Assembly: GCF_006543045.1 (NCBI RefSeq)
Contig: NZ_RBZW01000003.1
Location: 186,001 to 250,000, forward strand
From: Salinadaptatus halalkaliphilus
GTDB lineage: Archaea; Halobacteriota; Halobacteria; Halobacteriales; Natrialbaceae
Length of the DNA: 64,000 nt
Direction of reading: 5' to 3'
In this document: one piece after another, positions 1 to 64,000 of the stretch
Position numbering within the stretch: the stretch's first letter is position 1
How the letters are laid out: every line of letters starts with the position of its first letter
Made by a program: the position numbers and the translations under genes
The notes under the pieces: generated by a model
Seen by the model: the letters and a program-made list of their open reading frames with translations, nothing else
What the model was told of the DNA's origin: nothing
Databases searched by the model: none

Positions 1-348
1 GACGTGTTGGCGATCGAACGACAACACGAGTGTTTATATTCAGGGGAGAAGGAAAAGTATTTAGCGGCTGCAGCGGTGGATAGTACCGCGACGAACGCAG
101 CCGTTTAGGGTCGGTCGACAGGCCACCCGACAGGAAGACAGGGAACGGCGTGTGCGTCGTCACCGCCTTCGATTTTCGTGCAGTCGTCCCAGAGGGACGA
201 TCGTAGCCCGGTGGCGGTGGGCCCGCGATCGTCCTGCGAACTACGGGAGACCGGGACAAAAACCGTCTCGTACGGTGTAGTATTGCCTCGTACCGGTGAT
301 CGCTGGACCTATTCGAGCGACCACCGTACAGAACGCCACCACTCCGTC
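1..348. other. intergenic region, no gene recognised
   Basis: No reading frame with haloarchaeal character was found on either strand. The long plus-strand frame that begins at 178 is the antisense shadow of the next two genes. An AT-rich stretch near 31-40 (tttatattc) could be a TATA box for a gene lying outside the window. Nothing else can be supported here. Confidence 0.5.
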
Positions 349-1410
349 TCAGAAATCGTCGATGACCGGAATGCCGTCGGTTTCGTAGTCGGTCATCGCC
401 GCGAGCGTGTCCGAGACATCCTCGAGCGCGATCGTCTCCGAGACGACGGCTTCGGGACGCAGTTTACCGGTCGAGACCATCCGGAAGATTTCGTCGTAGC
501 GCGTCGGCGGCATGCCGAAGGAGCCGATGAACTCGATCTCCTGCATGACCATCGCGTCGGAGGGAACCTGGATCATCCCCTGTTCGTCCTCGGTCGTGAG
601 CCCGACCTGGAGGTGCTGGCCGCGGGTCCCGAGACTCTGGATCGAGTTCGCGCTCGTCGTCTGGATGCCCAGCGCGTCCATCGAGATGTCGGCCCCGCCG
701 TCGGCGATCGCTTTGACTTCCCCGGGTACGTTGTCGGCGTCTGCAGCGTTGACCGTCTCGGCGGCTCCGAGTTCGCGTGCCGTCTCGAGTTTGCCGTCGT
801 CGAGATCGACCGCGATTACGTTCGCCCCGAGTGCGTCGGCGATGTGGACCGCCGAGAGGCCGACGCCGCCGACGCCGTGGACCGACACCCAGTCACCCGC
901 GCTGATGTCCGCACGGTGGGCCAGCGCGTGGAACGAGGTCATGAACCGGCAGCCGAGCCCGGCCATGTCGACCGAAGAGACGCCCTCGGGAAGTTCGACC
1001 AGGTTGTGATCGGCGAAGGGGACGTGGACCTGCTCGGCGAAGGCTCCCTGGACGAACTCGACGAACCCAAGCGGCATCACGTTCTCGCAGGTGTTCGAAA
1101 ATCCTCGCCGACACTCCGGGCAGGTGCCGTCGCCCAGGTTGAACGGCACCGCGACGTGGTCGCCTTCCGAGACGCCGGTTACCTCCTCGCCGACGGCGAC
1201 GACCGTGCCCGCGGGTTCGTGTCCGAGGATCTGTCCAGGCTGAGTCTCGATACCGAGCCAGCCCCAGTCACCCTGCCAGCCGTGCCAGTCGCTGCGACAG
1301 ACGCCACAGGCTTCCACGTCGACGACCGCACCGTTCGGGTCGGGGTCGGGTGCGTCGACATCTTCGATCGAAAGCGGTTCGCCGTGTTCTTCGAGGACTG
1401 CTGCGCGCAT
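349..1410 (-). CDS. zinc-dependent alcohol dehydrogenase (MDR family)
   Basis: A 353-aa medium-chain dehydrogenase/reductase that would oxidise an alcohol or aldehyde with NAD(P). The N-terminal GroES-like domain shows the catalytic zinc ligands (CGVCRSDWHG, then GHEPAG) and the four-cysteine structural zinc lobe (CPECRRGFSNTC). The Rossmann fold follows, with GVGGVGLSAVHIA near residue 165. Length is normal for the family. The start was placed at MRAAVLEEHG because homologues begin there; an in-frame ATG 27 nt upstream would add nine residues that look non-conserved. The substrate cannot be read from the sequence. It is followed on the same strand by a DUF5784 gene about 110 nt upstream, so the two are probably separate units. 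Confidence 0.88.
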   Translation of the reverse strand: MRAAVLEEHGEPLSIEDVDAPDPDPNGAVVDVEACGVCRSDWHGWQGDWGWLGIETQPGQILGHEPAGTVVAVGEEVTGVSEGDHVAVPFNLGDGTCPECRRGFSNTCENVMPLGFVEFVQGAFAEQVHVPFADHNLVELPEGVSSVDMAGLGCRFMTSFHALAHRADISAGDWVSVHGVGGVGLSAVHIADALGANVIAVDLDDGKLETARELGAAETVNAADADNVPGEVKAIADGGADISMDALGIQTTSANSIQSLGTRGQHLQVGLTTEDEQGMIQVPSDAMVMQEIEFIGSFGMPPTRYDEIFRMVSTGKLRPEAVVSETIALEDVSDTLAAMTDYETDGIPVIDDF

Positions 1411-1521
1411 ACCGTTCGTGTCTACTGTTACCAACACCCAAATAGTTACGCCACGGGCAGCCGTCTCGAGACCGGTATCAGGAACTCGAAACGAAATTAC
1501 CGTACCGGAACGGACCTCGCG

Positions 1522-2529
1522 TTAGTCGAGGACATCCATCGCACCCTCGAGCTCGAGGGGGACCGATCCCTTCCGATAGCCTTCGACGTGGCCGTTCGGA
1601 CGACTGCGATAGACGACGGCCGGGCGGTGATAGACGTCGGGTCGTTCGCCGCGGACGGCCTGCCAGTCGTCGTCGCGGAAACTCGAGCAGTCGACGAACA
1701 GTACGGCGCCGCCGCCGTGTTTGGCGAGTTGGCCGTCGGATTTGGTCTCGGCTGTATCGCGGACGGCGGCAACCGGACCGGCAGCCACGCGGTTTTTCGG
1801 CGGCTGCGGGCGAGTGACCTCGACAAGCACGTTCGTGTCACCGTCCGAGGCACGAAAGTCCAGCGAGTGACCGGTCGTGACCTCGATTTCGGGTTCGATC
1901 TGGTAGCCCGCATCGGTGAGGATCTTCGCGGCGATAAATTCACCCATCGCCGCGCTCATCCGGACGCGATCCACGTGATCGCTGGTGCCGAGTTTCCCGG
2001 ACATGACGTGACGGTGGGGGTCGAGAACCCCGGTCGAAAGAAAGTCCTCGAAGAAGCGGGTCGTCTCGCGGCGACCGGCGTCGGGAAAGCCAGCGGCGTG
2101 TTCACGAAAGAACGCACGAGTCGCCTCGCGGCCGTCTTTTGACATGAATACGGGGAGGAAAAACCACGAGATGTGGGGATAGTCGGCGAGCCACGGATCT
2201 TCCTCGTGCAGCGTCGCGAGCAGTTCCCGTTTGGTCCAGCGTGCGACGTGATAGGGGACCTCCTGCCAGCCGAACTTGTCGGTCTTCCACAGCGAGGACG
2301 GCGTCTCGGTGTTTCCCATCCAGTAGGCGTCACCGTTCTTCCGGGCGAACAGCGCCAGATCGCCGTTTTGCATCTCGAAGCGATGGGTCTCCCAGTCGGC
2401 GCCGATCTCGAAGCGCGGCGACACTGCTCGAGCGCCAATGTTCGATCGGAGCGGCTGCAAAATCTGCTGTCTCACCCGTTGCTCACTCCAGGACTCGGGC
2501 GAGTATCGAAAGCGAAGCGGCCGTGCCAC
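1522..2529 (-). CDS. DUF5784 family protein, possible nuclease-like fold
   Basis: A 335-aa soluble protein that I recognise as the haloarchaeal DUF5784 family (N-terminus MARPLRFRYSPESW). Its function is not known. The middle region is rich in aromatic residues (WFFLPVF). The segment GEFIAAKILTDAGY, followed by SLDFRA and then VLVEVTRP at about residues 200-245, has the order helix-D-strand-ExT. That resembles the core of PD-(D/E)xK nucleases or Holliday-junction resolvases, with Thr in place of the usual Lys. This is my inference only. No membrane segments or signal peptide are visible. The gene is transcribed alone between a dehydrogenase and a divergent DUF5786 gene. Confidence 0.8.
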   Translation of the reverse strand: MARPLRFRYSPESWSEQRVRQQILQPLRSNIGARAVSPRFEIGADWETHRFEMQNGDLALFARKNGDAYWMGNTETPSSLWKTDKFGWQEVPYHVARWTKRELLATLHEEDPWLADYPHISWFFLPVFMSKDGREATRAFFREHAAGFPDAGRRETTRFFEDFLSTGVLDPHRHVMSGKLGTSDHVDRVRMSAAMGEFIAAKILTDAGYQIEPEIEVTTGHSLDFRASDGDTNVLVEVTRPQPPKNRVAAGPVAAVRDTAETKSDGQLAKHGGGAVLFVDCSSFRDDDWQAVRGERPDVYHRPAVVYRSRPNGHVEGYRKGSVPLELEGAMDVLD

Positions 2530-2676
2530 GGGCGTCTATACGAAACGGGATCGGATATACTGTTCGTTGTCCCTGCTCCGAAGACGCCGCTTCGAGTCCC
2601 CCGACAACCGGCGACTACGATCGGTGAACGACCGTTACATTCATGTGTGGCAGGTACCAACGTGTGTATACTTACC

Positions 2677-2850
2677 ATGTCAATGGGTGCCTATGATGAA
2701 GACGAACACGAGCGCCGGGAACACCAGGCCTCGAGAGTGGATGCGGATTTCGACGACGAGCGGACGATCTATCACGGACAGGTCGAGTACGATGCCGGCG
2801 ACTCTACGGACGAACTGCTGAACAAGTTCGAGGAGATCAAGTCGGACTAG
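2677..2850 (+). CDS. DUF5786 family small acidic protein
   Basis: A 57-aa protein with the haloarchaeal DUF5786 pattern: MGAYDEDEHERRE at the start and DELLNKFEEIKSD at the end. It is strongly acidic and soluble and has no cysteines. The start was taken at the ATG at 2677, although a second ATG two codons later is equally possible. The longer open frame running in from 2173 is antisense to DUF5784 and is not coding. The function is unknown. It is divergent from DUF5784 with a 147-nt gap. Confidence 0.8.
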   Translation: MSMGAYDEDEHERREHQASRVDADFDDERTIYHGQVEYDAGDSTDELLNKFEEIKSD

Positions 2851-2947
2851 TGGTCGACCGACTCGGCCGCTTTTTTCCACACTGAGGTTGACGGTCACCA
2901 GCTGTAGCGTCGCGGCTATCGGCCGCGTCGACCGTCGAACACGGTGA

Positions 2948-3976
2948 CTATCGACCGTCGTCACTCCGTTCGCCGTCGATCGTTTCCCAGCCAGGTGTTT
3001 CGGGCGCGCCGCGGGCGTCTTCGATCGTCCTCGCGAGTTCGGGGTCCGGAACCGCCCCGCCCGCCCGAATCCGCCGTCGCTGCCACGCTCGGATAGCGGG
3101 CCCGACCCACGAGCCGGGGTCCTCGTCGGTGTCGGTATCGGTGCGATCGGTCGTGACGGCCTCGAGCGCCCGCGCCCTCCCCCACTCGTAGTGAAAGTCC
3201 GAAATCGCGAGGGTCCCGGTACTCGAGGCGGCGGCGACCGCGAGACACTCGGCGCGATCCTCGGGCGTCGATTCGCCCACAACGAGGCGGTCGATCGCAC
3301 CCTCGAGGGCGTCGGGATCGGGGTGACAGAAGCACTTCTCACCGATTGCCTGGGGCCCGAGCAAGAGATTCTCGAGGTCGGTCTCGATATCGGCCTCGAG
3401 CAGCCGATCGCCGCCGAAGGTCGCCTCGACGCGTTCGCACTCGGTCTCGGCCTCGAGGGCGAGCGTGTGCTCGGGATAGGCCCCGCACTCGGCGGGAAAC
3501 AGGTCGTGCTCGTAGAGGCGACACTGCAGCGTCGTCGGATCGAGGAAGATACAGGTCGGTAACCACGCGGGCTCTTTACGGCCGAACGGGGCGACCGGCT
3601 TCGGCGGCTTGCAAAGCCCGACGAGGAAGACCGGTCGACCGGCGATAGCGGCGATCGATCGGCCGTCGACCTCGACTGCAGCGTCCGCGTCACCGGCCAT
3701 CCAGAATCGCGGCGTCAGGGCCGCCGCGTAACCCCCCTCGAGGAACGCCCGAATCTCGTCGCGGGCCAGCGGGACGAAGTTCGGATCGTCGTCGAGGGGC
3801 TCCCGAAACCGATCACCCTCGAGGCGAGCGCCGACCGTCTCGTGGTCGGTCGCAGAATCGTCCTCGTGGTCGTCTCCGGGGTCGATACCGTCCTCGTCCG
3901 CGACCATCTCCGACGCCTCGAGCAACGGTCGCCAATCCATACAACAGCCCGCACAGCCGGCACAGTTCACCTCCAT
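2948..3976 (-). CDS. YkgJ-type cysteine-cluster protein
   Basis: A 342-aa protein that begins MEVNCAGCAGCCMDWRPLL, the CxxCxxCC signature of the YkgJ / CxxCxxxxC metal-binding family. Further cysteines appear as LCKPPKP, CIFLDPTTLQCRLYEHDLFPAECGAYP and CFCHP, which is the usual second half of the cluster. It probably binds zinc or an Fe-S centre; the reaction is unknown. The start at 3976 was chosen because the cluster begins immediately after that Met. The C-terminal 100 residues are acidic and less conserved. It is divergent from the next small gene, with 75 nt between them. Confidence 0.8.
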   Translation of the reverse strand: MEVNCAGCAGCCMDWRPLLEASEMVADEDGIDPGDDHEDDSATDHETVGARLEGDRFREPLDDDPNFVPLARDEIRAFLEGGYAAALTPRFWMAGDADAAVEVDGRSIAAIAGRPVFLVGLCKPPKPVAPFGRKEPAWLPTCIFLDPTTLQCRLYEHDLFPAECGAYPEHTLALEAETECERVEATFGGDRLLEADIETDLENLLLGPQAIGEKCFCHPDPDALEGAIDRLVVGESTPEDRAECLAVAAASSTGTLAISDFHYEWGRARALEAVTTDRTDTDTDEDPGSWVGPAIRAWQRRRIRAGGAVPDPELARTIEDARGAPETPGWETIDGERSDDGR

Positions 3977-4051
3977 GGGCGCGCTACGGCGTCGAACCAG
4001 ATAACGGATCGGTGGGGAACGACTTTCATCGCCCACCACCTACGTTCGCGT

Positions 4052-4294
4052 ATGGTAACGAACTCCTGTGACGGCTGCGGCCGAACGGTCTCCGTTGCGG
4101 GCGGCATGGAAAACATCTGGACCTTCGGTGAGGACGACGGCAGCGAGGGGACCGCGATGACGCTGGAACTCGCGGACGGCACCAGCCACCTGCTCTGTTA
4201 TCCGTGTCTCGAGGCACTTCCCGAGGAGCCGACCGCCGACGATATCGCCCGCCTCGAGCAGGTCGACGCGGAAACGTCGACACTCGAGGTGTGA
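4052..4294 (+). CDS. small zinc-finger-like protein, haloarchaeal
   Basis: An 80-aa protein with CDGCG near the N-terminus and CYPCLEALPEE near residue 54, so two CxxC knuckles that could hold one zinc ion. The rest is acidic with an alternating strand pattern (GTAMTLELADGTSHLL). It resembles the many short haloarchaeal zinc-ribbon proteins of unknown role. The ATG at 4052 follows directly on a short purine-poor leader, so a leaderless transcript is likely. It is followed by an empty stretch before the tRNA-like gene. Confidence 0.75.
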   Translation: MVTNSCDGCGRTVSVAGGMENIWTFGEDDGSEGTAMTLELADGTSHLLCYPCLEALPEEPTADDIARLEQVDAETSTLEV

Positions 4295-4472
4295 GACGTT
4301 TTGAGACGGACTGCTGGACGGGTAGCGGAACGGCCGCGAGCCGCATTCCGGTCGTTCCGCTAACACGTTACAACAGACCGCACGAAAGGACAGGGGTGGG
4401 TAGGGGTACAGAAGGCAGACACTGGCGGCGGCCCGAACCCAGTCCGGGCCGACTGCAACTGCAACCGCAAGC
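4295..4472. other. intergenic stretch, nothing recognised
   Basis: Between the zinc-finger gene and the tRNA-like locus there is no coding frame, no strong hairpin and no repeat that recurs elsewhere in the window. Confidence 0.5.
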
Positions 4473-4560
4473 GGAAGGGGTGGGAATTGAACGCCACGAG
4501 GCTGTGAGGCCGCCGCGGGCCGAATGGCACCGCGGTGCTCTACCGCTGAGCGACCCTTCC
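4473..4560 (-). tRNA. atypical tRNA-like gene (type assignment uncertain)
   Basis: On the minus strand an 88-nt block folds as a tRNA. The 7-bp acceptor stem (GGAAGGG/CCCTTCC) is perfect. The D-arm is GCTC-AGCGGTA-GAGC. The anticodon-arm stem is CCGCG/CGCGG. A 15-nt variable region contains GGC-CTCACA-GCC. The T-loop is TTCAATT on GTGG(C)G/CCCAC. Two things are wrong for a normal tRNA: the anticodon loop is 13 nt (GTGCCATTCGGCC, with an inner GCC/GGC pair), and the T-stem has an extra C bulge. A TATA-like box lies about 31 nt upstream. It could be a real but divergent tRNA, one with a tiny intron, or a tRNA-like RNA or pseudogene. No CCA is encoded. Confidence 0.45.
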
Positions 4561-4586
4561 GCACGTCGATTCGATGGCGGAGTTGG

Positions 4587-4595
4587 TATTTGTAA
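4587..4595 (-). promoter_or_regulatory. TATA-like box of the tRNA-like gene
   Basis: Read on the minus strand, TTACAAATA lies 27-35 nt before the 5' end of the tRNA-like gene. This is the spacing expected for an archaeal TATA box serving a transcript that starts a few bases before the mature end. Confidence 0.35.
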
Positions 4596-4726
4596 TCGGT
4601 CGGCTACCGTCGCGTAAGTGTCGCCTACGCCTTCGAAATCACGTAGAGGCCGACGTATCGAACGTGGCGAAACCACGCTCGTTCAGCGAGCGCGACGCTC
4701 CGTAGCCTTTAGGACGACCCCGCTCC

Positions 4727-6544
4727 GTGCAACGAACGGTGACCCCCGACCGGATCTTCGAGGCCTTTCCCGCCCCCAGTTACCGCGGAAACCAGGAGCG
4801 GGCCCTCCGCGACATTCGCGACGCCTTCGCGGCCGGCAACGACGTCGTCCTCGTGCGCGCGCCGACGGGCAGCGGCAAGTCGCTGCTCGCTCGAGCCATC
4901 GCCGGCTGTGCCCGTACGATCGAGGCGGCCGAGCCGAGCGAGGCGTCGGGTGCCTACTACACGACGCCGCAGGTCTCGCAGTTAGACGACGTGGCGTCGG
5001 ACGATCTGCTCTCGGATCTGAACGTCATCCGCGGGAAATCGAACTACACTTGCATCCTCCCCCAGGAGCGAAACACGCCGGTCAACCAGGCCCCCTGCGT
5101 TCGCGAGCGGGGCTACGACTGCTCGGTCAAGCATCGCTGTCCGTACTTTTCGGATCGCGCCATCGCCTCGAACCGAGAAATCGCGGCGATGACGCTGGCG
5201 TATTTCATGCAAACCGCTGGCAGCGAGGTCTTTCGAAAGCGCGATGTCGTGGTCATCGACGAGGCCCACGGCCTCGCCGAGTGGGCCGAGATGTACGCGA
5301 CGATCCAGCTCGACCCCCGGTCGGTTCCCTTCTGGAACGACCTTCGGGTCCCCGATATCGACAGCATCGAACGCGCGGTCCGCTACGCCGAGAACCTCGC
5401 CCAGACGTGTGGCCGCCGAAAGGACGACCTGCTCGCCCAGAAGTCGCTGTCTCCCGCCGAGGTGCGCGAACGCGACCGCCTCCAGGAACTCATCGGTGAA
5501 CTCGAGTGGTTCGTCTCGGATTTTCGCGACCCCGAGAGCCCGACGACCTGGCTGGTCGACCAGTCGGAACCCCAGCAGGCCGATTCTCGAGGGGACGGCG
5601 ACGAAGGCGACGAGCAGGGCGGGCCACTGACCATCAAGCCGATGAACCCCGAGAAGTACCTCGCCCACACCGTCTGGGATCGGGGCAACAAGTTCGCGCT
5701 GCTGTCGGCGACGATCCTCAACAAGGAGGCGTTCTGTCGTCACGTCGGCCTGAACCCAGACCACGTTGCGCTGGTTGACGTCGGTCACACGTTCCCCGTC
5801 GAGAATCGGCCGCTGTACGACGTGACACAGGGGAAGATGACCTTCGAGGAACGCTCGGAGACGATCCCGAAGATCGCCCGAACGATCGTCCGTCTGATGG
5901 CCCACCACCCCGACGAGAAGGGGTTGATCCACGCCCACTCCTACGATATCCAGGAGCAACTCGCCGACCTCCTGCGTGATTTCGGCGTCGGCGACCGCGT
6001 CCGGGTCCACGACCGAGACGGCCGCGACGACGCCTTAGAGGCCTGGAAAGCCAGCGGCGACCCCGACATCTTCCTCTCGGTGAAGATGGAAGAAGCGCTC
6101 GATCTCAAGGGCGACCTCTGCCGGTGGCAGGTGCTGTGTAAGGCCCCCTTCCTCAACACTGGCGACTCCCGCGTCGCCCACCGGTTGGAGGAGGGCCAGT
6201 GGGCGTGGTACTACCGGGCGGCCCTGCGAACGATCATCCAGGGCTGTGGCCGGGTCGTCCGCGCGCCCGACGACTACGGCGCGACCTACCTCGCGGACTC
6301 GAGTCTGCTGGATCTGTTCGAGCGCGCCCGAACCGACATGCCGGACTGGTTCGAAGCGCAGGTCGATCGGATGAGCCAGCCGGATCTCCCGGCGTTCGAT
6401 CCCCAGGCGGCACTCGGCGAGTCGGGATCGTCCGGGAGCGAGAGCAACGATGAGGGCCAACGCGGTCGATCACGAACGCGTCGGCGCTCGCGGCGGTCGT
6501 CGAGCACCTCGAGTCCGCTGGCCGACGTCTGGGAGACAGAGTGA
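4727..6544 (+). CDS. XPD/DinG-type superfamily 2 DNA helicase with Fe-S domain
   Basis: A 605-aa ATP-dependent helicase. Walker A is APTGSGKS at residues 45-52. Four cysteines at 109, 124, 132 and 138 (TC-x14-C-x7-C-x5-CPYF) match the 4Fe-4S domain of XPD, DinG and FANCJ helicases. DEAH is at 178-181. The SAT motif is LLSATIL near 323, and QGCGRVVR (motif VI) is near 505. The C-terminal 50 residues are low-complexity Ser/Arg. It would unwind 5'-3' in repair or replication. The start is a GTG at 4727, with a second in-frame GTG four codons later. It is monocistronic, between the tRNA-like locus and a convergent small ORF. Confidence 0.9.
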   Translation: MQRTVTPDRIFEAFPAPSYRGNQERALRDIRDAFAAGNDVVLVRAPTGSGKSLLARAIAGCARTIEAAEPSEASGAYYTTPQVSQLDDVASDDLLSDLNVIRGKSNYTCILPQERNTPVNQAPCVRERGYDCSVKHRCPYFSDRAIASNREIAAMTLAYFMQTAGSEVFRKRDVVVIDEAHGLAEWAEMYATIQLDPRSVPFWNDLRVPDIDSIERAVRYAENLAQTCGRRKDDLLAQKSLSPAEVRERDRLQELIGELEWFVSDFRDPESPTTWLVDQSEPQQADSRGDGDEGDEQGGPLTIKPMNPEKYLAHTVWDRGNKFALLSATILNKEAFCRHVGLNPDHVALVDVGHTFPVENRPLYDVTQGKMTFEERSETIPKIARTIVRLMAHHPDEKGLIHAHSYDIQEQLADLLRDFGVGDRVRVHDRDGRDDALEAWKASGDPDIFLSVKMEEALDLKGDLCRWQVLCKAPFLNTGDSRVAHRLEEGQWAWYYRAALRTIIQGCGRVVRAPDDYGATYLADSSLLDLFERARTDMPDWFEAQVDRMSQPDLPAFDPQAALGESGSSGSESNDEGQRGRSRTRRRSRRSSSTSSPLADVWETE

Positions 6545-6549
6545 TCGCG

Positions 6550-6636
6550 TTACAGCGCGGCCAGTCCGCCCCAGGCGATCATCGAGGTGGCCATGAGGCC
6601 TGCGAAGACGACAGCGATGATCTGGTTTCTGTCCAT
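6550..6636 (-). CDS. putative 28-aa membrane microprotein
   Basis: A short frame, MDRNQIIAVVFAGLM followed by ATSMIAWGGLAAL. A polar N-terminus precedes one hydrophobic helix. An upstream in-frame ATG at 6663 would give 37 aa. It sits between the helicase stop, convergent by 5 nt, and the taw2 stop. Haloarchaea carry many annotated microproteins of this style, but nothing here proves translation. Confidence 0.4.
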   Translation of the reverse strand: MDRNQIIAVVFAGLMATSMIAWGGLAAL

Positions 6637-6730
6637 ACGTGACCGCACAGCCTCCGGGAGCATGAATGTCACGACCGACCGGCGCTTTTCTGTGTTCGAG
6701 CGCTGACGGCGCGCTGCTGGCGAGCCGCGA

Positions 6731-7927
6731 CTACTCGAATCGGGCGTCGACGACGACGTGGGAAACGCCCGCACTGTGGCTCTTGACGCGGCGTTTCTCG
6801 AGTATAGCCAGTTCACGACCCGCGTGCTCGCCGGCCGTCTCGAGTCGTTCGAGCGGGCGCTCCCACAGCCGCGACTCGGGCGTCGCCTCGTGGTAGTGGA
6901 CAACGCCGCCGGGAGCCAGCGCCTCGAGGGCCGCGGGCAGGAACTCGTGGGCCTCGCCGGTGCGGGTGCCGTGGTCGTCGACGGTGTCGGAAGCGGCCGA
7001 CTCGTCACGTCCGTCGCCGCTGCCGTAGTACCCCATCACGACCCGATCGGCCTCGAGATCAGTTACGAGGTCCCGACAGTCGGTCATGTAGGCGTCGATC
7101 CGATCGCCGACATCGTTCAGGACAGCGTTCTCGAGCAGGTAGCGAAAGGCCGTCGGGTTGATCTCCGCGGCGGTCACCCGTCCGCCGGCACGAGCCATCG
7201 GCAGCGTGAAGTAGCCGATGCCGGCGAACATGTCGAAGACGCGCTCGTCCTCGGCACAGATTTCGCCCATCCGCGCGCGCTCGGCTTGGTTGCCCGGCGA
7301 GAACATGACCGTCGACGGGTCGAGCCCGTACTGCGTGCCGTGTTCGGTGTGGATCGTCTCGGTATCCGACTCGCCCGCGAGCAGTCGCGTCCGGGGCTCG
7401 CGGTGGGTTCCCGCCGTGCCCGCGGTCGCGATCCCCTCGTCGGCCAGCACGCTGTCGGCCTCGCCGTGACATTCGAGCAAGGCCTCGGCAACGGCGGTCT
7501 CGTCCGGACAGTCCTCGGGGATCGACACCAGAATCACGGAGCCGACGACGGCCCACGACGACGGTGTCGCCTCGAGGTCGGCCTCGCTCCAGCCCCGTTC
7601 GGCGAGTCGGTCCGCGAGGTCCGGGCTCCGGCGCTCGGGATCGAGTTGTCGGACGACCTCGAGGACGCGCGTCTCGGCGGGTGGGTCGGTGATCGGAAGC
7701 GCGATTCGCTCGAGGGGCTCCGAATCGCTTCGCTCCGCGTTTGGCGCCTCGCGAACCCGCCTCGAGTCGTCGTAAACGCCCTCCGCGCGAAGGGACTCGA
7801 TCGCCGTCTCGGTGCGGTGTTTCTCGACGATGGCGGCCAGGGGCGTGTCGGCGTCCGGATCCGGAAGCGTGCGCTCGAGTGCGTCTTCCCCGGCTGTGTC
7901 AGCCCCGGGACGATGCTCGTCAACCAT
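6731..7927 (-). CDS. taw2: Trm5/TYW2-type tRNA methyltransferase-like protein (Taw2)
   Basis: A 398-aa enzyme of the class I SAM family. The core reads TVMFSPGNQAERARM, then RVFDMFAGIGYFTLPMA, which binds SAM. Next comes TAAEINPTAFRYLLENA and VVMGYYGSGD where Trm5 would have an NPP motif. Lack of NPP and presence of MGY point to Taw2, which transfers the 3-amino-3-carboxypropyl group of SAM to imG-14 of tRNA-Phe in wyosine synthesis. The C-terminal hallmark VKSHSAGVSHVVVDA is typical. The start at 7927 overlaps the stop of nmd3 by 8 nt, so the two are translationally coupled. A Trm5-type m1G37 methyltransferase is the alternative. Confidence 0.8.
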   Translation of the reverse strand: MVDEHRPGADTAGEDALERTLPDPDADTPLAAIVEKHRTETAIESLRAEGVYDDSRRVREAPNAERSDSEPLERIALPITDPPAETRVLEVVRQLDPERRSPDLADRLAERGWSEADLEATPSSWAVVGSVILVSIPEDCPDETAVAEALLECHGEADSVLADEGIATAGTAGTHREPRTRLLAGESDTETIHTEHGTQYGLDPSTVMFSPGNQAERARMGEICAEDERVFDMFAGIGYFTLPMARAGGRVTAAEINPTAFRYLLENAVLNDVGDRIDAYMTDCRDLVTDLEADRVVMGYYGSGDGRDESAASDTVDDHGTRTGEAHEFLPAALEALAPGGVVHYHEATPESRLWERPLERLETAGEHAGRELAILEKRRVKSHSAGVSHVVVDARFE

Positions 7928-9071
7928 CGTTGCGCTCGGGGAGGACGTGCAAGCCGGCACGGCTCTTCAGGACGGGGACCGTCTCGGCATCGGGGTCGAA
8001 ATAGTCCGGACGGGCGACGGTCGTTGCCTGGTAGGTCTCGGGATCGAGCACCTGGACGGCGTTGTCGTCCTCGACGGTGACGACGGTCGTCTCGACGGCG
8101 TCGTCGTGCTCGCCGAGTTTCCGGGCGTCGGGTGAGGCACCGTCTTCGTACCCCGCTTCGTAGCGCTCGCCCGTCGTTATACGGACGCCCTTGAGGTTAC
8201 CGTGGGCGCTGCGGACGAGAACGGGGCCACCGTCGTCGGCCTCGTCGGCGAGGGAGATGATATCGCCGGGGGGATAGGGTGGGAGCCGAACGGCGAAGGT
8301 GACCCGGTAGACCTCGTTCCCGTCTTCGTCCTCGGTCACCAGGGTCTCGGCGTCGTTGATCGTCCCGCCGAACTCCTCGACCATCTTGTTCGAGATTTTC
8401 TTGCCGATCTTGTTGGTCGAGACCTTGATGTTCAGCCCGTCGTCGACCTCACCCATCTCCGTGACGAAGGCGTTGCGGTCGCCGGTGGCCTCCATCTCGG
8501 CGACCACGGTGTTGGCGATCTCCTTCGCGCGATCGATCTCCTCGCTCGTCGGCGTCCGATCCTCGGCGCGGATCTGGACGATGCTGGCGTAGTAGTCGCC
8601 AGCGATCCGACCGCAACGCGTACAGGTCTGGCGCGCGATCTTGACGGGGACCACGACCTCCTCGTCGACCGGCGTTCCGCGGGCGACCCCGGTAAAGTAA
8701 CAGTGCATCCGGATCGTGTTCTCGTCGACCTGTTCGGGTTCGACCTGCCAGGCGATATCTTCGACATCGACGTGGACTCCCAGGGCTTCGCTGACCTCTT
8801 CGATCGCGATGTCAGTGTAGTCCTGTGCACCGACATCGACCCATCGATTACCTCGGTGGACCGCACCGCACTGGGCACAGACCCGAACGTGGATCCGATC
8901 GGGTGCGTCGACGAACTCGAAATCGTCGAAGTAACACGACTCACAGAGGTCGACCTCGCTTCCGGGCCGGAGCGGATCGTCCGCGGTCGATCCCTCACCG
9001 CTCGCGTCGTTCGCCGACCGCTCGGTCATCGCGTCTCCACACCGCGGGCAGAACGCACGCGACTCACTCAT
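7920..9071 (-). CDS. NMD3-family ribosome biogenesis protein
   Basis: A 383-aa archaeal homologue of eukaryotic NMD3, the 60S export adaptor. The N-terminus carries zinc knuckles FCPRCG and DLCESCYF, then VCAQCGAVHRGNRW and, near residue 155, TCTRCGRIAGDYY. These are the family's CxxC pairs. Archaea have no nucleus, so a role on the large ribosomal subunit is the likely function. The start at MSESRAFCPRCG sits 8 nt behind a GGGGAG ribosome-binding site. It is the first gene of an operon with taw2, which links ribosome and tRNA maturation. Confidence 0.88.
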   Translation of the reverse strand: MSESRAFCPRCGDAMTERSANDASGEGSTADDPLRPGSEVDLCESCYFDDFEFVDAPDRIHVRVCAQCGAVHRGNRWVDVGAQDYTDIAIEEVSEALGVHVDVEDIAWQVEPEQVDENTIRMHCYFTGVARGTPVDEEVVVPVKIARQTCTRCGRIAGDYYASIVQIRAEDRTPTSEEIDRAKEIANTVVAEMEATGDRNAFVTEMGEVDDGLNIKVSTNKIGKKISNKMVEEFGGTINDAETLVTEDEDGNEVYRVTFAVRLPPYPPGDIISLADEADDGGPVLVRSAHGNLKGVRITTGERYEAGYEDGASPDARKLGEHDDAVETTVVTVEDDNAVQVLDPETYQATTVARPDYFDPDAETVPVLKSRAGLHVLPERNDG

Positions 9072-9394
9072 TGCTCCCCGTTTGAGCGTTAACGAGTTAA
9101 GCACCCCGCTCTGGGTGACACTCCGACAGCGACTGACGCGTGATAGCAAATCACACGTTCTGAGAACTCCATGCGAAACGAGGGGGTTCGACCGATGAAC
9201 GTGACGATCGATCGAGACTGTCAGACACTCGTCAGACGCGCCGTTTCATGAGGTCGTCAGACGTTGCCACGTGACGTGGTCTCCATGCGAAATGAAGGGG
9301 TTCGGACGTCGCCGCTCGGGACGTGATAGGTGAGCTAGATGTGGTGCGGGTCGAGTCGGTGACACTTATCTCTCTCGCGTCCGTAGTTGGGGGT
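9072..9394. other. intergenic region between nmd3 and htpX
   Basis: This 323-nt region is shared by two divergent transcripts. It contains a 25-bp direct repeat described separately and several copies of GTCAGAC (near 9219, 9229 and 9256). A TATA-like TTAACTC lies on the minus strand near 9095 for nmd3. No coding frame is convincing. Confidence 0.5.
9167..9305 (+). repeat. 25-bp direct repeat upstream of htpX
   Basis: The block CTCCATGCGAAA followed by (C/T)GA(G/A)GGGGTTCG occurs at 9167-9191 and again at 9281-9305, with 22 of 25 bases identical and the same orientation, 114 nt apart. Sequence after the first 25 bases of each copy does not align. It may be a duplicated regulatory site or leader of the membrane-stress protease htpX. 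Confidence 0.5.
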
Positions 9395-10288
9395 ATGAAA
9401 TGGCAGGCGGACTGGGGACTCCGATTTAGAATGTTCCTGACGATGTTTCTGCTGTTTGCGCTGTACATCGTCTTCGCGGGCGTCCTCACGATGTATCTCA
9501 CGGGTGGAGCGGGCAGTCTCCTCATCTTCGGCGCGTTGTTCGGGAGTATGTCGCTCGTGCAGTACTACTACAGCGACAAACTAACCCTCCGGAGCATGGG
9601 TGCGAACAAGGTTTCGGCCGACGAGTATCCACAGTTACACGGCTCGGTCGAGCGCCTCTCCCAGCAGGCCGACGTCCCGAAACCCGATGTCGCGGTAATC
9701 GACTCGGACGTCCCGAACGCCTTCGCGACGGGGCGCAACCAAAAAAACGCGGTCGTCGCGGTGACGACCGGCCTCATGCGAACGCTGGATTCGGACGAGT
9801 TAGACGGCGTGCTCGCCCACGAACTCGCCCACGTCAAGAACAGGGACATGATGGTGATGACAATCGCTTCGTTCCTCTCGACGATCGCGTTCATGATCGT
9901 CCGCTACGGGGCCTTCTTCGGCGGCGGCCACAGAGGCGGCAACCGGGGCGGTGGCGGCATCGTCGTCGCCATCCTCGTCTCGCTGGTCGTCTGGATCATC
10001 AGCTATCTGTTGATTCGGGCGCTCTCGCGATATCGCGAGTACGCCGCGGACCGTGGTGCGGCCGCGATCACCGGCAACCCCGGCGCGCTGGCTTCCGCAC
10101 TGATGAAGATCTCCGGCCGGATGGATAAGGTCCCGAAAGACGACATGCGCGAGGAGGCCGAGATGAACGCCTTCTTCATCATCCCGATCAAGTCCGGCGT
10201 CGTCGGCCAGCTGTTTAGCACCCACCCCTCGACCGAGAAACGCATCGAACAGCTTCGCGAACTCGATCGCGAACTTGCAACGGCCTGA
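9395..10288 (+). CDS. htpX: HtpX-type M48 membrane zinc metalloprotease
   Basis: A 297-aa membrane protease that degrades misfolded membrane proteins. Two hydrophobic segments lie in the first 55 residues. The zinc site is HELAH at 142-146, with the third ligand in YREYAADR (Glu215). Two more hydrophobic segments at about 152-200 flank a Gly/His-rich loop (FFGGGHRGGNRGGGG). The C-terminus has the usual FSTHPSTEKRIEQL. Start is the ATG at 9395. The stop codon TGA at 10286-10288 is directly abutted by a copy of the palindromic miniature element. Confidence 0.92.
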   Translation: MKWQADWGLRFRMFLTMFLLFALYIVFAGVLTMYLTGGAGSLLIFGALFGSMSLVQYYYSDKLTLRSMGANKVSADEYPQLHGSVERLSQQADVPKPDVAVIDSDVPNAFATGRNQKNAVVAVTTGLMRTLDSDELDGVLAHELAHVKNRDMMVMTIASFLSTIAFMIVRYGAFFGGGHRGGNRGGGGIVVAILVSLVVWIISYLLIRALSRYREYAADRGAAAITGNPGALASALMKISGRMDKVPKDDMREEAEMNAFFIIPIKSGVVGQLFSTHPSTEKRIEQLRELDRELATA

Positions 10289-10368
10289 TACCGATTACTG
10301 TACCGATGTATCGGCACACCCGCCGCCCGGGTCGCGGGTGCGCCGGAACTGACGGACAACAAACCGTA
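10289..10368 (+). repeat. degenerate copy of TACGG-family palindromic miniature element
   Basis: An 80-bp block starts TACCGATTACTGTA and ends AACCGTA, with an inner inverted repeat (CACCCGC / GCGGGTG). It matches the length and architecture of the intact copies at 17073 and 48988 but is diverged. The left neighbour is TGA, the htpX stop, and the right neighbour is TCA, so the 3-bp duplication is no longer perfect. Confidence 0.65.
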
Positions 10369-10468
10369 TCAGACGGTCTCGAGGAGCAGTTTCGCCGCCC
10401 CCTCGAGATTTCCCGACCGCTCGAGCCCTTCGAAGCGCTTTTGAGCCAGCCACAGAAAGCACGTAGTA

Positions 10469-10729
10469 ATGCTCGAGCGCGAGCGGCTCATCGAAATCGT
10501 CGTCGCCGTCTCCGTAGTGGTGATCATGCTCGGAACCATGATCGCCATCGGTTCGACCTACAGCGCCAGCGACGATAGCGTCCTCACACCCGACGGCGCG
10601 GAGATGCTCGTCGGCGCCATCATCGGCTTTATCATCTTGTTGACCGGCGTCGGTATCGGTCTGGCGTACATCCTGAACGAACCCGGTGACGGACTCGAGG
10701 AAGACGCTGAGGCCAGCAGTACGGCGTAG
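10469..10729 (+). CDS. small two-helix membrane protein of unknown function
   Basis: An 86-aa protein with hydrophobic helices at about residues 8-26 (IVVAVSVVVIMLGTMIAIG) and 46-66, joined by an acidic loop and ending in an acidic tail. A charged start (MLERERLIE) fits an inside-facing N-terminus. The ATG at 10469 is well placed. It may be co-transcribed with htpX, though 180 nt and a miniature element lie between. I do not recognise a function. Confidence 0.7.
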   Translation: MLERERLIEIVVAVSVVVIMLGTMIAIGSTYSASDDSVLTPDGAEMLVGAIIGFIILLTGVGIGLAYILNEPGDGLEEDAEASSTA

Positions 10730-10936
10730 CTTCGGTACCAGCCGTTTTGCATTTCTGAACTGACATTCGATGTGGCTAGTCACGTCGAATCCGGCGGGCT
10801 CGCCACCGACGAACAGGAACGGACGCTCCGGGACATCAAGAAACAGGCCGACGAGCCATCACGGGACGACCCCTAACTATCCGCTGCGAGACACCCCGTA
10901 ACCAACTCCCGTGAGGGCCGTCACAGATTGCACGCC

Positions 10937-12028
10937 TCACTCGGCGCTCGCCGTCTCGCCGTCCGCCTCGCCCTCGTTCTCACGCCAGTCCTCGAGGTCA
11001 TCCTCGTCGGCGTCGTCGACGCGCTGTTCGTAGTACGCCATCGGATGAGGGATCCGTTCACAGAGATCGTCTTTGTTCACGCAGTCGCCGTAGGATTGCA
11101 TCGTCGCACACGAGGGGGGCGAGTACTCGGTCGGGGAGGTTTCGCCGGCGATGTGGTCTGTCTGGTAGCGGGTCATCTCCTCGCCGAACCCGGCGTTGAC
11201 CCGGTAGAGGTCGACGATCTGGTCGGTCGTCATCCCGATGCTCGTCAGGAAGGCCGTGATCGCAAAGCGGGAGTGGTGGGGCAGGTGTTCGCCCTTCTGA
11301 ATGTCGTCGAGCAGGGCCTTCATGCAGGGCGGAAAGAGGTCGGGGACGACCGTATCGATCTCACGCGTGAGCTCGAGGTCCGCGAGCACCTCGCGGACGG
11401 CCTCGACCTCGGCCTCGAGTTCGTCGGCGATGGCGTCGGGAACGTCGAAGGGGAGCCCGTCCTCGATCCGCGAACGGATGGCCTCCCGCAGAAGCGTCCG
11501 CAGTTCGGTCTCCTCGAGTGGCACCTCCCCGTCGGTCAGCGGTCGGTTGACGAGTCGCCACTCGTCGTCCCACAGGTCCTCGGCCAGCGGGAGGTAGGTG
11601 CCGACCGCGATCCGATACTCGCCGTCGGCCCGCTCGGTGACGGCGTCTGCGAGGTCGAACTCGTCGAGCAGTTCGGCGAGGTCGAGGCCGCTCGAGTCGA
11701 CGCTCTTTAACTCCGTCGTCGACTCGAGGTCATCGACGAACTGCTCGTGTGCGCGGTCGGCCTCGGCGCGGGCGTACTTGCGAACGAGGACCCGTTCGTC
11801 GACCAGCGAGACGAGGACGCGTGCGACCGGATACGAGAGCAACTCGATCCGAGCGTCGCGGTGTGGTTCGCCGGTGGTTCCCTCCTCGAGGGCGGTAATA
11901 ACGCGTTGTCGGGCGCGCTCGACGACGGCCTCCTCGCGCTCGACCACGGTTCCCAGATCGACCGCCGCCGTGGCGACGGCCTCGCGAGCGGCCTCGAGAA
12001 ACGGGTACCGGGCGTGCAGTCGCTGCAT
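10937..12028 (-). CDS. priL: DNA primase large (regulatory) subunit PriL
   Basis: A 363-aa archaeal/eukaryotic-type primase large subunit, which partners PriS to start DNA synthesis. The C-terminal Fe-S domain has cysteines at 235 (PPCMKALL), 307 (PPSCATM), 316 (GDCVNK) and 323 (DLCERIPHP), the four ligands of the conserved 4Fe-4S cluster. The N-terminal helical half (HARYPFLEAAREAV) binds the small subunit. Length is normal. The small subunit gene is not in this window. It lies just outside the downstream IS element. Confidence 0.93.
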   Translation of the reverse strand: MQRLHARYPFLEAAREAVATAAVDLGTVVEREEAVVERARQRVITALEEGTTGEPHRDARIELLSYPVARVLVSLVDERVLVRKYARAEADRAHEQFVDDLESTTELKSVDSSGLDLAELLDEFDLADAVTERADGEYRIAVGTYLPLAEDLWDDEWRLVNRPLTDGEVPLEETELRTLLREAIRSRIEDGLPFDVPDAIADELEAEVEAVREVLADLELTREIDTVVPDLFPPCMKALLDDIQKGEHLPHHSRFAITAFLTSIGMTTDQIVDLYRVNAGFGEEMTRYQTDHIAGETSPTEYSPPSCATMQSYGDCVNKDDLCERIPHPMAYYEQRVDDADEDDLEDWRENEGEADGETASAE

Positions 12029-12208
12029 CGGTACAACGATATTACTCCGACGGGATAAACGCGCTGGTTGGGTGGGACGCGTAGTGAACTACCCCACCCT
12101 ACTCGCTCACCGCTGACGCGGTTCGCTCCTTGAGGGTGGGGCTTCCTGTTTCCACGACACGCTTTGCAGACACAACGGTGTCCACAGGGAGCGCAGTCTC
12201 CACAGGCG

Positions 12209-12372
12209 TTCGAAAATCGCCGAGCGATTTTCGCAGCCCATCAGAATCTTCCGATTCTGAGGACGTTGATTCGGAGTGACCCACTCCTACATCTTCAAGA
12301 CCGCGAGAAAGAATATTCCACGCCGTCGCAAAATCGCACGCGATTTTGCTGCCCGTCAGACGTAGTCTGACG
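12209..12372. repeat. four short perfect palindromes within tnpB
   Basis: Perfect stem-loops of 7-10 bp with 2-5 nt loops occur at about 12210-12231 (CGAAAATCGC / GCGATTTTCG), 12240-12259 (TCAGAATC / GATTCTGA), 12330-12351 (GCAAAATCGC / GCGATTTTGC) and 12356-12372 (GTCAGAC / GTCTGAC). They occur in pairs, each pair inside a stretch of TnpB that has no counterpart in ordinary family members. Confidence 0.65.
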
Positions 12373-12638
12373 ACCGCATTCGCATCCCTATCCGCCTCGA
12401 ACCCACACGAGGGACACGAGTGTTCACGAACCCACAGCGGTTTGTCCGTCTTGACACCACAGGACGCGCATGCCTTCGTCGTATCTTTCGGGTCAACCGC
12501 GACGAAGTGCGTTCCCTCACGCTCGCACTTGTATTCGAGCATCCGAAGGAATGTCCCCCACGCCGCGCCTGCTCGATTCCGTGAGTTACCAAGGAGTTCG
12601 ACCAGCCCCTTCGCATCCAAGTCCTCAACAGCCACTAA

Positions 12639-12717
12639 TACGGTTTACTGTAAGTCGTTACCGCCGAAACCGCGACCCGTCTGCGGTTTCGCCGGTAAAT
12701 CGTTACAGCAATCCGTA
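12639..12717 (+). repeat. TACGG-family palindromic miniature element inside tnpB
   Basis: A 79-bp element. The left end is TACGGTTTACTGTAA, the right end is TTACAGCAATCCGTA, and the two are inverted repeats with 13 of 15 matches. An inner palindrome is built on CCGCCGAAACCGC / GCGGTTTCGCCGG. It is flanked by TAA at 12636-12638 and 12718-12720, a 3-bp target duplication confirmed by the restored tnpB frame when one copy plus the element is removed. Confidence 0.85.
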
Positions 12718-13521
12718 TAAGTCGTACTCGGTGGCGTAGTAGTTCGACAACTTGTGGAGGAAGTCTCGTCGCTTTCGCTTGAGATTGGCGTGTCGTTCGG
12801 CCACGACCTGCCGTTGTTTCTCCCAATTCGCAGAGCCGTGTTTCTTCCGCGAGAGGTCACGTTGTGCGCGTTCGAGTCGTTCGCGCTCGTCGCTGAAGTC
12901 GGGACTTTCGATGGCGTACCCATCGGTGTCGTGGGCGTACTTGAGAATCCCCACGTCGATACCAACGACCTTCTCGGGCGTCTCTGGTTTTTCAGGCGTG
13001 GTTTCCTCCACGTCGATGCCAAACGTGGCGTACCATTCACCCGTGGGTTCTCGTTTGACCGTGACCTGTTTGATGGTCGCATTCTCGGGGATGTCTCGGT
13101 GGAGGTGAATCGGTATCTCACCGATCTTGCTCAACCACAAGACAGGCCGACCACTCGTATTCTTGAGTTCGAAGCCGGACTGGTTGTAGGTGAGCGACCG
13201 ATACTCCCGAGGCGGTTGCCACTTGAGCATTCCCACGGCGCGTCCGTTCTCCTTCTGTGCTTTGAGCGTGGAGAGGTTGTCGTAGACGCGCTTGACGACC
13301 ATCTGGAGGACTTTCGAGTGTACGTCAGTCAGGTCGTCCCACCACGTTTTGAGGTCGGGGAGTCGTCCCTGAACCTCGTAGCGGGCGGGAATGTCGTCTG
13401 TCTCGTTGAGCAGGTAGAGGACGTGATTGTACAGTTGCCTACAAGTATCGACGTGGTTCAGAAGCGTCTCGGTGAGGGCTTCTGGCGGGTTGAGTCGATA
13501 CTTGTAGTTGTACTGCATAGT

Positions 13522-13668
13522 CTACTCGTCTGAATCGGGTTCGGAGATGCGGACGACTTTTACGTCGGCTCCGCGCCAGCGTTTGGGAACGATGACGTGG
13601 GCGCTGTTGCCCGACGGTTTTGCCGTTCCATCGAGGACTTCCTCGCCTTCGATTTCAAATCTATCCAT
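13522..13668 (-). CDS. DUF2080-type transposase-associated small protein
   Basis: A 48-aa protein, MDRFEIEGEEVLDGTAKPSG then NSAHVIVPKRWRGADVKVV. It reads like a SpoVT/AbrB-type DNA-binding strand pattern and matches the small DUF2080 proteins that precede haloarchaeal tnpB genes. It ends 3 nt before the tnpB start, so they form one operon. An upstream in-frame Met at 13686 is less likely. Confidence 0.75.
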   Translation of the reverse strand: MDRFEIEGEEVLDGTAKPSGNSAHVIVPKRWRGADVKVVRISEPDSDE

Positions 13669-13775
13669 CACCGATGTATAGACCATGGATAGACATAAAG
13701 ATGGCGGTGGGCCTGTGGGCCGAGTGTCGCGGGTGTATGAGAACCGTGCGGCGCTGTATCCCCTCCCTACTGCGT

Positions 13776-13827
13776 CCTCAGAAATCGGAGATTTCTGATG
13801 TGCGAACGAGAACGAAGTTCTCGTCAA
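13776..13827. repeat. pair of short palindromes at the IS left end
   Basis: TCAGAAATC-GGA-GATTTCTGA (about 13779-13799) is a perfect 9-bp stem with a 3-nt loop. It is followed by an ACGAGAAC / GTTCTCGT stem (about 13804-13825). They are of the same style as the hairpins inside tnpB and may be structural ends of the IS1341-type element. Confidence 0.55.
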
Positions 13828-14030
13828 CGCTACTCGGTCGCTTCGCTCCCTGCGTGGCTCCTTGAGGAAGGGGACTTAGCGCCTAATTCCAGTTAATGGC
13901 GGGTTACAGCGGTAGCGAGGCGAAAGCCCACCCGTTCCCGGGTGGGATGACGCCAACGACGGATGTGTACGCTCGAGGAGCGGTCCGTCGAAGGGTCGAT
14001 TTCAAGAGGATCCGACACGTCGACTCGAGT

Positions 14031-14933
14031 ATGCCCCGGGCTTCGAGCGACGGCGTGTCGATCTACTACGAGTACGACGAGCACGAGGGCGACGGCGCGC
14101 CGGTCGTCTTCGTGCAGGGACTGGGTTTCGGCCGGTGGATGTGGCGCTGGCAGCGCGAGGCCGTCGCGGACCGCCACGACGTGATCGCGCCGGACAACCG
14201 CGGCACCGGTCGCTCGGAGGCCGGTCACCCACCACTCGTCGCGCGGCTGCCCGGAACAGTTCGCGGACTCGTGATGCTCAAACTCACCGGCTATTCGGTC
14301 GCGGGCATGGCCGCCGACCTCGAGGCCGTCCTCGAGGACGCGGGCGTCCGTGACGTCCACCTCGTCGGTGCGAGTCTCGGCGGGATGATCGCCCAGCAGT
14401 ACGTACTGGAGTACAACCGGGCGCAGACGCTGTCGTTACTGTGTACGACCCACGGCGGGCCCGACGCCGTCCCCATCCCCGAGGCGACCCAGGAACACAT
14501 CTTCGACGTCCCCTCCGGAGCGAGCGAGCGTGAGACGATCCGTCATCGTATGCGACCCGCGTTCACCGACGCGTTCACCAACCGGAACCCCCACCTGATG
14601 GATCGCATCATCGAGTGGCGACTCGAGCAAGACGCCGACGACCCGGCCCGCGAAGCACAGGCGGCCGCCGGCCAGGCCTTCGACATCGGCGATCGCGTCG
14701 ATCGGATCCGGGTCCCGACGCTGGTCGTCCACGGAACCGACGACGGCGTCGTGCCCTACATGAACGGCCGACTACTGGCCGAGAAGATTCCGGACGCACG
14801 ACTCGAGACGATCGAAGGCGGCTCACACCCGATGTACATCGAAGATGCACCCCGGGTCAACGAGGCGTTACTGTCCTTTCTCGCGACACACGATCGGGCA
14901 CTCGAGACGGCCGAGACCGAGCCGTCGCGTTAG
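14031..14933 (+). CDS. alpha/beta hydrolase
   Basis: A 300-aa alpha/beta-fold hydrolase. The oxyanion strand reads VVFVQGLGFGRWMW and the loop DNRGTGRSE follows. The nucleophile elbow is GASLGG near residue 120. The acid is in VVHGTDDGVVPY and the histidine in EGGSHPMYIE. Substrate unknown; esterases, haloperoxidases and lactonases look alike here. The start at 14031 was chosen because the preceding frame from 13896 is IS border DNA and MPRASSDGVSIYYE fits the family. It converges on the HalOD1 gene, overlapping it by 4 nt. Confidence 0.85.
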   Translation: MPRASSDGVSIYYEYDEHEGDGAPVVFVQGLGFGRWMWRWQREAVADRHDVIAPDNRGTGRSEAGHPPLVARLPGTVRGLVMLKLTGYSVAGMAADLEAVLEDAGVRDVHLVGASLGGMIAQQYVLEYNRAQTLSLLCTTHGGPDAVPIPEATQEHIFDVPSGASERETIRHRMRPAFTDAFTNRNPHLMDRIIEWRLEQDADDPAREAQAAAGQAFDIGDRVDRIRVPTLVVHGTDDGVVPYMNGRLLAEKIPDARLETIEGGSHPMYIEDAPRVNEALLSFLATHDRALETAETEPSR

Positions 14934-15253
14934 GTAGCCGATTCCGCCGTCGGATCGACGATTTCGATCTGTCCGTCGCTTTGGACGCCGATATCGAAGC
15001 CTTCGTAGGCGAACCACAGTCGGTGTGTGCCGGCCTCGTCGACGCGGTTGGCGTGATCGACCAGCGCATCGAGCGCCTCTGGTTCGACGGCGTCGTACAG
15101 CGGCGAGAGCTCGAGCGGATCTTCGTCGCGGAGGGAGGCAACGGCCGAGACGACGCGCTCGCTGGGTTGATCGTCGGTGCTCGGATCGAACGTCGTCACG
15201 TAGCTCGAGTCGGCCGAAGCTGGTGTATCGGTGTCATCGTCAGCGGAGACCAT
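14930..15253 (-). CDS. HalOD1 output-domain protein
   Basis: A 107-aa protein with the haloarchaeal HalOD1 output domain at about residues 30-100. It shows PSERVVSAVASLRDEDPLEL, then LYDAVEPEALDAL and VWFAYEGFDIGV-like strands. Such domains act as effectors of signal transduction, but here there is no receiver or sensor domain. Start is the ATG at 15253, in a region with a TATA-like AT-rich tract (about 15294-15310). It overlaps the end of the convergent hydrolase gene. Confidence 0.82.
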   Translation of the reverse strand: MVSADDDTDTPASADSSYVTTFDPSTDDQPSERVVSAVASLRDEDPLELSPLYDAVEPEALDALVDHANRVDEAGTHRLWFAYEGFDIGVQSDGQIEIVDPTAESAT

Positions 15254-15343
15254 ACTCCCCGTAGGCTCGAGTCGGACGTAGGTTGTATCCTTACTATGTA
15301 ATATTTTTAACTGCGACGGGTTGGGGCCCTAATTCGATTGGTG

Positions 15344-16024
15344 TCAATCTTGAACCGATGCAGTCGCTCGCTCGGCCGATCCAGCCGGATAGCGAAACAG
15401 ATCGGCGAGGAGATTTCGGTGGCCTCGTCGGAGTCGACCCGCGAGCGACTGGCGCGTAATTTCGAGTTCGGCCGCCAGTTCCGACAGCGTCGCCCGCCGC
15501 GGATCGTCGAAATATCCTTCCCGAAAGGCGAGCTCGAGGGCCTCGAGTTGGGCACTCGTCATGTCGCGTTCGTCGTCGACCTGCTCGAGCGGCTGGAGTC
15601 GCGAGAGCGCGATGTGAACGCCCAGGTCGTGACACCGGTCCTGGAACGCACGCAGCTGGTCGTACTCGTCGATGCGAAGCCTGAACGACCACTGGTCTCG
15701 CTTGCCCGTCGCCGATAGTAGCGTCACGTCGGCGTCGGCAATCGCGCTTACTACCCCGTCCTCCTCGGCAATCCAATTCGTCCGATAAAGCAGGCCGCGG
15801 TCGCCCAGATCGTCGACGAGTTCGAAGCCGGCCGTGGCCGACGAGCGCTCGAGTGCGGTTTCGACCGCGTGCTGGCTGGCGCCACGAATCCAGACGTAGG
15901 GAAACAGCGAGTCGTCAGTCGGCACGATTCGCTCCAGTTCGACCGAGCTCCCGGGGATCGATGCGAACAGTTCGCCAAGTGGAAACTCCTCGGCCGGGAC
16001 GGAAAACTCGACGAGCGTGGCCAT
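15344..16024 (-). CDS. Bat-type HTH transcriptional regulator
   Basis: A 226-aa regulator with an N-terminal sensor-like domain (MATLVEFSVPAEEFPLGELF) and a C-terminal HTH_10 (bacterio-opsin activator type) domain. The latter has LTSAQLEALELAFREGYFDDPRRATL, then AAELEITRQSLAGRLRRGHRNLL, the recognition helix. The domain order is typical of the many haloarchaeal Bat-like regulators; the target is unknown. The start at MATLVEF, two codons inside the longest frame, matches relatives. Confidence 0.82.
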   Translation of the reverse strand: MATLVEFSVPAEEFPLGELFASIPGSSVELERIVPTDDSLFPYVWIRGASQHAVETALERSSATAGFELVDDLGDRGLLYRTNWIAEEDGVVSAIADADVTLLSATGKRDQWSFRLRIDEYDQLRAFQDRCHDLGVHIALSRLQPLEQVDDERDMTSAQLEALELAFREGYFDDPRRATLSELAAELEITRQSLAGRLRRGHRNLLADLFRYPAGSAERATASVQD

Positions 16025-16155
16025 TGGCACAGGGTGACGACAGCGATTCGGATAAATCCGTGGGTACTGATCACTGGGCGTGACGGTCGTTCTGGAAACG
16101 AGTGACTACCGACGACAGCCTGATACCAGTCTCACTCGAGGCCTCGAATCCGCTG

Positions 16156-16899
16156 TTAATCGCTCTGGATGCGCGGCGCAAGCATGTAGGTGACCTGGCC
16201 CTGTCCCTCTGCGAAGCCGAAGTAGATCTTGACCGGGAACTCCTCGCCGAGTGCCAGCGTCACTTCGGCATCGGCGGGGATGGCCTTGTTCATGTCTTTG
16301 AGGTAATCGAGGCTAAACAGCGAGTGGGCCGGCCCCACCTGCAGGTCGATCAGGTCTTCCTGGGTCAACTCGAGGTGGACGTCGTCTGTGTCGCCTTCTG
16401 CGTCGACATAGAAGTACTCCGCTGCGTCGTCGACGCCGAGTGCGATGTGATCGGAGACCATGTCGGCGGCGGTCACCGACCGGTTGACATCGCTGCCCTC
16501 GAGGACGACTTCGGCGGGGAGATCCAGATCCGGAATGTCGGGTTCCTGGCGGATCGAGTCGGGGTCGATCAGCGCGAGCGTGTACTCGAGACCGTCGATC
16601 TGGATGTGGAGTTTGCGCGTCTCTTCGTCGAGTTCGAGCTGGATGAGCTGGCCGGAGTCAGCCATGCCGGCGATGTCCTCGAGCCGGGAGAGGTCGACGC
16701 CGATCAGCCCGCCGTCGGCCTCGTAGGATTCGAACGCGGCCGCGTCGAGCGAGAGATCGACCATCCCAACGTTGGCGGGATCGACGGCCCGAATTTCGAG
16801 TCCGTCTTCCTCGAGGTGGATCTTACACTCGTCGACCAGCACGCTCACCGAATCGAGCGCGCTGGTGAGCGTTTCCGCGCTCACGATGGCCTTGAACAT
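16156..16899 (-). CDS. pcn: DNA polymerase sliding clamp PCNA
   Basis: A 247-aa clamp that forms a trimeric ring around DNA and tethers polymerase and repair enzymes. The sequence starts [18 protein letters not shown] and keeps the two-domain repeat, with an interdomain connecting loop near [19 protein letters not shown]. The C-terminal APRI segment is the usual PIP-binding end. A TATA-like TTTTTATG (16925-16932) lies about 29 nt ahead of the ATG, so transcription is probably leaderless or nearly so. The first in-frame Met upstream is inside that promoter and was rejected. Confidence 0.95.
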
Positions 16900-17040
16900 A
16901 TACGCCGGCCTACGGACGGTCGGCATAAAAAGCCACCCTTTACTCGCGAGAGCAGTCGAATCCCTCCCCTATCCTGTCGTCGAAACTGAAGTGCCCGCCA
17001 CACGGCGAGTGTTCGTTCGGCACGTCCGGGGCAACGCTGA

Positions 17041-17069
17041 TACGGATTGCTGTACCGATGTCCCGGCGG
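17041..17069 (+). repeat. fragment of a TACGG-family miniature element
   Basis: TGA then TACGGATTGCTGTACCGATG and CCCGGCGG, then again TGA. Only the first third of the element is present, placed directly ahead of a full copy. The TGA triplets on either side are consistent with nested insertion. Confidence 0.55.
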
Positions 17070-17072
17070 TGA

Positions 17073-17152
17073 TACGGTTTACTGTAAGTCATTGCCGGCG
17101 CAACTGCGACCCGGGCGGCGGTTGCGCCGGTAAATCGTTACAGCAATCCGTA
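17073..17152 (+). repeat. intact TACGG-family palindromic miniature element
   Basis: An 80-bp element with ends TACGGTTTACTGTAA and TTACAGCAATCCGTA. The inner palindrome pairs CCGGCGCAACTGC with GCGGTTGCGCCGG. Flanking triplets TGA (17070-17072) and TGA (17153-17155) form a target duplication. It differs from the copy at 48988 at only three of 80 positions. Confidence 0.85.
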
Positions 17153-17236
17153 TGAGTGGGGCGAGATGATTCGCGTCGACTTCGAGCCCCCTCATGCAAA
17201 CTGCCGTACCGACACCCAAGCACCGATCAGACAGGA

Positions 17237-17701
17237 TCAGTCGTCGCTGCCGGACTCGAGTTCGAACTGTTCGTTTTCCGTGACACCATTGAGGACGATA
17301 CTCGTATTCGACTGATTGATGTCGGGATCGGTGATCAGACTCTTGATCTGATCGTTCATATCGTCCGTGTCACGGAACTTACCGATCGCGATCACATCGT
17401 AGTCGCCGGTAACCTCGTACACCGAGATCATCTGTCGGTGCTCCTTCAAGGTTTCCGTGATATCGGGAAGGGCACTCCCTTCGGCTTTGAGTTGCATCAC
17501 GGCTGTCACGTCGTACCCGAGTGCATCGTAGTTTACACGTGGTGTGTATTCCTCGATTACCCCCTCTTCCTCGAGGTCTGAGAGGTGGTTGGAAATGGTA
17601 GTAACGGAGACGTCGAGTTCTTCAGCGAGACTTCGCAAACTTGCACGGCCGTCGCCAAGAAGTTCGTTCACCAAATCCTCGTCCAAGTATTCATAGGTCA
17701 T
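17237..17701 (-). CDS. Lrp/AsnC family transcriptional regulator
   Basis: A 154-aa regulator. The N-terminal winged HTH is at residues 5-50 ([22 protein letters not shown]) and the C-terminal RAM/Lrp ligand domain includes [15 protein letters not shown]. It closely resembles the haloarchaeal Lrp often found beside glnA, but no glutamine synthetase is adjacent here. What lies next is the left edge of the tRNA-Met island, which may have displaced it. Start is the ATG at 17701; residues upstream of it in the longest frame are not conserved. Confidence 0.88.
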
Positions 17702-17843
17702 TAGTGGATATGAACACCTAAACGCAGAAAACACTTCTGGATGTCGACTTTGTCGTATGCAGCTGACAACCGACACCGATCTACGAGTGTGACTTCCCAG
17801 AAGTTCGGCATTCGTTGCTCACGTCCGTTCGTCGTCGAGTTCG

Positions 17844-17856
17844 TGGGCCCTGACGG
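17844..17856. repeat. attL-like copy of tRNA-Met 3' end
   Basis: A 13-bp identity to the tRNA-Met 3' end at 26059-26071. The following bases match only loosely (GGATCATCGG against ATTCGAACCATCG). A 13-bp match is unlikely by chance within 8 kb. Confidence 0.5.
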
Positions 17857-18251
17857 GGATCATCGGCGTACATCGGTACAGTACGTAATTATTCGAAATG
17901 AAGAGTTTTATCTAACTACCACCAACGGAGTTGGTGCGTGCGTTCCCCAAAACGATGTGGTCCAAAATGTCTAAGTTTCAGGTTACCACTTCCCAAGGAA
18001 CCCCCGAATCATAGCACGCTCTTGAATTCAGGTCCAATCACTGGAGGTCCTCAAGTCCTTCTGTGTAGGCATTGGTGGACATCTCAGCAGTAAGTTCGCA
18101 CGTGTGGTGAACTGATGATTTATTGTTTTATGTAAAATAAACGAGGCAGATCGCCGACGCGCGCCGAACGCAGACGAGCGAGTCCATCGAACTGACCCAG
18201 CTGCTGCAAAGTGTCGCTACTATCAGTGACTGTTGTATTACGGGATGAATA
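17857..18251. other. AT-rich intergenic island edge
   Basis: About 400 nt without a convincing gene. Short frames exist on both strands, but none looks haloarchaeal. An AT-rich patch lies at 18115-18150. It likely holds decayed remains of the integrated element. Confidence 0.45.
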
Positions 18252-18638
18252 TCAATCCTCGTGTGGAGCCAGCACGGCCATCTTCCAGCCGTCTTCGGTG
18301 CGACGGAACAGGTGTGTCGCCACGAGATGCTCCAGTTCCTCTCCGGTGGTTGTGTATCGGATCCACTCGACTGTTGCCCGCGCCCGATCGGGTCCCAGTA
18401 CTTCGACGTCGAGATCACCGACCTCCGAGAAGTCGTAGTCCCGTTCGCGAAGCCCGTCGAGAATTTCCGTAAAAAGGATCTCGACATCCGCTCGACGTTC
18501 GAGAACGATGGCACCATCACCCGTGAGAAGCGTCGCTGGCTCGTGGAAATGAGTCGCGATGACCTCCGGATCGGCGGTCGAGAACTTCTCGGCGTACTCG
18601 TGGACGAACTGCTCGATCTCATCTGCGGTCTCCGTCAT
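18252..18638 (-). CDS. SnoaL-like (NTF2-fold) protein
   Basis: A 128-aa protein beginning MTETADEIEQFVHEYAEKFS. It has the pattern of the SnoaL/NTF2-like cone fold: a first helix, then DPEVIATHFHEPATLL, a central strand (RARATVEWIRYTTTGEELEHLVATHLFRR) and WKMAVLAPHED at the end. These proteins may be small-molecule isomerases or regulators; the function is unknown. The Met at 18638 is preferred over 18689 because a stem-loop covers the upstream region. Confidence 0.7.
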   Translation of the reverse strand: MTETADEIEQFVHEYAEKFSTADPEVIATHFHEPATLLTGDGAIVLERRADVEILFTEILDGLRERDYDFSEVGDLDVEVLGPDRARATVEWIRYTTTGEELEHLVATHLFRRTEDGWKMAVLAPHED

Positions 18639-18663
18639 GATGACTGTCCTCATACTGCCGGAC

Positions 18664-18684
18664 AAAAATCCTATCGGATTTTTG
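18664..18684. repeat. short perfect palindrome upstream of the SnoaL-like gene
   Basis: AAAAATCC-TATC-GGATTTTT, an 8-bp perfect stem with a 4-nt loop. It could be a terminator or belong to the same class of short palindromes seen in the IS1341 element. Confidence 0.5.
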
Positions 18685-18706
18685 CTCACCAGTATAACGA
18701 GCCCCC

Positions 18707-18823
18707 CATTCGTATTCGGTCAAGAAGTCAAATCGCAAGCCGACAGCGATCTGAACTCGTAGCACGAAGGAGAGGTGAATAGAGCGCTATATGCTGGCTT
18801 CACGTCTTAACCGAATACGAATG
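18707..18823. repeat. 117-bp segment with perfect 14-bp terminal inverted repeats
   Basis: CATTCGTATTCGGT at 18707-18720 is exactly inverted at 18810-18823 (ACCGAATACGAATG). The interior has no coding frame. Size and ends suggest a miniature inverted-repeat element or a large operator. No clear target duplication was seen. Confidence 0.55.
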
Positions 18824-18976
18824 CTCGTGGAGGACCCGCGCTGTGTATCTTGCACCCTCAGATCAACACCTCCAGAATCTGGTAGAGCCGGAGTGTAGAC
18901 ATAGAGGATGGGCTTAACGAATCGACGTCGTTCGTTCTGAGTGTTTTTCGCTGAATCAGGCGATCAGTAGATCCGC

Positions 18977-19855
18977 GTGCTGACCACCAAGTTCCATTCG
19001 CTCGATGGCGCGAACGCAGCTCGAGACCGGTACCCGGATGCGATCGATCATTCGGGTACTCGCCGAGAGAAAACCGTTCGCATTCGGGGTGATGCACCGG
19101 ACGACGTGATCGACGCGATCGCGATCAAGGCTGCCGAGAGTCGAGCGCATCGAGCTGATCAGTTCGGTCAGGCCGAGCTGACGCGGTCCGAGCGATCGCA
19201 ACTCGAAGATCGTCCCGACTGGAACGGACGGCTGCTCTTTCACGCCCAGTCGGCGAAAGCAGTCCTCCAGGGGAACGGTGTCGACGACTGGCTCGCCTAC
19301 TACGATCCGCAGCTGACCGTCGACGAACATCGGTCAGTTGCCGAGCAAGCCCGCCGCGACGAACGCGGCGCTCGGATGGACGAGCACGCACGCGAGGGTG
19401 CGTTCGATGCGATGGCTGCCGGTGCTGTCGGCGCACCGGTCCAGCAGCGCGAGCGAGCTGCCGACGAAGTGATCGAACTGTGCATGGAACTGAGCGACGA
19501 ACACGATCCCGACGTGTTCCGGGCGATTCTGGCCGGCGAGGATCCCGATGTCTCGAGTACTCGTGTTCGACGTGCCCAGGAGACGATCGCCGATATTCGA
19601 GCCGAGTATGGTCACGAGTTCGTCGAACGGGCCGCCGAGGAGTGTCACCGCGAGCGTCGGCCAGCTCCCGAGCCACTCGATCCGGTCCAGTTCGAACGCG
19701 ACGCACGGACGGGTTGGTTCACACCACCAAATCCGCAACCAGATCCCGCACCCGGTGTCGATCGGTCGGCTGACACCGGCTTATTCGTGACGCAGGATCG
19801 TCTTCCAGCAAACGTCGGGCGAGGAGATAACAGCGGCCGGTTCTGGTCCTTTTGA
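18977..19855 (+). CDS. uncharacterised 292-aa island protein
   Basis: A soluble acidic protein I do not recognise. The first 45 residues (KTVRIRGDAPDDVIDAIAI) could form a small alpha/beta or RHH-like unit. The middle is helical and charged (ERAADEVIELCMELSDEHD). The last 60 residues are rich in Pro, Asp and Gly (RTGWFTPPNPQPDP). No membrane helix or known catalytic motif was seen. It is the first gene in the island after the inverted-repeat element and converges with the broken PIN gene 11 nt downstream. Such proteins are common on haloarchaeal plasmids and integrated elements; any function would be a guess. Confidence 0.65.
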   Translation: MLTTKFHSLDGANAARDRYPDAIDHSGTRREKTVRIRGDAPDDVIDAIAIKAAESRAHRADQFGQAELTRSERSQLEDRPDWNGRLLFHAQSAKAVLQGNGVDDWLAYYDPQLTVDEHRSVAEQARRDERGARMDEHAREGAFDAMAAGAVGAPVQQRERAADEVIELCMELSDEHDPDVFRAILAGEDPDVSSTRVRRAQETIADIRAEYGHEFVERAAEECHRERRPAPEPLDPVQFERDARTGWFTPPNPQPDPAPGVDRSADTGLFVTQDRLPANVGRGDNSGRFWSF

Positions 19856-20169
19856 CCGAGAGGTGTTTAGATCAGGTCCGCTGGTCGCTCAGCACCATAT
19901 TCTCGTAGTTCACTATCGAACGAAACGAGCGTCGCATCCGCCGCATCGGCGGCAGCCAGCACGAGTGCGTCCATTGGATAGAGGAGCGTCTCGTTTTGCA
20001 GTTTGTTGGCTGCGATCATGTCCGACGCATCGGGGAACGTCACCGTCGTGCGTGAGCTAATTCGCTGCTCGATTTGGTCGACACGTTCCCGTTCGAATTT
20101 TTTTCATCAGAACGCTTCGAAGATCCATGAGATTTAACACAGACGTGTAGGTATCATCGAAGTCGTTGA

Positions 20170-21122
20170 TACTTACGGATATAAATACGTAAAGACATTT
20201 GGAACTTCGATTCGGTTGAGTGCAGAGAGCGCAGCATCACGAAGATCGTCGAGTGTGTCGAACAGACGGTTCCCAAGTTCTTGATTGAGTTGTCGCCAGC
20301 ACTCTTCCGCGGGGTTCACCAGAGCTGAACCCCGCGGAAGGTAGCACAGTTCGATCGGCGTGTCTTCGACGAATTCCTGCACAGCGTTGGCCGTGAAATA
20401 CGACGCATTGTCCAAGACAACGCAGATTTTCTCGCCGAATTCGGTTTGGAGAGCGTCTAGCAAGCGAATCGTCGTGTCGCTGTTGAAGTTCTCGCCGCAA
20501 GGCAGAAAGAACGTCTCGCCGGAATCGCTGACTGCACCGAGCTGCTTGATGCTGTCCCACGCGCCCGTCACCGGGAATAACGGGCGCTCTCCTTCCGGAA
20601 ACCACGCATAGATCAGCGTCGAGAGAACCTGGCGCATCTGATCGATGGTCAGGATCGTGTATTCGTCGTCCAGATTGTCGCGCTTTTTTTGAAGCCTTCT
20701 TGCCAGGCTTCTTGGGCTCTCTCGTCGGATTTGTGGAACTCTGGCCGGGCTGTCTTCCAGGACAGCCCGGCCTCAGACATCAATCGTCGAACGTGCCGCT
20801 CACAGTACTCAACGTCGAATTCCTCGGAGAGGTAGTGACGCGCCAACGGAACTGACCACGCGGGCGCGTCATAGCCGATTTCTTCGGGTGATTCGTGAAG
20901 TACCTCCACGAACTGCTCGTGCTGTTCATCAGAGAGTTCAGTTGGTCTACCTTCACGCGGGTCGTCCTCTTCAAGGTAGTTGATCACTGCCATCAGCCGC
21001 TGTGTCGGCTTCTTGTCCTCGACCTCCGCGAGAGCGTCGCGGAGGTCGTCGAGAGTGGCGGCGTCAAGCATGGCCATATCTCCCAATCACACTCTAGCCT
21101 AAAGAATATTCAGCCGACAGTA
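20170..21122 (-). mobile_element. IS630-family insertion sequence
   Basis: About 950 bp bounded by TA on both sides, with the transposase in two overlapping frames. Ends read TACTTACGG (left) and CCGACAGTA (right); the inverted repeats are weak. It sits inside the PIN-domain gene, and removing it with one TA restores that frame, which fits the TA target of IS630. Confidence 0.75.
20173..21086 (-). CDS. IS630 transposase in two frames joined by an A7 slip site
   Basis: The first ORF, 20649-21086, has the helix-turn-helix and winged region (TLDDLRDALAEVEDKKPTQR). The second, 20173-20637, holds the catalytic part (CVVLDNASYF, NPAEECWRQLNQEL). They meet at AAAAAAAG. A shift by one base there gives the continuous reading EGFKKKRDNLDDEYTILTID. 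IS630 relatives are known to make transposase by programmed frameshift, so this may be an active arrangement rather than a defect. Full product about 300 aa. DDE Asp and Glu are visible in the second part. Confidence 0.75.
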
Positions 21123-21215
21123 TTAGCTAGGTCTCGACACTGCTCAACGAAGTCGAGGATATCGATTTCCATACCAACCTCGATTTCCTCGGCTTCATCC
21201 TTCTAACCCGTGATA

Positions 21216-21401
21216 TCAGCTGATTAGATCGCTCTTCAACAGAGCAGATTTCTCCACGATCAGGTCTTGATAGCTCTCGATTTCGTCGTAGACGAACGCG
21301 GGTGTCAAAAGATCCGGTTCGAGTGTAACGAGAAGCTCCCGCGTTTTTGAATCCGCAATGAGCGCAGAGATGACGACGTTGGCGTCAATGACCAGCTTCA
21401 T
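21216..21401 (-). pseudogene. truncated PIN-domain toxin (VapC-like)
   Basis: Only 61 residues remain: MKLVIDANVVISALIADS then LVTLEPDLLTPAFVYDEIE. That is the N-terminal part of a PIN domain with the catalytic Asp in VIDAN and an acidic residue further on. Intact PIN toxins are about 130-140 aa, and the last acidic residues are missing because of a stop after KSDLIS. It is preceded by an antitoxin-like gene 9 nt upstream, so it was a vapBC-type pair. Confidence 0.65.
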
Positions 21402-21410
21402 TCGTCGAGT

Positions 21411-21641
21411 CTACGCCGATTCTTCTTCGACGCGCTTGCGTCCACGTTCGTTGATCTTGTCGGCGATTTCCTGAACGTCGCGCTCGGTGAGTTCGCTCTC
21501 GCTGGTGAGTTCGTCCATCATTTCGAGCGCCTCGATCTTCTCTTGAATGGCCTGTCGCGTGACCTCGCTCCAGTTGATCTCCGGGTGGTTTTCCATTCGC
21601 TCTTTGAGGTCGTCGTCCACGTTGACCGTGATACTGGGCAT
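21411..21641 (-). CDS. antitoxin-like ribbon-helix-helix protein
   Basis: A 76-aa protein: MPSITVNVDDDLKERMENHP, INWSEVTRQAIQEKIEALE, then an acidic tail. The N-terminal strand followed by two helices is the RHH/CopG pattern and the acidic C-terminus would cover the toxin. It lies 9 nt before the PIN toxin remnant. An upstream Met at 21659 is possible; the one at 21641 begins the strand properly. Confidence 0.75.
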   Translation of the reverse strand: MPSITVNVDDDLKERMENHPEINWSEVTRQAIQEKIEALEMMDELTSESELTERDVQEIADKINERGRKRVEEESA

Positions 21642-21891
21642 ACAGAAATCTATCGTCACACAGAATACTGTGCCTTCCGGTGTGCTCTGCTACCTTGCAC
21701 ACAGGAGTCTCATGTTACAAAGATCGATCCGTTAGCCAGTCGGGCTGGAGCCGCTGTTCGAATTTTGTCCGAATTGAGGTACTGTAAACTCGAATGCCGA
21801 TAGTGCCATCGCTCACGGATAGCCGAGCACAACAAAAGGTTGCGTATTCCAGTCCGCGTTTTACTAGATTGGTGGGTGGGATCATAGAACT

Positions 21892-22614
21892 ATGGCGGAT
21901 AACCCAACACGACGGCAGATGCTCTGTGCGACTGGTGCGGCGAGCACGGCTGGATTCGCGGGCTACGTAACCGCTGGAACACAGGAAAACGAGAATGAGG
22001 ACGAAGACACCGAATTCAACGTTGTGGACATCATGTTCGTGCGAATGATGATCCCGCATCATGAGGGAGCGATCCAGATGGCCGAACTCATCCCGGAGCG
22101 AACCGACCGGGAGGAATTGCTCGATCTCCGGACAGAGATCATCGAGGAGCAAGAAGCGGAGATCGATCTTATGTGTGAGTTACTCAACGATGCTAACGTC
22201 GCCGGTTGTGACGAGGTGGGGAGTATGATGCCCCACGAGATGGGAGAGATAATGCGCGGCGGCGGGATGCACGACAATGGTGAGATGCACGGCGATGACA
22301 TGGGTGACGGAATGCAAGACGGCGACGACATGAGTGATGGAATGGGTCCCGACGAGATGGAGGAGATGATGCCACGAGAACACATGATGACCCACGACGA
22401 CAGGCGGGAACTCCGTCGCGCCGAAAACGAGGAGTTCGATTGCCTGTTCGCCGAGCACATGATCCGCCACCACGAAGGTGCCGTCGCAATGTCCGAACAC
22501 GTCTTGGACGAAGTCGAATCCGAGCGTGTTTCCGATCTCGCGGATGATATTATCGACGCCCAGCAGGAAGAGATTGAACTGATGGAGGAGTGGCGAGACG
22601 ATTGGGATTGTTGA
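21892..22614 (+). CDS. DUF305 copper-binding secreted protein with Tat-like signal
   Basis: A 240-aa protein. The N-terminus, NPTRRQMLCATGAASTAG, is a twin-arginine-type signal, so it probably works outside the cell. Two DUF305 half-domains follow: FVRMMIPHHEGAIQMAE at residues 51-67 and AEHMIRHHEGAVAMSEH near 192. Between them is a Met/His/Asp-rich linker with repeated DDM/DGM units, a likely copper sponge. DUF305 proteins sequester copper. It is directly upstream of the CopB ATPase, with 195 nt between, on the same strand. Confidence 0.85.
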   Translation: MADNPTRRQMLCATGAASTAGFAGYVTAGTQENENEDEDTEFNVVDIMFVRMMIPHHEGAIQMAELIPERTDREELLDLRTEIIEEQEAEIDLMCELLNDANVAGCDEVGSMMPHEMGEIMRGGGMHDNGEMHGDDMGDGMQDGDDMSDGMGPDEMEEMMPREHMMTHDDRRELRRAENEEFDCLFAEHMIRHHEGAVAMSEHVLDEVESERVSDLADDIIDAQQEEIELMEEWRDDWDC

Positions 22615-22809
22615 TTTACAACCCCCAACTTGGCCTCGTTCGGAGGGACTTCTGGCCATTCAAGGAGGTAGCACCCCAATAATTAGGATTCTGTGTGACG
22701 AACAACAAGAACAGCGGCCGTTAATGAATTGTTCCGTTCGTTCCTCGCGGACTCCCTCCAGTGAAGGACCTGATGAATCTGGGGAACGGCTGCAAGGGAG
22801 GCACTACCC

Positions 22810-25074
22810 ATGTCACAAGACGATCCCGCGGACACGCCCGATTCGCATCACATCCACGAAGAGCAAACACGGGATGAAAAGCCGACCGACCGTGATTGCC
22901 CGTGCTGTCGAGTCTGTGGACTGACCACCGAGAGGGACGACCGTTCTGAAAAACCACCGGCTCGACACGAACCTCGGGAGGAACAGCATGCGGAACACGC
23001 TCACGAGCCGTCTGACCACGCACACGAAGATCACGCTGACCACGATCACGAGGCGCACGTTGATCACGCCGGTCACGAGGAGATATTCAAGCAGCGCTTT
23101 TTCGTCTGCCTCGTCCTCTCACTCCCGGTGCTGTACTACAGCCCGATGCTCCAGGAGTGGTTCGGCTACGCGGCCGTGACGTTCCCTGGCAGCGAGTTCT
23201 TCGGACCGGTTCTCGGGACGATCGTCTTCCTCTACGGTGGAATTCCCTTCCTGCGGATGGGCGCAATAGAGGCGCGGAACCGCGAACCGGGGATGATGCT
23301 GTTGATCTCGCTGGCGATCACCGTTGCGTTCGTCTACAGCGTCGTAGCGGTCGCGTTCGGGATCGGCGAGCCGTTCTTCTGGGAACTCGTCACGCTGATC
23401 GTCATCTTTCTGCTCGGTCACTGGATCGAAATGCGAAGCGTTCGGCGGGCTTCGGGCGCGCTCGACGAGCTGGCTGAGCTGATGCCCGACACGGCTGAAC
23501 GCATCGCTGAGGACGGGGAAGTCGAAAAAGTCCGCGTCGATGAACTCGCGGAAGACGATCTGGTGCTCGTACGACCTGGAGCTAACGTTCCCGCCGATGG
23601 CGTCGTCGAGGAGGGTGAGTCGAACGTCGTTGAGGCGATGATCACCGGCGAGTCCCGACCGATCAAGAAGAAACCTGGCGACGAGGTGATCGGCGGGACG
23701 ACCAACCGCGACGGGAGCCTCCGTGTCCGCGTCACCGCGACGGGCGAAGAGACGACCCTTTCTGGAATCATGCGGCTGGTCGAGGAGGCCCAGCAAAGTC
23801 GGTCCCGAACCCAGGTGCTCGCCGACCGAGCGGCGGGCTGGCTGTTCTACGCGGCGATTGCCGTGGCGGCTCTCACCGCCGTCGCGTGGACCGTCGCCGT
23901 CGGCTTCGGGTTAGCGGTCGTCGAGCGGGTCGTCACCGTTCTTGTGATCGCCTGCCCGCACGCGCTAGGACTCGCCGTTCCGCTGGTCGTCGCCATCAAT
24001 ACGACGATGGCGGCACGCAACGGCATGCTCATCCGCGATCGGATCGCCATGGAGGAGGCGCGTAATCTCGATACGATCGTCTTCGACAAGACGGGCACGC
24101 TCACGAAAGGCGAACAAGGCATCGTCGATGTCACCACCACCGACTGGGACGAAGACGAACTGCTGGCGGTAATGGCTGCCGCCGAAAGCGACTCCGAACA
24201 CATGATCGCCGAAGCGATCCGTGAGGAAGCCGACGAACGGGGGCTCTCCGTGCCGACCGTCCGCGAGTTCGAGGCGCTCGAAGGTCGAGGGGTTCGCGCA
24301 ACCGTGGAAGTCGAAGCCGCTGTGGCCCCCGGCGTGGACGGGGACAGCGTTCGGGATGGCGATACGGTGTACGTCGGCGGCCCGAACCTGCTTCGCCACC
24401 TTAACGTCGAACTCGACGCCGAGCTTGAGGCGTTCGCGGACGAGGCCGGCGAGCGCGGACAGGGGGTCGTGTATCTCCTTCGAAACGGGGAGGCGGTGGG
24501 CGCAGTCGCGCTCGCAGACGTGATTCGGGACGAGAGTTACGAGGCGATCGAAGCCCTCCACGAGATGGGCGTAGAGGTTGCAATGCTCACTGGTGACTCC
24601 GAGGATGTCGCCCGCGCTGTCTCCGAGCAACTCGATATTGACACGTACTTCGCTGAAGTCCTCCCAGAAGATAAGGACAAGAAAATCGTCGAACTACAAG
24701 ACCAAGGCAAACTCGTGGCGATGGTCGGCGACGGGGTGAACGACGCACCCGCACTGACGCGTTCCGACGTCGGCATCGCCATCGGGTCGGGAACCGACGT
24801 CGCCGTGGAATCCGCCGACGTCGTCCTCGTGGAGAACGATCCGCGAGACGTCGCACACCTCGTGCAGTTGAGCCGGGAGAGCTACCGGAAGATGCAGGAG
24901 AACCTCGTGTGGGCGGCCGGCTACAACGTCTTCGCGCTGCCGCTCGCAGCTGGCGTGTTGGCTCCGATCGGTATCTTGCTCTCCCCCGCAGTTGGTGCGG
25001 TCCTGATGTCGGCGAGTACAGTCATCGTCGCAATCAACGCACAACTCCTGCGACGGGCGGATCTCACAGTATGA
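22810..25074 (+). CDS. copB: CopB-type (CPH) copper-translocating P-type ATPase
   Basis: A 754-aa P1B-type ATPase. The first 90 residues contain CPCCRVC and many His-Glu/Asp-His repeats ([20 protein letters not shown]), a metal-binding tail typical of CopB. Six to eight membrane helices follow. The membrane signature is CPH at residues 382-384, which marks the Cu(I/II)/Ag-exporting CopB group rather than CPC. DKTGTLT is at 426-432, TGDS near 600 and GDGVNDAP near 640. It should pump copper out using ATP. A GGGAGG ribosome-binding site lies about 10 nt before the ATG at 22810. Confidence 0.93.
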
Positions 25075-25161
25075 GTTAGCCTCCGATCAGTAGCTTACTG
25101 GCGAGGAAGACCGTTGAGAAACGGTGAGAGACGCTCACGAATTCATTAGTGGGATGGTGTA

Positions 25162-25243
25162 GTACCGTTCCAACCGTCGACTGCTGAGTGAAACCGGACA
25201 ACTGCCGCCGGTTTCACCCATCAGTTCAGGGTTGGGACGCCAG
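25162..25243 (+). repeat. 82-bp palindromic dispersed repeat, copy 1
   Basis: The sequence has a perfect 10-bp inverted core, GTGAAACCGG / CCGGTTTCAC, with a 10-nt loop. It is flanked by conserved CCAACCGTCGACTGCTGA and CAGGGTTGGGACGCC. It matches the reverse complement of 50701-50782 at 78 of 82 positions. GTAGTAC occurs on both sides (25159-25165 and 25243-25249), a possible 7-bp target duplication. Confidence 0.85.
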
Positions 25244-25246
25244 TAG

Positions 25247-25411
25247 TACTTCCACTATGCCAGCTGTGAGGTCGTTGAAGCCCTCGAAGGGGACAAGTAT
25301 CAACTCACGACTTGCGTCGGAAACGAAGCTGGAAAACTCGTGACACACGGTACGGTGACCGTGCTTATCAACGAACTTCCTGAGTGTGATATTGTTCATA
25401 ATAATATCTGA
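25247..25411 (+). pseudogene. fragment resembling MaoC-type hot-dog protein C-terminus
   Basis: Reading after a TAG stop gives ASCEVVEALEGDKYQLTTCV then GKLVTHGTVTVLINELPEC. The strand pattern ending in TVTVLI resembles the C-terminal half of MaoC-like (R)-specific hydratases. It has no start codon, so it is a relic. It directly follows the 82-bp repeat. Identification is weak. Confidence 0.3.
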
Positions 25412-25480
25412 TCGCACTACGTTTCCTGATGCGTGGGATTCGGGGGTTAGCTAACATACTTGGACAGCGTATCTCGGAGT

Positions 25481-25837
25481 ATGGCAACCGATGATTCACT
25501 GGTTCGGACGATCCTGATCGTCATCGCTGCAATCCTGCTTCTGCCGTTCCTCATGATGGTAGTGATGATGCCGATGATGGGCGTATGGGGGTGGGGACAC
25601 ATGTGGGATGGCAGTATGTGGAACGGCACAGGAGCTACGTGGATGTGGCTTCTCATGTCAGTAGTACCCTTACTCGTGATTCTCGGGATCGGGTATCTCC
25701 TGTACAGTTCGATTCGCGAGTCCAGTATTCAACAAAGTGATACCGCACTCGAAGAGTTGAGGACGGCCTATGCCCGTGGCGACATTTCGGATGAAGAGTT
25801 CGAGGAACGCCGCAAGCGACTCCAAAGCAAGGTGTAG
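25481..25837 (+). CDS. SHOCT-domain membrane protein, Met/Trp-rich
   Basis: A 118-aa protein. Hydrophobic segments lie at 10-32 and 48-70, with a Met/Trp/Gly-rich loop between (MGVWGWGHMWDGSMWNG). The C-terminal 30 residues are a SHOCT domain (ALEELRTAYARGDISDEEFEERRKRL). SHOCT domains occur at the ends of many small membrane proteins and may mediate oligomerisation. The Met-rich loop and the position after copB suggest a copper-related role, which is an inference. Start at the ATG at 25481. Confidence 0.8.
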   Translation: MATDDSLVRTILIVIAAILLLPFLMMVVMMPMMGVWGWGHMWDGSMWNGTGATWMWLLMSVVPLLVILGIGYLLYSSIRESSIQQSDTALEELRTAYARGDISDEEFEERRKRLQSKV

Positions 25838-26058
25838 TCTCTACGCAAACAATCAGCTCAGAAGATCATTGATTTTTGAGAGTAGATCCAGTTTCTCAGA
25901 ACCGAAATCAGTAAATCATGCACGTATCACCGTCCCAAATTCGGCTGGCTCAGAACCCCGCACATTTTGGATGGCCCCGTCAGGCCGAAGAGGCCCGACA
26001 TAGAATAAGTGCCTATTTTGGCCATTAAAGAGTTTCTTACGCCATTTTTCTCAAGCCA
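25838..26058. other. AT-rich intergenic region before the tRNA
   Basis: About 220 nt without a supportable gene. It probably contains remains of the element that integrated at the tRNA. No integrase frame or inverted repeat was seen. Confidence 0.4.
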
Positions 26059-26165
26059 TGGGCCCTGACGGATTCGAACCATCGACCACTCGGTATCCCA
26101 CACAACCGAACCACGTCCGACCGTGTTATGAGCCGAGCGCTCTAACCAGACTGAGCTAAGGGCCC
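26059..26165 (-). tRNA. tRNA-Met (anticodon CAT) with intron
   Basis: The minus strand folds as a tRNA: acceptor GGGCCCT/AGGGCCC, D-arm GCTC...GAGC, anticodon stem CTCGG/CCGAG, T-arm GATGG-TTCGAAT-CCGTC. The discriminator base is A. The anticodon loop CTCATAA gives CAT. A 32-nt intron follows A37, the usual archaeal position just after the anticodon. Elongator tRNA-Met in haloarchaea is known to carry an intron; tRNA-Ile2 (modified CAT) is the alternative. Its 3' end is the attachment-like site of the island. Confidence 0.92.
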
Positions 26166-26267
26166 GTTGTCGGGAGAAAACCGGGGCCAGCAGTTAACTG
26201 TTACTCTCTGTCGGTACGTACCAAAGACGGCGACGGGACTATGGGGACCGGGCCCGAATGATCGCCA

Positions 26268-26579
26268 ATGGCGGATCGGCGTCGACTCGAGCGGTTCCTC
26301 CGGTCGAAGCTCCAGGAGGCGGGCGAAGGGTACGAACAGTTACGCGACTCGACCGATGGACAGCTCGAGGAGGCTCGGGACGCCTACCGTGTCGCGAAAA
26401 ACGCTCGGGGATTGCCGTCGGACGAGGCGGGACGCGTGAAGATCGTCTGTCGGCGCTACGCCGAACAGCGAGCGGCAAAACTCGACGAGCAGTATCGGCC
26501 GGCCTGCTACGAGGCTGGCCATCCGGATTGTGAGGGGTGTGCAGAAGACGTTCGGGAAGGGCGTATCGAAACCTGGTGA
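26268..26579 (+). CDS. conserved haloarchaeal protein, unknown function
   Basis: A 103-aa protein: MADRRRLERFLRSKLQEAG then helical charged segments. It ends with CYEAGHPDCEGCAEDVREG, a C-x8-C-x2-C cluster that may bind metal. I do not recognise a function. It stands 3 nt before the convergent cbaC gene. Confidence 0.7.
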   Translation: MADRRRLERFLRSKLQEAGEGYEQLRDSTDGQLEEARDAYRVAKNARGLPSDEAGRVKIVCRRYAEQRAAKLDEQYRPACYEAGHPDCEGCAEDVREGRIETW

Positions 26580-26581
26580 CG

Positions 26582-26794
26582 TTAGCGTGGGCTCGAGTCC
26601 GACGTGGGGCCGTCGTTGCCGTTGTCCGGCCAGAACGCCCAGACGAAGATCGCGACGACCAGGATGAGCCCGATCGCGGCCGACTCGAGGACGCTGAGTT
26701 CGACGTTGACCCACGCTAGTACGGTTCGGAGCTCGACCAGCAGCGGCGCCAGCAAGGCGAGGACGACGAGCAGACCACCCTTCGAGATCCGCAT
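26582..26794 (-). CDS. cbaC: CbaC-like small subunit of ba3 cytochrome oxidase
   Basis: A 70-aa membrane protein with two hydrophobic helices (GLLVVLALLAPLLVELRTVLAW and VLESAAIGLILVVAIFVWAF) and an acidic end. The ATG overlaps the stop of the oxidase subunit I gene by one base, so it belongs to the oxidase operon. Haloarchaeal ba3 oxidases carry such a subunit, CbaC. Confidence 0.78.
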   Translation of the reverse strand: MRISKGGLLVVLALLAPLLVELRTVLAWVNVELSVLESAAIGLILVVAIFVWAFWPDNGNDGPTSDSSPR

Positions 26795-28590
26795 CAGGGG
26801 ATCACCCCTGCGATAACCGCCGTCGCAGTGTCAGCCGTGGTTTCGAGTGTGGCGATCGTGGACTGTTCGACGGCGAGTGCGAGTGCAGATATCGACTCGA
26901 GGTCGAGCGTGCTGAGGGGGAGTTCGACGAGTTCGGGACCGAACAGGCCGCCGCGGTCGATGATCGAGAGCAGCGGGAAGGTGTAGGCGAAGATCACGAG
27001 CACGACCGCGATGGCGGTCCAGAGTTTGAGGTTGTCGAGGATCTGCGGTGCATCCTCAGGACCCGACAGCGTCCCGGCGTAGCTGTTGTCGGGCAAGTCG
27101 TCACTCCGGCCGTTGAGTGCCGTCCCGACGACGTTGGCGAAGAACAGCACGAGCGAGAGGGTGAGCAAAACCCCGCCCAGAGCGATCTGGGCGTCGAGTT
27201 CGGCGACGCTACCGACGGCGGCCTCGAACTCGAAGCCGTCGTACTGCGGTTCGGCGGTTCGTCGGGGGATGCCAAGCAGGCCGCCTCGATGCATCGCGTT
27301 GGACATGAACGTCATGCCGACGAACCAGAGGACGACCTGCCCGAGCGCGACCGATCGACTCCAGAGTTGCTTGCCGGTCACTTGGGGAAGGAACCAGTAG
27401 GTGACGGCCATGAACGTCAGCGCGACGGCGGTGCCGACGGTCAGATGGAAGTGACCGACGACCCAGAAGGTGTTGTGGACGAGGTAGTTGATGTTCATCC
27501 CGGCGTTGATCATCCCCGAGAAGCCGGCGGCGGCGAACATCAGGCCGGCGAGGGCCATGCCGGCGAAGACCGGGTCGCGCCACGGGAGGGCTTTCAGCCA
27601 GCCCAGATAGCCCTCGCCCCCGCGCTGGCGCGCGCCGTGTTCCATGCTCGCGACGACGGTGAAGGCGGTCAACAGGCTGGGCAACAGCAGGAACATCGTG
27701 TTCGTCATCGCGATAAACTTGAACCCTTCCGCGATGCCGGGGTCGAGATACTGATGGTGGATGCCCGTCGGCACCGAGAGGATCAAGAAGAGCACGAAGA
27801 CGACACGCGCGAGCGGATCGCTGAACAGCTTGCCACCGGATATCTTCGGCAGCAAGACGTACCACATCATGTACGCTGGCATGAGCCAGAAGTAGACAAC
27901 CGGGTGGCCGAAGAACCAGAACAGCGTCCTGGTCAACAGCGGGTTGACCGACTCGATCAGTCCGAGCGACCACGGCAGCAAGAACAGCAGGATAGCCGCT
28001 GCGACGCCGAGTGTCGCGATGTACCACATCAGCATCGTCGTCAGCACCATAAACGCCGGAAGTGGAATCCGTTCGTCCGGATTTTCGGCTTTCCAGGCCC
28101 ACCACGAACGGAACCAGTCCACGCCCGCGAACCAGGTCCCGACGACGAACAGGACGAGTCCGAGATAGAACAGTGGATGTGCCTGCAGCGGCGCGTAGAA
28201 CGTAAACAGCACCGACGCGCTGATATCGGTCGCGTCAGTGAAGCCAGCCAGAATCGCGACGCCAGTTAGCGTTATTCCAACCGCCATCAGTCCGTACCAG
28301 CCCCAGGTAAACCGGAGGTCTTCGACGCCCCGATCGAGACTGGTCGTTATTGCCCACGTGAATATGCCGACGAGGAAGAAGATCGTAAACGAAATCACGA
28401 GGAAGACGCCGTGGGCGGTGAGAACGGTGTAGTAATCCGCCGAATCGATAAATCGATAATAGCCGGTTCGGTGAAGCGTTTGGATGATTCCGAACACACC
28501 ACCAAGTGCAAGCGCGAAGAAGGAACTGTAGAACGCTGCTCGAATAACCTTTGCCTCCGCAGGGAACTGGTCGATGTAGGCGTTACTCAT
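26794..28590 (-). CDS. cbaA: ba3-type heme-copper oxidase subunit I
   Basis: A 598-aa protein with at least 13 hydrophobic segments. It catalyses the four-electron reduction of oxygen to water and pumps protons. The heme ligand histidines are visible in VLTAHGVFLVISF (low-spin heme) and, near residue 390, VGHFHLTVG. The Cu(B) motif is GHPVVYFWLMPAYMMWYVL near residue 245. Length is typical of type B oxidases. Start at MSNAYIDQFP (28590) overlaps the stop of subunit II by 8 nt, matching a tightly coupled operon. Confidence 0.92.
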   Translation of the reverse strand: MSNAYIDQFPAEAKVIRAAFYSSFFALALGGVFGIIQTLHRTGYYRFIDSADYYTVLTAHGVFLVISFTIFFLVGIFTWAITTSLDRGVEDLRFTWGWYGLMAVGITLTGVAILAGFTDATDISASVLFTFYAPLQAHPLFYLGLVLFVVGTWFAGVDWFRSWWAWKAENPDERIPLPAFMVLTTMLMWYIATLGVAAAILLFLLPWSLGLIESVNPLLTRTLFWFFGHPVVYFWLMPAYMMWYVLLPKISGGKLFSDPLARVVFVLFLILSVPTGIHHQYLDPGIAEGFKFIAMTNTMFLLLPSLLTAFTVVASMEHGARQRGGEGYLGWLKALPWRDPVFAGMALAGLMFAAAGFSGMINAGMNINYLVHNTFWVVGHFHLTVGTAVALTFMAVTYWFLPQVTGKQLWSRSVALGQVVLWFVGMTFMSNAMHRGGLLGIPRRTAEPQYDGFEFEAAVGSVAELDAQIALGGVLLTLSLVLFFANVVGTALNGRSDDLPDNSYAGTLSGPEDAPQILDNLKLWTAIAVVLVIFAYTFPLLSIIDRGGLFGPELVELPLSTLDLESISALALAVEQSTIATLETTADTATAVIAGVIP

Positions 28591-29380
28591 CGTCGTCACC
28601 TCCGTCGTCTTCGAGGTCGTCAGCAACGGTCACCGTCCCGCTGTCGGTGTGATCGTCGACGGTCACCGTCCAGTCGTGGTCGCCCTCGCCGAGGGTCGCC
28701 GAATCGACCGTGAACGTCGTCTCGAGGGTCTCGCCACCCTCGATCGTCACGTCTTCGGTGAGCGTTTCGTCGCCGATCTCGAGGGTGATCGTCGTCTCGA
28801 TGGCCTCGAGTTGACGGTTCTCGGTGGTCACGTCGACGCTGATTTCGTCGCCGGTTTCGACCTCGTCGGGGCCGTCGGCCTCGAGTTCGGTCAGATCGAA
28901 CTCATCCTCCGAGACGACGTGAACTTCGCCCTCCATGTCGTGATGGCCGGGGCCGCAGTACTCGTTACAGACGACGCCGTACTCCGCGGGATCGTCGAAT
29001 TCGACGGTCATCTCGGCGACCTCGCCGGGGATGACCATCGTGTTGACGTTGGTGCCGACGAGGCTGAAGCTGTGGATGACGTCGCGGCTAGTGACGTAGA
29101 ACGTCACGTCGCTGTCTTCGGGCACCTCGATCGGATTCGGCTGGAAGCTAAACGTCTGGGCGACGACGTAGGCTTCGTACTCGTTTTCACCGACCTGTTC
29201 GACACGCGGATCGTCGAATCGATCATCGTCGGCCAGTTCGGTCGGTTCGACGGTGTCTTGCTGGTCGCCGACCATCGTGATACCGAGTGCGACCGAGCCG
29301 TAGGTGATCGTCGCGATGAAGCCGACGATCAACAGCATGGCTGCGACCAGCCACAACTTCTCGTAGGCGTGAATGTTCAT
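28583..29380 (-). CDS. cbaB: ba3-type oxidase subunit II (CuA) with C-terminal Ig-like extension
   Basis: A 265-aa protein. An N-terminal membrane anchor (residues 10-37) is followed by the CuA domain: His103 (DVIHSFSL), then VVCNEYCGPGHHDM with Cys138, Cys142, His146 and Met149, the full CuA ligand set. It receives electrons from a blue copper carrier. After residue 165 there is about 100 extra residues (ETGDEISVDVTTENRQLEA...) with CARDB-like beta-strands and an acidic tail, absent from a minimal subunit II. Start at 29380; the upstream cbaD overlaps its start by 4 nt. Confidence 0.9.
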   Translation of the reverse strand: MNIHAYEKLWLVAAMLLIVGFIATITYGSVALGITMVGDQQDTVEPTELADDDRFDDPRVEQVGENEYEAYVVAQTFSFQPNPIEVPEDSDVTFYVTSRDVIHSFSLVGTNVNTMVIPGEVAEMTVEFDDPAEYGVVCNEYCGPGHHDMEGEVHVVSEDEFDLTELEADGPDEVETGDEISVDVTTENRQLEAIETTITLEIGDETLTEDVTIEGGETLETTFTVDSATLGEGDHDWTVTVDDHTDSGTVTVADDLEDDGGDDDE

Positions 29381-29622
29381 GCCAGCCCCACCCCACCAGT
29401 GACGACCGACACGATACCGCTGACGACCGTCGGATCGTTACCGAGGAATTCGACGAAGTACATGAAAAACCAGAGGAAGACCAGTATCAGGAAGTACAAG
29501 CCAATCAGCGCAAGCGCTCCCACCGGATCGAACTCGTCGTGTCCGATCTCTCGAACTTGATCCGAATCCGTGGGCTGATCTGGATCCTGGATCTGCGTCG
29601 ATTCGTCTGTCGCGTGACTCAT
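29377..29622 (-). CDS. cbaD: CbaD-like subunit of ba3 oxidase
   Basis: An 81-aa protein: an acidic soluble N-terminus (DPDQPTDSDQVREIG), one hydrophobic helix (GALALIGLYFLILVFLWFFMY) and a Gly/Val tail. It is the first gene of the oxidase operon and overlaps cbaB by 4 nt. It corresponds to the small CbaD subunit of haloarchaeal ba3 oxidases. TCCTAAC lies 8 nt ahead of its ATG. Confidence 0.75.
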   Translation of the reverse strand: MSHATDESTQIQDPDQPTDSDQVREIGHDEFDPVGALALIGLYFLILVFLWFFMYFVEFLGNDPTVVSGIVSVVTGGVGLA

Positions 29623-29630
29623 ACGGCGAT

Positions 29631-29713
29631 GTTAGGAAAGTCCCATCTTAACCATTCGAGTAATTCCCATCTTCCAAGAACGGGGATAGTTACTAATGTG
29701 GTCTGGTCCTAAC
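29631..29713. promoter_or_regulatory. symmetrical divergent promoter of ba3 oxidase genes
   Basis: In both directions TCCTAAC is followed by exactly 8 nt and then the ATG: 29707-29713 for the plus-strand gene and 29631-29637 read on the minus strand for cbaD. Upstream of each box lies a TATA-like AT-rich tract (GTTAAGATG and TTACTAATG). Two copies of TCCCATCTT also occur (29641 and 29665). The mirror arrangement suggests shared control of the two transcripts. Confidence 0.5.
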
Positions 29714-29721
29714 TTGCCATC

Positions 29722-29928
29722 ATGGAATTCGAGGCGCTTTCTCCACGGGCAACGTTGTTGGTCGGCTTGCTCGCACTGGTGCCGGTTGCCTGGTACGCAC
29801 TCGGAAGCTCGATGGCCGCTGGCGTCGTCTCGGCGATCAACGTCGCGCTCATCCTCTCGTGTCTCTACCTCGCGTTCAGCCCGGTCGAGAGCCACCACGG
29901 CCACGGATCGAACGGATCGTCGACGTAA
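29722..29928 (+). CDS. small ba3-oxidase-associated membrane protein (CbaE-like)
   Basis: A 68-aa protein with two hydrophobic helices (TLLVGLLALVPVAWYALG and GVVSAINVALILSCLYLAF). It ends in a His-rich tail (SHHGHGSNGSST), reminiscent of the extra small subunit of haloarchaeal ba3 oxidases. The start is 8 nt after the TCCTAAC box. It is separated by only 6 nt from the downstream Cu-ATPase, so they form one transcript. Confidence 0.65.
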   Translation: MEFEALSPRATLLVGLLALVPVAWYALGSSMAAGVVSAINVALILSCLYLAFSPVESHHGHGSNGSST

Positions 29929-29934
29929 GCGTCG

Positions 29935-32430
29935 ATGGCCCACGAGCCCGCCACTGACGACGCTGGGGCCACAGGCGGTCCCGGATCGACTGATCCATCC
30001 ACCGACGCGTCGACGGCCGACGGCTGTACCCTCTGTTCGCTCCCGACGCCAGTCGATCCGATCGTCGATCCCGACGTCGATGGCGAATTCTGCTGTCGAG
30101 GCTGTCTCGAGGTTGCCCGCGCGCTCGATAGTGTCGACGATGTCGAGTCGGCAGTCGACGCGGCGACGCTTCGGGACCGACTCGAGGGCGATGATCGATC
30201 GCCGAGGGAGCCAGAAAGCACCGAGCGTGACCGCGGGACCGACGACGCCTTTCTCGCCGTCGAGGGGATGCACTGTTCGACCTGCGAGGCGTTTCTCGAG
30301 ACGACCGCCGAGTCGGCCGACGGTATCCTCGCGGCCGAAGCCAGTTACGCGACCGAGACCGTCCGGCTCGTCTACGATCCCGACCGACTCGAGGCAGACA
30401 CGCTCCCCGATATCGTCTCGGGCTATGGTTACAGTGCTCGTGAGCGGACGATCGATAGCGGCGACGACGCCGAGACCGATCAGGCACTCGTAACGTTCCT
30501 GATCGGCGGCGGGCTCTTCGGGATGATGGTGATGGTGTGGTACGCCGTCTTCCTCTATCCGACCTACTTCGGGTACGAGCCGGTCGTCGACTTCGGCGGC
30601 TACGACGGCTACTATCTCGCGGTGAACATCTGGCTGATGACGTCCTTCGTCCTCTTTTATACGGGGTATCCGATCCTCCGAGGTGCCTACGTCAGCCTTC
30701 GGGCGGGGATGCCCAACATGGATCTGCTGGTGACGACCGCGGCGGTCGGCTCCTACGCCTACAGCACGCTCGCGATGGGGCTCGGTCGGACGGACCTCTA
30801 TTTCGACGTGACCGTCGCGGTCGTCCTCGCCGTCACCGCCGGCACCTACTACGAGGAACGGATCAAGCGCCGGGCCGCGGGATTGCTCTCGGAACTGACC
30901 GAGCAACAGGTCGACGAGGCCCGCCTCGAGAACGGCGAGACGGTGCCGATCGAGGCCGTCGAACCCGGCAACCGGCTGCTCGTCCGCCCTGGCGAGCGGG
31001 TCCCACTCGACGGCGAACTGTACGAGGGGACGGCTGCAGTCGACGAATCGCTCGTTACCGGCGAATCGCTGCCCGTCGAGAAGAAACCGGGCGACGACCT
31101 CCGCGGCGGTACCGTCGTCACCGACGCGCCGATCATCCTCGAGGTCGGGGCGAACGCCGAGAGCACGCTGGACCGACTCGTCTCCGTGCTGTGGTCGATC
31201 CAGAGTTCCCGGCCCGGCGTCCAGCGGCTCGCGGACAAACTCGCGACGATCTTCGTCCCGCTCGTGCTCGTCCTGGCAGGCGGCGCGACCGCCGTCCTGC
31301 TCGCCACCGGCTCGAGCCTCTCGACGGCGCTGCTGGTCGGACTCACCGTCGTGATCGTCTCCTGTCCCTGCGCGCTGGGTCTGGCAACGCCGCTTGCGAT
31401 CGCCTCGGGGATACAGGCCGCCGCGAAACGTGGGATCGTCGTCGCCACGGAGACGATCTTCGAGGACGCTCCCGAGGTCGATCTCGTCGTCCTCGACAAG
31501 ACTGGAACGCTCACGACCGGTTCGATGAGCGTCACGGCCGTCCACACCACCGAGGGCGTCGACTCGAGCGAGCTCCATCGCCGAGCCGCGGCGGTCGAGT
31601 CACACTCGGCACATCCGATCGCCGACGCGATCGTCGAGGCGGCCGCCAGCGACCACGAATCGCCGGCAACGCCGGTCGCCGACGGCGGCGCTGGAACGGC
31701 TGCCTCGGTTGCACAGTTCGAACGCGACAGTCGTGGCGTCAGCGGCGTCGTCGCCGGCGACCGCGTCACCGTCGGCCACCCGGACTACCTCCGAAACCGG
31801 GGTCAGGTGTGTCCAGCCACCCTCGAGTCACCGATCGACGACGCTCGAGGCGCCGGCGACGTGCCGGTCGCTGTGGGTTGGAACGGGCAGATCAGAGGGA
31901 TTCTCGTCGTCGGTGACTCGCCGCGGTCTGACTGGCTCGAGGCAGTCACGACGCTGTCGGTGGGCCGTGAGATCGTGGTGCTGACCGGGGACGACGGCGC
32001 GGCCGCCGACCGATTTCGGGACATCGACGCCGTCGACGAGGTGTTCGCCGGCGTGCCGCCGGAGGCCAAAGCCGAGACGGTCCGCCGACTTCGCTCCCGT
32101 GGCACGGTCGCGATGGTAGGCGATGGCAGCAACGACGCACCCGCGCTCGCAGCCGCCGACGTCGGTATCGCGATGGGAACGGCGACGAAACTCGCGACCG
32201 ACGCCGCGGACGCGGTCGTCGTCAGTAACGACCTCGAGGGCGTCGCGGCGACGTTCGACGTAGCTACCGGGACCCACCGCCGCATTCGGCAGAATCTCGG
32301 CTGGGCGTTCGTTTACAACAGCGTCGCGATTCCGCTGGCGCTGGCCGGCCTCCTGAACCCGCTGTTTGCGGCCCTGGCGATGGCCGCCAGCAGCGCCCTC
32401 GTTGTCCTGAATTCAGCGCGTTCGATCTGA
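29935..32430 (+). CDS. CopA/CcoI-like P1B Cu-ATPase with N-terminal metal-binding domain
   Basis: An 831-aa copper-translocating ATPase. The first 60 residues contain CTLCSLPTPVD... then FCCRGC, a cysteine-rich module seen in CcoI/CtpA ATPases. A heavy-metal-associated domain with GMHCSTCEAF follows at about 105-115. The membrane motif is CPC at residues 477-479 (SCPCALGLATPL). DKTGTLT is at 521-527 and GDGSNDAP near 725. Co-transcription with an oxidase subunit and the N-terminal module suggest it supplies copper to the oxidase sites (as CcoI does), which is inferred. It is distinct from the CPH-type CopB of the island. Confidence 0.88.
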   Translation: MAHEPATDDAGATGGPGSTDPSTDASTADGCTLCSLPTPVDPIVDPDVDGEFCCRGCLEVARALDSVDDVESAVDAATLRDRLEGDDRSPREPESTERDRGTDDAFLAVEGMHCSTCEAFLETTAESADGILAAEASYATETVRLVYDPDRLEADTLPDIVSGYGYSARERTIDSGDDAETDQALVTFLIGGGLFGMMVMVWYAVFLYPTYFGYEPVVDFGGYDGYYLAVNIWLMTSFVLFYTGYPILRGAYVSLRAGMPNMDLLVTTAAVGSYAYSTLAMGLGRTDLYFDVTVAVVLAVTAGTYYEERIKRRAAGLLSELTEQQVDEARLENGETVPIEAVEPGNRLLVRPGERVPLDGELYEGTAAVDESLVTGESLPVEKKPGDDLRGGTVVTDAPIILEVGANAESTLDRLVSVLWSIQSSRPGVQRLADKLATIFVPLVLVLAGGATAVLLATGSSLSTALLVGLTVVIVSCPCALGLATPLAIASGIQAAAKRGIVVATETIFEDAPEVDLVVLDKTGTLTTGSMSVTAVHTTEGVDSSELHRRAAAVESHSAHPIADAIVEAAASDHESPATPVADGGAGTAASVAQFERDSRGVSGVVAGDRVTVGHPDYLRNRGQVCPATLESPIDDARGAGDVPVAVGWNGQIRGILVVGDSPRSDWLEAVTTLSVGREIVVLTGDDGAAADRFRDIDAVDEVFAGVPPEAKAETVRRLRSRGTVAMVGDGSNDAPALAAADVGIAMGTATKLATDAADAVVVSNDLEGVAATFDVATGTHRRIRQNLGWAFVYNSVAIPLALAGLLNPLFAALAMAASSALVVLNSARSI

Positions 32431-32512
32431 GGGTGTCCGGTATCCGCTCTGTAGTCCGATGCCCCAGTCGGTTGAAGTCGCGCCGACACCTGCTCGGCCT
32501 CCAGGCGCATGC

Positions 32513-32740
32513 TCACTCGTCGGCCGTCTCGAGTTCCTCGAGTACTCGCCGCTCGCCGTCTTCGTAAACGTAGATTTCGCCGTCGGCCTCGTCCCGCGTT
32601 CGGCGGTGGCTCCCGTCACAGAAGGGAAACGAGTCGGACAGTCCACACTGACAGACTGCAACGTCACCCTTCTCGTCGTCGATATCGTCGGGTTCGAGTT
32701 TTCGCGGACCGGTCGCCTCGAGTTCGATGAGTCGTCCCAT
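32513..32740 (-). CDS. CDGSH iron-sulfur domain protein
   Basis: A 75-aa protein with CQCGLSDSFPFCDGSHRR, the CxC-x2-S-x3-P-x-CDGxH ligand set (3 Cys, 1 His) of a 2Fe-2S CDGSH domain. The N-terminus (MGRLIELEATGPRKLEPDDI) matches archaeal members. It probably carries electrons or senses redox state. Start at 32740 because upstream residues are not conserved. Confidence 0.88.
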   Translation of the reverse strand: MGRLIELEATGPRKLEPDDIDDEKGDVAVCQCGLSDSFPFCDGSHRRTRDEADGEIYVYEDGERRVLEELETADE

Positions 32741-32829
32741 ACCACGGTATCGGGACCGTACCGAGGAAAACCTTCGTTCGAACGACAAACTACTTGGTCG
32801 CCGTCACGAATTGCGAGGATACAGTAGCA

Positions 32830-33123
32830 ATGAGTCCCGAGGTAGCAGGAGCGACGGTATCTATCGCGCTCGCGGTCGTCAAAACGCTCAGTTTGGTCGT
32901 CGGAAGTCTCATCACCTTCTTCGCGTTCAGGGCCTACCGACGGACCCGACAGCGAGCGCTTGGCTACCTGGCGGCCGGCTTCGGACTCGTCACGCTCGGA
33001 CTCGTCCTCGCCGGGACGCTCTATGAAATCCTCGACGTGCCGTTGCAGATGGGGATTCTCCTCGAGAGCCTGCTGATGCTTGGGGGCTTTCTCGTGATCG
33101 CGTACTCGTTGTACGCATCCTGA
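32830..33123 (+). CDS. three-helix membrane protein, DUF7521-like
   Basis: A 97-aa protein with three hydrophobic segments (IALAVVKTLSLVVGSLITFF, ALGYLAAGFGLVTLGLVLAG, LLESLLMLGGFLVIAYSLY) and a short basic loop (RAYRRTRQR). It resembles a small haloarchaeal membrane family without a known function. It lies next to CDGSH, divergent. Its ATG at 32830 follows a weak AT-rich promoter. Confidence 0.72.
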   Translation: MSPEVAGATVSIALAVVKTLSLVVGSLITFFAFRAYRRTRQRALGYLAAGFGLVTLGLVLAGTLYEILDVPLQMGILLESLLMLGGFLVIAYSLYAS

Positions 33124-33165
33124 GCCCTGAGCCGACGGATGCGAGGGATCGGGAACAGGCCGCGA

Positions 33166-33846
33166 TCAAGCTGTCTCGAATCCACGGAGGATACCCTGGC
33201 CGTCGGTCGGGCCGATGTCGGGTAACGTCGCGCGTTCGGGATGAGGCATCAACACGGCGACGGTCTCGCGATCGCCGAGCACGCCTGCAACGTCGTGTTT
33301 CGAGCCGTTCGGGTTCGCCTCGGGACTCGTCTCACCGTCTTCGTCACAGTAGCGAAAGAGGACCCGATCCTCGGCCTCGAGCGTCTCGAGGCGGTCGTCG
33401 TCGATCTCGTAGCGACCTTCGCCGTGGGCGATGGGGACCTGAATGACCTCGCCCTCGTCGTAGGCAGCCGTCCAGGGGGTATCCGCGCGTTCGACTCGCA
33501 GGGAAACGTGTTCACACTGGAAGCGGGCGCTCTCGTTGGTCGTGAACGCACCCTCGGTGAGTCCCGATTCGCAGCCGATCTGGGCGCCGTTGCAGACGCC
33601 GAGGACGGGCGTTCCCTCGATAGCGGCCTCGCGAACCTCGTTCAGAATCGGCGAGCGCGCGGCCATCGCCCCCGCACGGAGGTAGTCACCGTAGGAAAAG
33701 CCCCCGGGAAGGACGATCCCCGAGGTCTCGGCGGGGAGCCCGTCTTCGTGCCAGACAATTTCGGCGTCGATTCCGAGGTGATCGAGGGCGCGTTCGGCAT
33801 CGCGGTCGCAGTTCGAACCGCCGAAGCGGACGATCGAGACCGTCAC
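33166..33846 (-). CDS. purQ: phosphoribosylformylglycinamidine synthase, glutaminase subunit
   Basis: A 226-aa class I glutamine amidotransferase that feeds ammonia to PurL in purine synthesis. The nucleophile is in GVCNGAQIG near residue 90 (Cys). PHPERATL near the end supplies the His/Glu of the triad. FGGSNCDRDAERA at the start is the family N-terminus. The start codon is GTG at 33846 (VSIVRFGG follows). It is the last gene of an operon with purS 59 nt upstream. Confidence 0.93.
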   Translation of the reverse strand: MTVSIVRFGGSNCDRDAERALDHLGIDAEIVWHEDGLPAETSGIVLPGGFSYGDYLRAGAMAARSPILNEVREAAIEGTPVLGVCNGAQIGCESGLTEGAFTTNESARFQCEHVSLRVERADTPWTAAYDEGEVIQVPIAHGEGRYEIDDDRLETLEAEDRVLFRYCDEDGETSPEANPNGSKHDVAGVLGDRETVAVLMPHPERATLPDIGPTDGQGILRGFETA

Positions 33847-33905
33847 AATCCCCACCCCATGGTGTTGGGACCGACGGGTTCGATCGTCGTGATCGAGACC
33901 GTCAT

Positions 33906-34157
33906 TTACCGAGCGTCGACCTCCACGTCGTAGTCGTGGATGGTCGGGTTCGCGAGTAGCCGTTCGGCCATCTCGTCTGCGCGCTCGCGCGCGGCGTCGG
34001 CGTCGTCGGCCTCGAGGTCGACCTCGAAGCGGTCGGCCGAGCGCAGGTCCTCGAGTTCGAAGCCGAGTCGCTCCAAGGCCTGCTTGGTGGTCTCGGCTTC
34101 CGGGTCGAGGACGCCGTGTTTGAGTCGGACGGTCACCGTCGCGGTGTAGGCGGTCAT
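33906..34157 (-). CDS. purS: phosphoribosylformylglycinamidine synthase subunit PurS
   Basis: An 83-aa protein. TVRLKHGVLDPEAETTKQAL, LGFELEDLRSADRFEVDLE and LLANPTIHDYDVEV are the conserved blocks of PurS, the small subunit needed to couple PurQ and PurL. Start at MTAYTATVTV (34157). It precedes purQ on the same strand; purL is not in the window. Confidence 0.93.
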   Translation of the reverse strand: MTAYTATVTVRLKHGVLDPEAETTKQALERLGFELEDLRSADRFEVDLEADDADAARERADEMAERLLANPTIHDYDVEVDAR

Positions 34158-34208
34158 CACCTGGAATCCCGTAACCGTGCTCAAAAACGCTTTCGCCTTC
34201 GGTCCGTA

Positions 34209-35477
34209 TTACACGTTCGTGGATACTGCCGGTGCCGGACGACGGGGACGGCACTCGAGTGCGCCCGTGATCCGGTCGGCGGCCCGGCGCGCACCGGCGA
34301 TGTTGCCGGCCAGGGGCCCGACGGTGCCGGCCGCCAGCGCCCCCGTCACGTACACCGGGCTCGCATTCCCACGTTCGTCCCGCCAGGCCAGCGTCTCGTC
34401 GTCGAGGACGGGCATGCCACGGTAGCCGCGCTCGAGGGCGAGGCTGTCGGCGACGCGGTCGACGAACGGATGCTCGAAAACGGGCTCGAAGCCGGTCGCC
34501 AGCACGACGCGGTCGCCGCTACAGTAGCCCCCCTTGGCCAGCAACAATCGAACGCGACCCGCGACGGTTCGGGCCGAGCGAACCTCGCCGTGGCGGATCG
34601 TCAACTCGTCGGCCTCGCGTGCGCTCTCGAGGCGCTCGGCGAGTCGCGGCGGCACCGTCCCATCGTTGCGTGCCTCGCGAACCGTTTCGTACCGAGTCTG
34701 CGAGCCCGGCGGATAGCGGTGGAGCTGCGAGTCGGTGTGGTTCCAGTTGATCCAGCGCGGGTCGGCTTCGATGGCCGCTTCCTCGAGTTCACCCCGCGAG
34801 AGCAACGTCACATCGTCGCCCTCGCACAGACAGAGCGCGAGCTGGGCGGCGGTGATGCCGCCGCCGACGACGATGGTCTCGCCGTCGGTTTCTTCGGGCG
34901 CGCCGTCGCCGTCCCAGACGTGAGCGATGGCCTCGAGGTCTTGGGCCCACGCCGGCCGGTGGTAGCGGCCGCCGTGACCGATCGCGAAGACGCACGTTCG
35001 GACGTGAATGCGTTCGTCGACAGCGTCGCTCGGGGCGTCGACACTGTTGTACGAGGACGAATCGGTCGTCTCGAGGACGAGGCCGGTTTCGTCGGCTGGT
35101 CGGTCGATCGAACGGACGGCGGCCCGTCGATGCAGTGCCGAGAGATCGGTACGCGCGATCACGTCGTCGGCGTAGTCCAGAAACAGCGAGAGCGACGGCC
35201 GGCGCGGATAGCCCTGGGTCGACAGCAGTTCGTCCTCGCGGTCCTGGCCTTCGGCGAAGCTCTCGAGGCCGAACGGATCGGTGCCGACGTGGTGGACGAA
35301 CGTCGACCGGAGCCCCTCCATATCGCAGGCGCGGGCTTTCCGTCGAAACGACGCCAACAGCTGCTCGTTTGGGTCGACGATCAGCACGTCCTCGCGCTGG
35401 AGGTGCGTCTCCTCGAGCAGTCGCTGGGCGAGATAGGTGCCGTGGATGCCGCCGCCGACGATAACGCACTCGAGCAT
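34209..35477 (-). CDS. FAD-dependent oxidoreductase (NAD(P)-binding fold)
   Basis: A 422-aa flavoprotein. The N-terminal FAD motif is VIVGGGIHGTYLAQRL. A second dinucleotide motif, TIVVGGGITAAQLAL, lies near residue 200. The ATG at position 330 motif ATGFEPVFEHP and GALAAGTVGPLAGNIAGAR near the C-terminus are typical of the lysine-N-oxygenase / monooxygenase-like group. The substrate cannot be told. It lies upstream of purS on the same strand (51 nt gap) and is probably separate. Start at MLECVIVGGG. Confidence 0.8.
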   Translation of the reverse strand: MLECVIVGGGIHGTYLAQRLLEETHLQREDVLIVDPNEQLLASFRRKARACDMEGLRSTFVHHVGTDPFGLESFAEGQDREDELLSTQGYPRRPSLSLFLDYADDVIARTDLSALHRRAAVRSIDRPADETGLVLETTDSSSYNSVDAPSDAVDERIHVRTCVFAIGHGGRYHRPAWAQDLEAIAHVWDGDGAPEETDGETIVVGGGITAAQLALCLCEGDDVTLLSRGELEEAAIEADPRWINWNHTDSQLHRYPPGSQTRYETVREARNDGTVPPRLAERLESAREADELTIRHGEVRSARTVAGRVRLLLAKGGYCSGDRVVLATGFEPVFEHPFVDRVADSLALERGYRGMPVLDDETLAWRDERGNASPVYVTGALAAGTVGPLAGNIAGARRAADRITGALECRPRRPAPAVSTNV

Positions 35478-35701
35478 CTACTCGTCGCCTACGACGCGTT
35501 ATTACTTTATAGTTTTGAGTTGTTAATGATGGGCGTGTATCGGTGTTCGTGTTGATACGAAGGCCCGATTCGTCTCGAGTACACACTATCCGTCTCCAGT
35601 GTGCCCGCTGTCCGATCGACGATTCGATCACGAAATCGAGACCGTTCGGGACGTATTGTTGTCGAGTTGACTTTAGGTGGCTGGAGCGCTTCTGGGGCAG
35701 T

Positions 35702-36145
35702 ATGGCCGACGATCGTCCGGTCGTACACCTCTCGACGCCCGCCGTGGTGATCAGCGTCGTCGCGGTGTTGACGGCGCTGGTCGCACTCGCCGCGCTCAAC
35801 ACCGGTCTCGCGGTGATGTTCGGGATCGTCTTGCTCGTCTTCGGGGGCGAATACCTCGAGAACGTCCGGACTGACCTGGGATCGGACGTGGCGGAGCATG
35901 TCGTGACCGAGCCAGCAGACGACGCTGGAGACGCCCTCGAGGTGTTGCGCCAACGATACGCGGCCGGCGAACTCTCCGACGACGCGTTCGAACGCAAGCT
36001 CGAGCGACTCGTCGAGACGGAGACGGTCGCCGACGCCGAACGCCACGTCACGGCGACGGCCGAGGACCTCTCTGGGCGGACAGGCGAGGGAGCGTCCGTC
36101 GGCGACCTCGAGCGCGAACGCGAAACCCAGTTCGACGGCCGATAG
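35702..36145 (+). CDS. SHOCT-domain membrane protein
   Basis: A 147-aa protein with two hydrophobic helices (residues 11-55; VVISVVAVLTALVALAAL and AVMFGIVLLVFGG). A central SHOCT-like segment (ALEVLRQRYAAGELSDDAFERKLERLV) and an acidic tail follow. It converges with the broken feoB gene (10 nt). Function unknown. Confidence 0.75.
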   Translation: MADDRPVVHLSTPAVVISVVAVLTALVALAALNTGLAVMFGIVLLVFGGEYLENVRTDLGSDVAEHVVTEPADDAGDALEVLRQRYAAGELSDDAFERKLERLVETETVADAERHVTATAEDLSGRTGEGASVGDLERERETQFDGR

Positions 36146-36155
36146 GCGCCTGCTG

Positions 36156-37321
36156 TCAGAACAGCAGTGTGCCGACCCACGCGATGACAAGTGCGAAGCC
36201 GATCGCGGCGAGCGCTTGTTGGGCGAGCATCTTCGCGACGAACCGGACAGAGACTTCTCGAGCGACGGTGATCGCGGTCACGAGACAAGGCAGGAGCACG
36301 CCGGCGAGGTAGACAGCGACGAGCACCTGGATCGGCGACAGTGCCGCCATGCCCGCAGTATCGGCGGTCAACAGCGCGATTCCGTCTTTGCGGATCGCCG
36401 CGAGGACGACCGGCAAGGCGGCCTCGGTCGGCAACGCGAACGCGCCCATCGCCGGGGCGAGACCCGTACCCAGACGCTCGAGCGCACCGACGTACTCGAG
36501 CAACGCGGCGACGACGCAGATACCCGCGAAGACCGGCAGCGCCGCCGTCAGGAAGCTCGCGAGCGAGGTCCGAGCTTCCCGCCAGATCGCTCGGGGTCGG
36601 GGCCACTCGAGGAACGTTCGTCGGTCGACCGACAGCGTTGTGGTTCGAGCCTCTGGAGGGGCAATAAGTCGGACGTAAATCAGGGTCGTCGCGGCGAGGA
36701 TGGCGAGGTAGGGGCCGACGAGCCACGGCATGCCGACGGCGGCAAAGACCGCGAGCGTCGCGGGGAACTGGTAGGAACAGGCCGCGCCGAACGAAATCGC
36801 GGAGATGGTCGTACACCGCGTACAGTCCGAACAGCTGCGGGTGCTGGTCACCGCGGGGACGTTACAGCCAAAGCCCATCACGACCCGGACGAGGTCGCGA
36901 CCGGTCAGCCCGACCCGTCGCATGATCGGGTGCAAGGCGGTCGTCACTCGCGTCACGAGGCCGCAGGCCTTGTACGCGCCCATAAAGAGCGCGAAGATGA
37001 GCATCGTCGGTAACGCCCAGACGAACAGAAACGGCCCCATCGCGAGCAGTCCGTACTCGCCGCCGATGACGGCCGCGAGCGGTCCTGGAAGCGTCTGGGC
37101 CCAGCCGACTGCCGGCTCGAGAGCCGCACCGACGATCGGATCGAGTTCCCCGGCGTGTCGACGATATTGAGGCCGCCGGTTCGATAGCGTTCGCTCGAGA
37201 CCGTCGATCCGCCGACGTTCTCGTCGGTCGGCATCGTGCCCGTCAGCCCGGCCGCGAGCGCCGATTTCCCGACGCTTTCCTTGCCGACCAGGGCGACGCG
37301 GTCGCGGTCAGTGTCGCTCAT
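36156..37321 (-). pseudogene. feoB: FeoB ferrous iron transporter, internally deleted and frameshifted
   Basis: The first 58 codons (37148-37321) encode the start of the G domain: VALVGKESVGKS (Walker A), then NIVDTPG (G3). The frame then changes at about 37148 and continues as ELDPIVGAALEPAVGW, followed by the membrane part. That part includes GFGCNVPAVTSTRSCSD, the FeoB gate motif, down to the stop at 36156. About 250 residues (G4, G5, GDI helices and first helices) are missing compared with normal FeoB of about 640. The gene is unlikely to transport iron. A short upstream frame overlaps its start (ATGA), like an operon partner relic. Confidence 0.82.
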
Positions 37322-37446
37322 TCGTCGCCGTCTCCCCGCTGTGTCGGCCAGTTTGGTGTCGGTACCTCGAGCCGTCGTCGCGACAGGCGGCCACCGCGAC
37401 AGCCGCCGTTGTATCGGTGCATGCTCGAGTCGATATCGACGGCCAG

Positions 37447-37488
37447 ATTTAATAATATTTTTGGATGGAATAATAACTACTATTATCC
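37447..37488. promoter_or_regulatory. promoter and palindromic site upstream of the COG0523 GTPase
   Basis: An AT-rich box TTTAATAATATTT (37448-37460) could be the TATA element. A near-palindrome GGAATAATA-ACTAC-TATTATCC lies at 37467-37488, 21 nt before the start codon. TTTAATAATATT is also present ahead of the truncated flavoprotein (about 39872-39884). These may be metal-responsive operators. Confidence 0.4.
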
Positions 37489-37509
37489 ACGGGGTGTTGT
37501 TGGTAACTG

Positions 37510-38871
37510 ATGGGAGACGATACGACTCCAGTGACGGTGTTGTCCGGAACGCTCGGTGCGGGCAAGACGACCGTGCTGAACCACGTATTAGCCGAGAGCG
37601 ACCGCGATCTAGCCGTACTCGTCAACGACATGGGCGAGGTCAACGTCGACGCCGACCGGGTCGCCGAATCCTCCGACATCACCGACGAGGACGAGGAACT
37701 GATCGAACTCTCGAACGGCTGTATCTGCTGTGAACTGCGCGGCGATCTGCTCGACGCCATCGGCGAACTTACCCGCGACCACGACCGGGAGTTCGACGCC
37801 ATCGTCGTCGAATCGACCGGCGTCGCCGAGCCGCTGCCGGTCGCCCAGACACTGACGCTTGGCTTCGATCAGTCCGATCTTGACCCCACGGAATTCTACG
37901 AGGAAACCGGTATCGAACCGCTCGAGAACTGCCATCTCGATACGACCGTCACCGTCGTCGACGCCCACCAGTTCGACGCGGCGATGGAATCCGACGAGAT
38001 TCTCGACGACGATGGGACCGAAAAGCACCTCGGCAACTTGCTCGTCGAGCAAGTCGAGTTCTGTGACGTCTTGCTCTTGAACAAGTGCGATCTCGTCGAC
38101 GAGACGACCCTCGCCGAGATCGAATCCACCCTCGAGGTGCTCCAGCCCCGAGCCGAGATCGTTCGGACGGAACACGGCCGCATCGAGCCCGAGGCGATCG
38201 TCGAAACCGACCGATTCGACTTCGAGGACGCGAGCCGGTCGGCTGGCTGGATCCAAGAACTCGAGGAGCCCCACGAGTCGGCCGAGGAGGAACACGGCGT
38301 CACCTCGTTCGTCTTCGAGGCGCGCCGGCCCTTCCACCCCGAGCGCTTCGCCGACCTCCTCGACGCGTTCCCCGACGAGGTCGTCCGCTCGAAAGGTCAT
38401 TTCTGGATCGCGGGTGGCGAGGCCGAACGCAGTGAGGCCTCAGATCGAGCGAGCGGTGGAACCGCGAGCCGCGAGGACGAGGCGCTGACGGTCAACGTCG
38501 CCGGCCAGTCGATCCGGATCGCCCCTGGCGGCACCTGGATCGACGCCCTGCCAGCCGACGAACGCGAGGCACAGCTCGAGGCGAATCCCGAGCTCGAGGA
38601 GGGCTGGCACGAGCGCTGGGGCGACCGAAGCGTTGGCCTCGTCGTCATCGGTGTCGAGATGGATCACGAGACGCTCCGTGGCGATCTCGAGGACTGTCTC
38701 CTGACCGACGACGAACTGGACGAGGACTGGTCGAGCTACGAGGACCGGTTCCCGACGTTCGAACACCCCGGGGAAGACGCGCCAGACGAGGCGGAATCGA
38801 CCGAGGACGCAACGGCCGAGACGACGGCCGACGACCACGACAGCCACGAAGAGATCGGTCTCGCGGACTGA
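37510..38871 (+). CDS. COG0523 GTPase (CobW/ZNG-type metallochaperone)
   Basis: A 453-aa GTPase. Walker A is GTLGAGKTT at residues 13-21. The metal-binding CxCC motif is CICC at 71-74. IVVESTGVAEP is the Walker B/switch and NKCD near residue 195 is the base-specificity motif. A CobW C-terminal domain follows, then a low-complexity Asp/Glu tail. These proteins deliver zinc (or cobalt) to target enzymes, often under zinc shortage. Start at the ATG at 37510, 21 nt after the palindromic site. Confidence 0.9.
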   Translation: MGDDTTPVTVLSGTLGAGKTTVLNHVLAESDRDLAVLVNDMGEVNVDADRVAESSDITDEDEELIELSNGCICCELRGDLLDAIGELTRDHDREFDAIVVESTGVAEPLPVAQTLTLGFDQSDLDPTEFYEETGIEPLENCHLDTTVTVVDAHQFDAAMESDEILDDDGTEKHLGNLLVEQVEFCDVLLLNKCDLVDETTLAEIESTLEVLQPRAEIVRTEHGRIEPEAIVETDRFDFEDASRSAGWIQELEEPHESAEEEHGVTSFVFEARRPFHPERFADLLDAFPDEVVRSKGHFWIAGGEAERSEASDRASGGTASREDEALTVNVAGQSIRIAPGGTWIDALPADEREAQLEANPELEEGWHERWGDRSVGLVVIGVEMDHETLRGDLEDCLLTDDELDEDWSSYEDRFPTFEHPGEDAPDEAESTEDATAETTADDHDSHEEIGLAD

Positions 38872-38891
38872 CCGACGAGGTGACGACTCGA

Positions 38892-39107
38892 GTGACCACA
38901 CACGACACCGACGATCCAGACGCAGCCGGACCGGCGAGCGAGCCGCCCGAACGCGACGTCTCGACGTGCTATCAGGCCTACCTCGAGTGCAACGACCATC
39001 GACCGGATAGCTGTACTATCTATTCGGAGCTGACGGCCGCGACGGCCCGGACACGCTGGATCAAAGCCGACGAGGATGCGTTCGTCTCGCGCGAAGAGAT
39101 GCGATAG
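38892..39107 (+). CDS. small acidic protein downstream of the COG0523 gene
   Basis: A 71-aa protein (start GTG at 38892, with GAGGTG about 9 nt upstream; GTG at 38880 would add 4 residues). It contains STCYQAYLECNDHRPDSC, three cysteines of which two are near each other and could hold metal. Ending ARTRWIKADEDAFVSREEMR. It is probably co-transcribed with the GTPase (20 nt apart), so it may be involved in metal handling. Unknown. Confidence 0.6.
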   Translation: MTTHDTDDPDAAGPASEPPERDVSTCYQAYLECNDHRPDSCTIYSELTAATARTRWIKADEDAFVSREEMR

Positions 39108-39168
39108 TCCGGGACACCGATCGATCAGTTCGACTCCCCCACACAACCACCGACCACATGTCGACTCA

Positions 39169-39275
39169 TACTGTTGGACAGAACTATTCAATGATCGGTC
39201 GCAGTACTGCGGCCGCCACCGTAAGGACGGCCGCGAATTCGCGACCGACGTTTCACTGACTTCTGTCCGACAGTA
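39169..39275. repeat. 107-bp inverted-repeat element (IS630-like MITE)
   Basis: TACTGTTGGACAGAA at 39169-39183 is inverted as TTCTGTCCGACAGTA at 39261-39275 (14 of 15). The ends are TA, the target of IS630/Tc1 elements, and TACTGTCGG is shared with the right end of the IS630 at 20170-21122. The interior has no gene. The stop of the neighbouring flavoprotein frame lies within this element. Confidence 0.6.
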
Positions 39276-39840
39276 TCACTACCAGACCGCTGTCACGCCG
39301 GCCATTTCGGCCACGCGATGACACGACGCGATCGACCGACGAGATGTGGACGGCGTGGGAGCTGGCTGGAATCGAGCCGTCGGACGGATACTGGAACTGC
39401 CCCGCGGCCCAGACGACGTAGTCGCTCGTGATCGTCCCGTCGGCGGTCTCGAGCGCGAAGCCGGAGCCGTCGGCGTCGGTCGCTGGCCCGGGCGAGACGG
39501 ACTCGACATCGACTCCAGTTCGAACGGGCAAGTCGTGAAACTCGGAGACGGCCTCGAGATAGGCGGCGTACTGGTCTCCGGTCGGATGCTCGCGATCGAG
39601 TGCAAACGCGGGCGAGGTATCGGGCGTGATCGCGTTCAGGTCACGGGCGCCGAAGGCGTTGGCCGGAAACGACGGCGTCAATAGTCGCATCTCGGCCGGC
39701 CACTGGCGAAACGACGCGCCGATGCAATCGCGCTCGAGGACGATGGAATCGACCTCGAGATGGTCGATAGCGACCGCCGTCCCGATACCGGCCGGTCCGG
39801 CACCAACGATCGCAACGTCGTAATCGAAACCACTGCTCAT
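39253..39840 (-). pseudogene. C-terminally truncated FAD-dependent oxidoreductase
   Basis: The frame begins MSSGFDYDVAIVGAGPAGIG, with the FAD motif, then ASFRQWPAEMRLLTPSFPANAF, as in flavin-containing monooxygenase-like enzymes. Homology ends after SHAVHISSVD (about residue 168). The remaining codons run into the inverted-repeat element, and intact members are about 370-400 aa. The second NAD(P)-binding domain is lost, so activity is unlikely. It may once have been partner of the COG0523 gene on the other side. Confidence 0.75.
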
Positions 39841-40031
39841 GAACAATGCGTAGGTCGCGACTGTTTTAATAATATTGGCTCAAAAATTACTAACATACAG
39901 TATTGAGTTGTTGTGATGTAGTGTGGTGTACAGTCGCTTGCAAGCCCGAGAAAGAAAGCAGGACTTTTCACCGGGCATAGACTGGAATCCATACTGATGC
40001 ATCGACGTACGCTCGAGCGGAGGTGGCCCCG

Positions 40032-40982
40032 ATGACGACCGACCTGACCGAAATTACGGTTATTGGAGACGACGACACGGGGCTGGTTGCCCGTGTGACC
40101 AGCCTCCTGTTCGAGCGCGGGATCAACATCGAGGACATGGACCAGGCGGTTCGTGACGACGTCTTTCGGATGTATCTCGCGGTCGATACCTCGGAGATGG
40201 TCTGTACCGAGGCTACCCTGCGCGAGGACCTTCACGATCTGGGTGCGGATCTCGGATTGGACGTCCAGGTCCGGTTCCCGGCCGACCGCGAGACCCAGCA
40301 GATCGCCGTCCTCGTCACCAAGGAGAGCCACTGCCTCGAGGCGCTGTTCGAGGCGTGGGCCAACGACGAACTCGGCGCGGATATCGGCGTGGTCATCGGC
40401 AACCACGACGATCTCCAGCCGCTTGCCCAACACTACGATGTCCCCTTCCACGACATCGGCGACGAGTCGGGCCAGCAAAACGAGGACGAGCTGCTCGAGT
40501 TACTCGCCGAGTACAACGCCGACCTGATCGTGCTGGCGCGGTACATGCGCATTCTCAGCCCGAACGTCGTCTTCCGGTACGAGGACCGGATCATCAACGT
40601 CCATCCCTCCTTGCTACCGGCCTTCCCCGGCGCCGAGGCATACCGCCAGGCGGTCGAGGAGGGGGTCCGCGTCGCTGGCGTCACCGCCCACTACGTGACG
40701 ACGGACCTCGACCAGGGCCCGATCATCACCCAACGCGCATTCGATGTCCCCGACGACGCCGACGCGGCGGAGATGAAACGCCGCGGACAGCCCTTGGAAG
40801 CCGACGCCCTGCTCGATGCCGTTCGGTTGCACCTAAGCGGTGATATCTCGGTCCACCGCGGACGGACATCCGTTCGGGCCGCAGGTACCGAGTACCAACT
40901 CGGACTCCCCGACGAGGTAGACGATATTACACCGGATCGGCCGGTCGATGGTATCGGGAGTGCAGTTGCCGACGATCAGTAG
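40032..40982 (+). CDS. purU: formyltetrahydrofolate deformylase PurU-like
   Basis: A 316-aa protein. N-terminal ACT domain at residues 8-80 (ITVIGDDDTGLVARVTSLL), then a formyl-transferase fold. GNHDDLQPLAQHYDVPFHDI, LARYMRILSP, INVHPSLLPAFPGAEAYRQA and GVTAHYVTTDLDQGPIITQ are diagnostic; the catalytic Asn-His-Asp set is INVHPS and the Asp in TDLDQGP. It releases formate from 10-formyl-THF, which supplies purine synthesis or balances one-carbon pools. Start at the ATG at 40032, with GGAGGTG 8 nt upstream. The last 40 residues are an extra acidic tail. Confidence 0.9.
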   Translation: MTTDLTEITVIGDDDTGLVARVTSLLFERGINIEDMDQAVRDDVFRMYLAVDTSEMVCTEATLREDLHDLGADLGLDVQVRFPADRETQQIAVLVTKESHCLEALFEAWANDELGADIGVVIGNHDDLQPLAQHYDVPFHDIGDESGQQNEDELLELLAEYNADLIVLARYMRILSPNVVFRYEDRIINVHPSLLPAFPGAEAYRQAVEEGVRVAGVTAHYVTTDLDQGPIITQRAFDVPDDADAAEMKRRGQPLEADALLDAVRLHLSGDISVHRGRTSVRAAGTEYQLGLPDEVDDITPDRPVDGIGSAVADDQ

Positions 40983-41183
40983 AGAGTAAATTCCACCATT
41001 TGTTCGGTTGGAATATTTTAACCTGTCCAAAACGGATGCGTTATCGGATAGAACGAGTTAATATGTCCACCACTGCCCGAGTTATGAGTAAAAACAGCAC
41101 ATAATACGATTTCTGGTGTCCAGTTGGTCGCTCTATTGAGTTATTTCGGAACGTTCTTAAACATCGACTTCGAAGCCGTAGAT

Positions 41184-41357
41184 ATGACTCCCAATGTGGG
41201 ATCGGTCGGACGGGAATCGGCAGACGACCGTGACGTGGTTACAGCAGTCGACGAGATCGACGGTCGAGACCATCTCGTCATCGCTGATCTCACGCAGGAC
41301 GAAGCGTGGCTCTCCGCAGCCGAGTGCGACGCCACGTCGCTCGAGGAGTGGCAGTAA
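41184..41357 (+). CDS. DUF7556-like small protein
   Basis: A 57-aa acidic protein, DVVTAVDEIDGRDHLVIADLTQDEAWLSAAE..., resembling a small haloarchaeal family (DUF7556) with no known function. Start ATG at 41184; the frame upstream is poor coding. It is alone in an AT-rich stretch. Confidence 0.6.
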   Translation: MTPNVGSVGRESADDRDVVTAVDEIDGRDHLVIADLTQDEAWLSAAECDATSLEEWQ

Positions 41358-41445
41358 CACGTCTCGTACCCGACGGGAGCTATGTGGGGCGTCTCTGACT
41401 AGCCGAGGCGTGTCGAATCGATCGGCAGAAACCGTGTCGCTCGAG

Positions 41446-41604
41446 TTACTGACTCCATTTCTCGAGACAGTTCTCGTCACAAAAGTGGCGGTGAACGGCC
41501 GTTCCGTCTTCGATGGAGGTTACGACTCGCCGTTCGTTCGAGTCGCCGATCGGTGCTGTACACTGTTCGCATCGGTGTGAGTCCTCGTCCGTCGAATCAG
41601 CCAT
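41446..41604 (-). CDS. 52-aa zinc-finger protein
   Basis: Direct translation from the ATG at 41604 gives MADSTDEDSHRCEQC, a middle segment (TAPIGDSNERRVVTSIED) and HFCDENCLEKWSQ. Two knuckles, CEQC and CDENC, together with neighbouring His form a plausible zinc ribbon, as in many small haloarchaeal proteins. Codon use and acidity fit real coding. It is convergent with the DUF7556-like gene. Confidence 0.65.
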   Translation of the reverse strand: MADSTDEDSHRCEQCTAPIGDSNERRVVTSIEDGTAVHRHFCDENCLEKWSQ

Positions 41605-41732
41605 TATCCATAGGTAGGACGAGAGCTACTTGAACGAACCTGTTGCGGCGGTATCGACCACCGACGGTCATGGATCCGCCACTCGAAACTGGTTCGGACT
41701 GCTAGATACGAAACGAGAGCCGAATCGACGGT

Positions 41733-41945
41733 TCAGTCGGCGTCGCCGACGTCTGCCTCGAGCGTCGGACCGTCGTTCGGGGTCGCGTGTAGCTGCTCGG
41801 TCCACGTCTCGGAGATCACCGGGGCAAGGGCCAGAAATGTGACGAACGCGACGAACAGTGCCAGAAAGATGCTGGCAACGCCGGCGATAGCGATTGTCGG
41901 GTCGAACGGAACGATGCTCGCTGTGACGATACTGGCGAGGGTCAT
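41733..41945 (-). CDS. small two-helix membrane protein
   Basis: A 70-aa protein with two hydrophobic stretches (TLASIVTASIVPFDPTIAIA and VASIFLALFVAFVTFLALAP) and an acidic tail. Nothing identifies a function. Start at the ATG at 41945. Confidence 0.55.
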   Translation of the reverse strand: MTLASIVTASIVPFDPTIAIAGVASIFLALFVAFVTFLALAPVISETWTEQLHATPNDGPTLEADVGDAD

Positions 41946-42115
41946 GTGGGGTCAATCGTATCTCTCAACCCCCGCCATATGAGGATTTCTGTTTCGGTCG
42001 AGTGCGGCTCGATATCGCGCTGCTCGAGGGCTGTGGCGTGTCAACAACACGTTCGGAATGTGGTATCTAGTCAGTCGCTATCGAGGGCAAAGATACCGAT
42101 ATCGGTCGTCGACGT

Positions 42116-43180
42116 TTAGAGTCGGCGAACGGCACCGATTGCACTCGAGAGCGGTGGGGCGTCGAACCACTCCTCACCGGTGTAGGCGTTGGTGCCGGCA
42201 CAGTAGAGATCACGAGCCGTCTCGAGAACGGACGCCTCGAGTGACACCGGATCGGTCTCACACAGCGATTTCCAGTCGGCGACATCGGTCCGCTTTGCCT
42301 CGGCTTTGGCGGCTTCGACGGCCTGGACCCACTCGGGCTGGGTACGTTTGTGATACTGTCGAAGCACTTCTTTCGAGAGTTGCGTCCCTTCGTAGCTAAA
42401 GCGGTTCTCGTCGAAGGTACCCACGACGTCAGCTACCCGAAGCTCGCCGTCGACGTAGAGACATTCGATCTTGCCGTCCTCGTGTTTCAGACCGGCCTGC
42501 TGGGCGCGATCGGTAAGCACGCGGTTGACCTCGCGTGCGAGCGTCTCGAGGTCGTCGATCGAGGCTAAACCGGCGATGGCGTCGGCTTCCTCGCGCTCGA
42601 GATAGCGATCGCTTTCCTCGTACTTCGTGGAGAACTCGACGATCGGTTCCGCGAGGTCGACGGCGTCGTCGGGCCAGCGATCGAATCCGAGGTCGTGGTC
42701 GGCCGGCTCCGTCCGCTGGCGAAGACTCGAGCCCACGGGGACGCGATTCCGAAAGACGATCTCGAGGGGGATCAGGTAGTTATCGGCGGCCGCGTCGTGA
42801 TAGTGGTCGTAATCATACTCCCGGCCATCGTTTGGCAGGTCGGGGACCTGCGTCAGGGCGATCGCCATTTCTCGTGGCGGCTCGGTCGTTTCGGCGAGCG
42901 AGACGACCTGTCTTTCCTCGGCGGTGCCCGCGGAATCGCTCGAGCGCGCATTCGCGGCTGGATCGACGACGCCCCGGTAATGGGTCGGGATGTCGTCGGC
43001 TTCTAGCAGCTCGAAGTTGTACGCCCCCATCGTACAGAGACTCGCGCCTTTCTGCGGGATCTGATCGGGCATTTTCCCCCAGTCGAACACGGAGTAATCG
43101 TCGGTGAAGATGAACGCGCCGCGACCAAGACTGTCGGCTGTTGGCGACGTTTCGACGCGAAATTCCTTGACGCTCGTCAC
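42116..43180 (-). CDS. purC: SAICAR synthetase PurC
   Basis: A 354-aa enzyme that joins aspartate to CAIR in purine synthesis. The N-terminal [20 protein letters not shown] and the later [23 protein letters not shown] motifs are the family's nucleotide- and substrate-binding blocks. [18 protein letters not shown] is also typical. The start is a GTG at 43180 (TSVKEFRV follows). It is longer than bacterial PurC by an acidic internal stretch, as in other haloarchaea. It is divergent from the transducer gene. Confidence 0.9.
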
Positions 43181-43512
43181 AGCTGCCACCTCGAAGTGGG
43201 CCGATCGCCATCGTTCATACCCCAACTCCCGGCGTGGTGATCCAAGAAGGTTTCAGTATCAACTCGGGGGCTGGCGGACTCGAGTCTCACTGCCTGTATT
43301 GAACCGCTCATCAAGTTGACCAGGTGTGGGGACAACTGCAGCGGGGGAGACACCGATCGCACAGCTGCCGCCCGACCAGGAGTACAACGACTTCTGGGGA
43401 CGTATCGTATCGACGAGGAGCCCGGCGCATTTGCCCGGACACGGTCTGCAGCCACGTATTAGCGCGAGCGGGGCCACAAACTCTTTTGTATGACAGGAAA
43501 ATTTCTCGAGAA

Positions 43513-46110
43513 ATGTCGTCGTTAGCCAGTCGGGCAGTTCCCGATCGGATCAGGGAGAGTTACGTCGCTAAATTCGGCCTCGTCATACTCGTGGTCTTGC
43601 TCATCACGATCGGGGCTGCAATTTTTTTCTACGTCGATATCACGGCGGAGTTGACCGACAACGCACAGAACGAACTGCAGTTGACGGCCGAGGACGATGC
43701 CAACGAGTTGAGTAACTGGATCGAAAACCAAGAGCAGACGACCGAGATGCTCGCCGCTGACAACGACATCGTCAACGGCTCGGCCGACGACATCGAGACT
43801 CGAATAAGCGAGGAACGACAGGCAATGAGGGCCGACGTACACGCGATACACTACATCGAAACCGCCTCCGATGAGATCGTTCACAGCACGTCCGACGATG
43901 CGGTCGGGACGGACCTCACCGACCTCGAGCTCAGCTACCACATTCGGTTGAGTGATGGATCCGTCTCGGAACTGGAGTATCACGGGGAACTGAACGCCGA
44001 ACGGACCTATACGGACACGTACGAACGCAACGGGGAGAAGTATATCGCGTTTCTCAGCCCCGCCGACGAACCCACGCAGAGCGGCCTCATCATGATCGAA
44101 TTCGCCGTCGATGACGTTCCGAGCATGTTCACCGAGCCGGTTGCGGGCAGCAACACGGTCGTCGTCGATGGCGAGGATGGCGACGTACTGATCGCCGACG
44201 ACGAAAGCGAGATTCTGACGACCTACCGCGATGGGACGGATACGCTGCCCGTCGAGGCGGTCGGCAATCTCGGCATCGCCAATTTCGGTTCGATCGAGTA
44301 CGACGATACGGACGAGGTAATCGGCTACTCTCGGGTTGGTGGCACTGATTGGGTTCTCATTACCCACGCGCCACAATCGAACGCGTACGCAATTACACAG
44401 GACGTCGCAACCTCGCTCGGTGCCCTGATCGCGATCGCACTCGGTGGCTTTCTGCTCATCGGTGCGACGATCGGCCGATCGACGGCCCACGCGATGGATA
44501 GCCTCGCCGACGAGGCGACCGCCCTCTCGAATGGCAACACTGCCATCGAAATCGCCGACGACGACCGTCTCGACGAAGTCGGCCAGGTCAGAGCGTCTTT
44601 CGCTGGCATCCAACGATACCTCGAGACCGCAGCCGAGCAGGCCGACGCCATCGCCAACCAGAACTTCGACGATCCCGTCCTCGAGGAAGACGTACCCGGA
44701 AAACTCGGCGATTCCCTCCAGACGATGCACGTCGATCTCGAGCGCTACATTGAGGACATCGAGGCCTCCAAGGTCGAAGCCGAAGCCTCCCAGGCGGACG
44801 CCGCCGAAGCGCGACGCGAGGCCGAGGAACTGGCCGACCGCCTCGAGCGAAAAGCGACCGAGTTCGGTGCGGTGATGAACGAGGCCGCTGCCGGCGACTT
44901 TACCCAGCGGTTGGACGAAGACGTCGATAACGAGGCGCTCGGCGAAATCGCCACCGCGTTCAACGGCATGCTCGAGGACCTCGAGCGGACGATCGTCGAT
45001 ATCCAGACGCTGGCCGAAGACGTCGATCGCGTCAGTGGGGATGTCACCGGTCGCGTCCAAGAGATCGAACGGGCGAGCGACGAGGTCAGCCATTCGGCCG
45101 AGGAGATCGCGACGGCGGCCGCCGATCAGAGCGATCGCTTTCAGGAGGTCTACGGCGAGATGAACGACCTGTCGGCGACCGTCGAGGAGATCGCCTCGAC
45201 CGCCGACGACGTCGCGTCGGTTTCGAAGACCGCCGCGGCCGAAGCCGACGACGCCAACGAGGCGACCACCGAAATCCGTGACGAGATGGACCGCCTCGAG
45301 CGCCGCGCCGACGAGATCACCGAGCAAGTCGCCCAACTCGACGACCAAATGGCCGAGATCAGTGAGATCGTCGACCTCATCGACGACATCGCCGAACAGA
45401 CGAACTTACTCGCGTTGAACGCCTCGATCGAGGCCGCAAGCGCTGGCGAGAGCGGCGACGGCTTTGCGGTCGTCGCCAACGAAGTCAAATCGCTCGCCGA
45501 AGAGACCGGCGAGGCCACCCAGGAGGTCGACGAGCTGGTCTCGAGCGTCCAGACATCGGTCGACGAAACCGTCGCGGAGATCGATCGCATGCGCAAACAG
45601 GTCGATCGCGGTACGGCGGTCGTCGACGACGGCATCGAGGCTATCGACGCGATCACCGAACAGGTCGAGACCGCAAACGAAAGCATTCAGTCGATCAACG
45701 ACGCGACGGACGAGCAGGCCCGGGCCAGCGAACGCGTCGTCACGATGGTCGACGACGCCACCGAAAGCAGCGAGGAAACCAGAGACGAAACCGAAACCGT
45801 CGCGGCCGCCGCCGAAGAACAAGCCGCGACCGTCTCCGACGTCGCCTCGGGCGCCCAGTCACTGACCGAGATGGCAGACGAACTCAGCTCCTCGCTCGAC
45901 GCGTTCGAAGTCGAGGTCGACCGCGATCAGATCGACGACGGCGTCGCGCTCGAGTACGACGATTCGGACCTCGAGACGGCTGCCGACGACCCGACGGCGC
46001 TCGAGACTATCGACGACGAATCGACCGAGCTCGATACTGTCGACGAGCAACCGACTGATCTCGATACCGTTGCGGACGAATCGACCGACTTCGAGGCCGA
46101 CGACGGGTAG
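43513..46110 (+). CDS. halobacterial transducer (methyl-accepting chemotaxis protein)
   Basis: An 865-aa sensor. One hydrophobic helix ([20 protein letters not shown], about 21-40) is followed by an extracellular dCache-like domain (to about 290) and a second helix ([16 protein letters not shown]). Two HAMP domains come next (about 320-370 and 455-510), then a long coiled coil. The signalling tip is [25 protein letters not shown] near residue 632. Flanking Glu/Gln-rich heptads hold methylation sites. The ligand is unknown. The C-terminus is an acidic linker with repeated ST(E/D)LDTV units. Start at the ATG at 43513, following GAGAA. Confidence 0.9.
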
Positions 46111-46133
46111 GGTCGCCGGTCGAGTACCACCGA

Positions 46134-47399
46134 TTATCCGCGTTTTGCTCGAGCCCTGAGCCCCAGTGCGACGACGATCGACGCGGCGACGATCAAGAGT
46201 CCGCCGACCGCCACGAAGGCGGTAAAGACCGAGCGAGCGTCGATGAGCGCACCGAGTAGCGTCGGACTGATCACGGCGCCAAGCGAGAGGCCCGTAAAGA
46301 AGAAGCCGAAGCTCTTGCCCGTCGATCCGGCGTCGCTAAACGAGTTCGCGAGCGTGTCCCGAGCCGGGAGCGCAATGCCCATTAGCAAGCCGACGAGTCC
46401 GAAGATGGCGACGAGCGCGAGCAAACTCGCCGTCGCTGCGGTTGCGACGCTGTACCAGATCCCGACGGCAGCAAGCCCGAACGCGGCGACGATGACCCAC
46501 TGGAACGGGAGCCGATCCGCGAGCGGACCGCCGGCGAGGACGCCTACCGCCGACCCGACGAGATACGCAGTCAGGACGGTATTTGCGGCCGAGTCGCTAA
46601 ATCCGAGATCGACGGCGAAGACCGTGGTAAACGACTGGAGGGCGACGATAGCCATCATCGAGACGAAATAGAAGGCAAAGACGAACAGCAACGCCGGTCG
46701 CAACAGTCCAGCTACCGTCGCTCGGAGGGTGGCGGTACCGTCCTCGTCAGTCACGTCGGTGTCGGCCGTCACAGACGACTCACGTGCGTCGATCTGTCGT
46801 TTGTAAACCGGCGCCGCCAGTACGAGCAGGGCAGCCGCGTAGACGAAGCCGAGCACGCCGACGGTCGGCAACGCGACGCGCCAGCCAAACTGGATCCCGA
46901 TCGTTCCCGTCACGACGGGTGCTGCAGCGAAGCCGGCAAACCCGCCGAACGTGTGCATCCCGAACGCCGTCCCCTGGTTCGCCGCGTCGGTCACGCTCTC
47001 GAGGAAGGCATAATCCGCTGGATGAAAGACCGATTGGCCGATCCCCGAAAGCAGTGCAAACGCCAGCAGCGTCCAGTAGGTCGGCGCAGTTCCCGACAGC
47101 GAGACGCCCAGCGAGGTGACGACGAGCCCGGTGACGAGGATGCGTTTGGCACCGATCCGATCGACGAGTTCGCCGAGTGGCAACTGTAAGACCAGCGTCG
47201 GGACGTAGATCGCCGTCACGAGCAGGCCGAGCTGGGTCGTCGTGAGACCGAACTCCGCGCCGATCAGCGGAAACAGCGGCGGATACGCGAGCAAGTACAC
47301 GTGCGAGAGAAAGTGTGCGATCGAGACGGCACCGACGATGAACGTCGTGTCGCTTCGACCTCGTCCAGCGCTGGTTTCGGGTGGCGTCTCGGTGGTCAC
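46134..47399 (-). CDS. MFS family transporter
   Basis: A 421-aa membrane protein with 12 predicted helices and the MFS cytoplasmic loop motif (GELVDRIGAKRILVTG) after helix 2 and again LADRLPFQW after helix 8. It most resembles the drug/sugar exporter-type MFS proteins. Substrate unknown. The start codon is likely GTG at 47399 (TTETPPETSAG); an ATG at 47462 would add 21 poorly conserved residues. It is divergent from cofH. Confidence 0.8.
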   Translation of the reverse strand: MTTETPPETSAGRGRSDTTFIVGAVSIAHFLSHVYLLAYPPLFPLIGAEFGLTTTQLGLLVTAIYVPTLVLQLPLGELVDRIGAKRILVTGLVVTSLGVSLSGTAPTYWTLLAFALLSGIGQSVFHPADYAFLESVTDAANQGTAFGMHTFGGFAGFAAAPVVTGTIGIQFGWRVALPTVGVLGFVYAAALLVLAAPVYKRQIDARESSVTADTDVTDEDGTATLRATVAGLLRPALLFVFAFYFVSMMAIVALQSFTTVFAVDLGFSDSAANTVLTAYLVGSAVGVLAGGPLADRLPFQWVIVAAFGLAAVGIWYSVATAATASLLALVAIFGLVGLLMGIALPARDTLANSFSDAGSTGKSFGFFFTGLSLGAVISPTLLGALIDARSVFTAFVAVGGLLIVAASIVVALGLRARAKRG

Positions 47400-47527
47400 T
47401 GGAAACTGCCTCGGGTCGTTCCTATTCGATGCGCTCGCGAAATGATCGTTTCGAAACCACACAGGTGGGCCGCGATCGATCTCCGGGACCAGTATCCTTT
47501 TCTCACTGTACCGGTATCGTTGCCACG

Positions 47528-48910
47528 ATGGAGCGACCGGTGACCGAGGCCGACCTCACGTTCGAACACGTTCCCGAAAGCGACCAGTCATTCGAGAACG
47601 CGCTCGAGAAAGCGCGTGCTGGTGACCGACTCACGGTCGACGATGCGATCGAGTTGTTGACGACCGGAACGGACAGCGATGGGATCGATCGACGGCGCAA
47701 AGAGCAGGTTTTGACGGCCGCAGATCACCGGCGAGCCGACGTCGTCGGCGAGGAGGTAACCTTCGTCGCGAACGTAAACAACAACGTCACCACCGCCTGC
47801 AACGTCGGCTGTCTGTTCTGTAACTTCAAAGACGCCGCACACACGTTCGAGCACGATGCCGAGGTCGAGACAGCAGGCTTTACCAAGACACCAACCGAAT
47901 CGCGTGACATCGTCGCTGATGCGGTCGACCGCGGCATCTACGAGGTCACCTCCGTCTCCGGACTCCACCCTGCGTTCGCCCTCGATACGGAACACCACGA
48001 GATCCTGGCGGCTACGCCGAATCCGAAGGAAGTCAACTACAAGCCGCCCGAACGTTACGCCACCGATCCCGGCACCTACGCCGAGCAGATGGCGGCGATG
48101 AGCGTCGACGGCGTCCACGTCCACTCGATGACGCCCGAGGAAGCCTACCACGCCCGTCGGGGCACCGACTGGTCCTACGAGGACGTCTACAGTCGCCTCC
48201 AGAACGCCGGCCTCGATACCGTCCCCGGTACGGCCGCCGAAATCCTCGTCGAGGAAGTCCGCGAGGTCATCTGTCCCGGCAAGATCGGTACCGACGACTG
48301 GCTCGAGGCGATGGAAGCCGCCGCGACCGTCGGTCTCGGCCTGACGGCGACGATCATGTACGGCCACGTCGAGAACGAAGCCCACCGCGCGATGCATCTC
48401 AAACGGATTCGGGATCTCCAGGACCGTGTCGACGGCGCGATCACGGAATTCGTTCCGTTGTCCTTTATCCACCAGAATACGCCGCTTTTCAAACACGACG
48501 TGGTTTCGGGCGGTGCCAGCACCGACGAGGACGAGCTCATGATCGCCGTCTCGCGGCTCTTCCTCGATAATATCGATCACGTCCAGTCGTCGTGGGTCAA
48601 GTACGGCGACGAGCAGGGGCTCAAGATGCTTTCGTGTGGCGCCGATGACTTTATGGGGACGATCCTCTCCGAGGAAATCACGAAACGTGCCGGCGGCAGC
48701 TACGGCGAGTTCCGCTCGTTCGAGGACTACGTCGACCTCGTCACGTCGATCGGTCGTGTTCCCGTCGAACGCTCGACCGACTACGAAACACGGCGTGTCA
48801 TCGATCCCGACGAGTCGCCGATTGGCCCGCAACTCGGGCCACGGGCCGACGGCACGCCACTGTTGACCGATACCGAGCAATCCGATCGAACCGCGCTGGC
48901 CGACGACTGA
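47528..48910 (+). CDS. cofH: FO synthase subunit 2 CofH (coenzyme F420 synthesis)
   Basis: A 460-aa radical-SAM enzyme. The cluster motif CNVGCLFC is at residues 91-98. SVSGLHP, VHVHSMTPEE and GTAAEILVEEVREVICPGK are CofH signatures. With CofG it condenses tyrosine with the flavin precursor to make FO. cofG is not in the window. Start at the ATG at 47528. The TGA stop at 48908-48910 is abutted by a degenerate miniature element. Confidence 0.93.
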   Translation: MERPVTEADLTFEHVPESDQSFENALEKARAGDRLTVDDAIELLTTGTDSDGIDRRRKEQVLTAADHRRADVVGEEVTFVANVNNNVTTACNVGCLFCNFKDAAHTFEHDAEVETAGFTKTPTESRDIVADAVDRGIYEVTSVSGLHPAFALDTEHHEILAATPNPKEVNYKPPERYATDPGTYAEQMAAMSVDGVHVHSMTPEEAYHARRGTDWSYEDVYSRLQNAGLDTVPGTAAEILVEEVREVICPGKIGTDDWLEAMEAAATVGLGLTATIMYGHVENEAHRAMHLKRIRDLQDRVDGAITEFVPLSFIHQNTPLFKHDVVSGGASTDEDELMIAVSRLFLDNIDHVQSSWVKYGDEQGLKMLSCGADDFMGTILSEEITKRAGGSYGEFRSFEDYVDLVTSIGRVPVERSTDYETRRVIDPDESPIGPQLGPRADGTPLLTDTEQSDRTALADD

Positions 48911-48972
48911 TACGGTTTCCTGTACGTCGTTTCCAGCGCAACAATCGTGGGACGGATATTGGTACATCGGTA
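48911..48972 (+). repeat. degenerate TACGG-family element at cofH stop
   Basis: Begins TACGGTTTCCTGTACGTCG immediately after the cofH stop TGA and ends ACATCGGTA near 48972. About 62 bp; the inner palindrome is decayed. Confidence 0.5.
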
Positions 48973-48987
48973 TCCCAGGCCGTCTGA

Positions 48988-49067
48988 TACGGTTTACTGT
49001 ACGTCATTGCCGGCGCAACCGCGACCCGGGCGGCGGTTGCGCCGGTAAATCGGTACAGCAATCCGTA
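48988..49067 (+). repeat. intact TACGG-family palindromic miniature element
   Basis: An 80-bp element with ends TACGGTTTACTGTA and TACAGCAATCCGTA, inner arms CCGGCGCAACCGC / GCGGTTGCGCCGG, flanked by TGA at 48985-48987 and 49068-49070. It is 77 of 80 identical to the copy at 17073-17152. Confidence 0.85.
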
Positions 49068-49345
49068 TGAGACAACGGAGGACGGATCGATCGCGACCGT
49101 CACTCATGCTGCCAGACAGTATCAGTTGCGAGACCGCCGTAGGGACGGGCCGGTCTCGAGTGAGGTTTCGGGCGTCGCTTGCGACGTGGGGCAGTAGGCG
49201 CGTGCGAGCCCGCAGACGCAGCCGTAGACAAGAAGTAGCTCCCGGTCCTGTTCGGATCGGGGGGGAACGACGAACTGATTGGTCCGCTTCATCAACTATC
49301 TCTTGTGGCGCAAGACACATAACTGTGTGGTTTGTGTGATGGTGT

Positions 49346-49489
49346 ATGGTTGAGATCCGAATCGAGTTCGACGACGATGAACAGTACGAGCGGTTGAAAG
49401 AACTGAAGCAACACCACGGGCTCACGTGGAAGGGTTTGCTTCTTGAAGGCGAGAAGCGCGTCCGCGAGGAGACCCCAGACGGCCAGTAG
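49346..49489 (+). CDS. 47-aa DUF7557-like small protein
   Basis: Translation gives MVEIRIEFDDDEQYERLKEL then HHGLTWKGLLLEGEKRVREE. This matches the small haloarchaeal proteins (RHH-like strand and helices) that often occur beside tnpB elements. A perfect 7-bp hairpin with GC arms (49523-49540) follows 33 nt after its stop and could be its terminator. The function is unknown; an antitoxin or IS-associated regulator is possible. Confidence 0.6.
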   Translation: MVEIRIEFDDDEQYERLKELKQHHGLTWKGLLLEGEKRVREETPDGQ

Positions 49490-49902
49490 TCGGCGATTGT
49501 TCGGCAGTGCCTACCGCTCGACCCCCGCCTGAAGGCGGGGCATGCGCTTTATTTTCTGTCACGGCGACCGATCCTGCGAGCAGGAGTTGAACTACAGTCG
49601 GACCGCTGGCTGCGCCAGCCGTTCCAGTACCGAGACAGACTGCGTTCAACCCGACGGTTCGGAGGTTGGGTCGGCGCATGGTCGGCAGTTCGGTATCTTT
49701 CACGGCGATACTAAGTATGTTGTCTAAATTAATAAAGGTTGTTGAATTGGTCCGCATGGGTCGCATACACCGTCCCGATCGAGACTCCCACCGGGAGATT
49801 CCTACTGGATCGGTAGCGAATTGCAGGTGCCACGCCCCGTGAACGAGCCAGGGCCGATCTATCGGTCCAATCATTTATGATAGTTCTCGAGGAGTGTATG
49901 GT
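49490..49902. other. relic of an IS200/IS605-type element end
   Basis: Contains the hairpin CCCCGCC-TGAA-GGCGGGG (49523-49540) and a G/C-rich stretch then an AT-rich tract (CTAAATTAATAAAGG, near 49722-49737), a layout seen at ends of haloarchaeal tnpB elements. No transposase frame remains. Confidence 0.4.
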
Positions 49903-50661
49903 ATGCGACTCCAAGACAAGACAGCGTTTATCACCGGTGCCGGCTCCGGCCTCGGTCGCGAGGCCGCCGAACGATTTGCCGACGAAGGGGCGACGATCGT
50001 CGCCGCCGACATCGACCTCGAGGCTGCCGAAACGACGGTCGATCGGATCGAGAGTGCGGGCGGCGACGGGACCGCGGTCGATCTCGACGTCCGCGACGCC
50101 GACGCGGTACACGCGGCCGTCGACGAGACGGCCGAGACGATGGGTCTCGACATCATTCTCAACAACGCTGGCGTAAGCCACGAGCGAGCGGACGTCGAGG
50201 ATATCGACGAACCGGAACGCGATCAGGTCATCGACATCAATATCAAGGGCGTCTGGAACGGCTGTCACGCCGCGATCCCACACTTCAAGGAACAGGGATC
50301 GGGCGCGATCGTCAACACGGCGTCGCTGGCTGGCGTCATCGGCTCGCCACAGCTCAGCGCGTACTCGCTGTCGAAAGGCGCCGTCGTCAACTTCACGCGA
50401 GCGATCGCCGCGGAGATCGGCCCCCACGGCATCCGGGCGAACGCGGTCTGTCCCGCCGTCACGGAGACATCGATGGCCAGATCCGGCCGCTCCGACGAAG
50501 AGTGGGCCGCACTCGAGGAGAAGATGGCCCAGCAGTATCCGCTCCGGCGGCTCGGCCAGCCCGAAGACATCGCCAACGCGATGTTGTTCCTCGCCAGCGA
50601 CGAGGCAGCCTGGATTACGGGCCAGAAACTCGTCGTCGATGGCGGGTTCTCCTGTGCCTAA
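49903..50661 (+). CDS. short-chain dehydrogenase/reductase (SDR)
   Basis: A 252-aa NAD(P)-dependent SDR. The cofactor motif TGAGSGLG is at residues 12-19. NNAGVS is near 87, the catalytic Ser is in NTASLAG, and YSLSK (Tyr-x-x-x-Lys) is near 152. The C-terminus (GQKLVVDGGFSC) is typical of FabG-like enzymes. Substrate unknown. Start at MRLQDKTAFITG (49903). The stop TAA at 50659-50661 is followed directly by TACGGGTTG, a miniature-element left end. Confidence 0.85.
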   Translation: MRLQDKTAFITGAGSGLGREAAERFADEGATIVAADIDLEAAETTVDRIESAGGDGTAVDLDVRDADAVHAAVDETAETMGLDIILNNAGVSHERADVEDIDEPERDQVIDINIKGVWNGCHAAIPHFKEQGSGAIVNTASLAGVIGSPQLSAYSLSKGAVVNFTRAIAAEIGPHGIRANAVCPAVTETSMARSGRSDEEWAALEEKMAQQYPLRRLGQPEDIANAMLFLASDEAAWITGQKLVVDGGFSCA

Positions 50662-50700
50662 TACGGGTTGTCGTACCGATGGACCGGCCCAACCGGACCT
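50662..50700 (+). repeat. fragment of a TACGG-family miniature element
   Basis: TACGGGTTGTCGTACCGATGG then ACCGG follows the SDR stop TAA. It resembles the fragment at 17041-17069. It leads directly into the 82-bp repeat. Confidence 0.45.
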
Positions 50701-50782
50701 ATGGCGTCCCAACCCTGAACTAATGGGTGAAACCGGCGGCAGTTGTCCGGTTTCACTCAGCAGTCGACGGTTGGGAGGGTAC
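50701..50782 (-). repeat. 82-bp palindromic dispersed repeat, copy 2
   Basis: Reverse-complement copy of 25162-25243, 78 of 82 positions identical, with the same perfect GTGAAACCGG/CCGGTTTCAC core. It is preceded by a miniature-element fragment; no clear target duplication here. Confidence 0.85.
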
Positions 50783-50862
50783 GAGTGGCGGTCCAAGGCT
50801 GAACTGAAAGAGAACGCAGAAAGTCGAAAGCGAGCCGTCGGGTCGCGAAACGCGATCGGCCG

Positions 50863-53049
50863 TTAGATGTAGTCGACGATCTCGGGCAGCTCGAGTTTCA
50901 TACCCTTGCGCTCGCGGATCTCCATGATCTTCTCGCGCTGGAGGGAGTCGGACATGACCTCGAAGCCGGCGTTTTCGGTGTTCCAGGATGCTCGACCCTC
51001 GGTCGCGGAGCGAATGTCGCTCGCGAAGCCGATCATTTCGCCGACGGGCGCGATGCCTTCGACGACCATCAGATCGCCTTCCTGGTACATGTCGTCGACG
51101 CGGCCACGACGACCCTGGATCTCGCCGGAGGCGGCACCCATGTGGTCGTTTGGCACGTCGATACGGACGTCCTGCATCGGCTCGAGCATCTTGATCGTGC
51201 CGTCGATCAGGGCGTTGTGGACCGCCTGCCGGACGGCCGGGATGACCTGTGCCGGACCGCGGTGGATGGTGTCCTCGTGGAGGCGGGCGTCGTGCAGGCG
51301 CATGAGCGTCCCCTGGACTGGCTCGTTCGCGAGTGGACCGTTGTCCAGTGCTTCCTCGAGACCCTCGACGACGAGTTCCATCGTCTCGTTCAGGTGCTGG
51401 ATACCCTTCGTGTCGTCGATGAGGACGTTCGTCCCGTGGATGGTCTCGACGTTCTGGGAGGTATCCTTGTCCATGCCAGCCTCTTGGAGGGCTTCACGGC
51501 GGTCCTGCTCGGGCATATCCATCGATGCTTCGCCCATCTTGATCGTATCGACGAGCTCCGTGCCCATCGGCTCGATCGAGATGTAAAAGCGGTTGTGGCG
51601 GTTGGGCGAGATACCCTCGACCTCCGCGCTGGCTTCCTGGGGCTGCTCGCGGAAGACGACGATCGGTTCGCCGGTGATGACCGGAATCCCCTGGTTCTTC
51701 TCGATACGCTGGGTGATGACCTCGAGGTGGAGCTCACCCTGTCCCGAGATCAGGTGTTCACCAGTGTCTTCGTTGATCTCGATCTGGATCGTCGGATCTT
51801 CCTTGGACACTTGCCGGAGCGTCTCGATCAGCTTCGGCAGGTCGTCCATGTTCTCGGCCTCGACGGCCTTCGTGATGACCGGCTCGGAGATGTGCTCGAT
51901 CGACTCGAAGGGCGTCATCTCCGTGCTCGAGACGGTCGAGCCGGCGATAGCGTCTTTGAGGCCGGTGACGGCGGCGATGTTCCCCGCCGGGACCTGATCG
52001 ACTTCCTCACGTTCGCCACCCATGTAGATGCCGACGCTCTGGATGCGGTTCTTGCCCGCAGTACCGGAGACGTAGAGCTCCTGGCCCTTCTCGAGGCTGC
52101 CCGAGAAGACGCGACCGGAGGCGATTTCGCCGGCGTGTGGATCCATCGAGATGTCGGTAACCATCAGCACGACTTCGCCGGATTCGTCGACGAGACGCAT
52201 CTGCTCTGCGAGATCTGACTCGGCGTCACCGCGCCAGACCCGCGGAATACGGCGGGGCTGTGCGTCGACGGGGTTCGGGAAGTGCTCACAGACCATGTCG
52301 AGGACGACGTCCGAAAGCGGCGTCTTCTCGTGAAGCTCCTGGCGCTTGTCCGAGCGCTCGAGTTCCATGATCTCGGCGAAGTCCATCCCGGTGCGTTGCA
52401 TCGAGGGCATGGAGACGCCCCACTTGTAGAGTGCGGAGCCAAAGCCGACGGTGCCGTCTTCGACGGAGACCGTCCAGTCTTCGATGTCGTCCATGTCCTG
52501 GGTCATGCCACGGATGAGTTCGTTGACGTCGTGGATGACCGAGAGGAGCCGCTGTTGCATCTCTTCGGGGCCTTCCTGCAGTTCGGAGATCAGGCGGTCG
52601 ACCTTGTTAATGAACAGGGTCGGCTTGACGCCCTCGCGCAGGGCCTGCCGGAGGACCGTCTCGGTCTGGGGCATGGCACCTTCGACGGCGTCGACGACGA
52701 CCAAGGCACCGTCGACGGCACGCATCGCACGGGTCACGTCGCCACCGAAGTCGACGTGGCCGGGCGTGTCGATGAGGTTGATGAGGTGGTTGGTCCCCTC
52801 GTACTCGTGGGTCATCGAAACGTTCGCCGCGTCGATGGTGATCCCACGTTCTTGCTCGTCTTCTTCCGTGTCCATCGCGAGCTGTTCGCCGGCAGTCTCG
52901 TCGGAGATCATGCCCGCACCAGCCAGCAGGTTGTCAGAAAGGGTCGTTTTTCCGTGGTCGACGTGAGCGGCGATGGCGATGTTCCGGATGTTCTCCGGCT
53001 CGTCCATCAACCGTTCACACTCTTGAACGATCTTCTTACGTCGGCCCAT
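50863..53049 (-). CDS. fusA: archaeal translation elongation factor aEF-2
   Basis: A 728-aa GTPase that moves tRNAs and mRNA on the ribosome. G1 AHVDHGKTT is at residues 28-36, [11 protein letters not shown] is G3 and NKVDR is G4. The diphthamide-bearing region near residue 600 is [17 protein letters not shown], with the modified His preceding the RG. The C-terminus ends ELPEIVDYI. The start is at [14 protein letters not shown] (53049), behind a GGGGGA ribosome-binding site. The longer frame upstream is not conserved. Confidence 0.96.
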
Positions 53050-53192
53050 ATGTCCCCCTTTACCGCCAGCGGGGTCAAAAGGGTAGTGTTTCGTCGCCGC
53101 CGGAATTCGACGCGTATTCCGGCTTGCGGACGTGAAAATGCAATTTACGTGAGTGAATGCCACGCAGCCAACGGGACGAGTATCGGACGGAC

Positions 53193-53265
53193 TACCGTAC
53201 GTCGGTACCGGAGCGACTGCAGGACCGCTCGCGGTTGTGCCGGGAACACGGTACAACAGCCCGTA
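53193..53265 (+). repeat. degenerate TACGG-family element
   Basis: Begins TACCGTACGTCGG and ends ACAGCCCGTA with a decayed inner palindrome (GGAGCGACTGC / GCGGTTGTGCC), upstream of aEF-2. The right neighbour is TCA. Assignment rests on ends and size. Confidence 0.45.
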
Positions 53266-53338
53266 TCAGTCGAGTCGCCTGCGATCCGTAACGATGGGCG
53301 TAAGAGACATACAGCATGGATCCCTGTGATAGATACGC

Positions 53339-54094
53339 ATGGAGATCCGAATACAGGGTTCCGGCCCGACCGCCCCGTTTCTCAGCGCTCGAGGGCTCTT
53401 CGAAACCGAACACGACCTCTCGCTCCCCGTCGACGTTCACATCCGTGAGGACCCCGACGAGCGCACCTGGGCGGCTCACTACGACGACCGCCACGTCCTG
53501 AACATCTCCCAGCAGGCTGCCTCGAGTGCGATGGCTCGGGAACTCGCTCTCCACGAGTTCGCTCACATGGCCAGACACGAACAGAACCATCCATCACACA
53601 CCCAATCGACCGAGGAAGTTCTCTATCTCGCACTCGCCGGCAAGTCCGTCGAGCGTCGCAAACTCTCTCACTGCTATCAGATCGCCAATCACATGAAAGA
53701 TATCTACGCCGACGATATCACGCTCTCGGTCGGACCCGGCGAGAAACTGCTCGCCTTCCTCGAGTCCAGTCTCGCGATGGCCGTCGCGGATCGTCCGGCC
53801 ACGCCTACTCGAGCGGGCCTCGAACGGCTCTCATCCGGTTCCGATCCCGATATCACGGCTGTCAACGCGGCGTTCGCTCTTGCACTGGCCGAACGCCACG
53901 ATCTCCTCGAGGACGATCACCGGCTGTACGATCTCGCGTACGCGGCCGCGATGGATGCCCCCGACGTCGACTTCGAGGGGTTCAAATGCCGCTTCCGAGA
54001 ACTCGGCCGCGAAACCGACTCGAGCACCTACCGCCAGACCCTCGTCGACGCAACGCGGTCGTACGTCGCGAGCGAAGGCCAGGCGGCCGACTGA
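53339..54094 (+). CDS. DUF5781 protein with HExxH motif
   Basis: A 251-aa protein that I recognise as the haloarchaeal DUF5781 family. It carries LHEFAHMARHE at residues 71-81: His72, Glu73 and His76 form an HExxH zinc-protease-type motif, and a further His/Glu follows. The C-terminal half is alpha-helical (LAFLESSLAMAVADR, AAFALALAERHDLLEDDHRL). No signal peptide. A cytosolic metallopeptidase is suggested but not proven. Start at the ATG at 53339. Confidence 0.78.
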   Translation: MEIRIQGSGPTAPFLSARGLFETEHDLSLPVDVHIREDPDERTWAAHYDDRHVLNISQQAASSAMARELALHEFAHMARHEQNHPSHTQSTEEVLYLALAGKSVERRKLSHCYQIANHMKDIYADDITLSVGPGEKLLAFLESSLAMAVADRPATPTRAGLERLSSGSDPDITAVNAAFALALAERHDLLEDDHRLYDLAYAAAMDAPDVDFEGFKCRFRELGRETDSSTYRQTLVDATRSYVASEGQAAD

Positions 54095-54259
54095 ATCTGA
54101 GTTTGTGACAAAATCGCCTCAGAAACCAGTTTGGTTCGGGTACCACATTTCGATTCGCCATAACCGCTGATACGAACGTTCGAAGATATTTTGTTCGATT
54201 TTCGATTAAATACGCGTATCGCCACTATTATACGTGTAGCGAGGTTGTGTTCAAGAGCA

Positions 54260-54454
54260 ATGGCAGAAGGCAACGTTGATTTCTTCAACGACACTGGCGG
54301 CTACGGTTTCATTTCGACGGACGACGCGGACGATGACGTTTTCTTCCACATGGAAGACGTTGGCGGTCCGGACCTCGAAGAAGGCACAGACATCGAATTC
54401 GACATCGAGCAGGCCCCCAAGGGCCCCCGGGCAACCAACGTCACCCGTTTGTAA
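54260..54454 (+). CDS. cspA: cold-shock protein CspA-like
   Basis: A 64-aa protein with the RNP-1-like GYGFISTDD and RNP-2-like VFFHMEDV motifs of the cold-shock OB fold, in an unusually acidic form. It binds single-stranded nucleic acids as an RNA chaperone. Start at MAEGNVDFFND (54260); a TATA-like TTATAC lies about 30 nt upstream, so little or no leader is expected. Confidence 0.93.
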   Translation: MAEGNVDFFNDTGGYGFISTDDADDDVFFHMEDVGGPDLEEGTDIEFDIEQAPKGPRATNVTRL

Positions 54455-54668
54455 ACGGCTGCGCGATTGACCGGTTTTCGTTTTATTGTAGCTATCGACG
54501 ACAGTCGTTACTGTACGCTGGCGACGCATCGTTCGATAGCCCTGCGACTAGACACCACGTCGGTCCCACCGACAGCGACACGACCGGTTCTAGCGACGTG
54601 AGTCGGGGTACGCATCCCGGACGGCGCTGAAAACATCGATTCTCCGCTCGCCTCGACGACGGGACCGG

Positions 54669-56507
54669 TTACTCGAGGACGACCAGCGTATCGCCCATAT
54701 CGACGCTCTGGTCTTCCTCGATGGCGATGTCGGTGACGGTGCCGCCGCGTTCGGCGACGATGTCGTTTTCCATCTTCATCGCCTCTAAGACGACCAGCAC
54801 GTCGCCGGCGGCGACCTCGTCGCCTTCCGCGACCTCGATGTCGAGAATGGTTCCCTGCATCTCAGCGTCGACGGTCTCGCCGTCGCCGGCGACATCGGCG
54901 TCGCCACCCGAGGAGCCCCCGGCCGGTTCCGGCGCGCTCGCCTGGCCGCCACCGACGTCGACGTCGCCGGCCGGAATCGCCGGTGCGCCGTGTTCCTCGA
55001 GTTCGACCTCAAATCGCTTGCCGTTGACCTCGACAGTGAACTCGCGTTCGACGGTCTCCTCGTCGTCGCTGGCGCCGTCGCCCGTGTCGCCGCCCCACTG
55101 CTGCTGAGCTTCTTCGATGCGGCTCTCGTCGAGTTCCTCGTCCAGATATTTCGTCGTGTGTGTGCTCTGGACGAACTCCTCGTCGGTCAGCATCAGGCGG
55201 TGGAACGGGATGATCGTCGGGATGCCCTCGATGTCGTACTCCCGAAGGGCACGCAGCGAGCGTTCGATACACTCCTCGCGGTCTTCGCCCCAGACGATCA
55301 GCTTCGCGATCATCGAGTCGTAGTCGGTGACCAGTTCGTCACCCTGTCGGAGCGCGTCGTCCATCCGAACGCCGATTCCCCCCGGCGGGTCGTAGGTCTC
55401 GAGCGTGCCGCCGGTCGCGGGCGCGAAGTCTTCGGCGGCGTTCTCGGCGTTGATGCGGAACTCGATAGCGTGGCCGTCGAACTCGACTTCCTCCTGGTCG
55501 AAGTCGATCTCCTCGCCGGCGGCGATCCGGAGCTGGCGTTTGACGATGTCGATACCCGTGATCTCCTCGGTGACGGTGTGTTCGACCTGAATGCGGGTGT
55601 TGACCTCGAGGAAGTAGAAGTTTGCGTCGGGGCCGAGTGGCTCGTCGGGGCCTCGTCCGGGCGCTTCCTCGACGAGGAACTCGACGGTGCCGGCGTTCGT
55701 GTACTCGGCTGCGGCGACCCCGCGGCGAGCGGCCTCGCCGATCTGCTCGCGGAGCTCGTCGGTCAGGGCCGCCGACGGCCCTTCCTCGATGACCTTCTGG
55801 TGACGGCGCTGGAGCGAACAGTCTCGTTCGCCCAGATGACGGACGTTACCGTGGGAATCGGCGACGATCTGGACCTCGATGTGGCGCGGGTTCTCGAGGT
55901 AGCGCTCGAGGTAGACCGAGTCGTTGTCGAAGTAGGCCTCACCCTCCCGCTGAGCGCTCTCGAGTTGGTCCTCGACCTCGCTTTCGTCCCAGACGACCTT
56001 CATCCCGCGGCCGCCGCCGCCACCTTCGGCCTTGATGGCGATCGGGTAGCCGTGTTTCTCGCCGAACGCCTCGACCTCCTCGGGGTCGGTGACGGGGTCG
56101 GTCGTCCCCGGGACGATCGGCACGTCGGCCTCGTCCATGATCGTTCGAGCTTTGGTCTTTTCGCCCAGCGACTCCATGGCGTCGCTCGACGGGCCGATCC
56201 AGGTGATTCCCTCCGCGTCTTCGACCTTGCTCGCGAATTCGGCGTTTTCGGCGAGGAAGCCGTAGCCCGGGTGGATCGCGTCGGCGTCGGCCTTGCGCGC
56301 GGCGTCGATGACAGCCTCGTGGTCGAGATAGGAGTCGGCCGCACGCGCGGGGCCGACGTTGTACGCTTCGTCGGCGTAGCGGACGTGCCCCGAGTCTTTG
56401 TCGGCCTCCGAGTAGATGGCGACGGTGCTAACGTTCAATTCTTCGCACGCTCGCATCACCCGGACGGCGATTTCCCCGCGGTTCGCGACGAGAACCTTCC
56501 TAAACAT
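54669..56507 (-). CDS. pccA: acetyl/propionyl-CoA carboxylase alpha subunit (biotin carboxylase + BCCP)
   Basis: A 612-aa subunit that carboxylates biotin and carries it. N-terminal ATP-grasp biotin carboxylase ([19 protein letters not shown], ending about residue 450), then a linker with Gly/Ser-rich repeats, and the biotinyl domain at the C-terminus with EAMKMEN (Lys578). With PccB it makes methylmalonyl-CoA from propionyl-CoA, or malonyl-CoA. Here it is separated from pccBX by two genes. Length typical. Confidence 0.94.
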
Positions 56508-56577
56508 TCCTGTCAGAACCGTCGTGGGGGCCCTACCTTACTTTTTCGCTACCAGTAGTACTGCCATCACCAGCCCC

Positions 56578-57237
56578 TCACCCGACGAGACGCTGTACGA
56601 TCGCGGCTTCTGCCTTTCGAAGGTGATTCGAGGCCGTCGACGACGCACAGCCGAGCGCGTCCGCAACGTCCTCGATCGACCCACTTCGAGGGAGCTCGTA
56701 GTAGCCACACTCGAGGCCGACAGTCAGCGCTTCGAGCTGTCGATCGGTGAGCGAGCCGGTCACTCGCCGGTGTCGCCGATCGAACTCGCCGATCTCCTGA
56801 ATCGCTGTGTCTACGTCTGTCGGCACGTTCTCGACCAGTTGTTGGAGGTTCGTTCCCTCGCCGACGATGGTCATCCGCATCGTCCCCGTCCGATCGAAGC
56901 CGATCGGCGGCAGGACGACGAGCTCGAGAGCTTCGAACGCCCGCCGGAATTGCCGGTCTTCCTCGCGAGTCTCCTGACAGACGTAGACGTAGAACGACGT
57001 ATCGTCGATCGGCGTCAGATCGTACCAGCGAACGCTCTCGACCGTCTCGATGGCCGATCGATACCGGTCGCGATCCGAGGCCTCGACGTAGAACAGTTCG
57101 TACTCGACGGGCTGGCCGGGCAGGAGATTCCACGTCAGCAGCTCCTCGTACTCGACGACATCGGTGTCCCGGATGAACGCCTGCATCGGGTGGAGCCACC
57201 GGTCGGGTTTTCGAAAACTGATCTCGAGGAACTTCAC
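56578..57237 (-). CDS. Bat-type HTH transcriptional regulator
   Basis: A 219-aa regulator starting MKFLEISFRKPDRWLHPMQA. The C-terminal HTH_10 domain begins LTDRQLEALTVGLECGYYELPRSGS and its recognition helix is ADALGCASSTASNHLRKAE. It is divergent from the P450 gene and follows pccA on the same strand, so it may control the P450 or the carboxylase genes. Confidence 0.84.
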   Translation of the reverse strand: MKFLEISFRKPDRWLHPMQAFIRDTDVVEYEELLTWNLLPGQPVEYELFYVEASDRDRYRSAIETVESVRWYDLTPIDDTSFYVYVCQETREEDRQFRRAFEALELVVLPPIGFDRTGTMRMTIVGEGTNLQQLVENVPTDVDTAIQEIGEFDRRHRRVTGSLTDRQLEALTVGLECGYYELPRSGSIEDVADALGCASSTASNHLRKAEAAIVQRLVG

Positions 57238-57327
57238 GGTACGTGCCTCGAGTGTTGGGCCTGGGAATATAAATTACCTAGTGGGTTCGACGCTACGCTC
57301 TCCTCGCGGGATCACGTAGCGATACGT

Positions 57328-58758
57328 ATGAGCGATTCTCGTTCCCGACCGAGCAACCCTGGATCCGAATCGGCGGACGCACGCAGCGACGATACTCGCG
57401 GTGACCGTGGTGGGGTCGATGAGGGCGCGCCGCTTCCGCCCGGCCCGGCTGGGCTTCCCGTCGCCGGCAACGTCCTACAGATCGTCTCGGATCCGCTGGG
57501 GTACGTCGACCGGCTACGGTCCTACGGCGATGTCGTCCACTACCAGATCTTCGGTCGCAAGTTTACTGCACTGCTGCACCCCGACCACGTCGAACGCGTT
57601 CTCGTCGGCGAGCCCGAGCGATTCGAGCAGTACGCCTTCGAAGAACTCAACGTCGACTTCGCCCCGGAAGGGCTCTTGATGAGCGAGGGCGAGCAGTGGC
57701 GACGACAGCGAGAACTGATACAGCCAGCGTTCTCGCCGGCCAGAATCGCCGCCTTCGCCGACGCCATCGTCGATCGAACGGCCACAGCCGCCGACGGCTG
57801 GGCGGACGGTCAGACCGTCGCCGTCGACCGCGCGTTCTCCGAACTCACCCTCGAGATTCTGACGACGACGTTGTTCGATCTCGAGTTGGCCGAGCGTCGC
57901 GAGACCGTCGCCGACGCTGCCAGCGCGATCAACGATCTCAGCGACGGCCGCTCCGTCTCCGCGTTTCTTCCAGGCTGGATCCCGACGCCGAGAAACGTCC
58001 GATGCAAACGACGACTTCGCCGGTTCGATGCGCTCGTTGCGGACCTGATCGCCGAGCGACGAGCGGACACGGGCGGTGCGGACGACCTGCTGTCGACCCT
58101 GCTCGAGGCTGCCGACGAGGCCGAGCCCGACCAGGGACTCTCCGACGAGGAACTGCGCGATCAGCTCGTCACCTTCCTCTTTGCCGGCCACGAGACGACC
58201 TCGCTAGCACTGACGTACGCGTGCTGGTCGCTCGCACACAATCCCGACGTCCGCGAGCGACTCGAGGCGGAACTCGAGGACATCTGTGGCGACCGGGAGC
58301 CGACGATGGCCGACGTTTCGGACCTGACCGACACTGAGCAAGTGATCGAAGAAACCCTGCGATTGTATCCGCCTGCGTTCATGATCGTCCGGAAAACGCG
58401 CGAAGACGTGGTATTCGACGGCTACCGCGTTCCCGAGGGAACGTCGATCACGCTACCGCAGTACGCCCTCCACCGAGACGAGCGATTCTGGGATCGTCCC
58501 GACGAGTTTCGACCCGATCGGTTCGCCGAAGGCAACGGTGGCGACGACCGGCCGGCGTACGCCTACTTCCCCTTCGGCGGCGGTCCCCGCCACTGCGTTG
58601 GGATGCGATTCGCGATGCTCGAGCTCAAGTTGGTGTTGGCGACGCTCCTCCGGCGTGTTCGGTTCGATGCGGCCGGTGACGCCGATCTCGAGTTGCGACC
58701 GACGACGACGCTCTCGCCCGATGATGACATTACGTTGACCGTCCGGCGGCGCCACTGA
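57328..58758 (+). CDS. cytochrome P450
   Basis: A 476-aa heme monooxygenase. The I-helix motif AGHETTSLALTYACWSLAHN is near residue 290 (AGHET), the ExxR of the K-helix is EETLR near 342, and the heme-binding loop is FGGGPRHCVG near 422 (Cys is the ligand). The first 40 residues are polar with no membrane anchor, so it is soluble. It lies between pccX and the HTH gene. Substrate unknown. Start at MSDSRSRPSNPG (57328), preceded by a non-coding antisense frame. Confidence 0.9.
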   Translation: MSDSRSRPSNPGSESADARSDDTRGDRGGVDEGAPLPPGPAGLPVAGNVLQIVSDPLGYVDRLRSYGDVVHYQIFGRKFTALLHPDHVERVLVGEPERFEQYAFEELNVDFAPEGLLMSEGEQWRRQRELIQPAFSPARIAAFADAIVDRTATAADGWADGQTVAVDRAFSELTLEILTTTLFDLELAERRETVADAASAINDLSDGRSVSAFLPGWIPTPRNVRCKRRLRRFDALVADLIAERRADTGGADDLLSTLLEAADEAEPDQGLSDEELRDQLVTFLFAGHETTSLALTYACWSLAHNPDVRERLEAELEDICGDREPTMADVSDLTDTEQVIEETLRLYPPAFMIVRKTREDVVFDGYRVPEGTSITLPQYALHRDERFWDRPDEFRPDRFAEGNGGDDRPAYAYFPFGGGPRHCVGMRFAMLELKLVLATLLRRVRFDAAGDADLELRPTTTLSPDDDITLTVRRRH

Positions 58759-58811
58759 ACGCGATCGAAGCGTCGAAAGAACGTGGTGAAGACGTGAAAG
58801 TGCAGTCCGTA

Positions 58812-59156
58812 TCAGAATCGGTCGGTTCGCCCGGCAGCCGTCCAGGGGTCGGTCGGTGTGTCACGTGGGACTCGAACGTGGCGCTGTTGCTGGGCGCGGA
58901 CGCGACTACTAAATGCCCAGCGTCTGTCGTCCCACGTCTCCTCCTCGTCGGCCGCTGCGGCGGCGACTGCCAGCGCGTGGTCGTGGACGTGGGCGCCGAT
59001 GGCGGCGACGATCGCCGCCGCTTCCGCGTCGTCGGCGTCGTCGGGTAGCTCGAGGTCGACGTCGCCCGGCAGCCTGGCCGCGACTGAGGCGGCTGTGGCA
59101 CCGTCTGTCGCCACCTCGCTCGACTCGCCAGCGTCCGTCTGATTCTGTGATGCCAT
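58812..59156 (-). CDS. pccX: PccX-like third subunit of acyl-CoA carboxylase
   Basis: A 114-aa protein directly downstream of pccB (6 nt gap). It has the acidic, Ala-rich composition ([39 protein letters not shown]) of the small PccX subunit that haloarchaeal propionyl-CoA carboxylases use in place of a bacterial epsilon subunit. Start at the ATG at 59156. Confidence 0.78.
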
Positions 59157-59162
59157 CGGTCG

Positions 59163-60713
59163 TTACAGCGGGATGTTGCCGTGTTTCTTGTCCGGGTTGG
59201 TCTCGCGTTTCGTTTCGAGCATCTCGAGGTCGTCGATCAGGCGCGGACGGGTTTCAGTCGGCACGATGACATCGTCGAGAAAGCCCTTGTCGGTTGCCGT
59301 GTAGGGGTTGGCGAACTCCTCGCGGTACTCCTCGATGAGTTCGTCCCGGAGTTCGTCGGGGTTGTCCGACTCGGCGAGTTCCTTGCGATAGAGGATGTTG
59401 ACCGCGCCCTGTGGGCCCATGACGGCGATTTCGGCGGTCGGCCAGGCGTAGTTGACGTCGGCACCTAAGTTCTTCGAGGCCATCACACAGTAGGCGCCGC
59501 CGTAGGCTTTCCGCGTAATAACGGTCAGGAGCGGGACGGTCGCTTCCGCGTACGCGTAGAGAAGTTTTGCGCCGTGACGGATGATGCCGCGGTGTTCCTG
59601 GTCGGTCCCGGGCATGTAGCCGGGGACATCGACGAAGGTGACGATCGGGATGTTAAAGGAATCACAGAAGCGGACGAACCGCGACCCTTTTATCGAGGCA
59701 TCGACGGTGAGCGTGCCGGCGTTGACGCGGGGCTGGTTGGCGACCATGCCGACCGAGCGGCCGTCCAGTCGGCCGAAGCCGACGACGAGTTCCTTCGCGA
59801 AGTTGTCGGCGACCTCGAAAAAGGAGCCCTCGTCGACGACCGAATCGATGACATCGACCATATCGTACGGTTTCTGCGGGCTCGGGGGAACAATCGATTT
59901 GAGGTCCTCGTCGCGGCGGTCGGGATCGTCCCACGGATCGACTCGCGGTGGATCTTCGACGTTGTTCTGTGGGAGATAGGAAAGCAGTCGTCGAATGTCG
60001 TCTAAGGCCTGTTCTTCGCTCTCGCAGGCGAACTGGGCGACGCCGGTCTTGCCGGAGTGGGTCATCGCCCCGCCCAGTTCCTCGTGGGTGACTTCCTCAC
60101 CGGTGACGGTCTTGGTGACGCCGGGACCGGTGATGTACATGTGGCTCGTGTCCTTGACCATGAAGATGAAGTCCGTAATCGCCGGCGAGTAGACCGCACC
60201 GCCGGCACACGGGCCCATCGTCGCCGAGATCTGGGGCACGACGCCACTTGCTTCCTGATTGCGACGGAAGATCTCGGTGTAGCCGGCCAGACTCTTGACG
60301 CCCTCCTGAATGCGAGCGCCGGCGGAGTCGTTGAGCCCGATAACGGGTGCGCCGACCTCCATCGCCATATCCATGACCTTACAGACCTTCTCGGCGAACA
60401 CCTCGCCGAGCGACCCGCCAAAGACGGTAAAATCGTGCGCGAAGACGAAGACGGTTCGTCCGTTGACCTCACCGTAGCCCGTCACGACGCCGTCACCGGG
60501 AATCTGCTTTTCCTCCATCCCGAACTGGCTCGTCTGGTGAGTCCGAAGCTGGTCGAACTCCGTGAAGGTATCCTCGTCGAGGAAGTAATCGATCCGCTCG
60601 CGAGCGGTCATCTTCCCCTTGTCGTGTTGTTTCTCGATCCGCTCTTGCCCACCACCGAGGCGTGCCTCCTCGCGAAGCTCCTCGAGTTCGTCGATCCGGT
60701 CTTCCATTGTCAT
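59163..60713 (-). CDS. pccB: acyl-CoA carboxylase carboxyltransferase beta subunit PccB
   Basis: A 516-aa carboxyltransferase that transfers the carboxyl group from biotin to acyl-CoA. The N-terminal MTMEDRIDELEELREEARLGGG, GPCAGGAVYSPAITDF (near 168) and later FVDVPGYMPGTDQEHRGIIRHGAKLLYAY and MASKNLGADVNYAWP are the oxyanion-hole and CoA-binding motifs. The gene is upstream of pccX and probably in one unit with it. A start at the next Met (two codons later) is possible. Confidence 0.95.
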   Translation of the reverse strand: MTMEDRIDELEELREEARLGGGQERIEKQHDKGKMTARERIDYFLDEDTFTEFDQLRTHQTSQFGMEEKQIPGDGVVTGYGEVNGRTVFVFAHDFTVFGGSLGEVFAEKVCKVMDMAMEVGAPVIGLNDSAGARIQEGVKSLAGYTEIFRRNQEASGVVPQISATMGPCAGGAVYSPAITDFIFMVKDTSHMYITGPGVTKTVTGEEVTHEELGGAMTHSGKTGVAQFACESEEQALDDIRRLLSYLPQNNVEDPPRVDPWDDPDRRDEDLKSIVPPSPQKPYDMVDVIDSVVDEGSFFEVADNFAKELVVGFGRLDGRSVGMVANQPRVNAGTLTVDASIKGSRFVRFCDSFNIPIVTFVDVPGYMPGTDQEHRGIIRHGAKLLYAYAEATVPLLTVITRKAYGGAYCVMASKNLGADVNYAWPTAEIAVMGPQGAVNILYRKELAESDNPDELRDELIEEYREEFANPYTATDKGFLDDVIVPTETRPRLIDDLEMLETKRETNPDKKHGNIPL

Positions 60714-60961
60714 GATTGATCCCTCACGTTGTTGGTCATCGGGCGGAGAAACGGTGAGGCAAATGAAAAACGTTCTGCAATTAGCTATGGGCGATCCGGC
60801 CGGCGAGTTGGGTATCTCGTTTCATGCTTTCGACTCGATCATAGATTGTCGGCCAGCGACCAATCCTCCACTATTTTATACTTTTGTGAGGCGATAACGG
60901 TTTCTACCGACAGTTAATGTCCCGAACCGGGAGAGGTGCCGTCGTACTGTTGTACAAACCC

Positions 60962-60969
60962 TTATATAT
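60962..60969 (+). promoter_or_regulatory. TATA box of the ABC binding-protein gene
   Basis: TTATATAT at 60962-60969 is a strong archaeal TATA box. With the usual 25-27 nt spacing transcription begins near 60991, which makes the ATG at 60993 the first in the message. Confidence 0.55.
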
Positions 60970-60992
60970 TGGTACTCACCATTATGGGTCGT

Positions 60993-62246
60993 ATGGGACG
61001 AAACGTCAGCAGACGAAGGGTGCTTGCTGGAATCGGTGCTGGAAGTGCGATAACGCTTGCGGGCTGTCTCGACGGCGAGGCAGGGAACGGTAACGGCAAC
61101 GGCAATGGCGGCGGCGCGAGCGGCGATGCCGACGCAATGGTGGGTGTGTTGGCTCCGGTGACGGGTGACCTCGGCGATCTCGGTACCCCGATCAGGGATG
61201 CCGGTATTCTGCCGGGAACGCAACTCGAAGATGCCGGCGTCGACTTCGAGATCGACATCCGCCAAGAGGATACCGAAACGGACCCCGAAGCGGGGATGAC
61301 CGGCGCTCAGTCGCTGGTTGATGCGGGCTACCCAGCCATTACGGGCGCGGCATCGTCGGCTGTCACGATCGCAGTCGCCGAAGACGTCTACTTCCCGAAC
61401 GAGGTCGTCGGAATCTCGCCGGCAAGTACGTCTCCGGATATCACAGACATGAACGGCGACTTCCTCCTTCGAACCTGTCCGAGCGACGCCTGGCAGGGCG
61501 AAGCGATGGCCGAAATCGCCTACCAGGAAGAGGGCGCAGAAACAGCCTCCACGTTCTTCCTCAACAACGACTACGGCCAGGGACTCGCCGACACGTTCGT
61601 CGAAGCTTTCGATGCCGAGGGCGGCGAAATCTACGAAGAAGTCGCGTTCGAATCCGAACAGCCCTCTTACAGCTCCGAACTCGAGTCGGCACTCGGCGAC
61701 GACCCGGATCTGTTGATGATCGTCGGCTACCCCGACAGCGGCGAACAGATCTTCCGTGACTACTACGCGGACTTCGACGACGGAACGACGATCATGGTGC
61801 CCGACGGCCTCCAGAGCAACAGCCTCCCCGGCAACGTCGACAACGAAATGGCAAACGTCATCGGGACGGCCCCATCCGCGGCCGGCCCCGGCATCGAGAC
61901 GTTCACCGATCTGTTCGAAGCCGAATACGGTTCCGGTCCGGGCGTGTTCAACGCACAGGCCTACGACGCGACGGCGCTGCACATCCTCGCCCAGGTCGCC
62001 GGCGGTGGACAGGGATCGTCGCTCAGCGACCAGATCCGAGAGATCGCCGCCCCCGGCGGCGAAGTCGTCGGGCCGGACAACCTCCCCGAAGCCCTCGAGA
62101 TGGCTGCGGCCGGCGACGAGATCGAGTACCAGGGTGCCTCGGGCGACGTCGTCTTCGACGAAAACGGTGACCTCGACGCCGTCACCTACGATATCTTCGA
62201 CTTCGACATGGACGGGTACAACGTCACCGACGAGTACGTGTTCTAA
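60993..62246 (+). CDS. branched-chain amino acid type ABC transporter substrate-binding lipoprotein
   Basis: A 417-aa secreted binding protein. The N-terminus (NVSRRRVLAGIGAGSAITLAGC) is a twin-arginine signal followed by a lipobox, so it is exported folded and anchored by lipid. A Gly/Asn linker follows, then a Leu/Ile/Val-BP-type fold (MVGVLAPVTGDLGDLG, ending NVTDEYVF). The ligand could be an amino acid, amide or urea; the permease genes are not adjacent. Start at 60993 because the TATA box at 60962-60969 would put the message start just before it; the ATG at 60984 lies upstream of that point. Confidence 0.82.
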   Translation: MGRNVSRRRVLAGIGAGSAITLAGCLDGEAGNGNGNGNGGGASGDADAMVGVLAPVTGDLGDLGTPIRDAGILPGTQLEDAGVDFEIDIRQEDTETDPEAGMTGAQSLVDAGYPAITGAASSAVTIAVAEDVYFPNEVVGISPASTSPDITDMNGDFLLRTCPSDAWQGEAMAEIAYQEEGAETASTFFLNNDYGQGLADTFVEAFDAEGGEIYEEVAFESEQPSYSSELESALGDDPDLLMIVGYPDSGEQIFRDYYADFDDGTTIMVPDGLQSNSLPGNVDNEMANVIGTAPSAAGPGIETFTDLFEAEYGSGPGVFNAQAYDATALHILAQVAGGGQGSSLSDQIREIAAPGGEVVGPDNLPEALEMAAAGDEIEYQGASGDVVFDENGDLDAVTYDIFDFDMDGYNVTDEYVF

Positions 62247-62357
62247 CGCGACTCCACAGTGCGCGACCGGCGGCGTGTGATCGCCGGTCGATTTTTCGTG
62301 CCACTCGAGGCGCCTCGAGTGGTGCACGGACGCTACCAACCGACAGCTGTGGCGCTG

Positions 62358-62633
62358 TCACACGTCGAAGTACTGGCGTTCCCAGGCTCTGCGGGCGTCG
62401 ATCGACTCGCGGCCGGCGTCGGTGATCGCGTAGTAGTTGGTCCGCCGATCGAGTTCACCTTTCTCGACGAGCCCCTTGTTGACGACTGTATCGAGGTTGG
62501 GATAGAGTCGGCCGTGATTGATTTCGCCCTCGTAATACGCCTCGACGTCGTCTTTGATTGCCTGGCCCGACGGCCGGTCGCTGCCGGCGATCACGTACAG
62601 CAGGTCGCGCTGAAATCCGGTTAGATCGTCCAT
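62358..62633 (-). CDS. PadR-family transcriptional regulator
   Basis: A 91-aa protein: MDDLTGFQRDLLYVIAGSDR, then GQAIKDDVEAYYEGEINHGRLYPNLDTVVNKGLVEKG, a PadR winged-helix domain with its recognition helix in NHGRLYPNLD. The C-terminus (RRTNYYAITDAGRESIDARRAW) is the wing and dimerisation helix. It acts alone; the likely regulated gene is not evident. Convergent with the binding-protein gene. Confidence 0.85.
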   Translation of the reverse strand: MDDLTGFQRDLLYVIAGSDRPSGQAIKDDVEAYYEGEINHGRLYPNLDTVVNKGLVEKGELDRRTNYYAITDAGRESIDARRAWERQYFDV

Positions 62634-62826
62634 GGTCTACCCATACGACCGTTCCGGCGGATCGGCTATTTGTTATCGATTACGTATTGGCACTCTCGAG
62701 GCGTTCAGGCCCTAGATACGGTGTTGTGGGGCCGACTACTCGATGGTAGTCGGTCGTGTCCGTCGGGGCCGATCGGCTCGACCCGTCTCGAACCGTTTAC
62801 CATCCCTCGCTGGCTACGAGGTGCGT

Positions 62827-63552
62827 ATGACGACCGGATCTTCCATCCGCGCCCCACCGTCGGCCGCCCAGGTCGGGCTGATCGGCCTGTTCGTGACGGC
62901 ACTGGTGACGGCACAGTTGACCGCCTCGAAGGTGCTGGCGTTTCCGCTGCCCGTCGACCTCCCGCTCACAGGCGCCGAACTGGTGTTGCCCGGCGCGGCG
63001 CTTGCCTACGCGCTGACGTTTTTGGCGAGCGACTGCTACGCCGAGCTGTACGGCCGCCGAGCGGCTCAGATCGTCGTCAACGTCGCGTTCGTGATGAACT
63101 TCGTCGTCCTCGCGCTGGTGTGGTCGACGATCGCCGCACCGGCCGACGCGACCAGCATCGATCCCGGGATGTTCGCCGATGTCCTCGGTGCGTCGACAAA
63201 CATCGTGCTCGGGAGCTTGCTCGCGTACCTCGTGAGCCAAAACTGGGATGTCGTCGTCTTCCACCGAATTCGCGAGTACACCGGCCGCGAAAAGCTCTGG
63301 CTGCGAAACATCGCTTCGACGGCGAGCAGCCAGGCTATCGACACCGTCATTTTCGTGGCCATCGCTTTCGCCATCGCCCCTGCCATCCTCGGCGTCGGCG
63401 TCGTCCTCGGCCTCGAGACGCTGCTTGCGCTGATGGTCGGCCAGTACCTGCTGAAACTCGGTATCGCCGTCCTCGATACGCCGATCGTCTACGCCGTCGT
63501 CCACCTCGTGCGCTCGCGTGACGGCCTCGAAGTCGCGGAAGCGACCACCTAA
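62827..63552 (+). CDS. YhhQ/VUT-family queuosine precursor transporter
   Basis: A 241-aa membrane protein of about six helices with the VUT-1 family core: ALVTAQLTASKVLAF, FLASDCYAELYGR, and NWDVVVFHRIREYTGREKLWLRNIASTASSQAIDTVIFVAIAF. The family imports queuine or the precursors preQ0/preQ1; archaea use preQ0 for archaeosine in tRNA. Start at MTTGSSIRAPP (62827). Confidence 0.85.
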   Translation: MTTGSSIRAPPSAAQVGLIGLFVTALVTAQLTASKVLAFPLPVDLPLTGAELVLPGAALAYALTFLASDCYAELYGRRAAQIVVNVAFVMNFVVLALVWSTIAAPADATSIDPGMFADVLGASTNIVLGSLLAYLVSQNWDVVVFHRIREYTGREKLWLRNIASTASSQAIDTVIFVAIAFAIAPAILGVGVVLGLETLLALMVGQYLLKLGIAVLDTPIVYAVVHLVRSRDGLEVAEATT

Positions 63553-63642
63553 ACCTCGGTAGGTGTCGCCATCTGCACTGTGTGCTCGAGTTCCCGTCGA
63601 CACCAACGGGAGCGTTTTGCCCGTGGCGTCGTATCGGCACAT

Positions 63643-64000
63643 ATGGACGAACGTGTACGCGAGCACGCCGCAGTACTGGTCGACTGGAGCGCGCAGGTCG
63701 AAGCGGGCGACGACGTCGTACTCTCTGTCGGCCCCGACGCACACGAACTCGCGGTCGCCGTCGCGGAGCAACTCGGGGAGCGCGGGGCGAACCTGCTTGC
63801 GACCTACAGTTCCGGCGAAGTCACGCGGGCGTACCTCCGTGCCCACGACGGCGAGTTCGAGGAACCCGGACACGAACGGGCGCTGGTCGAACAGGCGGAT
63901 GTCTATCTGTCCCTCGGTGGCGGCCGAAACACGAGTTCGACCGCCGACGTACCCGGCGAGACGCGGCAGGCCTACGACACCGCTCGAGCGGACGTTCGCG
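63643..64000 (+). CDS. M29-type aminopeptidase, N-terminal part (cut by window end)
   Basis: The 119 visible residues begin MDERVREHAAVLVDWSAQVEAGDDVVLSVG and continue with ALVEQADVYLSLGGGRNTSST. This matches the N-terminal domain of M29 (thermophilic) aminopeptidases. The metal-binding residues lie in the missing C-terminal part. Start at the ATG at 63643, behind TATA-like ATAT. Confidence 0.72.
   Translation, partial: MDERVREHAAVLVDWSAQVEAGDDVVLSVGPDAHELAVAVAEQLGERGANLLATYSSGEVTRAYLRAHDGEFEEPGHERALVEQADVYLSLGGGRNTSSTADVPGETRQAYDTARADVR

What the first reader, a model, noticed from the sequence alone, without database searches (positions are those of the whole stretch)
12099..13518. tnpB disrupted by a miniature element between RuvC-I and RuvC-II motifs
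Removal of 79 bp plus one TAA restores YDL-VAVEDL exactly, so the insertion is recent and precise. It separates the RuvC-I Asp from the RuvC-II Glu, so the RNA-guided nuclease is broken while the IS remains. A small element parasitising a larger mobile element is a clean example of nested mobility and lets the target duplication be proved internally.
Basis: seen in the sequence. Interest (0 to 1): 0.6.

Follow-up and report, generated by a model that had tools for sequence, protein, structure and literature searches.

The report
MITE plus hairpin inserts in tnpB
A 79-base non-coding mobile element has recently jumped into, and broken, the nuclease gene of a larger haloarchaeal transposon that also carries three smaller double-hairpin inserts, two of which lie inside the gene without breaking its reading frame.

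Summary
A 79-bp MITE (window 12639-12717) sits between two TAA copies inside an IS1341-type tnpB, between the RuvC-I Asp and the RuvC-II Glu. It brings an in-frame stop and a frameshift (82 bp with the duplication). At least 41 places in the same genome match it; all 30 distinct copies read have an identical 3-bp TNA duplication and 18 are identical in sequence. An uninterrupted copy of the same IS on a Haloterrigena alkaliphila plasmid (96.7% identical) lacks it. MITEs in IS605-type elements are already described in haloarchaea, so this part is ordinary.

The same copy carries three more insertions, each a 51-57-bp double hairpin: one in the left-end palindrome and two in frame in the 3' third of tnpB, all absent from the H. 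alkaliphila copy. A covariance model finds relatives in 109 of 121 genomes of the family, mostly in tnpB or IS605-type DNA. They resemble REP dimers or Rickettsia palindromic elements but fail CGTC-REP criteria. How they move is unknown.

The parts
12084..13896 (-). IS1341-type (IS200/IS605 family) element without tnpA: left end, DUF2080 gene, tnpB, right end
   Evidence: End points are where conservation with three uninterrupted copies stops in alignment A3; approximate
12099..13518 (-). tnpB, split by the MITE into parts of 271 and 178 aa
   Evidence: 409-aa uninterrupted homologue L178
12639..12717 (-). 79-bp MITE carrying an in-frame TAA (12703-12705)
   Evidence: absent from three aligned relatives
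12636..12638 (.). target duplication TAA, copy 1
12718..12720 (.). target duplication TAA, copy 2
12326..12376 (-). double-hairpin insert, site A, 51 bp, in frame after RuvC-III (DANA^AWN)
   Evidence: structure; empty in three relatives; also in L037 and L054
12211..12267 (-). double-hairpin insert, site B, 57 bp, in frame (SEST^PVET)
   Evidence: filled in several other tnpB genes
13775..13829 (+). double-hairpin insert, 55 bp, inside the left-end palindrome of the IS
13522..13668 (-). DUF2080 transposon-associated small protein
   Evidence: E 0.002, below Pfam cut-off; annotated as such in the relatives
12955..12957 (-). RuvC-I Asp188 codon
   Evidence: aligned with a solved TnpB-like chain
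12624..12626 (-). RuvC-II Glu codon

Best explanation
A non-autonomous DNA transposon (MITE, 79 bp, TNA target duplication) inserted into CTTAG at codon 267 of tnpB of an IS1341-type element. Shown: the anatomy, the duplication, the copy number and the uninterrupted relatives. Inferred: a DDE transposase acting in trans moved it; the stop and frameshift abolish the RNA-guided nuclease; the IS ends and the 3' RNA region could still be used in trans by a TnpA or another TnpB. The same IS copy separately acquired three double-hairpin elements, which the gene probably tolerates because those in the ORF keep the frame and fold as free-standing hairpins beside an otherwise unchanged 3' structure.
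For: Matches at at least 41 places and IR pattern 170 forward/173 reverse against 0/0 reversed-pattern controls; 30 of 30 copies with identical 3-bp TNA flanks, mostly CTNAG context; alignment with L178 (96.7% identical over 86% of the query) shows all four insertions as clean gaps; tnpB under purifying selection, dN/dS 0.10-0.12 for four window-relative pairs; 22 of 801 and 8 of 261 nt differences from L178 in the two tnpB parts; apart from the MITE with one duplication copy and the two double-hairpin inserts, tnpB has the 409 codons of L178; RNA folds of the 3' region share the same 3' hairpins with and without the inserts.
Against: No parent transposase was found: none of nine PF01609 loci carries the inverted repeat within 3 mismatches. 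Relatives do not read TTA at the target codon. Loss of nuclease activity was not tested, and the C-terminal part begins with a GTG that could in principle reinitiate. Sites A and B are also filled in L054 (90% identical) while the closer L178 is empty, so gene conversion, or loss in L178, could replace two independent recent insertions there.
Confidence: 0.94

Rival explanations
1. The 79-bp segment is an intervening structural or regulatory part of tnpB (intron-like or a programmed split), not an insertion.
For: It is a stable hairpin and lies at a boundary between conserved motifs.
Against: Same segment elsewhere in the genome outside tnpB with duplications; absent from the tnpBs aligned; no exact copy found in the 84,980-species collection, in which the own genome may be left out.
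Confidence: 0.02
2. The MITE split is tolerated: the two parts are made separately (271 aa, and a GTG-started C-terminal part) and reassemble into a working TnpB.
For: A GTG lies directly after the duplication, and both parts are otherwise open.
Against: No evidence of a start signal was sought or found; the cut separates catalytic residues of one RuvC fold; the insertion is young, so open parts are expected anyway.
Confidence: 0.04
3. The three double hairpins are not mobile insertions but IS-specific structural parts inherited within IS lineages and lost from L178.
For: They recur at a few homologous positions (left end, site A, site B) across genomes; L054 shares A and B.
Against: Clean presence/absence between close copies at several different sites and in both orientations; also in a different DDE-type transposase (L158); tandem copies.
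Confidence: 0.25

Closest known systems
MITEs in IS605-type transposons and PATEs of Haloquadratum walsbyi (PMC3119063, passages read)
   Same: Non-coding element with terminal inverted repeats and target duplication inserted in an IS605-type element of a haloarchaeon; the paper counts 17 MITE insertions in IS605-type transposons and 13 in PATEs
   Different: Sequences not compared; here the target is inside the tnpB ORF, with uninterrupted relatives and three other inserts in the same copy
SMR-A elements of Haloquadratum (PMC3119063)
   Same: Small transposase-free elements that mainly hit IS605-type transposons and PATEs, within their palindromes
   Different: SMR-A are about 110 bp with terminal inverted repeats and mostly outside the ORF; the elements here are 51-60 bp, two separate hairpins, and often in frame in tnpB
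GTAG/CGTC-tagged REP dimers and Rickettsia palindromic elements (PMC3733652, first part of Results and passages; PMC10969869 passages)
   Same: Short stem-loops in dimers, a CGTC-like tag, in-frame insertion encoding about 20 aa, insertion within palindromes
   Different: Bacterial; CGTC-REP stems start with A-T and end in short tails; no preference for transposons stated in what I read
Double-hairpin elements of mitochondrial DNA (recalled; search listing only)
   Same: Two adjacent hairpins as a mobile-looking unit (recalled)
   Different: Organelle DNA; I read no text of these papers

Membership tests
MITE | Short, non-coding, terminal inverted repeats | tested here: met
   79 bp; arms of 40 nt 80% complementary as reported, which include flanking bases
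MITE | Target-site duplication | tested here: met
   30 of 30 distinct copies, TNA
MITE | Many near-identical copies | tested here: met
   at least 41 places (only 40 of 249 first-look candidates were scored)
MITE | Ends shared with an autonomous transposon | tested here: inconclusive
   nine PF01609 loci of the genome lack the ends; other transposase families not tested
IS1341-type / TnpB | TnpB domains and RuvC D/E/D | tested here: met
IS1341-type / TnpB | No own tnpA | tested here: met
   none of the three Y1_Tnp matches of the genome lies on contig C41
CGTC-tagged REP dimer (for the double hairpins) | CGTC tag at the outer ends of both hairpins | tested here: not met
   GTCC invariant at one end of 18 aligned elements, but the other end is mostly AACG, not GACG
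CGTC-tagged REP dimer (for the double hairpins) | Stem 8-9 bp starting with A-T pairs, loop 4-5 | tested here: not met
   stems mostly 8-10 bp starting Y-C-A-G in hairpin 1, loops mostly 3
SMR-A of Haloquadratum | About 110 bp with terminal inverted repeats | tested here: not met
   51-60 bp, two separate hairpins
Terminal-only PATE (52 bp, fused IS605 ends) | The two hairpins equal the near-terminal palindromes of an IS605-type element | tested here: inconclusive
   not those of this IS; other IS605 elements not compared

The most novel reading that the evidence does not exclude
Haloarchaea of this family carry a family of ~50-60-bp mobile double-hairpin elements, stems kept paired by compensatory change and loops hypervariable, that live mostly inside other mobile elements. 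They enter tnpB in frame in the 3' third that probably also makes the guide RNA, so they add protein residues and free-standing RNA hairpins to an RNA-guided nuclease without breaking it. One plausible mover is the Y1 TnpA of IS200/IS605 elements, as proposed for REPs: double hairpins lie beside two of the three tnpA-like genes here, and another sits inside one of them.
Probability: 0.5. Interest if true: 0.62.

Novelty: new member of a known kind. Interest (0 to 1): 0.4.

Why it matters
The MITE gives a clean, recent case of one mobile element disabling another's RNA-guided nuclease, with an uninterrupted relative at 96.7% identity. The double hairpins, if mobile, would offer a natural set of in-frame insertions into TnpB and its guide-RNA region, and a test of whether haloarchaea have REP-like elements specialised on transposons.

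Tried and rejected
Autonomous parent of the MITE: the nine PF01609 loci lack the repeats; the ends 960 bp apart on C32 belong to two separate MITEs, not an IS. Other transposase families were not searched. Rfam on 11500-14500: only two matches, both below gathering score. The idea that the element lies at the same codon in many tnpBs: rejected. Double hairpins as chance: 3 in the window, all at this IS, against 2, 0, 2, 0, 1 in five Markov-generated windows, so the count alone is weak; location, sequence similarity and empty sites carry the case. Filing them as CGTC-REPs: tested and not met. L091 and L095 look TnpB-like by eye, but Pfam gave nothing for the pieces tested, and nothing for L133.

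In-frame bias: lengths at site B are multiples of three in 16 of 16, elsewhere in 50 of 72 (Fisher p 0.009); the rows are related by descent and 'elsewhere' includes coding sites, so this is suggestive only. The 88-element catalogue came from a regular expression that demands CGTC and parts of the stem, so those letters are conserved by construction; some hairpins of diverged elements were mis-parsed into short stems (e.g. 'GA', 'TC').

Full report
WHAT IS THERE. The window is part of a 4.5-Mb draft haloarchaeal genome (G000, contig C41). The N-terminal part (271 aa) matches OrfB_IS605 and HTH_OrfB_IS605, the C-terminal part Cas12f1-like_TNB; a DUF2080 gene lies upstream. The uninterrupted relative L178 matches solved TnpB chains such as 8bf8 (E 9e-35).

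THE MITE. A 79-bp palindromic segment (12639-12717) sits between two TAA copies. It brings TAA in the tnpB frame at 12703-12705, and 82 bp in all shifts the frame. The own-genome search gave 46 rows, 41 distinct places by my count, since five rows are the opposite strand of a place already listed; only 40 of 249 candidates were scored, so this is a lower bound. The IR pattern with up to two mismatches has 170 forward and 173 reverse matches against 0 and 0 for the reversed control, so diverged relatives are common. All 30 distinct copies read have identical 3-bp flanks (TCA 16, TGA 12, TTA 1, TAA 1), mostly in CTNAG; 18 equal the window copy and 12 differ at one base. No exact copy was found in the 84,980-species collection, in which the own genome may be left out; diverged copies at roughly 80-90% occur in many genomes of the family. 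I read this as a recent burst in this lineage.

UNINTERRUPTED RELATIVES. Of 61 genomes searched, 43 had a match to the tnpB-plus-MITE query; the closest tnpB matches (83-90% identical) stop at query position 796-800, where the MITE begins. Five printed sites read straight through. The best relative, a Haloterrigena alkaliphila plasmid, is 96.7% identical over 86% of the query, with 22 of 801 and 8 of 261 differences in the two tnpB parts. Pairwise dN/dS between the window and four relatives is 0.10-0.12, so the gene was under selection until recently.

THREE MORE INSERTIONS. Alignment with three named relatives shows three further clean gaps: 55 bp in the left-end palindrome and 51 bp at DANA^AWN (site A), both empty in all three, and 57 bp at SEST^PVET (site B), empty in two and filled in Halorussus halophilus. 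Natrinema caseinilyticum has one of its own at another left-end position. Each is two hairpins with a short spacer; they are the only three such pairs that the script found in the window (five Markov-generated windows gave 0-2). Each is flanked by a short direct repeat containing CG. Sites A and B keep the frame. In the predicted fold the site-B insert forms two free-standing hairpins and the remaining 3' structure is the same with and without the inserts. That this region belongs to the guide RNA is an inference from the relative position of the RNA in Halobacterium (PMC12558985, passages).

HOW COMMON. Eighteen aligned elements gave model R1. In the own genome 12 matches have E < 1e-3: 8 loci carry TnpB by HMM and 2 carry IS DNA by BLAST; one more (L093) shows the IS left end by eye, and L091 looks TnpB-like by eye but has no Pfam match. 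In the family 109 of 121 genomes have a match at E <= 1e-5. Of 69 loci read from that search (29 given by the tool, 40 picked by me), 46 carry TnpB and 3 IS DNA, against 1 and 0 of 29 MITE-centred control loci. The remaining 20 include left ends of this IS type and palindromic contexts of unknown kind (L169 gave no match to the expression used), and L158, where a 57-bp element lies in frame in a DDE-type transposase (Pfam rve_3 E 1e-6). TnpB ORFs L075, L136 and L146 carry the element in the opposite orientation, also in frame. Loops vary: 37 different loops and 23 parsed stems in hairpin 1 over 88 elements, most frequent loops GGA, GAA, TTC.

MECHANISM. For the MITE: cut-and-paste by a DDE transposase in trans is the established mode for MITEs (general knowledge); the parent was not found. 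Consequence: the RuvC-I Asp is separated from the Glu of RuvC-II and the Asp of RuvC-III. The genome has 27 TNB matches, 22 of them in open frames of at least 350 aa, so loss of this one leaves others. For the double hairpins: weak R1 matches (E 1.2 and 5.4 genome-wide) lie beside two of three Y1 TnpA matches, inside what looks like a right-end palindrome, and another double hairpin lies in the 5' part of one of these tnpA genes, which has a stop. That is a lead to TnpA, not proof.

KNOWN OR NEW. MITEs, SMRs and PATEs inserted in IS605-type elements are described for Haloquadratum (PMC3119063, passages). REP dimers in frame in ORFs are described for bacteria (PMC3733652, first part of Results and passages). 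Searches for haloarchaeal in-frame palindromic elements or REPs listed no paper on them that I recognised: 0 papers; listings; of these I opened PMC3119063, PMC3733652 and PMC10969869; the library holds open papers only.

VERDICT. The finding is right and, as stated, ordinary; the double-hairpin elements within the same coordinates are the part worth following.

Noticed in passing
window 12211-12267, 12326-12376, 13775-13829: Three double-hairpin inserts in the same IS, two in frame in tnpB; see report.
   Followed up: yes
window 17041-17152 and 48911-49067: Further inverted-repeat ends of the same MITE superfamily, some with extra ends close by.
   Followed up: no
L106 900-1800 (G000:C28 near 209636): An IS200-type tnpA whose 5' part is interrupted by a double hairpin with a stop, and whose right-end palindrome holds another.
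   Followed up: partly
L037 (C42) and L031/L054, site A: The same 51-bp element sits at the same codon in TnpB proteins whose N-terminal parts are only 43% identical, which suggests gene conversion or site preference.
   Followed up: partly
L075, L114, L149, L174: Two double-hairpin elements joined end to end, in opposite or the same orientation, sharing a CG.
   Followed up: no
88 elements: Loop triplets often occur together with their reverse complements (GGA/TCC, GAA/TTC, TTT/AAA), as if loops flip within the palindrome; not tested statistically.
   Followed up: no

Follow-up and report, generated by a model that had tools for sequence, protein, structure and literature searches.

Palindromic elements that lie in frame within genes have been described in Rickettsia, and mitochondria also have hairpin elements. 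Rickettsia palindromic elements (RPE) are small, lie in intergenic regions as well as in frame within unrelated metabolic genes, and add a peptide to the proteins concerned (PMC10969869). The double-hairpin elements of Allomyces mitochondrial DNA, as outlined in PMC2800124 (citing Paquin et al. 2000), are two-hairpin units that appear to be mobile and have no flanking duplications; the same outline has mitochondrial hairpin elements present in genes and not removed from the transcript. In bacteria, CGTC-REPs are single hairpins of 8-9 bp that occur mostly as head-to-head dimers (PMC3733652). In haloarchaea, the nearest described repeats are PATEs and SMRs, which the relevant passages of PMC3119063 present as small transposase-free repeats tied to IS605-type elements. 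Here, we report that short double hairpins found within and next to a tnpB gene of Salinadaptatus halalkaliphilus very probably belong to an apparently undescribed haloarchaeal family of non-autonomous mobile elements, to which we give the working name DHE. The literature that we searched, with thin coverage of subscription journals, contains no account of such a family in archaea.

The window, i.e., the whole 64,000-nt stretch of DNA that was analyzed, carries a tnpB gene of the IS200/IS605 family (IS1341 type) on the minus strand at 12099-13518, with OrfB_IS605 and HTH_OrfB domains in its N-terminal part (12703-13518) and a Cas12f1-like_TNB domain in its C-terminal part (12099-12635). Since the gene is interrupted by an 89-bp insert, which splits it over two reading frames, this copy is probably a pseudogene. 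An ORF of 101 aa without Pfam match lies 5' of tnpB (13522-13827), and its C-terminal half resembles DUF2080 transposon-encoded proteins. The first-pass annotation of this DNA had pointed out perfect hairpins in the C-terminal region of TnpB, and these are real, with stems of 10, 8, 10, and 8 bp (the last had been given as 7). They form two units, both on the minus strand. Element B (12207-12263, 57 nt, 53.6 bits with the covariance model of the family) lies in frame in the 3' part of tnpB, to which it adds 19 codons (SSESEDSDGLRKSLGDFR...), and consists of two perfect hairpins at 12211-12233 (10 bp, 3-nt loop) and 12241-12260 (8 bp, 4-nt loop). After a CG, it reads TCC-TCAGAATC ggaa GATTCTGA-TGGGCTG-CGAAAATCGC tcg GCGATTTTCG-AACG. 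Element A (12324-12374, 51 nt, 28.0 bits) is also in frame, adds 17 codons directly 3' of the RuvC-III DANA motif, and has perfect hairpins at 12328-12349 (10 bp, 2-nt loop) and 12354-12372 (8 bp). Here, the CG is followed by GTC-GTCAGAC tac GTCTGAC-GGGCAG-CAAAATCGC gt GCGATTTTG-CGACG. The hairpins that had been noticed at the other end of the IS (13779-13825) proved to be a third pair, recognized as a family member by the model. This plus-strand unit of 55 nt (13775-13829, 56.7 bits) occupies the IS leader region, has a spacer of the TGTGCGA subtype, and is made of perfect hairpins at 13778-13798 (9 bp) and 13806-13824 (8 bp).

The six hairpins of the IS are thus three pairs, whose folding as single-stranded DNA gives z = -5.2, -4.8, and -3.9, with 0 shuffled sequences reaching the same values. 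The window as a whole contains 26 stems of at least 8 bp vs. 5-15 in shuffles. With a fixed threshold for paired hairpins, there are 15 in 857 kb of the source genome, a sample in which IS-rich contigs are over-represented, vs. 2 in a second-order Markov shuffle. A hairpin at 18664, upstream of a SnoaL-like gene, had been considered similar to those of the IS. We rejected it as a member: it is a single hairpin (18663-18684) that has no partner, does not match the family model, and is at chance level. Stems of at least 9 bp number 8 in the window vs. 0-5 in shuffles, and hairpins of this kind are expected by chance a few times per 64 kb.

When the 3' ends of the tnpB genes of the source genome were aligned, the two stretches stood out as clean insertions, 51 and 57 nt long. 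The 57-nt insert, located between GAATCAACG and CCTGTGG, is missing in every other aligned copy, and its empty site was found with 0 gaps. The 51-nt insert occurs only in the window and in the C42 copy (G000:C42, L010), at the same site and with the same sequence despite different flanks. Another copy (C4) has a 54-nt unit elsewhere in the 3' region of tnpB, and in copy C21 a related unit with different spacers adjoins the right end. Since other TnpB copies are without the hairpin stretches and the positions differ, the tnpB hairpins are insertions. The alignment thus bears out the initial proposal that normal relatives lack these segments, and the insertion reading stands since most copies are without them, rather than all related TnpB proteins sharing them. 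Comparing 12324-12374 with L010, the 51-nt units are identical, while the TnpB sequences are 82% identical over 186 nt including the insert. An identical unit in diverged TnpB genes suggests local conversion or a target hotspot. At further tnpB 3' ends (L170, L175, L185, and L021), the omega-RNA-like core has insertions in it or nearby, namely units whose spacers are different (ATCTGCTC / TCGCATGGTC) or an additional unit of the TTCACCAGAC type.

Similar units are dispersed well beyond this IS. They share GTCC-TCAGA..-loop-..TCTGA-TGGGC(T/C)G-hairpin 2-(A/G)ACG, are 49-60 nt in length (~55 typically), and fit a consensus in which a CG is followed by TCC-hairpin 1-TGGGC(T/C)G-hairpin 2-AACG, with TGTGCGA and TTGGCT as spacer variants. 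The initial idea of a class of tiny mobile palindromes therefore needs to be split. Its mobile part holds, because the units are dispersed, have empty sites, keep the reading frame, and occur in many genomes; its description as 17-22 bp palindromes does not, because the unit is a double hairpin of ~55 nt with a conserved spacer. We likewise set aside any single-palindrome reading, the unit being two hairpins plus a fixed spacer. In the source genome, where the palindromes were also sought, the covariance model with strict filters finds 13 copies of this dispersed double-hairpin family. We scanned the genomes of 84,980 species with a pattern that required hairpin 1 and TGKGC and left hairpin 2 unconstrained; this returned 42 stretches, and 28 of the 28 matches with a second hairpin are haloarchaeal. 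In these matches, spacers and flanks are constant, while the second hairpins are perfect but different in sequence. Two haloarchaeal matches depart from this, one (L072) having no second hairpin 3' of the spacer and the other (L086) having imperfect stems. The IMG/VR viral contigs contain no match to the pattern.

The covariance model (R1) is positive in 52 of 61 Halobacteriales, with 299 copies in total, a figure that undercounts subfamilies with other spacers, such as the C21 unit and units with TGATGA and GGTT/AACC flanks. At E ≤ 1e-4, it detects the family in 28 of 33 Halobacteriales vs. 4 of 164 genomes elsewhere in the phylum, and copy number exceeds 20 in two genomes. The small haloarchaeal genome G046, with 35 model matches, contains head-to-tail arrays (L159-L163) that adjoin ordinary genes; acgtcc and tgggct/tgtgcga alternate as spacers in these arrays, which run to as many as 15 hairpins. 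Outside Halobacteriales, 12 perfect hairpins form an array (L178, G206:C119:2000-8000) in which gggaca and caagtctt alternate; the hairpin style is the same but the spacers differ, and this is possibly a second family. In two further genomes (G138 and G217; L165-L169 and L272-L275), a larger repeat (CCCCAGCCGGGAGG...CCTCCCGGCTGCCCCTTTGAGTCCC) encloses the double hairpin, with nearly all the copies listed on the same strand.

To search for empty sites, we fused the two flanks of every copy and matched them against all the loci fetched; 67 of the 146 copies had a precise empty site. The leader unit of the window is among these, with an empty site in L088. The similarity around such sites may be very high: a filled TnpB from Natrialba hulunbeirensis and an empty one (G016) are identical at 160 of 165 aligned nt (97%). 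If the boundaries are drawn at CG, the insertion comprises (CG)TCC...AACG and no target sequence is lost. The target profile of 127 copies shows that CG precedes the insertion and that position -3 has no preference; this profile is biased because both the CG and the outer CGT/ACG pairs are built into the covariance model, but the pattern scan, which made no use of them, agrees. Since CG is repeated at the right end of the unit and thus stands on both sides, a 2-bp duplication and a right end that matches the site look the same. The outer complementarity of the unit is only 3-4 nt (CGT/ACG), so it has no prominent terminal inverted repeats.

Within TnpB coding sequence, 18 of 18 inserts whose length is defined by an empty site are multiples of 3 (54, 57, or 60 nt), and these in-frame units add 17-20 mostly hydrophilic residues. 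Outside TnpB, this is true of 7 of 33, with modes at 55 and 56 nt. Since many TnpB copies share one site, the insertions may be inherited, and these frame counts are not independent. A 52-nt copy that is out of frame lies in the apparent N-terminal part of another TnpB family.

The units also occur inside host genes. The tryptophanyl-tRNA synthetase (TrpRS) gene of G025 contains a 60-nt unit in frame, which encodes 20 extra residues: YAYLLASD[VHENEDRSRAAHQNPKDSED]DDEFAK. TrpRS gives one match per genome at E ≤ 1e-100 in 29 genomes (a set that does not include G025). The unit is absent from 28-29 of 28-29 relatives, of which 27 align without gaps to the insert-free sequence and two show a 1-residue difference. 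In Halorussus aquaticus, two adjacent genes have units, one adenylate-kinase-like and the other hisC. The adenylate-kinase-like protein has 19 extra residues between residues 90 and 91 of Protein Data Bank (PDB) entry 4CVN, while HisC has 15-17 extra residues in PDB alignments with 3GET and 3FFH and, even with its insert, still scores above the NCBIfam equivalog cut-off. Finally, a PEBP/YbhB gene of Halorussus litoreus corresponds to an 18-residue gap in 3N08. All four host genes are antisense to the element and read it in one common frame, so that the added peptides follow the pattern DV(H/R/L)... and have many S, E, and D residues. These are the four clear cases among ~150 copies inspected and do not estimate a proportion. 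A trpB gene of Halopiger goleimassiliensis with two units was left aside as an example of tolerance, since an in-frame stop comes with the second unit and the genome contains a further trpB. Our genomes are one per species, and no transposition event or strain-level gain was seen among them. A single pair of filled and empty sites fits precise loss as well as gain, of which gain is favoured by the host genes, TrpRS included.

Could the hairpins be part of the scaffold of the TnpB guide RNA, as had also been proposed at the outset? The omega RNAs, or sotRNAs, of haloarchaea overlap the 3' end of tnpB (PMC12558985), the part of the gene in which elements A and B lie, and the hairpins would be stable in RNA. 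Element B is ~123 nt from the end of the IS, and a precursor could include it. However, most TnpB copies are without units. Of the 145 copies classified by context, 26 are inside TnpB coding sequence, 28 are within ~700 bp of a TnpB gene, and the remaining 91, i.e., two thirds, are elsewhere, including in host genes and in apparent transposase genes of other IS families. A unit of identical architecture is, moreover, present in the 5' leader of the IS. The window does contain an omega-RNA-like conserved structured core at the 3' end of the element (12085-12152, minus strand), which weakly resembles Rfam DUF3800-X (18.4 bits, whereas the gathering score is 38.2); it ends at 12152, and the units are at least 55 nt upstream. 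At the gathering threshold, an Rfam search of the window returns one tRNA and nothing else. A guide-RNA role is thus very improbable as a general explanation, to which the near absence of G-U pairs described below also speaks. Read as mobile insertions, the units complicate the annotation of both TnpB and omega RNA in haloarchaea.

The stems vary greatly while staying paired. In 117 distinct aligned copies, 97.7% of the pair cells are paired, and the changes in the stems are double-sided in 377 cells vs. one-sided in 12, in an alignment that was fitted to the structure of the model. G-U makes up ~0.5% of the paired cells, and the commonest form has perfect stems of 8-10 bp with triloops. Selection at the RNA level is expected to leave many G-U intermediates. 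Since the stems are variable, perfectly paired, and almost devoid of G-U, the pattern of substitutions points to a structure maintained at the level of DNA rather than RNA. In near-identical repeats of a genome that we take to be Haloquadratum walsbyi C23, the loops of the unit are inverted (TCC/GGA, CCC/GGG). Among close pairs with equal arms, which are not independent, the loops that differ are inverted in 10 of 77 and 8 of 57 cases vs. 8% and 4.5% expected; being only modestly above chance, loop inversion is suggestive and we discarded it as proof of template switching.

Perfect stems, double-sided changes, and the occasional inverted loop are also what would be seen if palindromes were formed locally and repeatedly by template switching during replication, with no mobile element involved. 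We regard this as scarcely credible, since 52 genomes have a common spacer skeleton and the same order of hairpins, and since the precise insertions of 51-60 nt do not copy their flanks. What template switching can explain is the upkeep of the stems rather than the spread of the units. For a mobile family, the double-sided changes almost without G-U might offer a natural record of DNA hairpin extrusion and template switching.

How does this family relate to the systems described above? Judged by analogy, DHE in coding genes seem most alike RPE in the way they work, since they too are palindromic and in frame in unrelated genes (TrpRS, adenylate-kinase-like, HisC, PEBP, and TnpB). The likeness is functional and we claim no sequence relation: RPE are ~150 bp long and found in Rickettsia, whereas DHE are ~55 nt long, consist of two hairpins with variable stems, have a CG target, and are haloarchaeal. 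In anatomy, though this says nothing of sequence, they are comparable to the Allomyces elements as outlined in PMC2800124, with two adjacent hairpins and no target duplication beyond the ends. They differ from these mitochondrial elements, for which the outline mentions no CG target, in having one, in the conservation of their spacers while stems vary, and in that their in-frame presence in host enzymes is shown against orthologs and PDB chains. As in REP/RAYT systems, there is a hairpin with an unpaired conserved tag and a dimeric arrangement, and CGTC also precedes hairpin 1 of DHE; unlike in these systems, DHE comprise two hairpins and two distinct spacers, no dedicated RAYT was identified, and copy number shows no significant correlation with intact Y1 genes. 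Notable here are 1) one family across most of the Halobacteriales sampled, 2) a minimal CG target at which no sequence is lost, and 3) insertion inside a single-copy aminoacyl-tRNA synthetase. Protein expansion by selfish DNA thereby becomes directly testable in genetically tractable archaea.

The segments might instead be terminal parts of the IS605-related PATEs, including their 52-bp terminal-only forms, or SMRs. In the presumed H. walsbyi C23 genome, the unit is indeed carried inside a repeated PATE-like segment that derives from a tnpB 3' end. According to the passages of PMC3119063 that describe them, PATEs have palindromes near their termini and no target duplication, and SMR-A elements insert into these palindromes. 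We nevertheless consider this identity improbable. Going by those descriptions, the size, double hairpin, CG target, spacers, and variable stems of DHE are unlike those of PATEs, which have IS605-like ends, or of SMR-A, which is ~110 bp long with terminal inverted repeats. DHE are smaller and insert alone, as host genes and empty sites show for the double hairpin, without ends of the IS605 type.

Genome comparisons establish dispersal, precise insertion 3' of CG, stacking, frame preservation, and structural conservation at the level of sequence. To account for these, we propose that the unit would spread as a folded single strand of DNA, recognized through its hairpins and unpaired spacers, and would be joined 3' of CG by a recombinase acting in trans, for which an HUH/Y1-like enzyme would be the nearest precedent. 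In an extruded hairpin, one arm could be re-copied from the other by template switching or mismatch repair, which would keep the stems perfect and also flip some loops. In the IS of the window, the units would ride along as passengers, tolerated by the leader and by the C-terminal part of TnpB, rather than belong to the transposition machinery. More broadly, we suggest tentatively, and with less than even confidence, that the identity of a DHE is inherited as its fold and unpaired spacers, while stems are continually rewritten arm-to-arm, moves to CG continue, and host proteins expand in frame.

In a narrower form of this proposal, the IS200/IS605 transposase TnpA (Y1, HUH) would act in trans, with one hairpin serving as a minimal left end and the other as a minimal right end. 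The paired hairpins, the unpaired conserved flanks, the right end that repeats the target, and the lack of duplication beyond CG are in keeping with it, since such a layout is that of IS200/IS605 ends. Copy number also correlates, albeit weakly, with the number of Y1 genes when these are counted irrespective of their integrity (rho 0.38). However, it shows no significant correlation with intact Y1 genes (rho 0.17, p 0.19), the mean being 4.9 copies in genomes with an intact Y1 transposase and 4.9 in those without. Several high-copy genomes have Y1 remnants or none, and copies are many without an intact Y1 in G012 (19), G027 (16), G029 (14), and G007 (7). In addition, the stems are too variable for the known sequence-specific binding of TnpA. 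We therefore view the TnpA form as rather unlikely. Since intact Y1 does not predict copy number, the HUH step of our general proposal gains no positive support from it either. The correlation with the number of TnpB genes is higher (rho 0.59), the elements sharing TnpB's habitat.

The 89-bp insert that splits tnpB in the window (12634-12722, strand unassigned) is MITE/SMR-like and of a separate kind from the double-hairpin elements, being uniform among copies and having 40-nt terminal inverted repeats that are 80% complementary. It has ~40 copies in the genome at roughly 90-100% identity, most of them at 95-100%, and a TTA duplication is possible.
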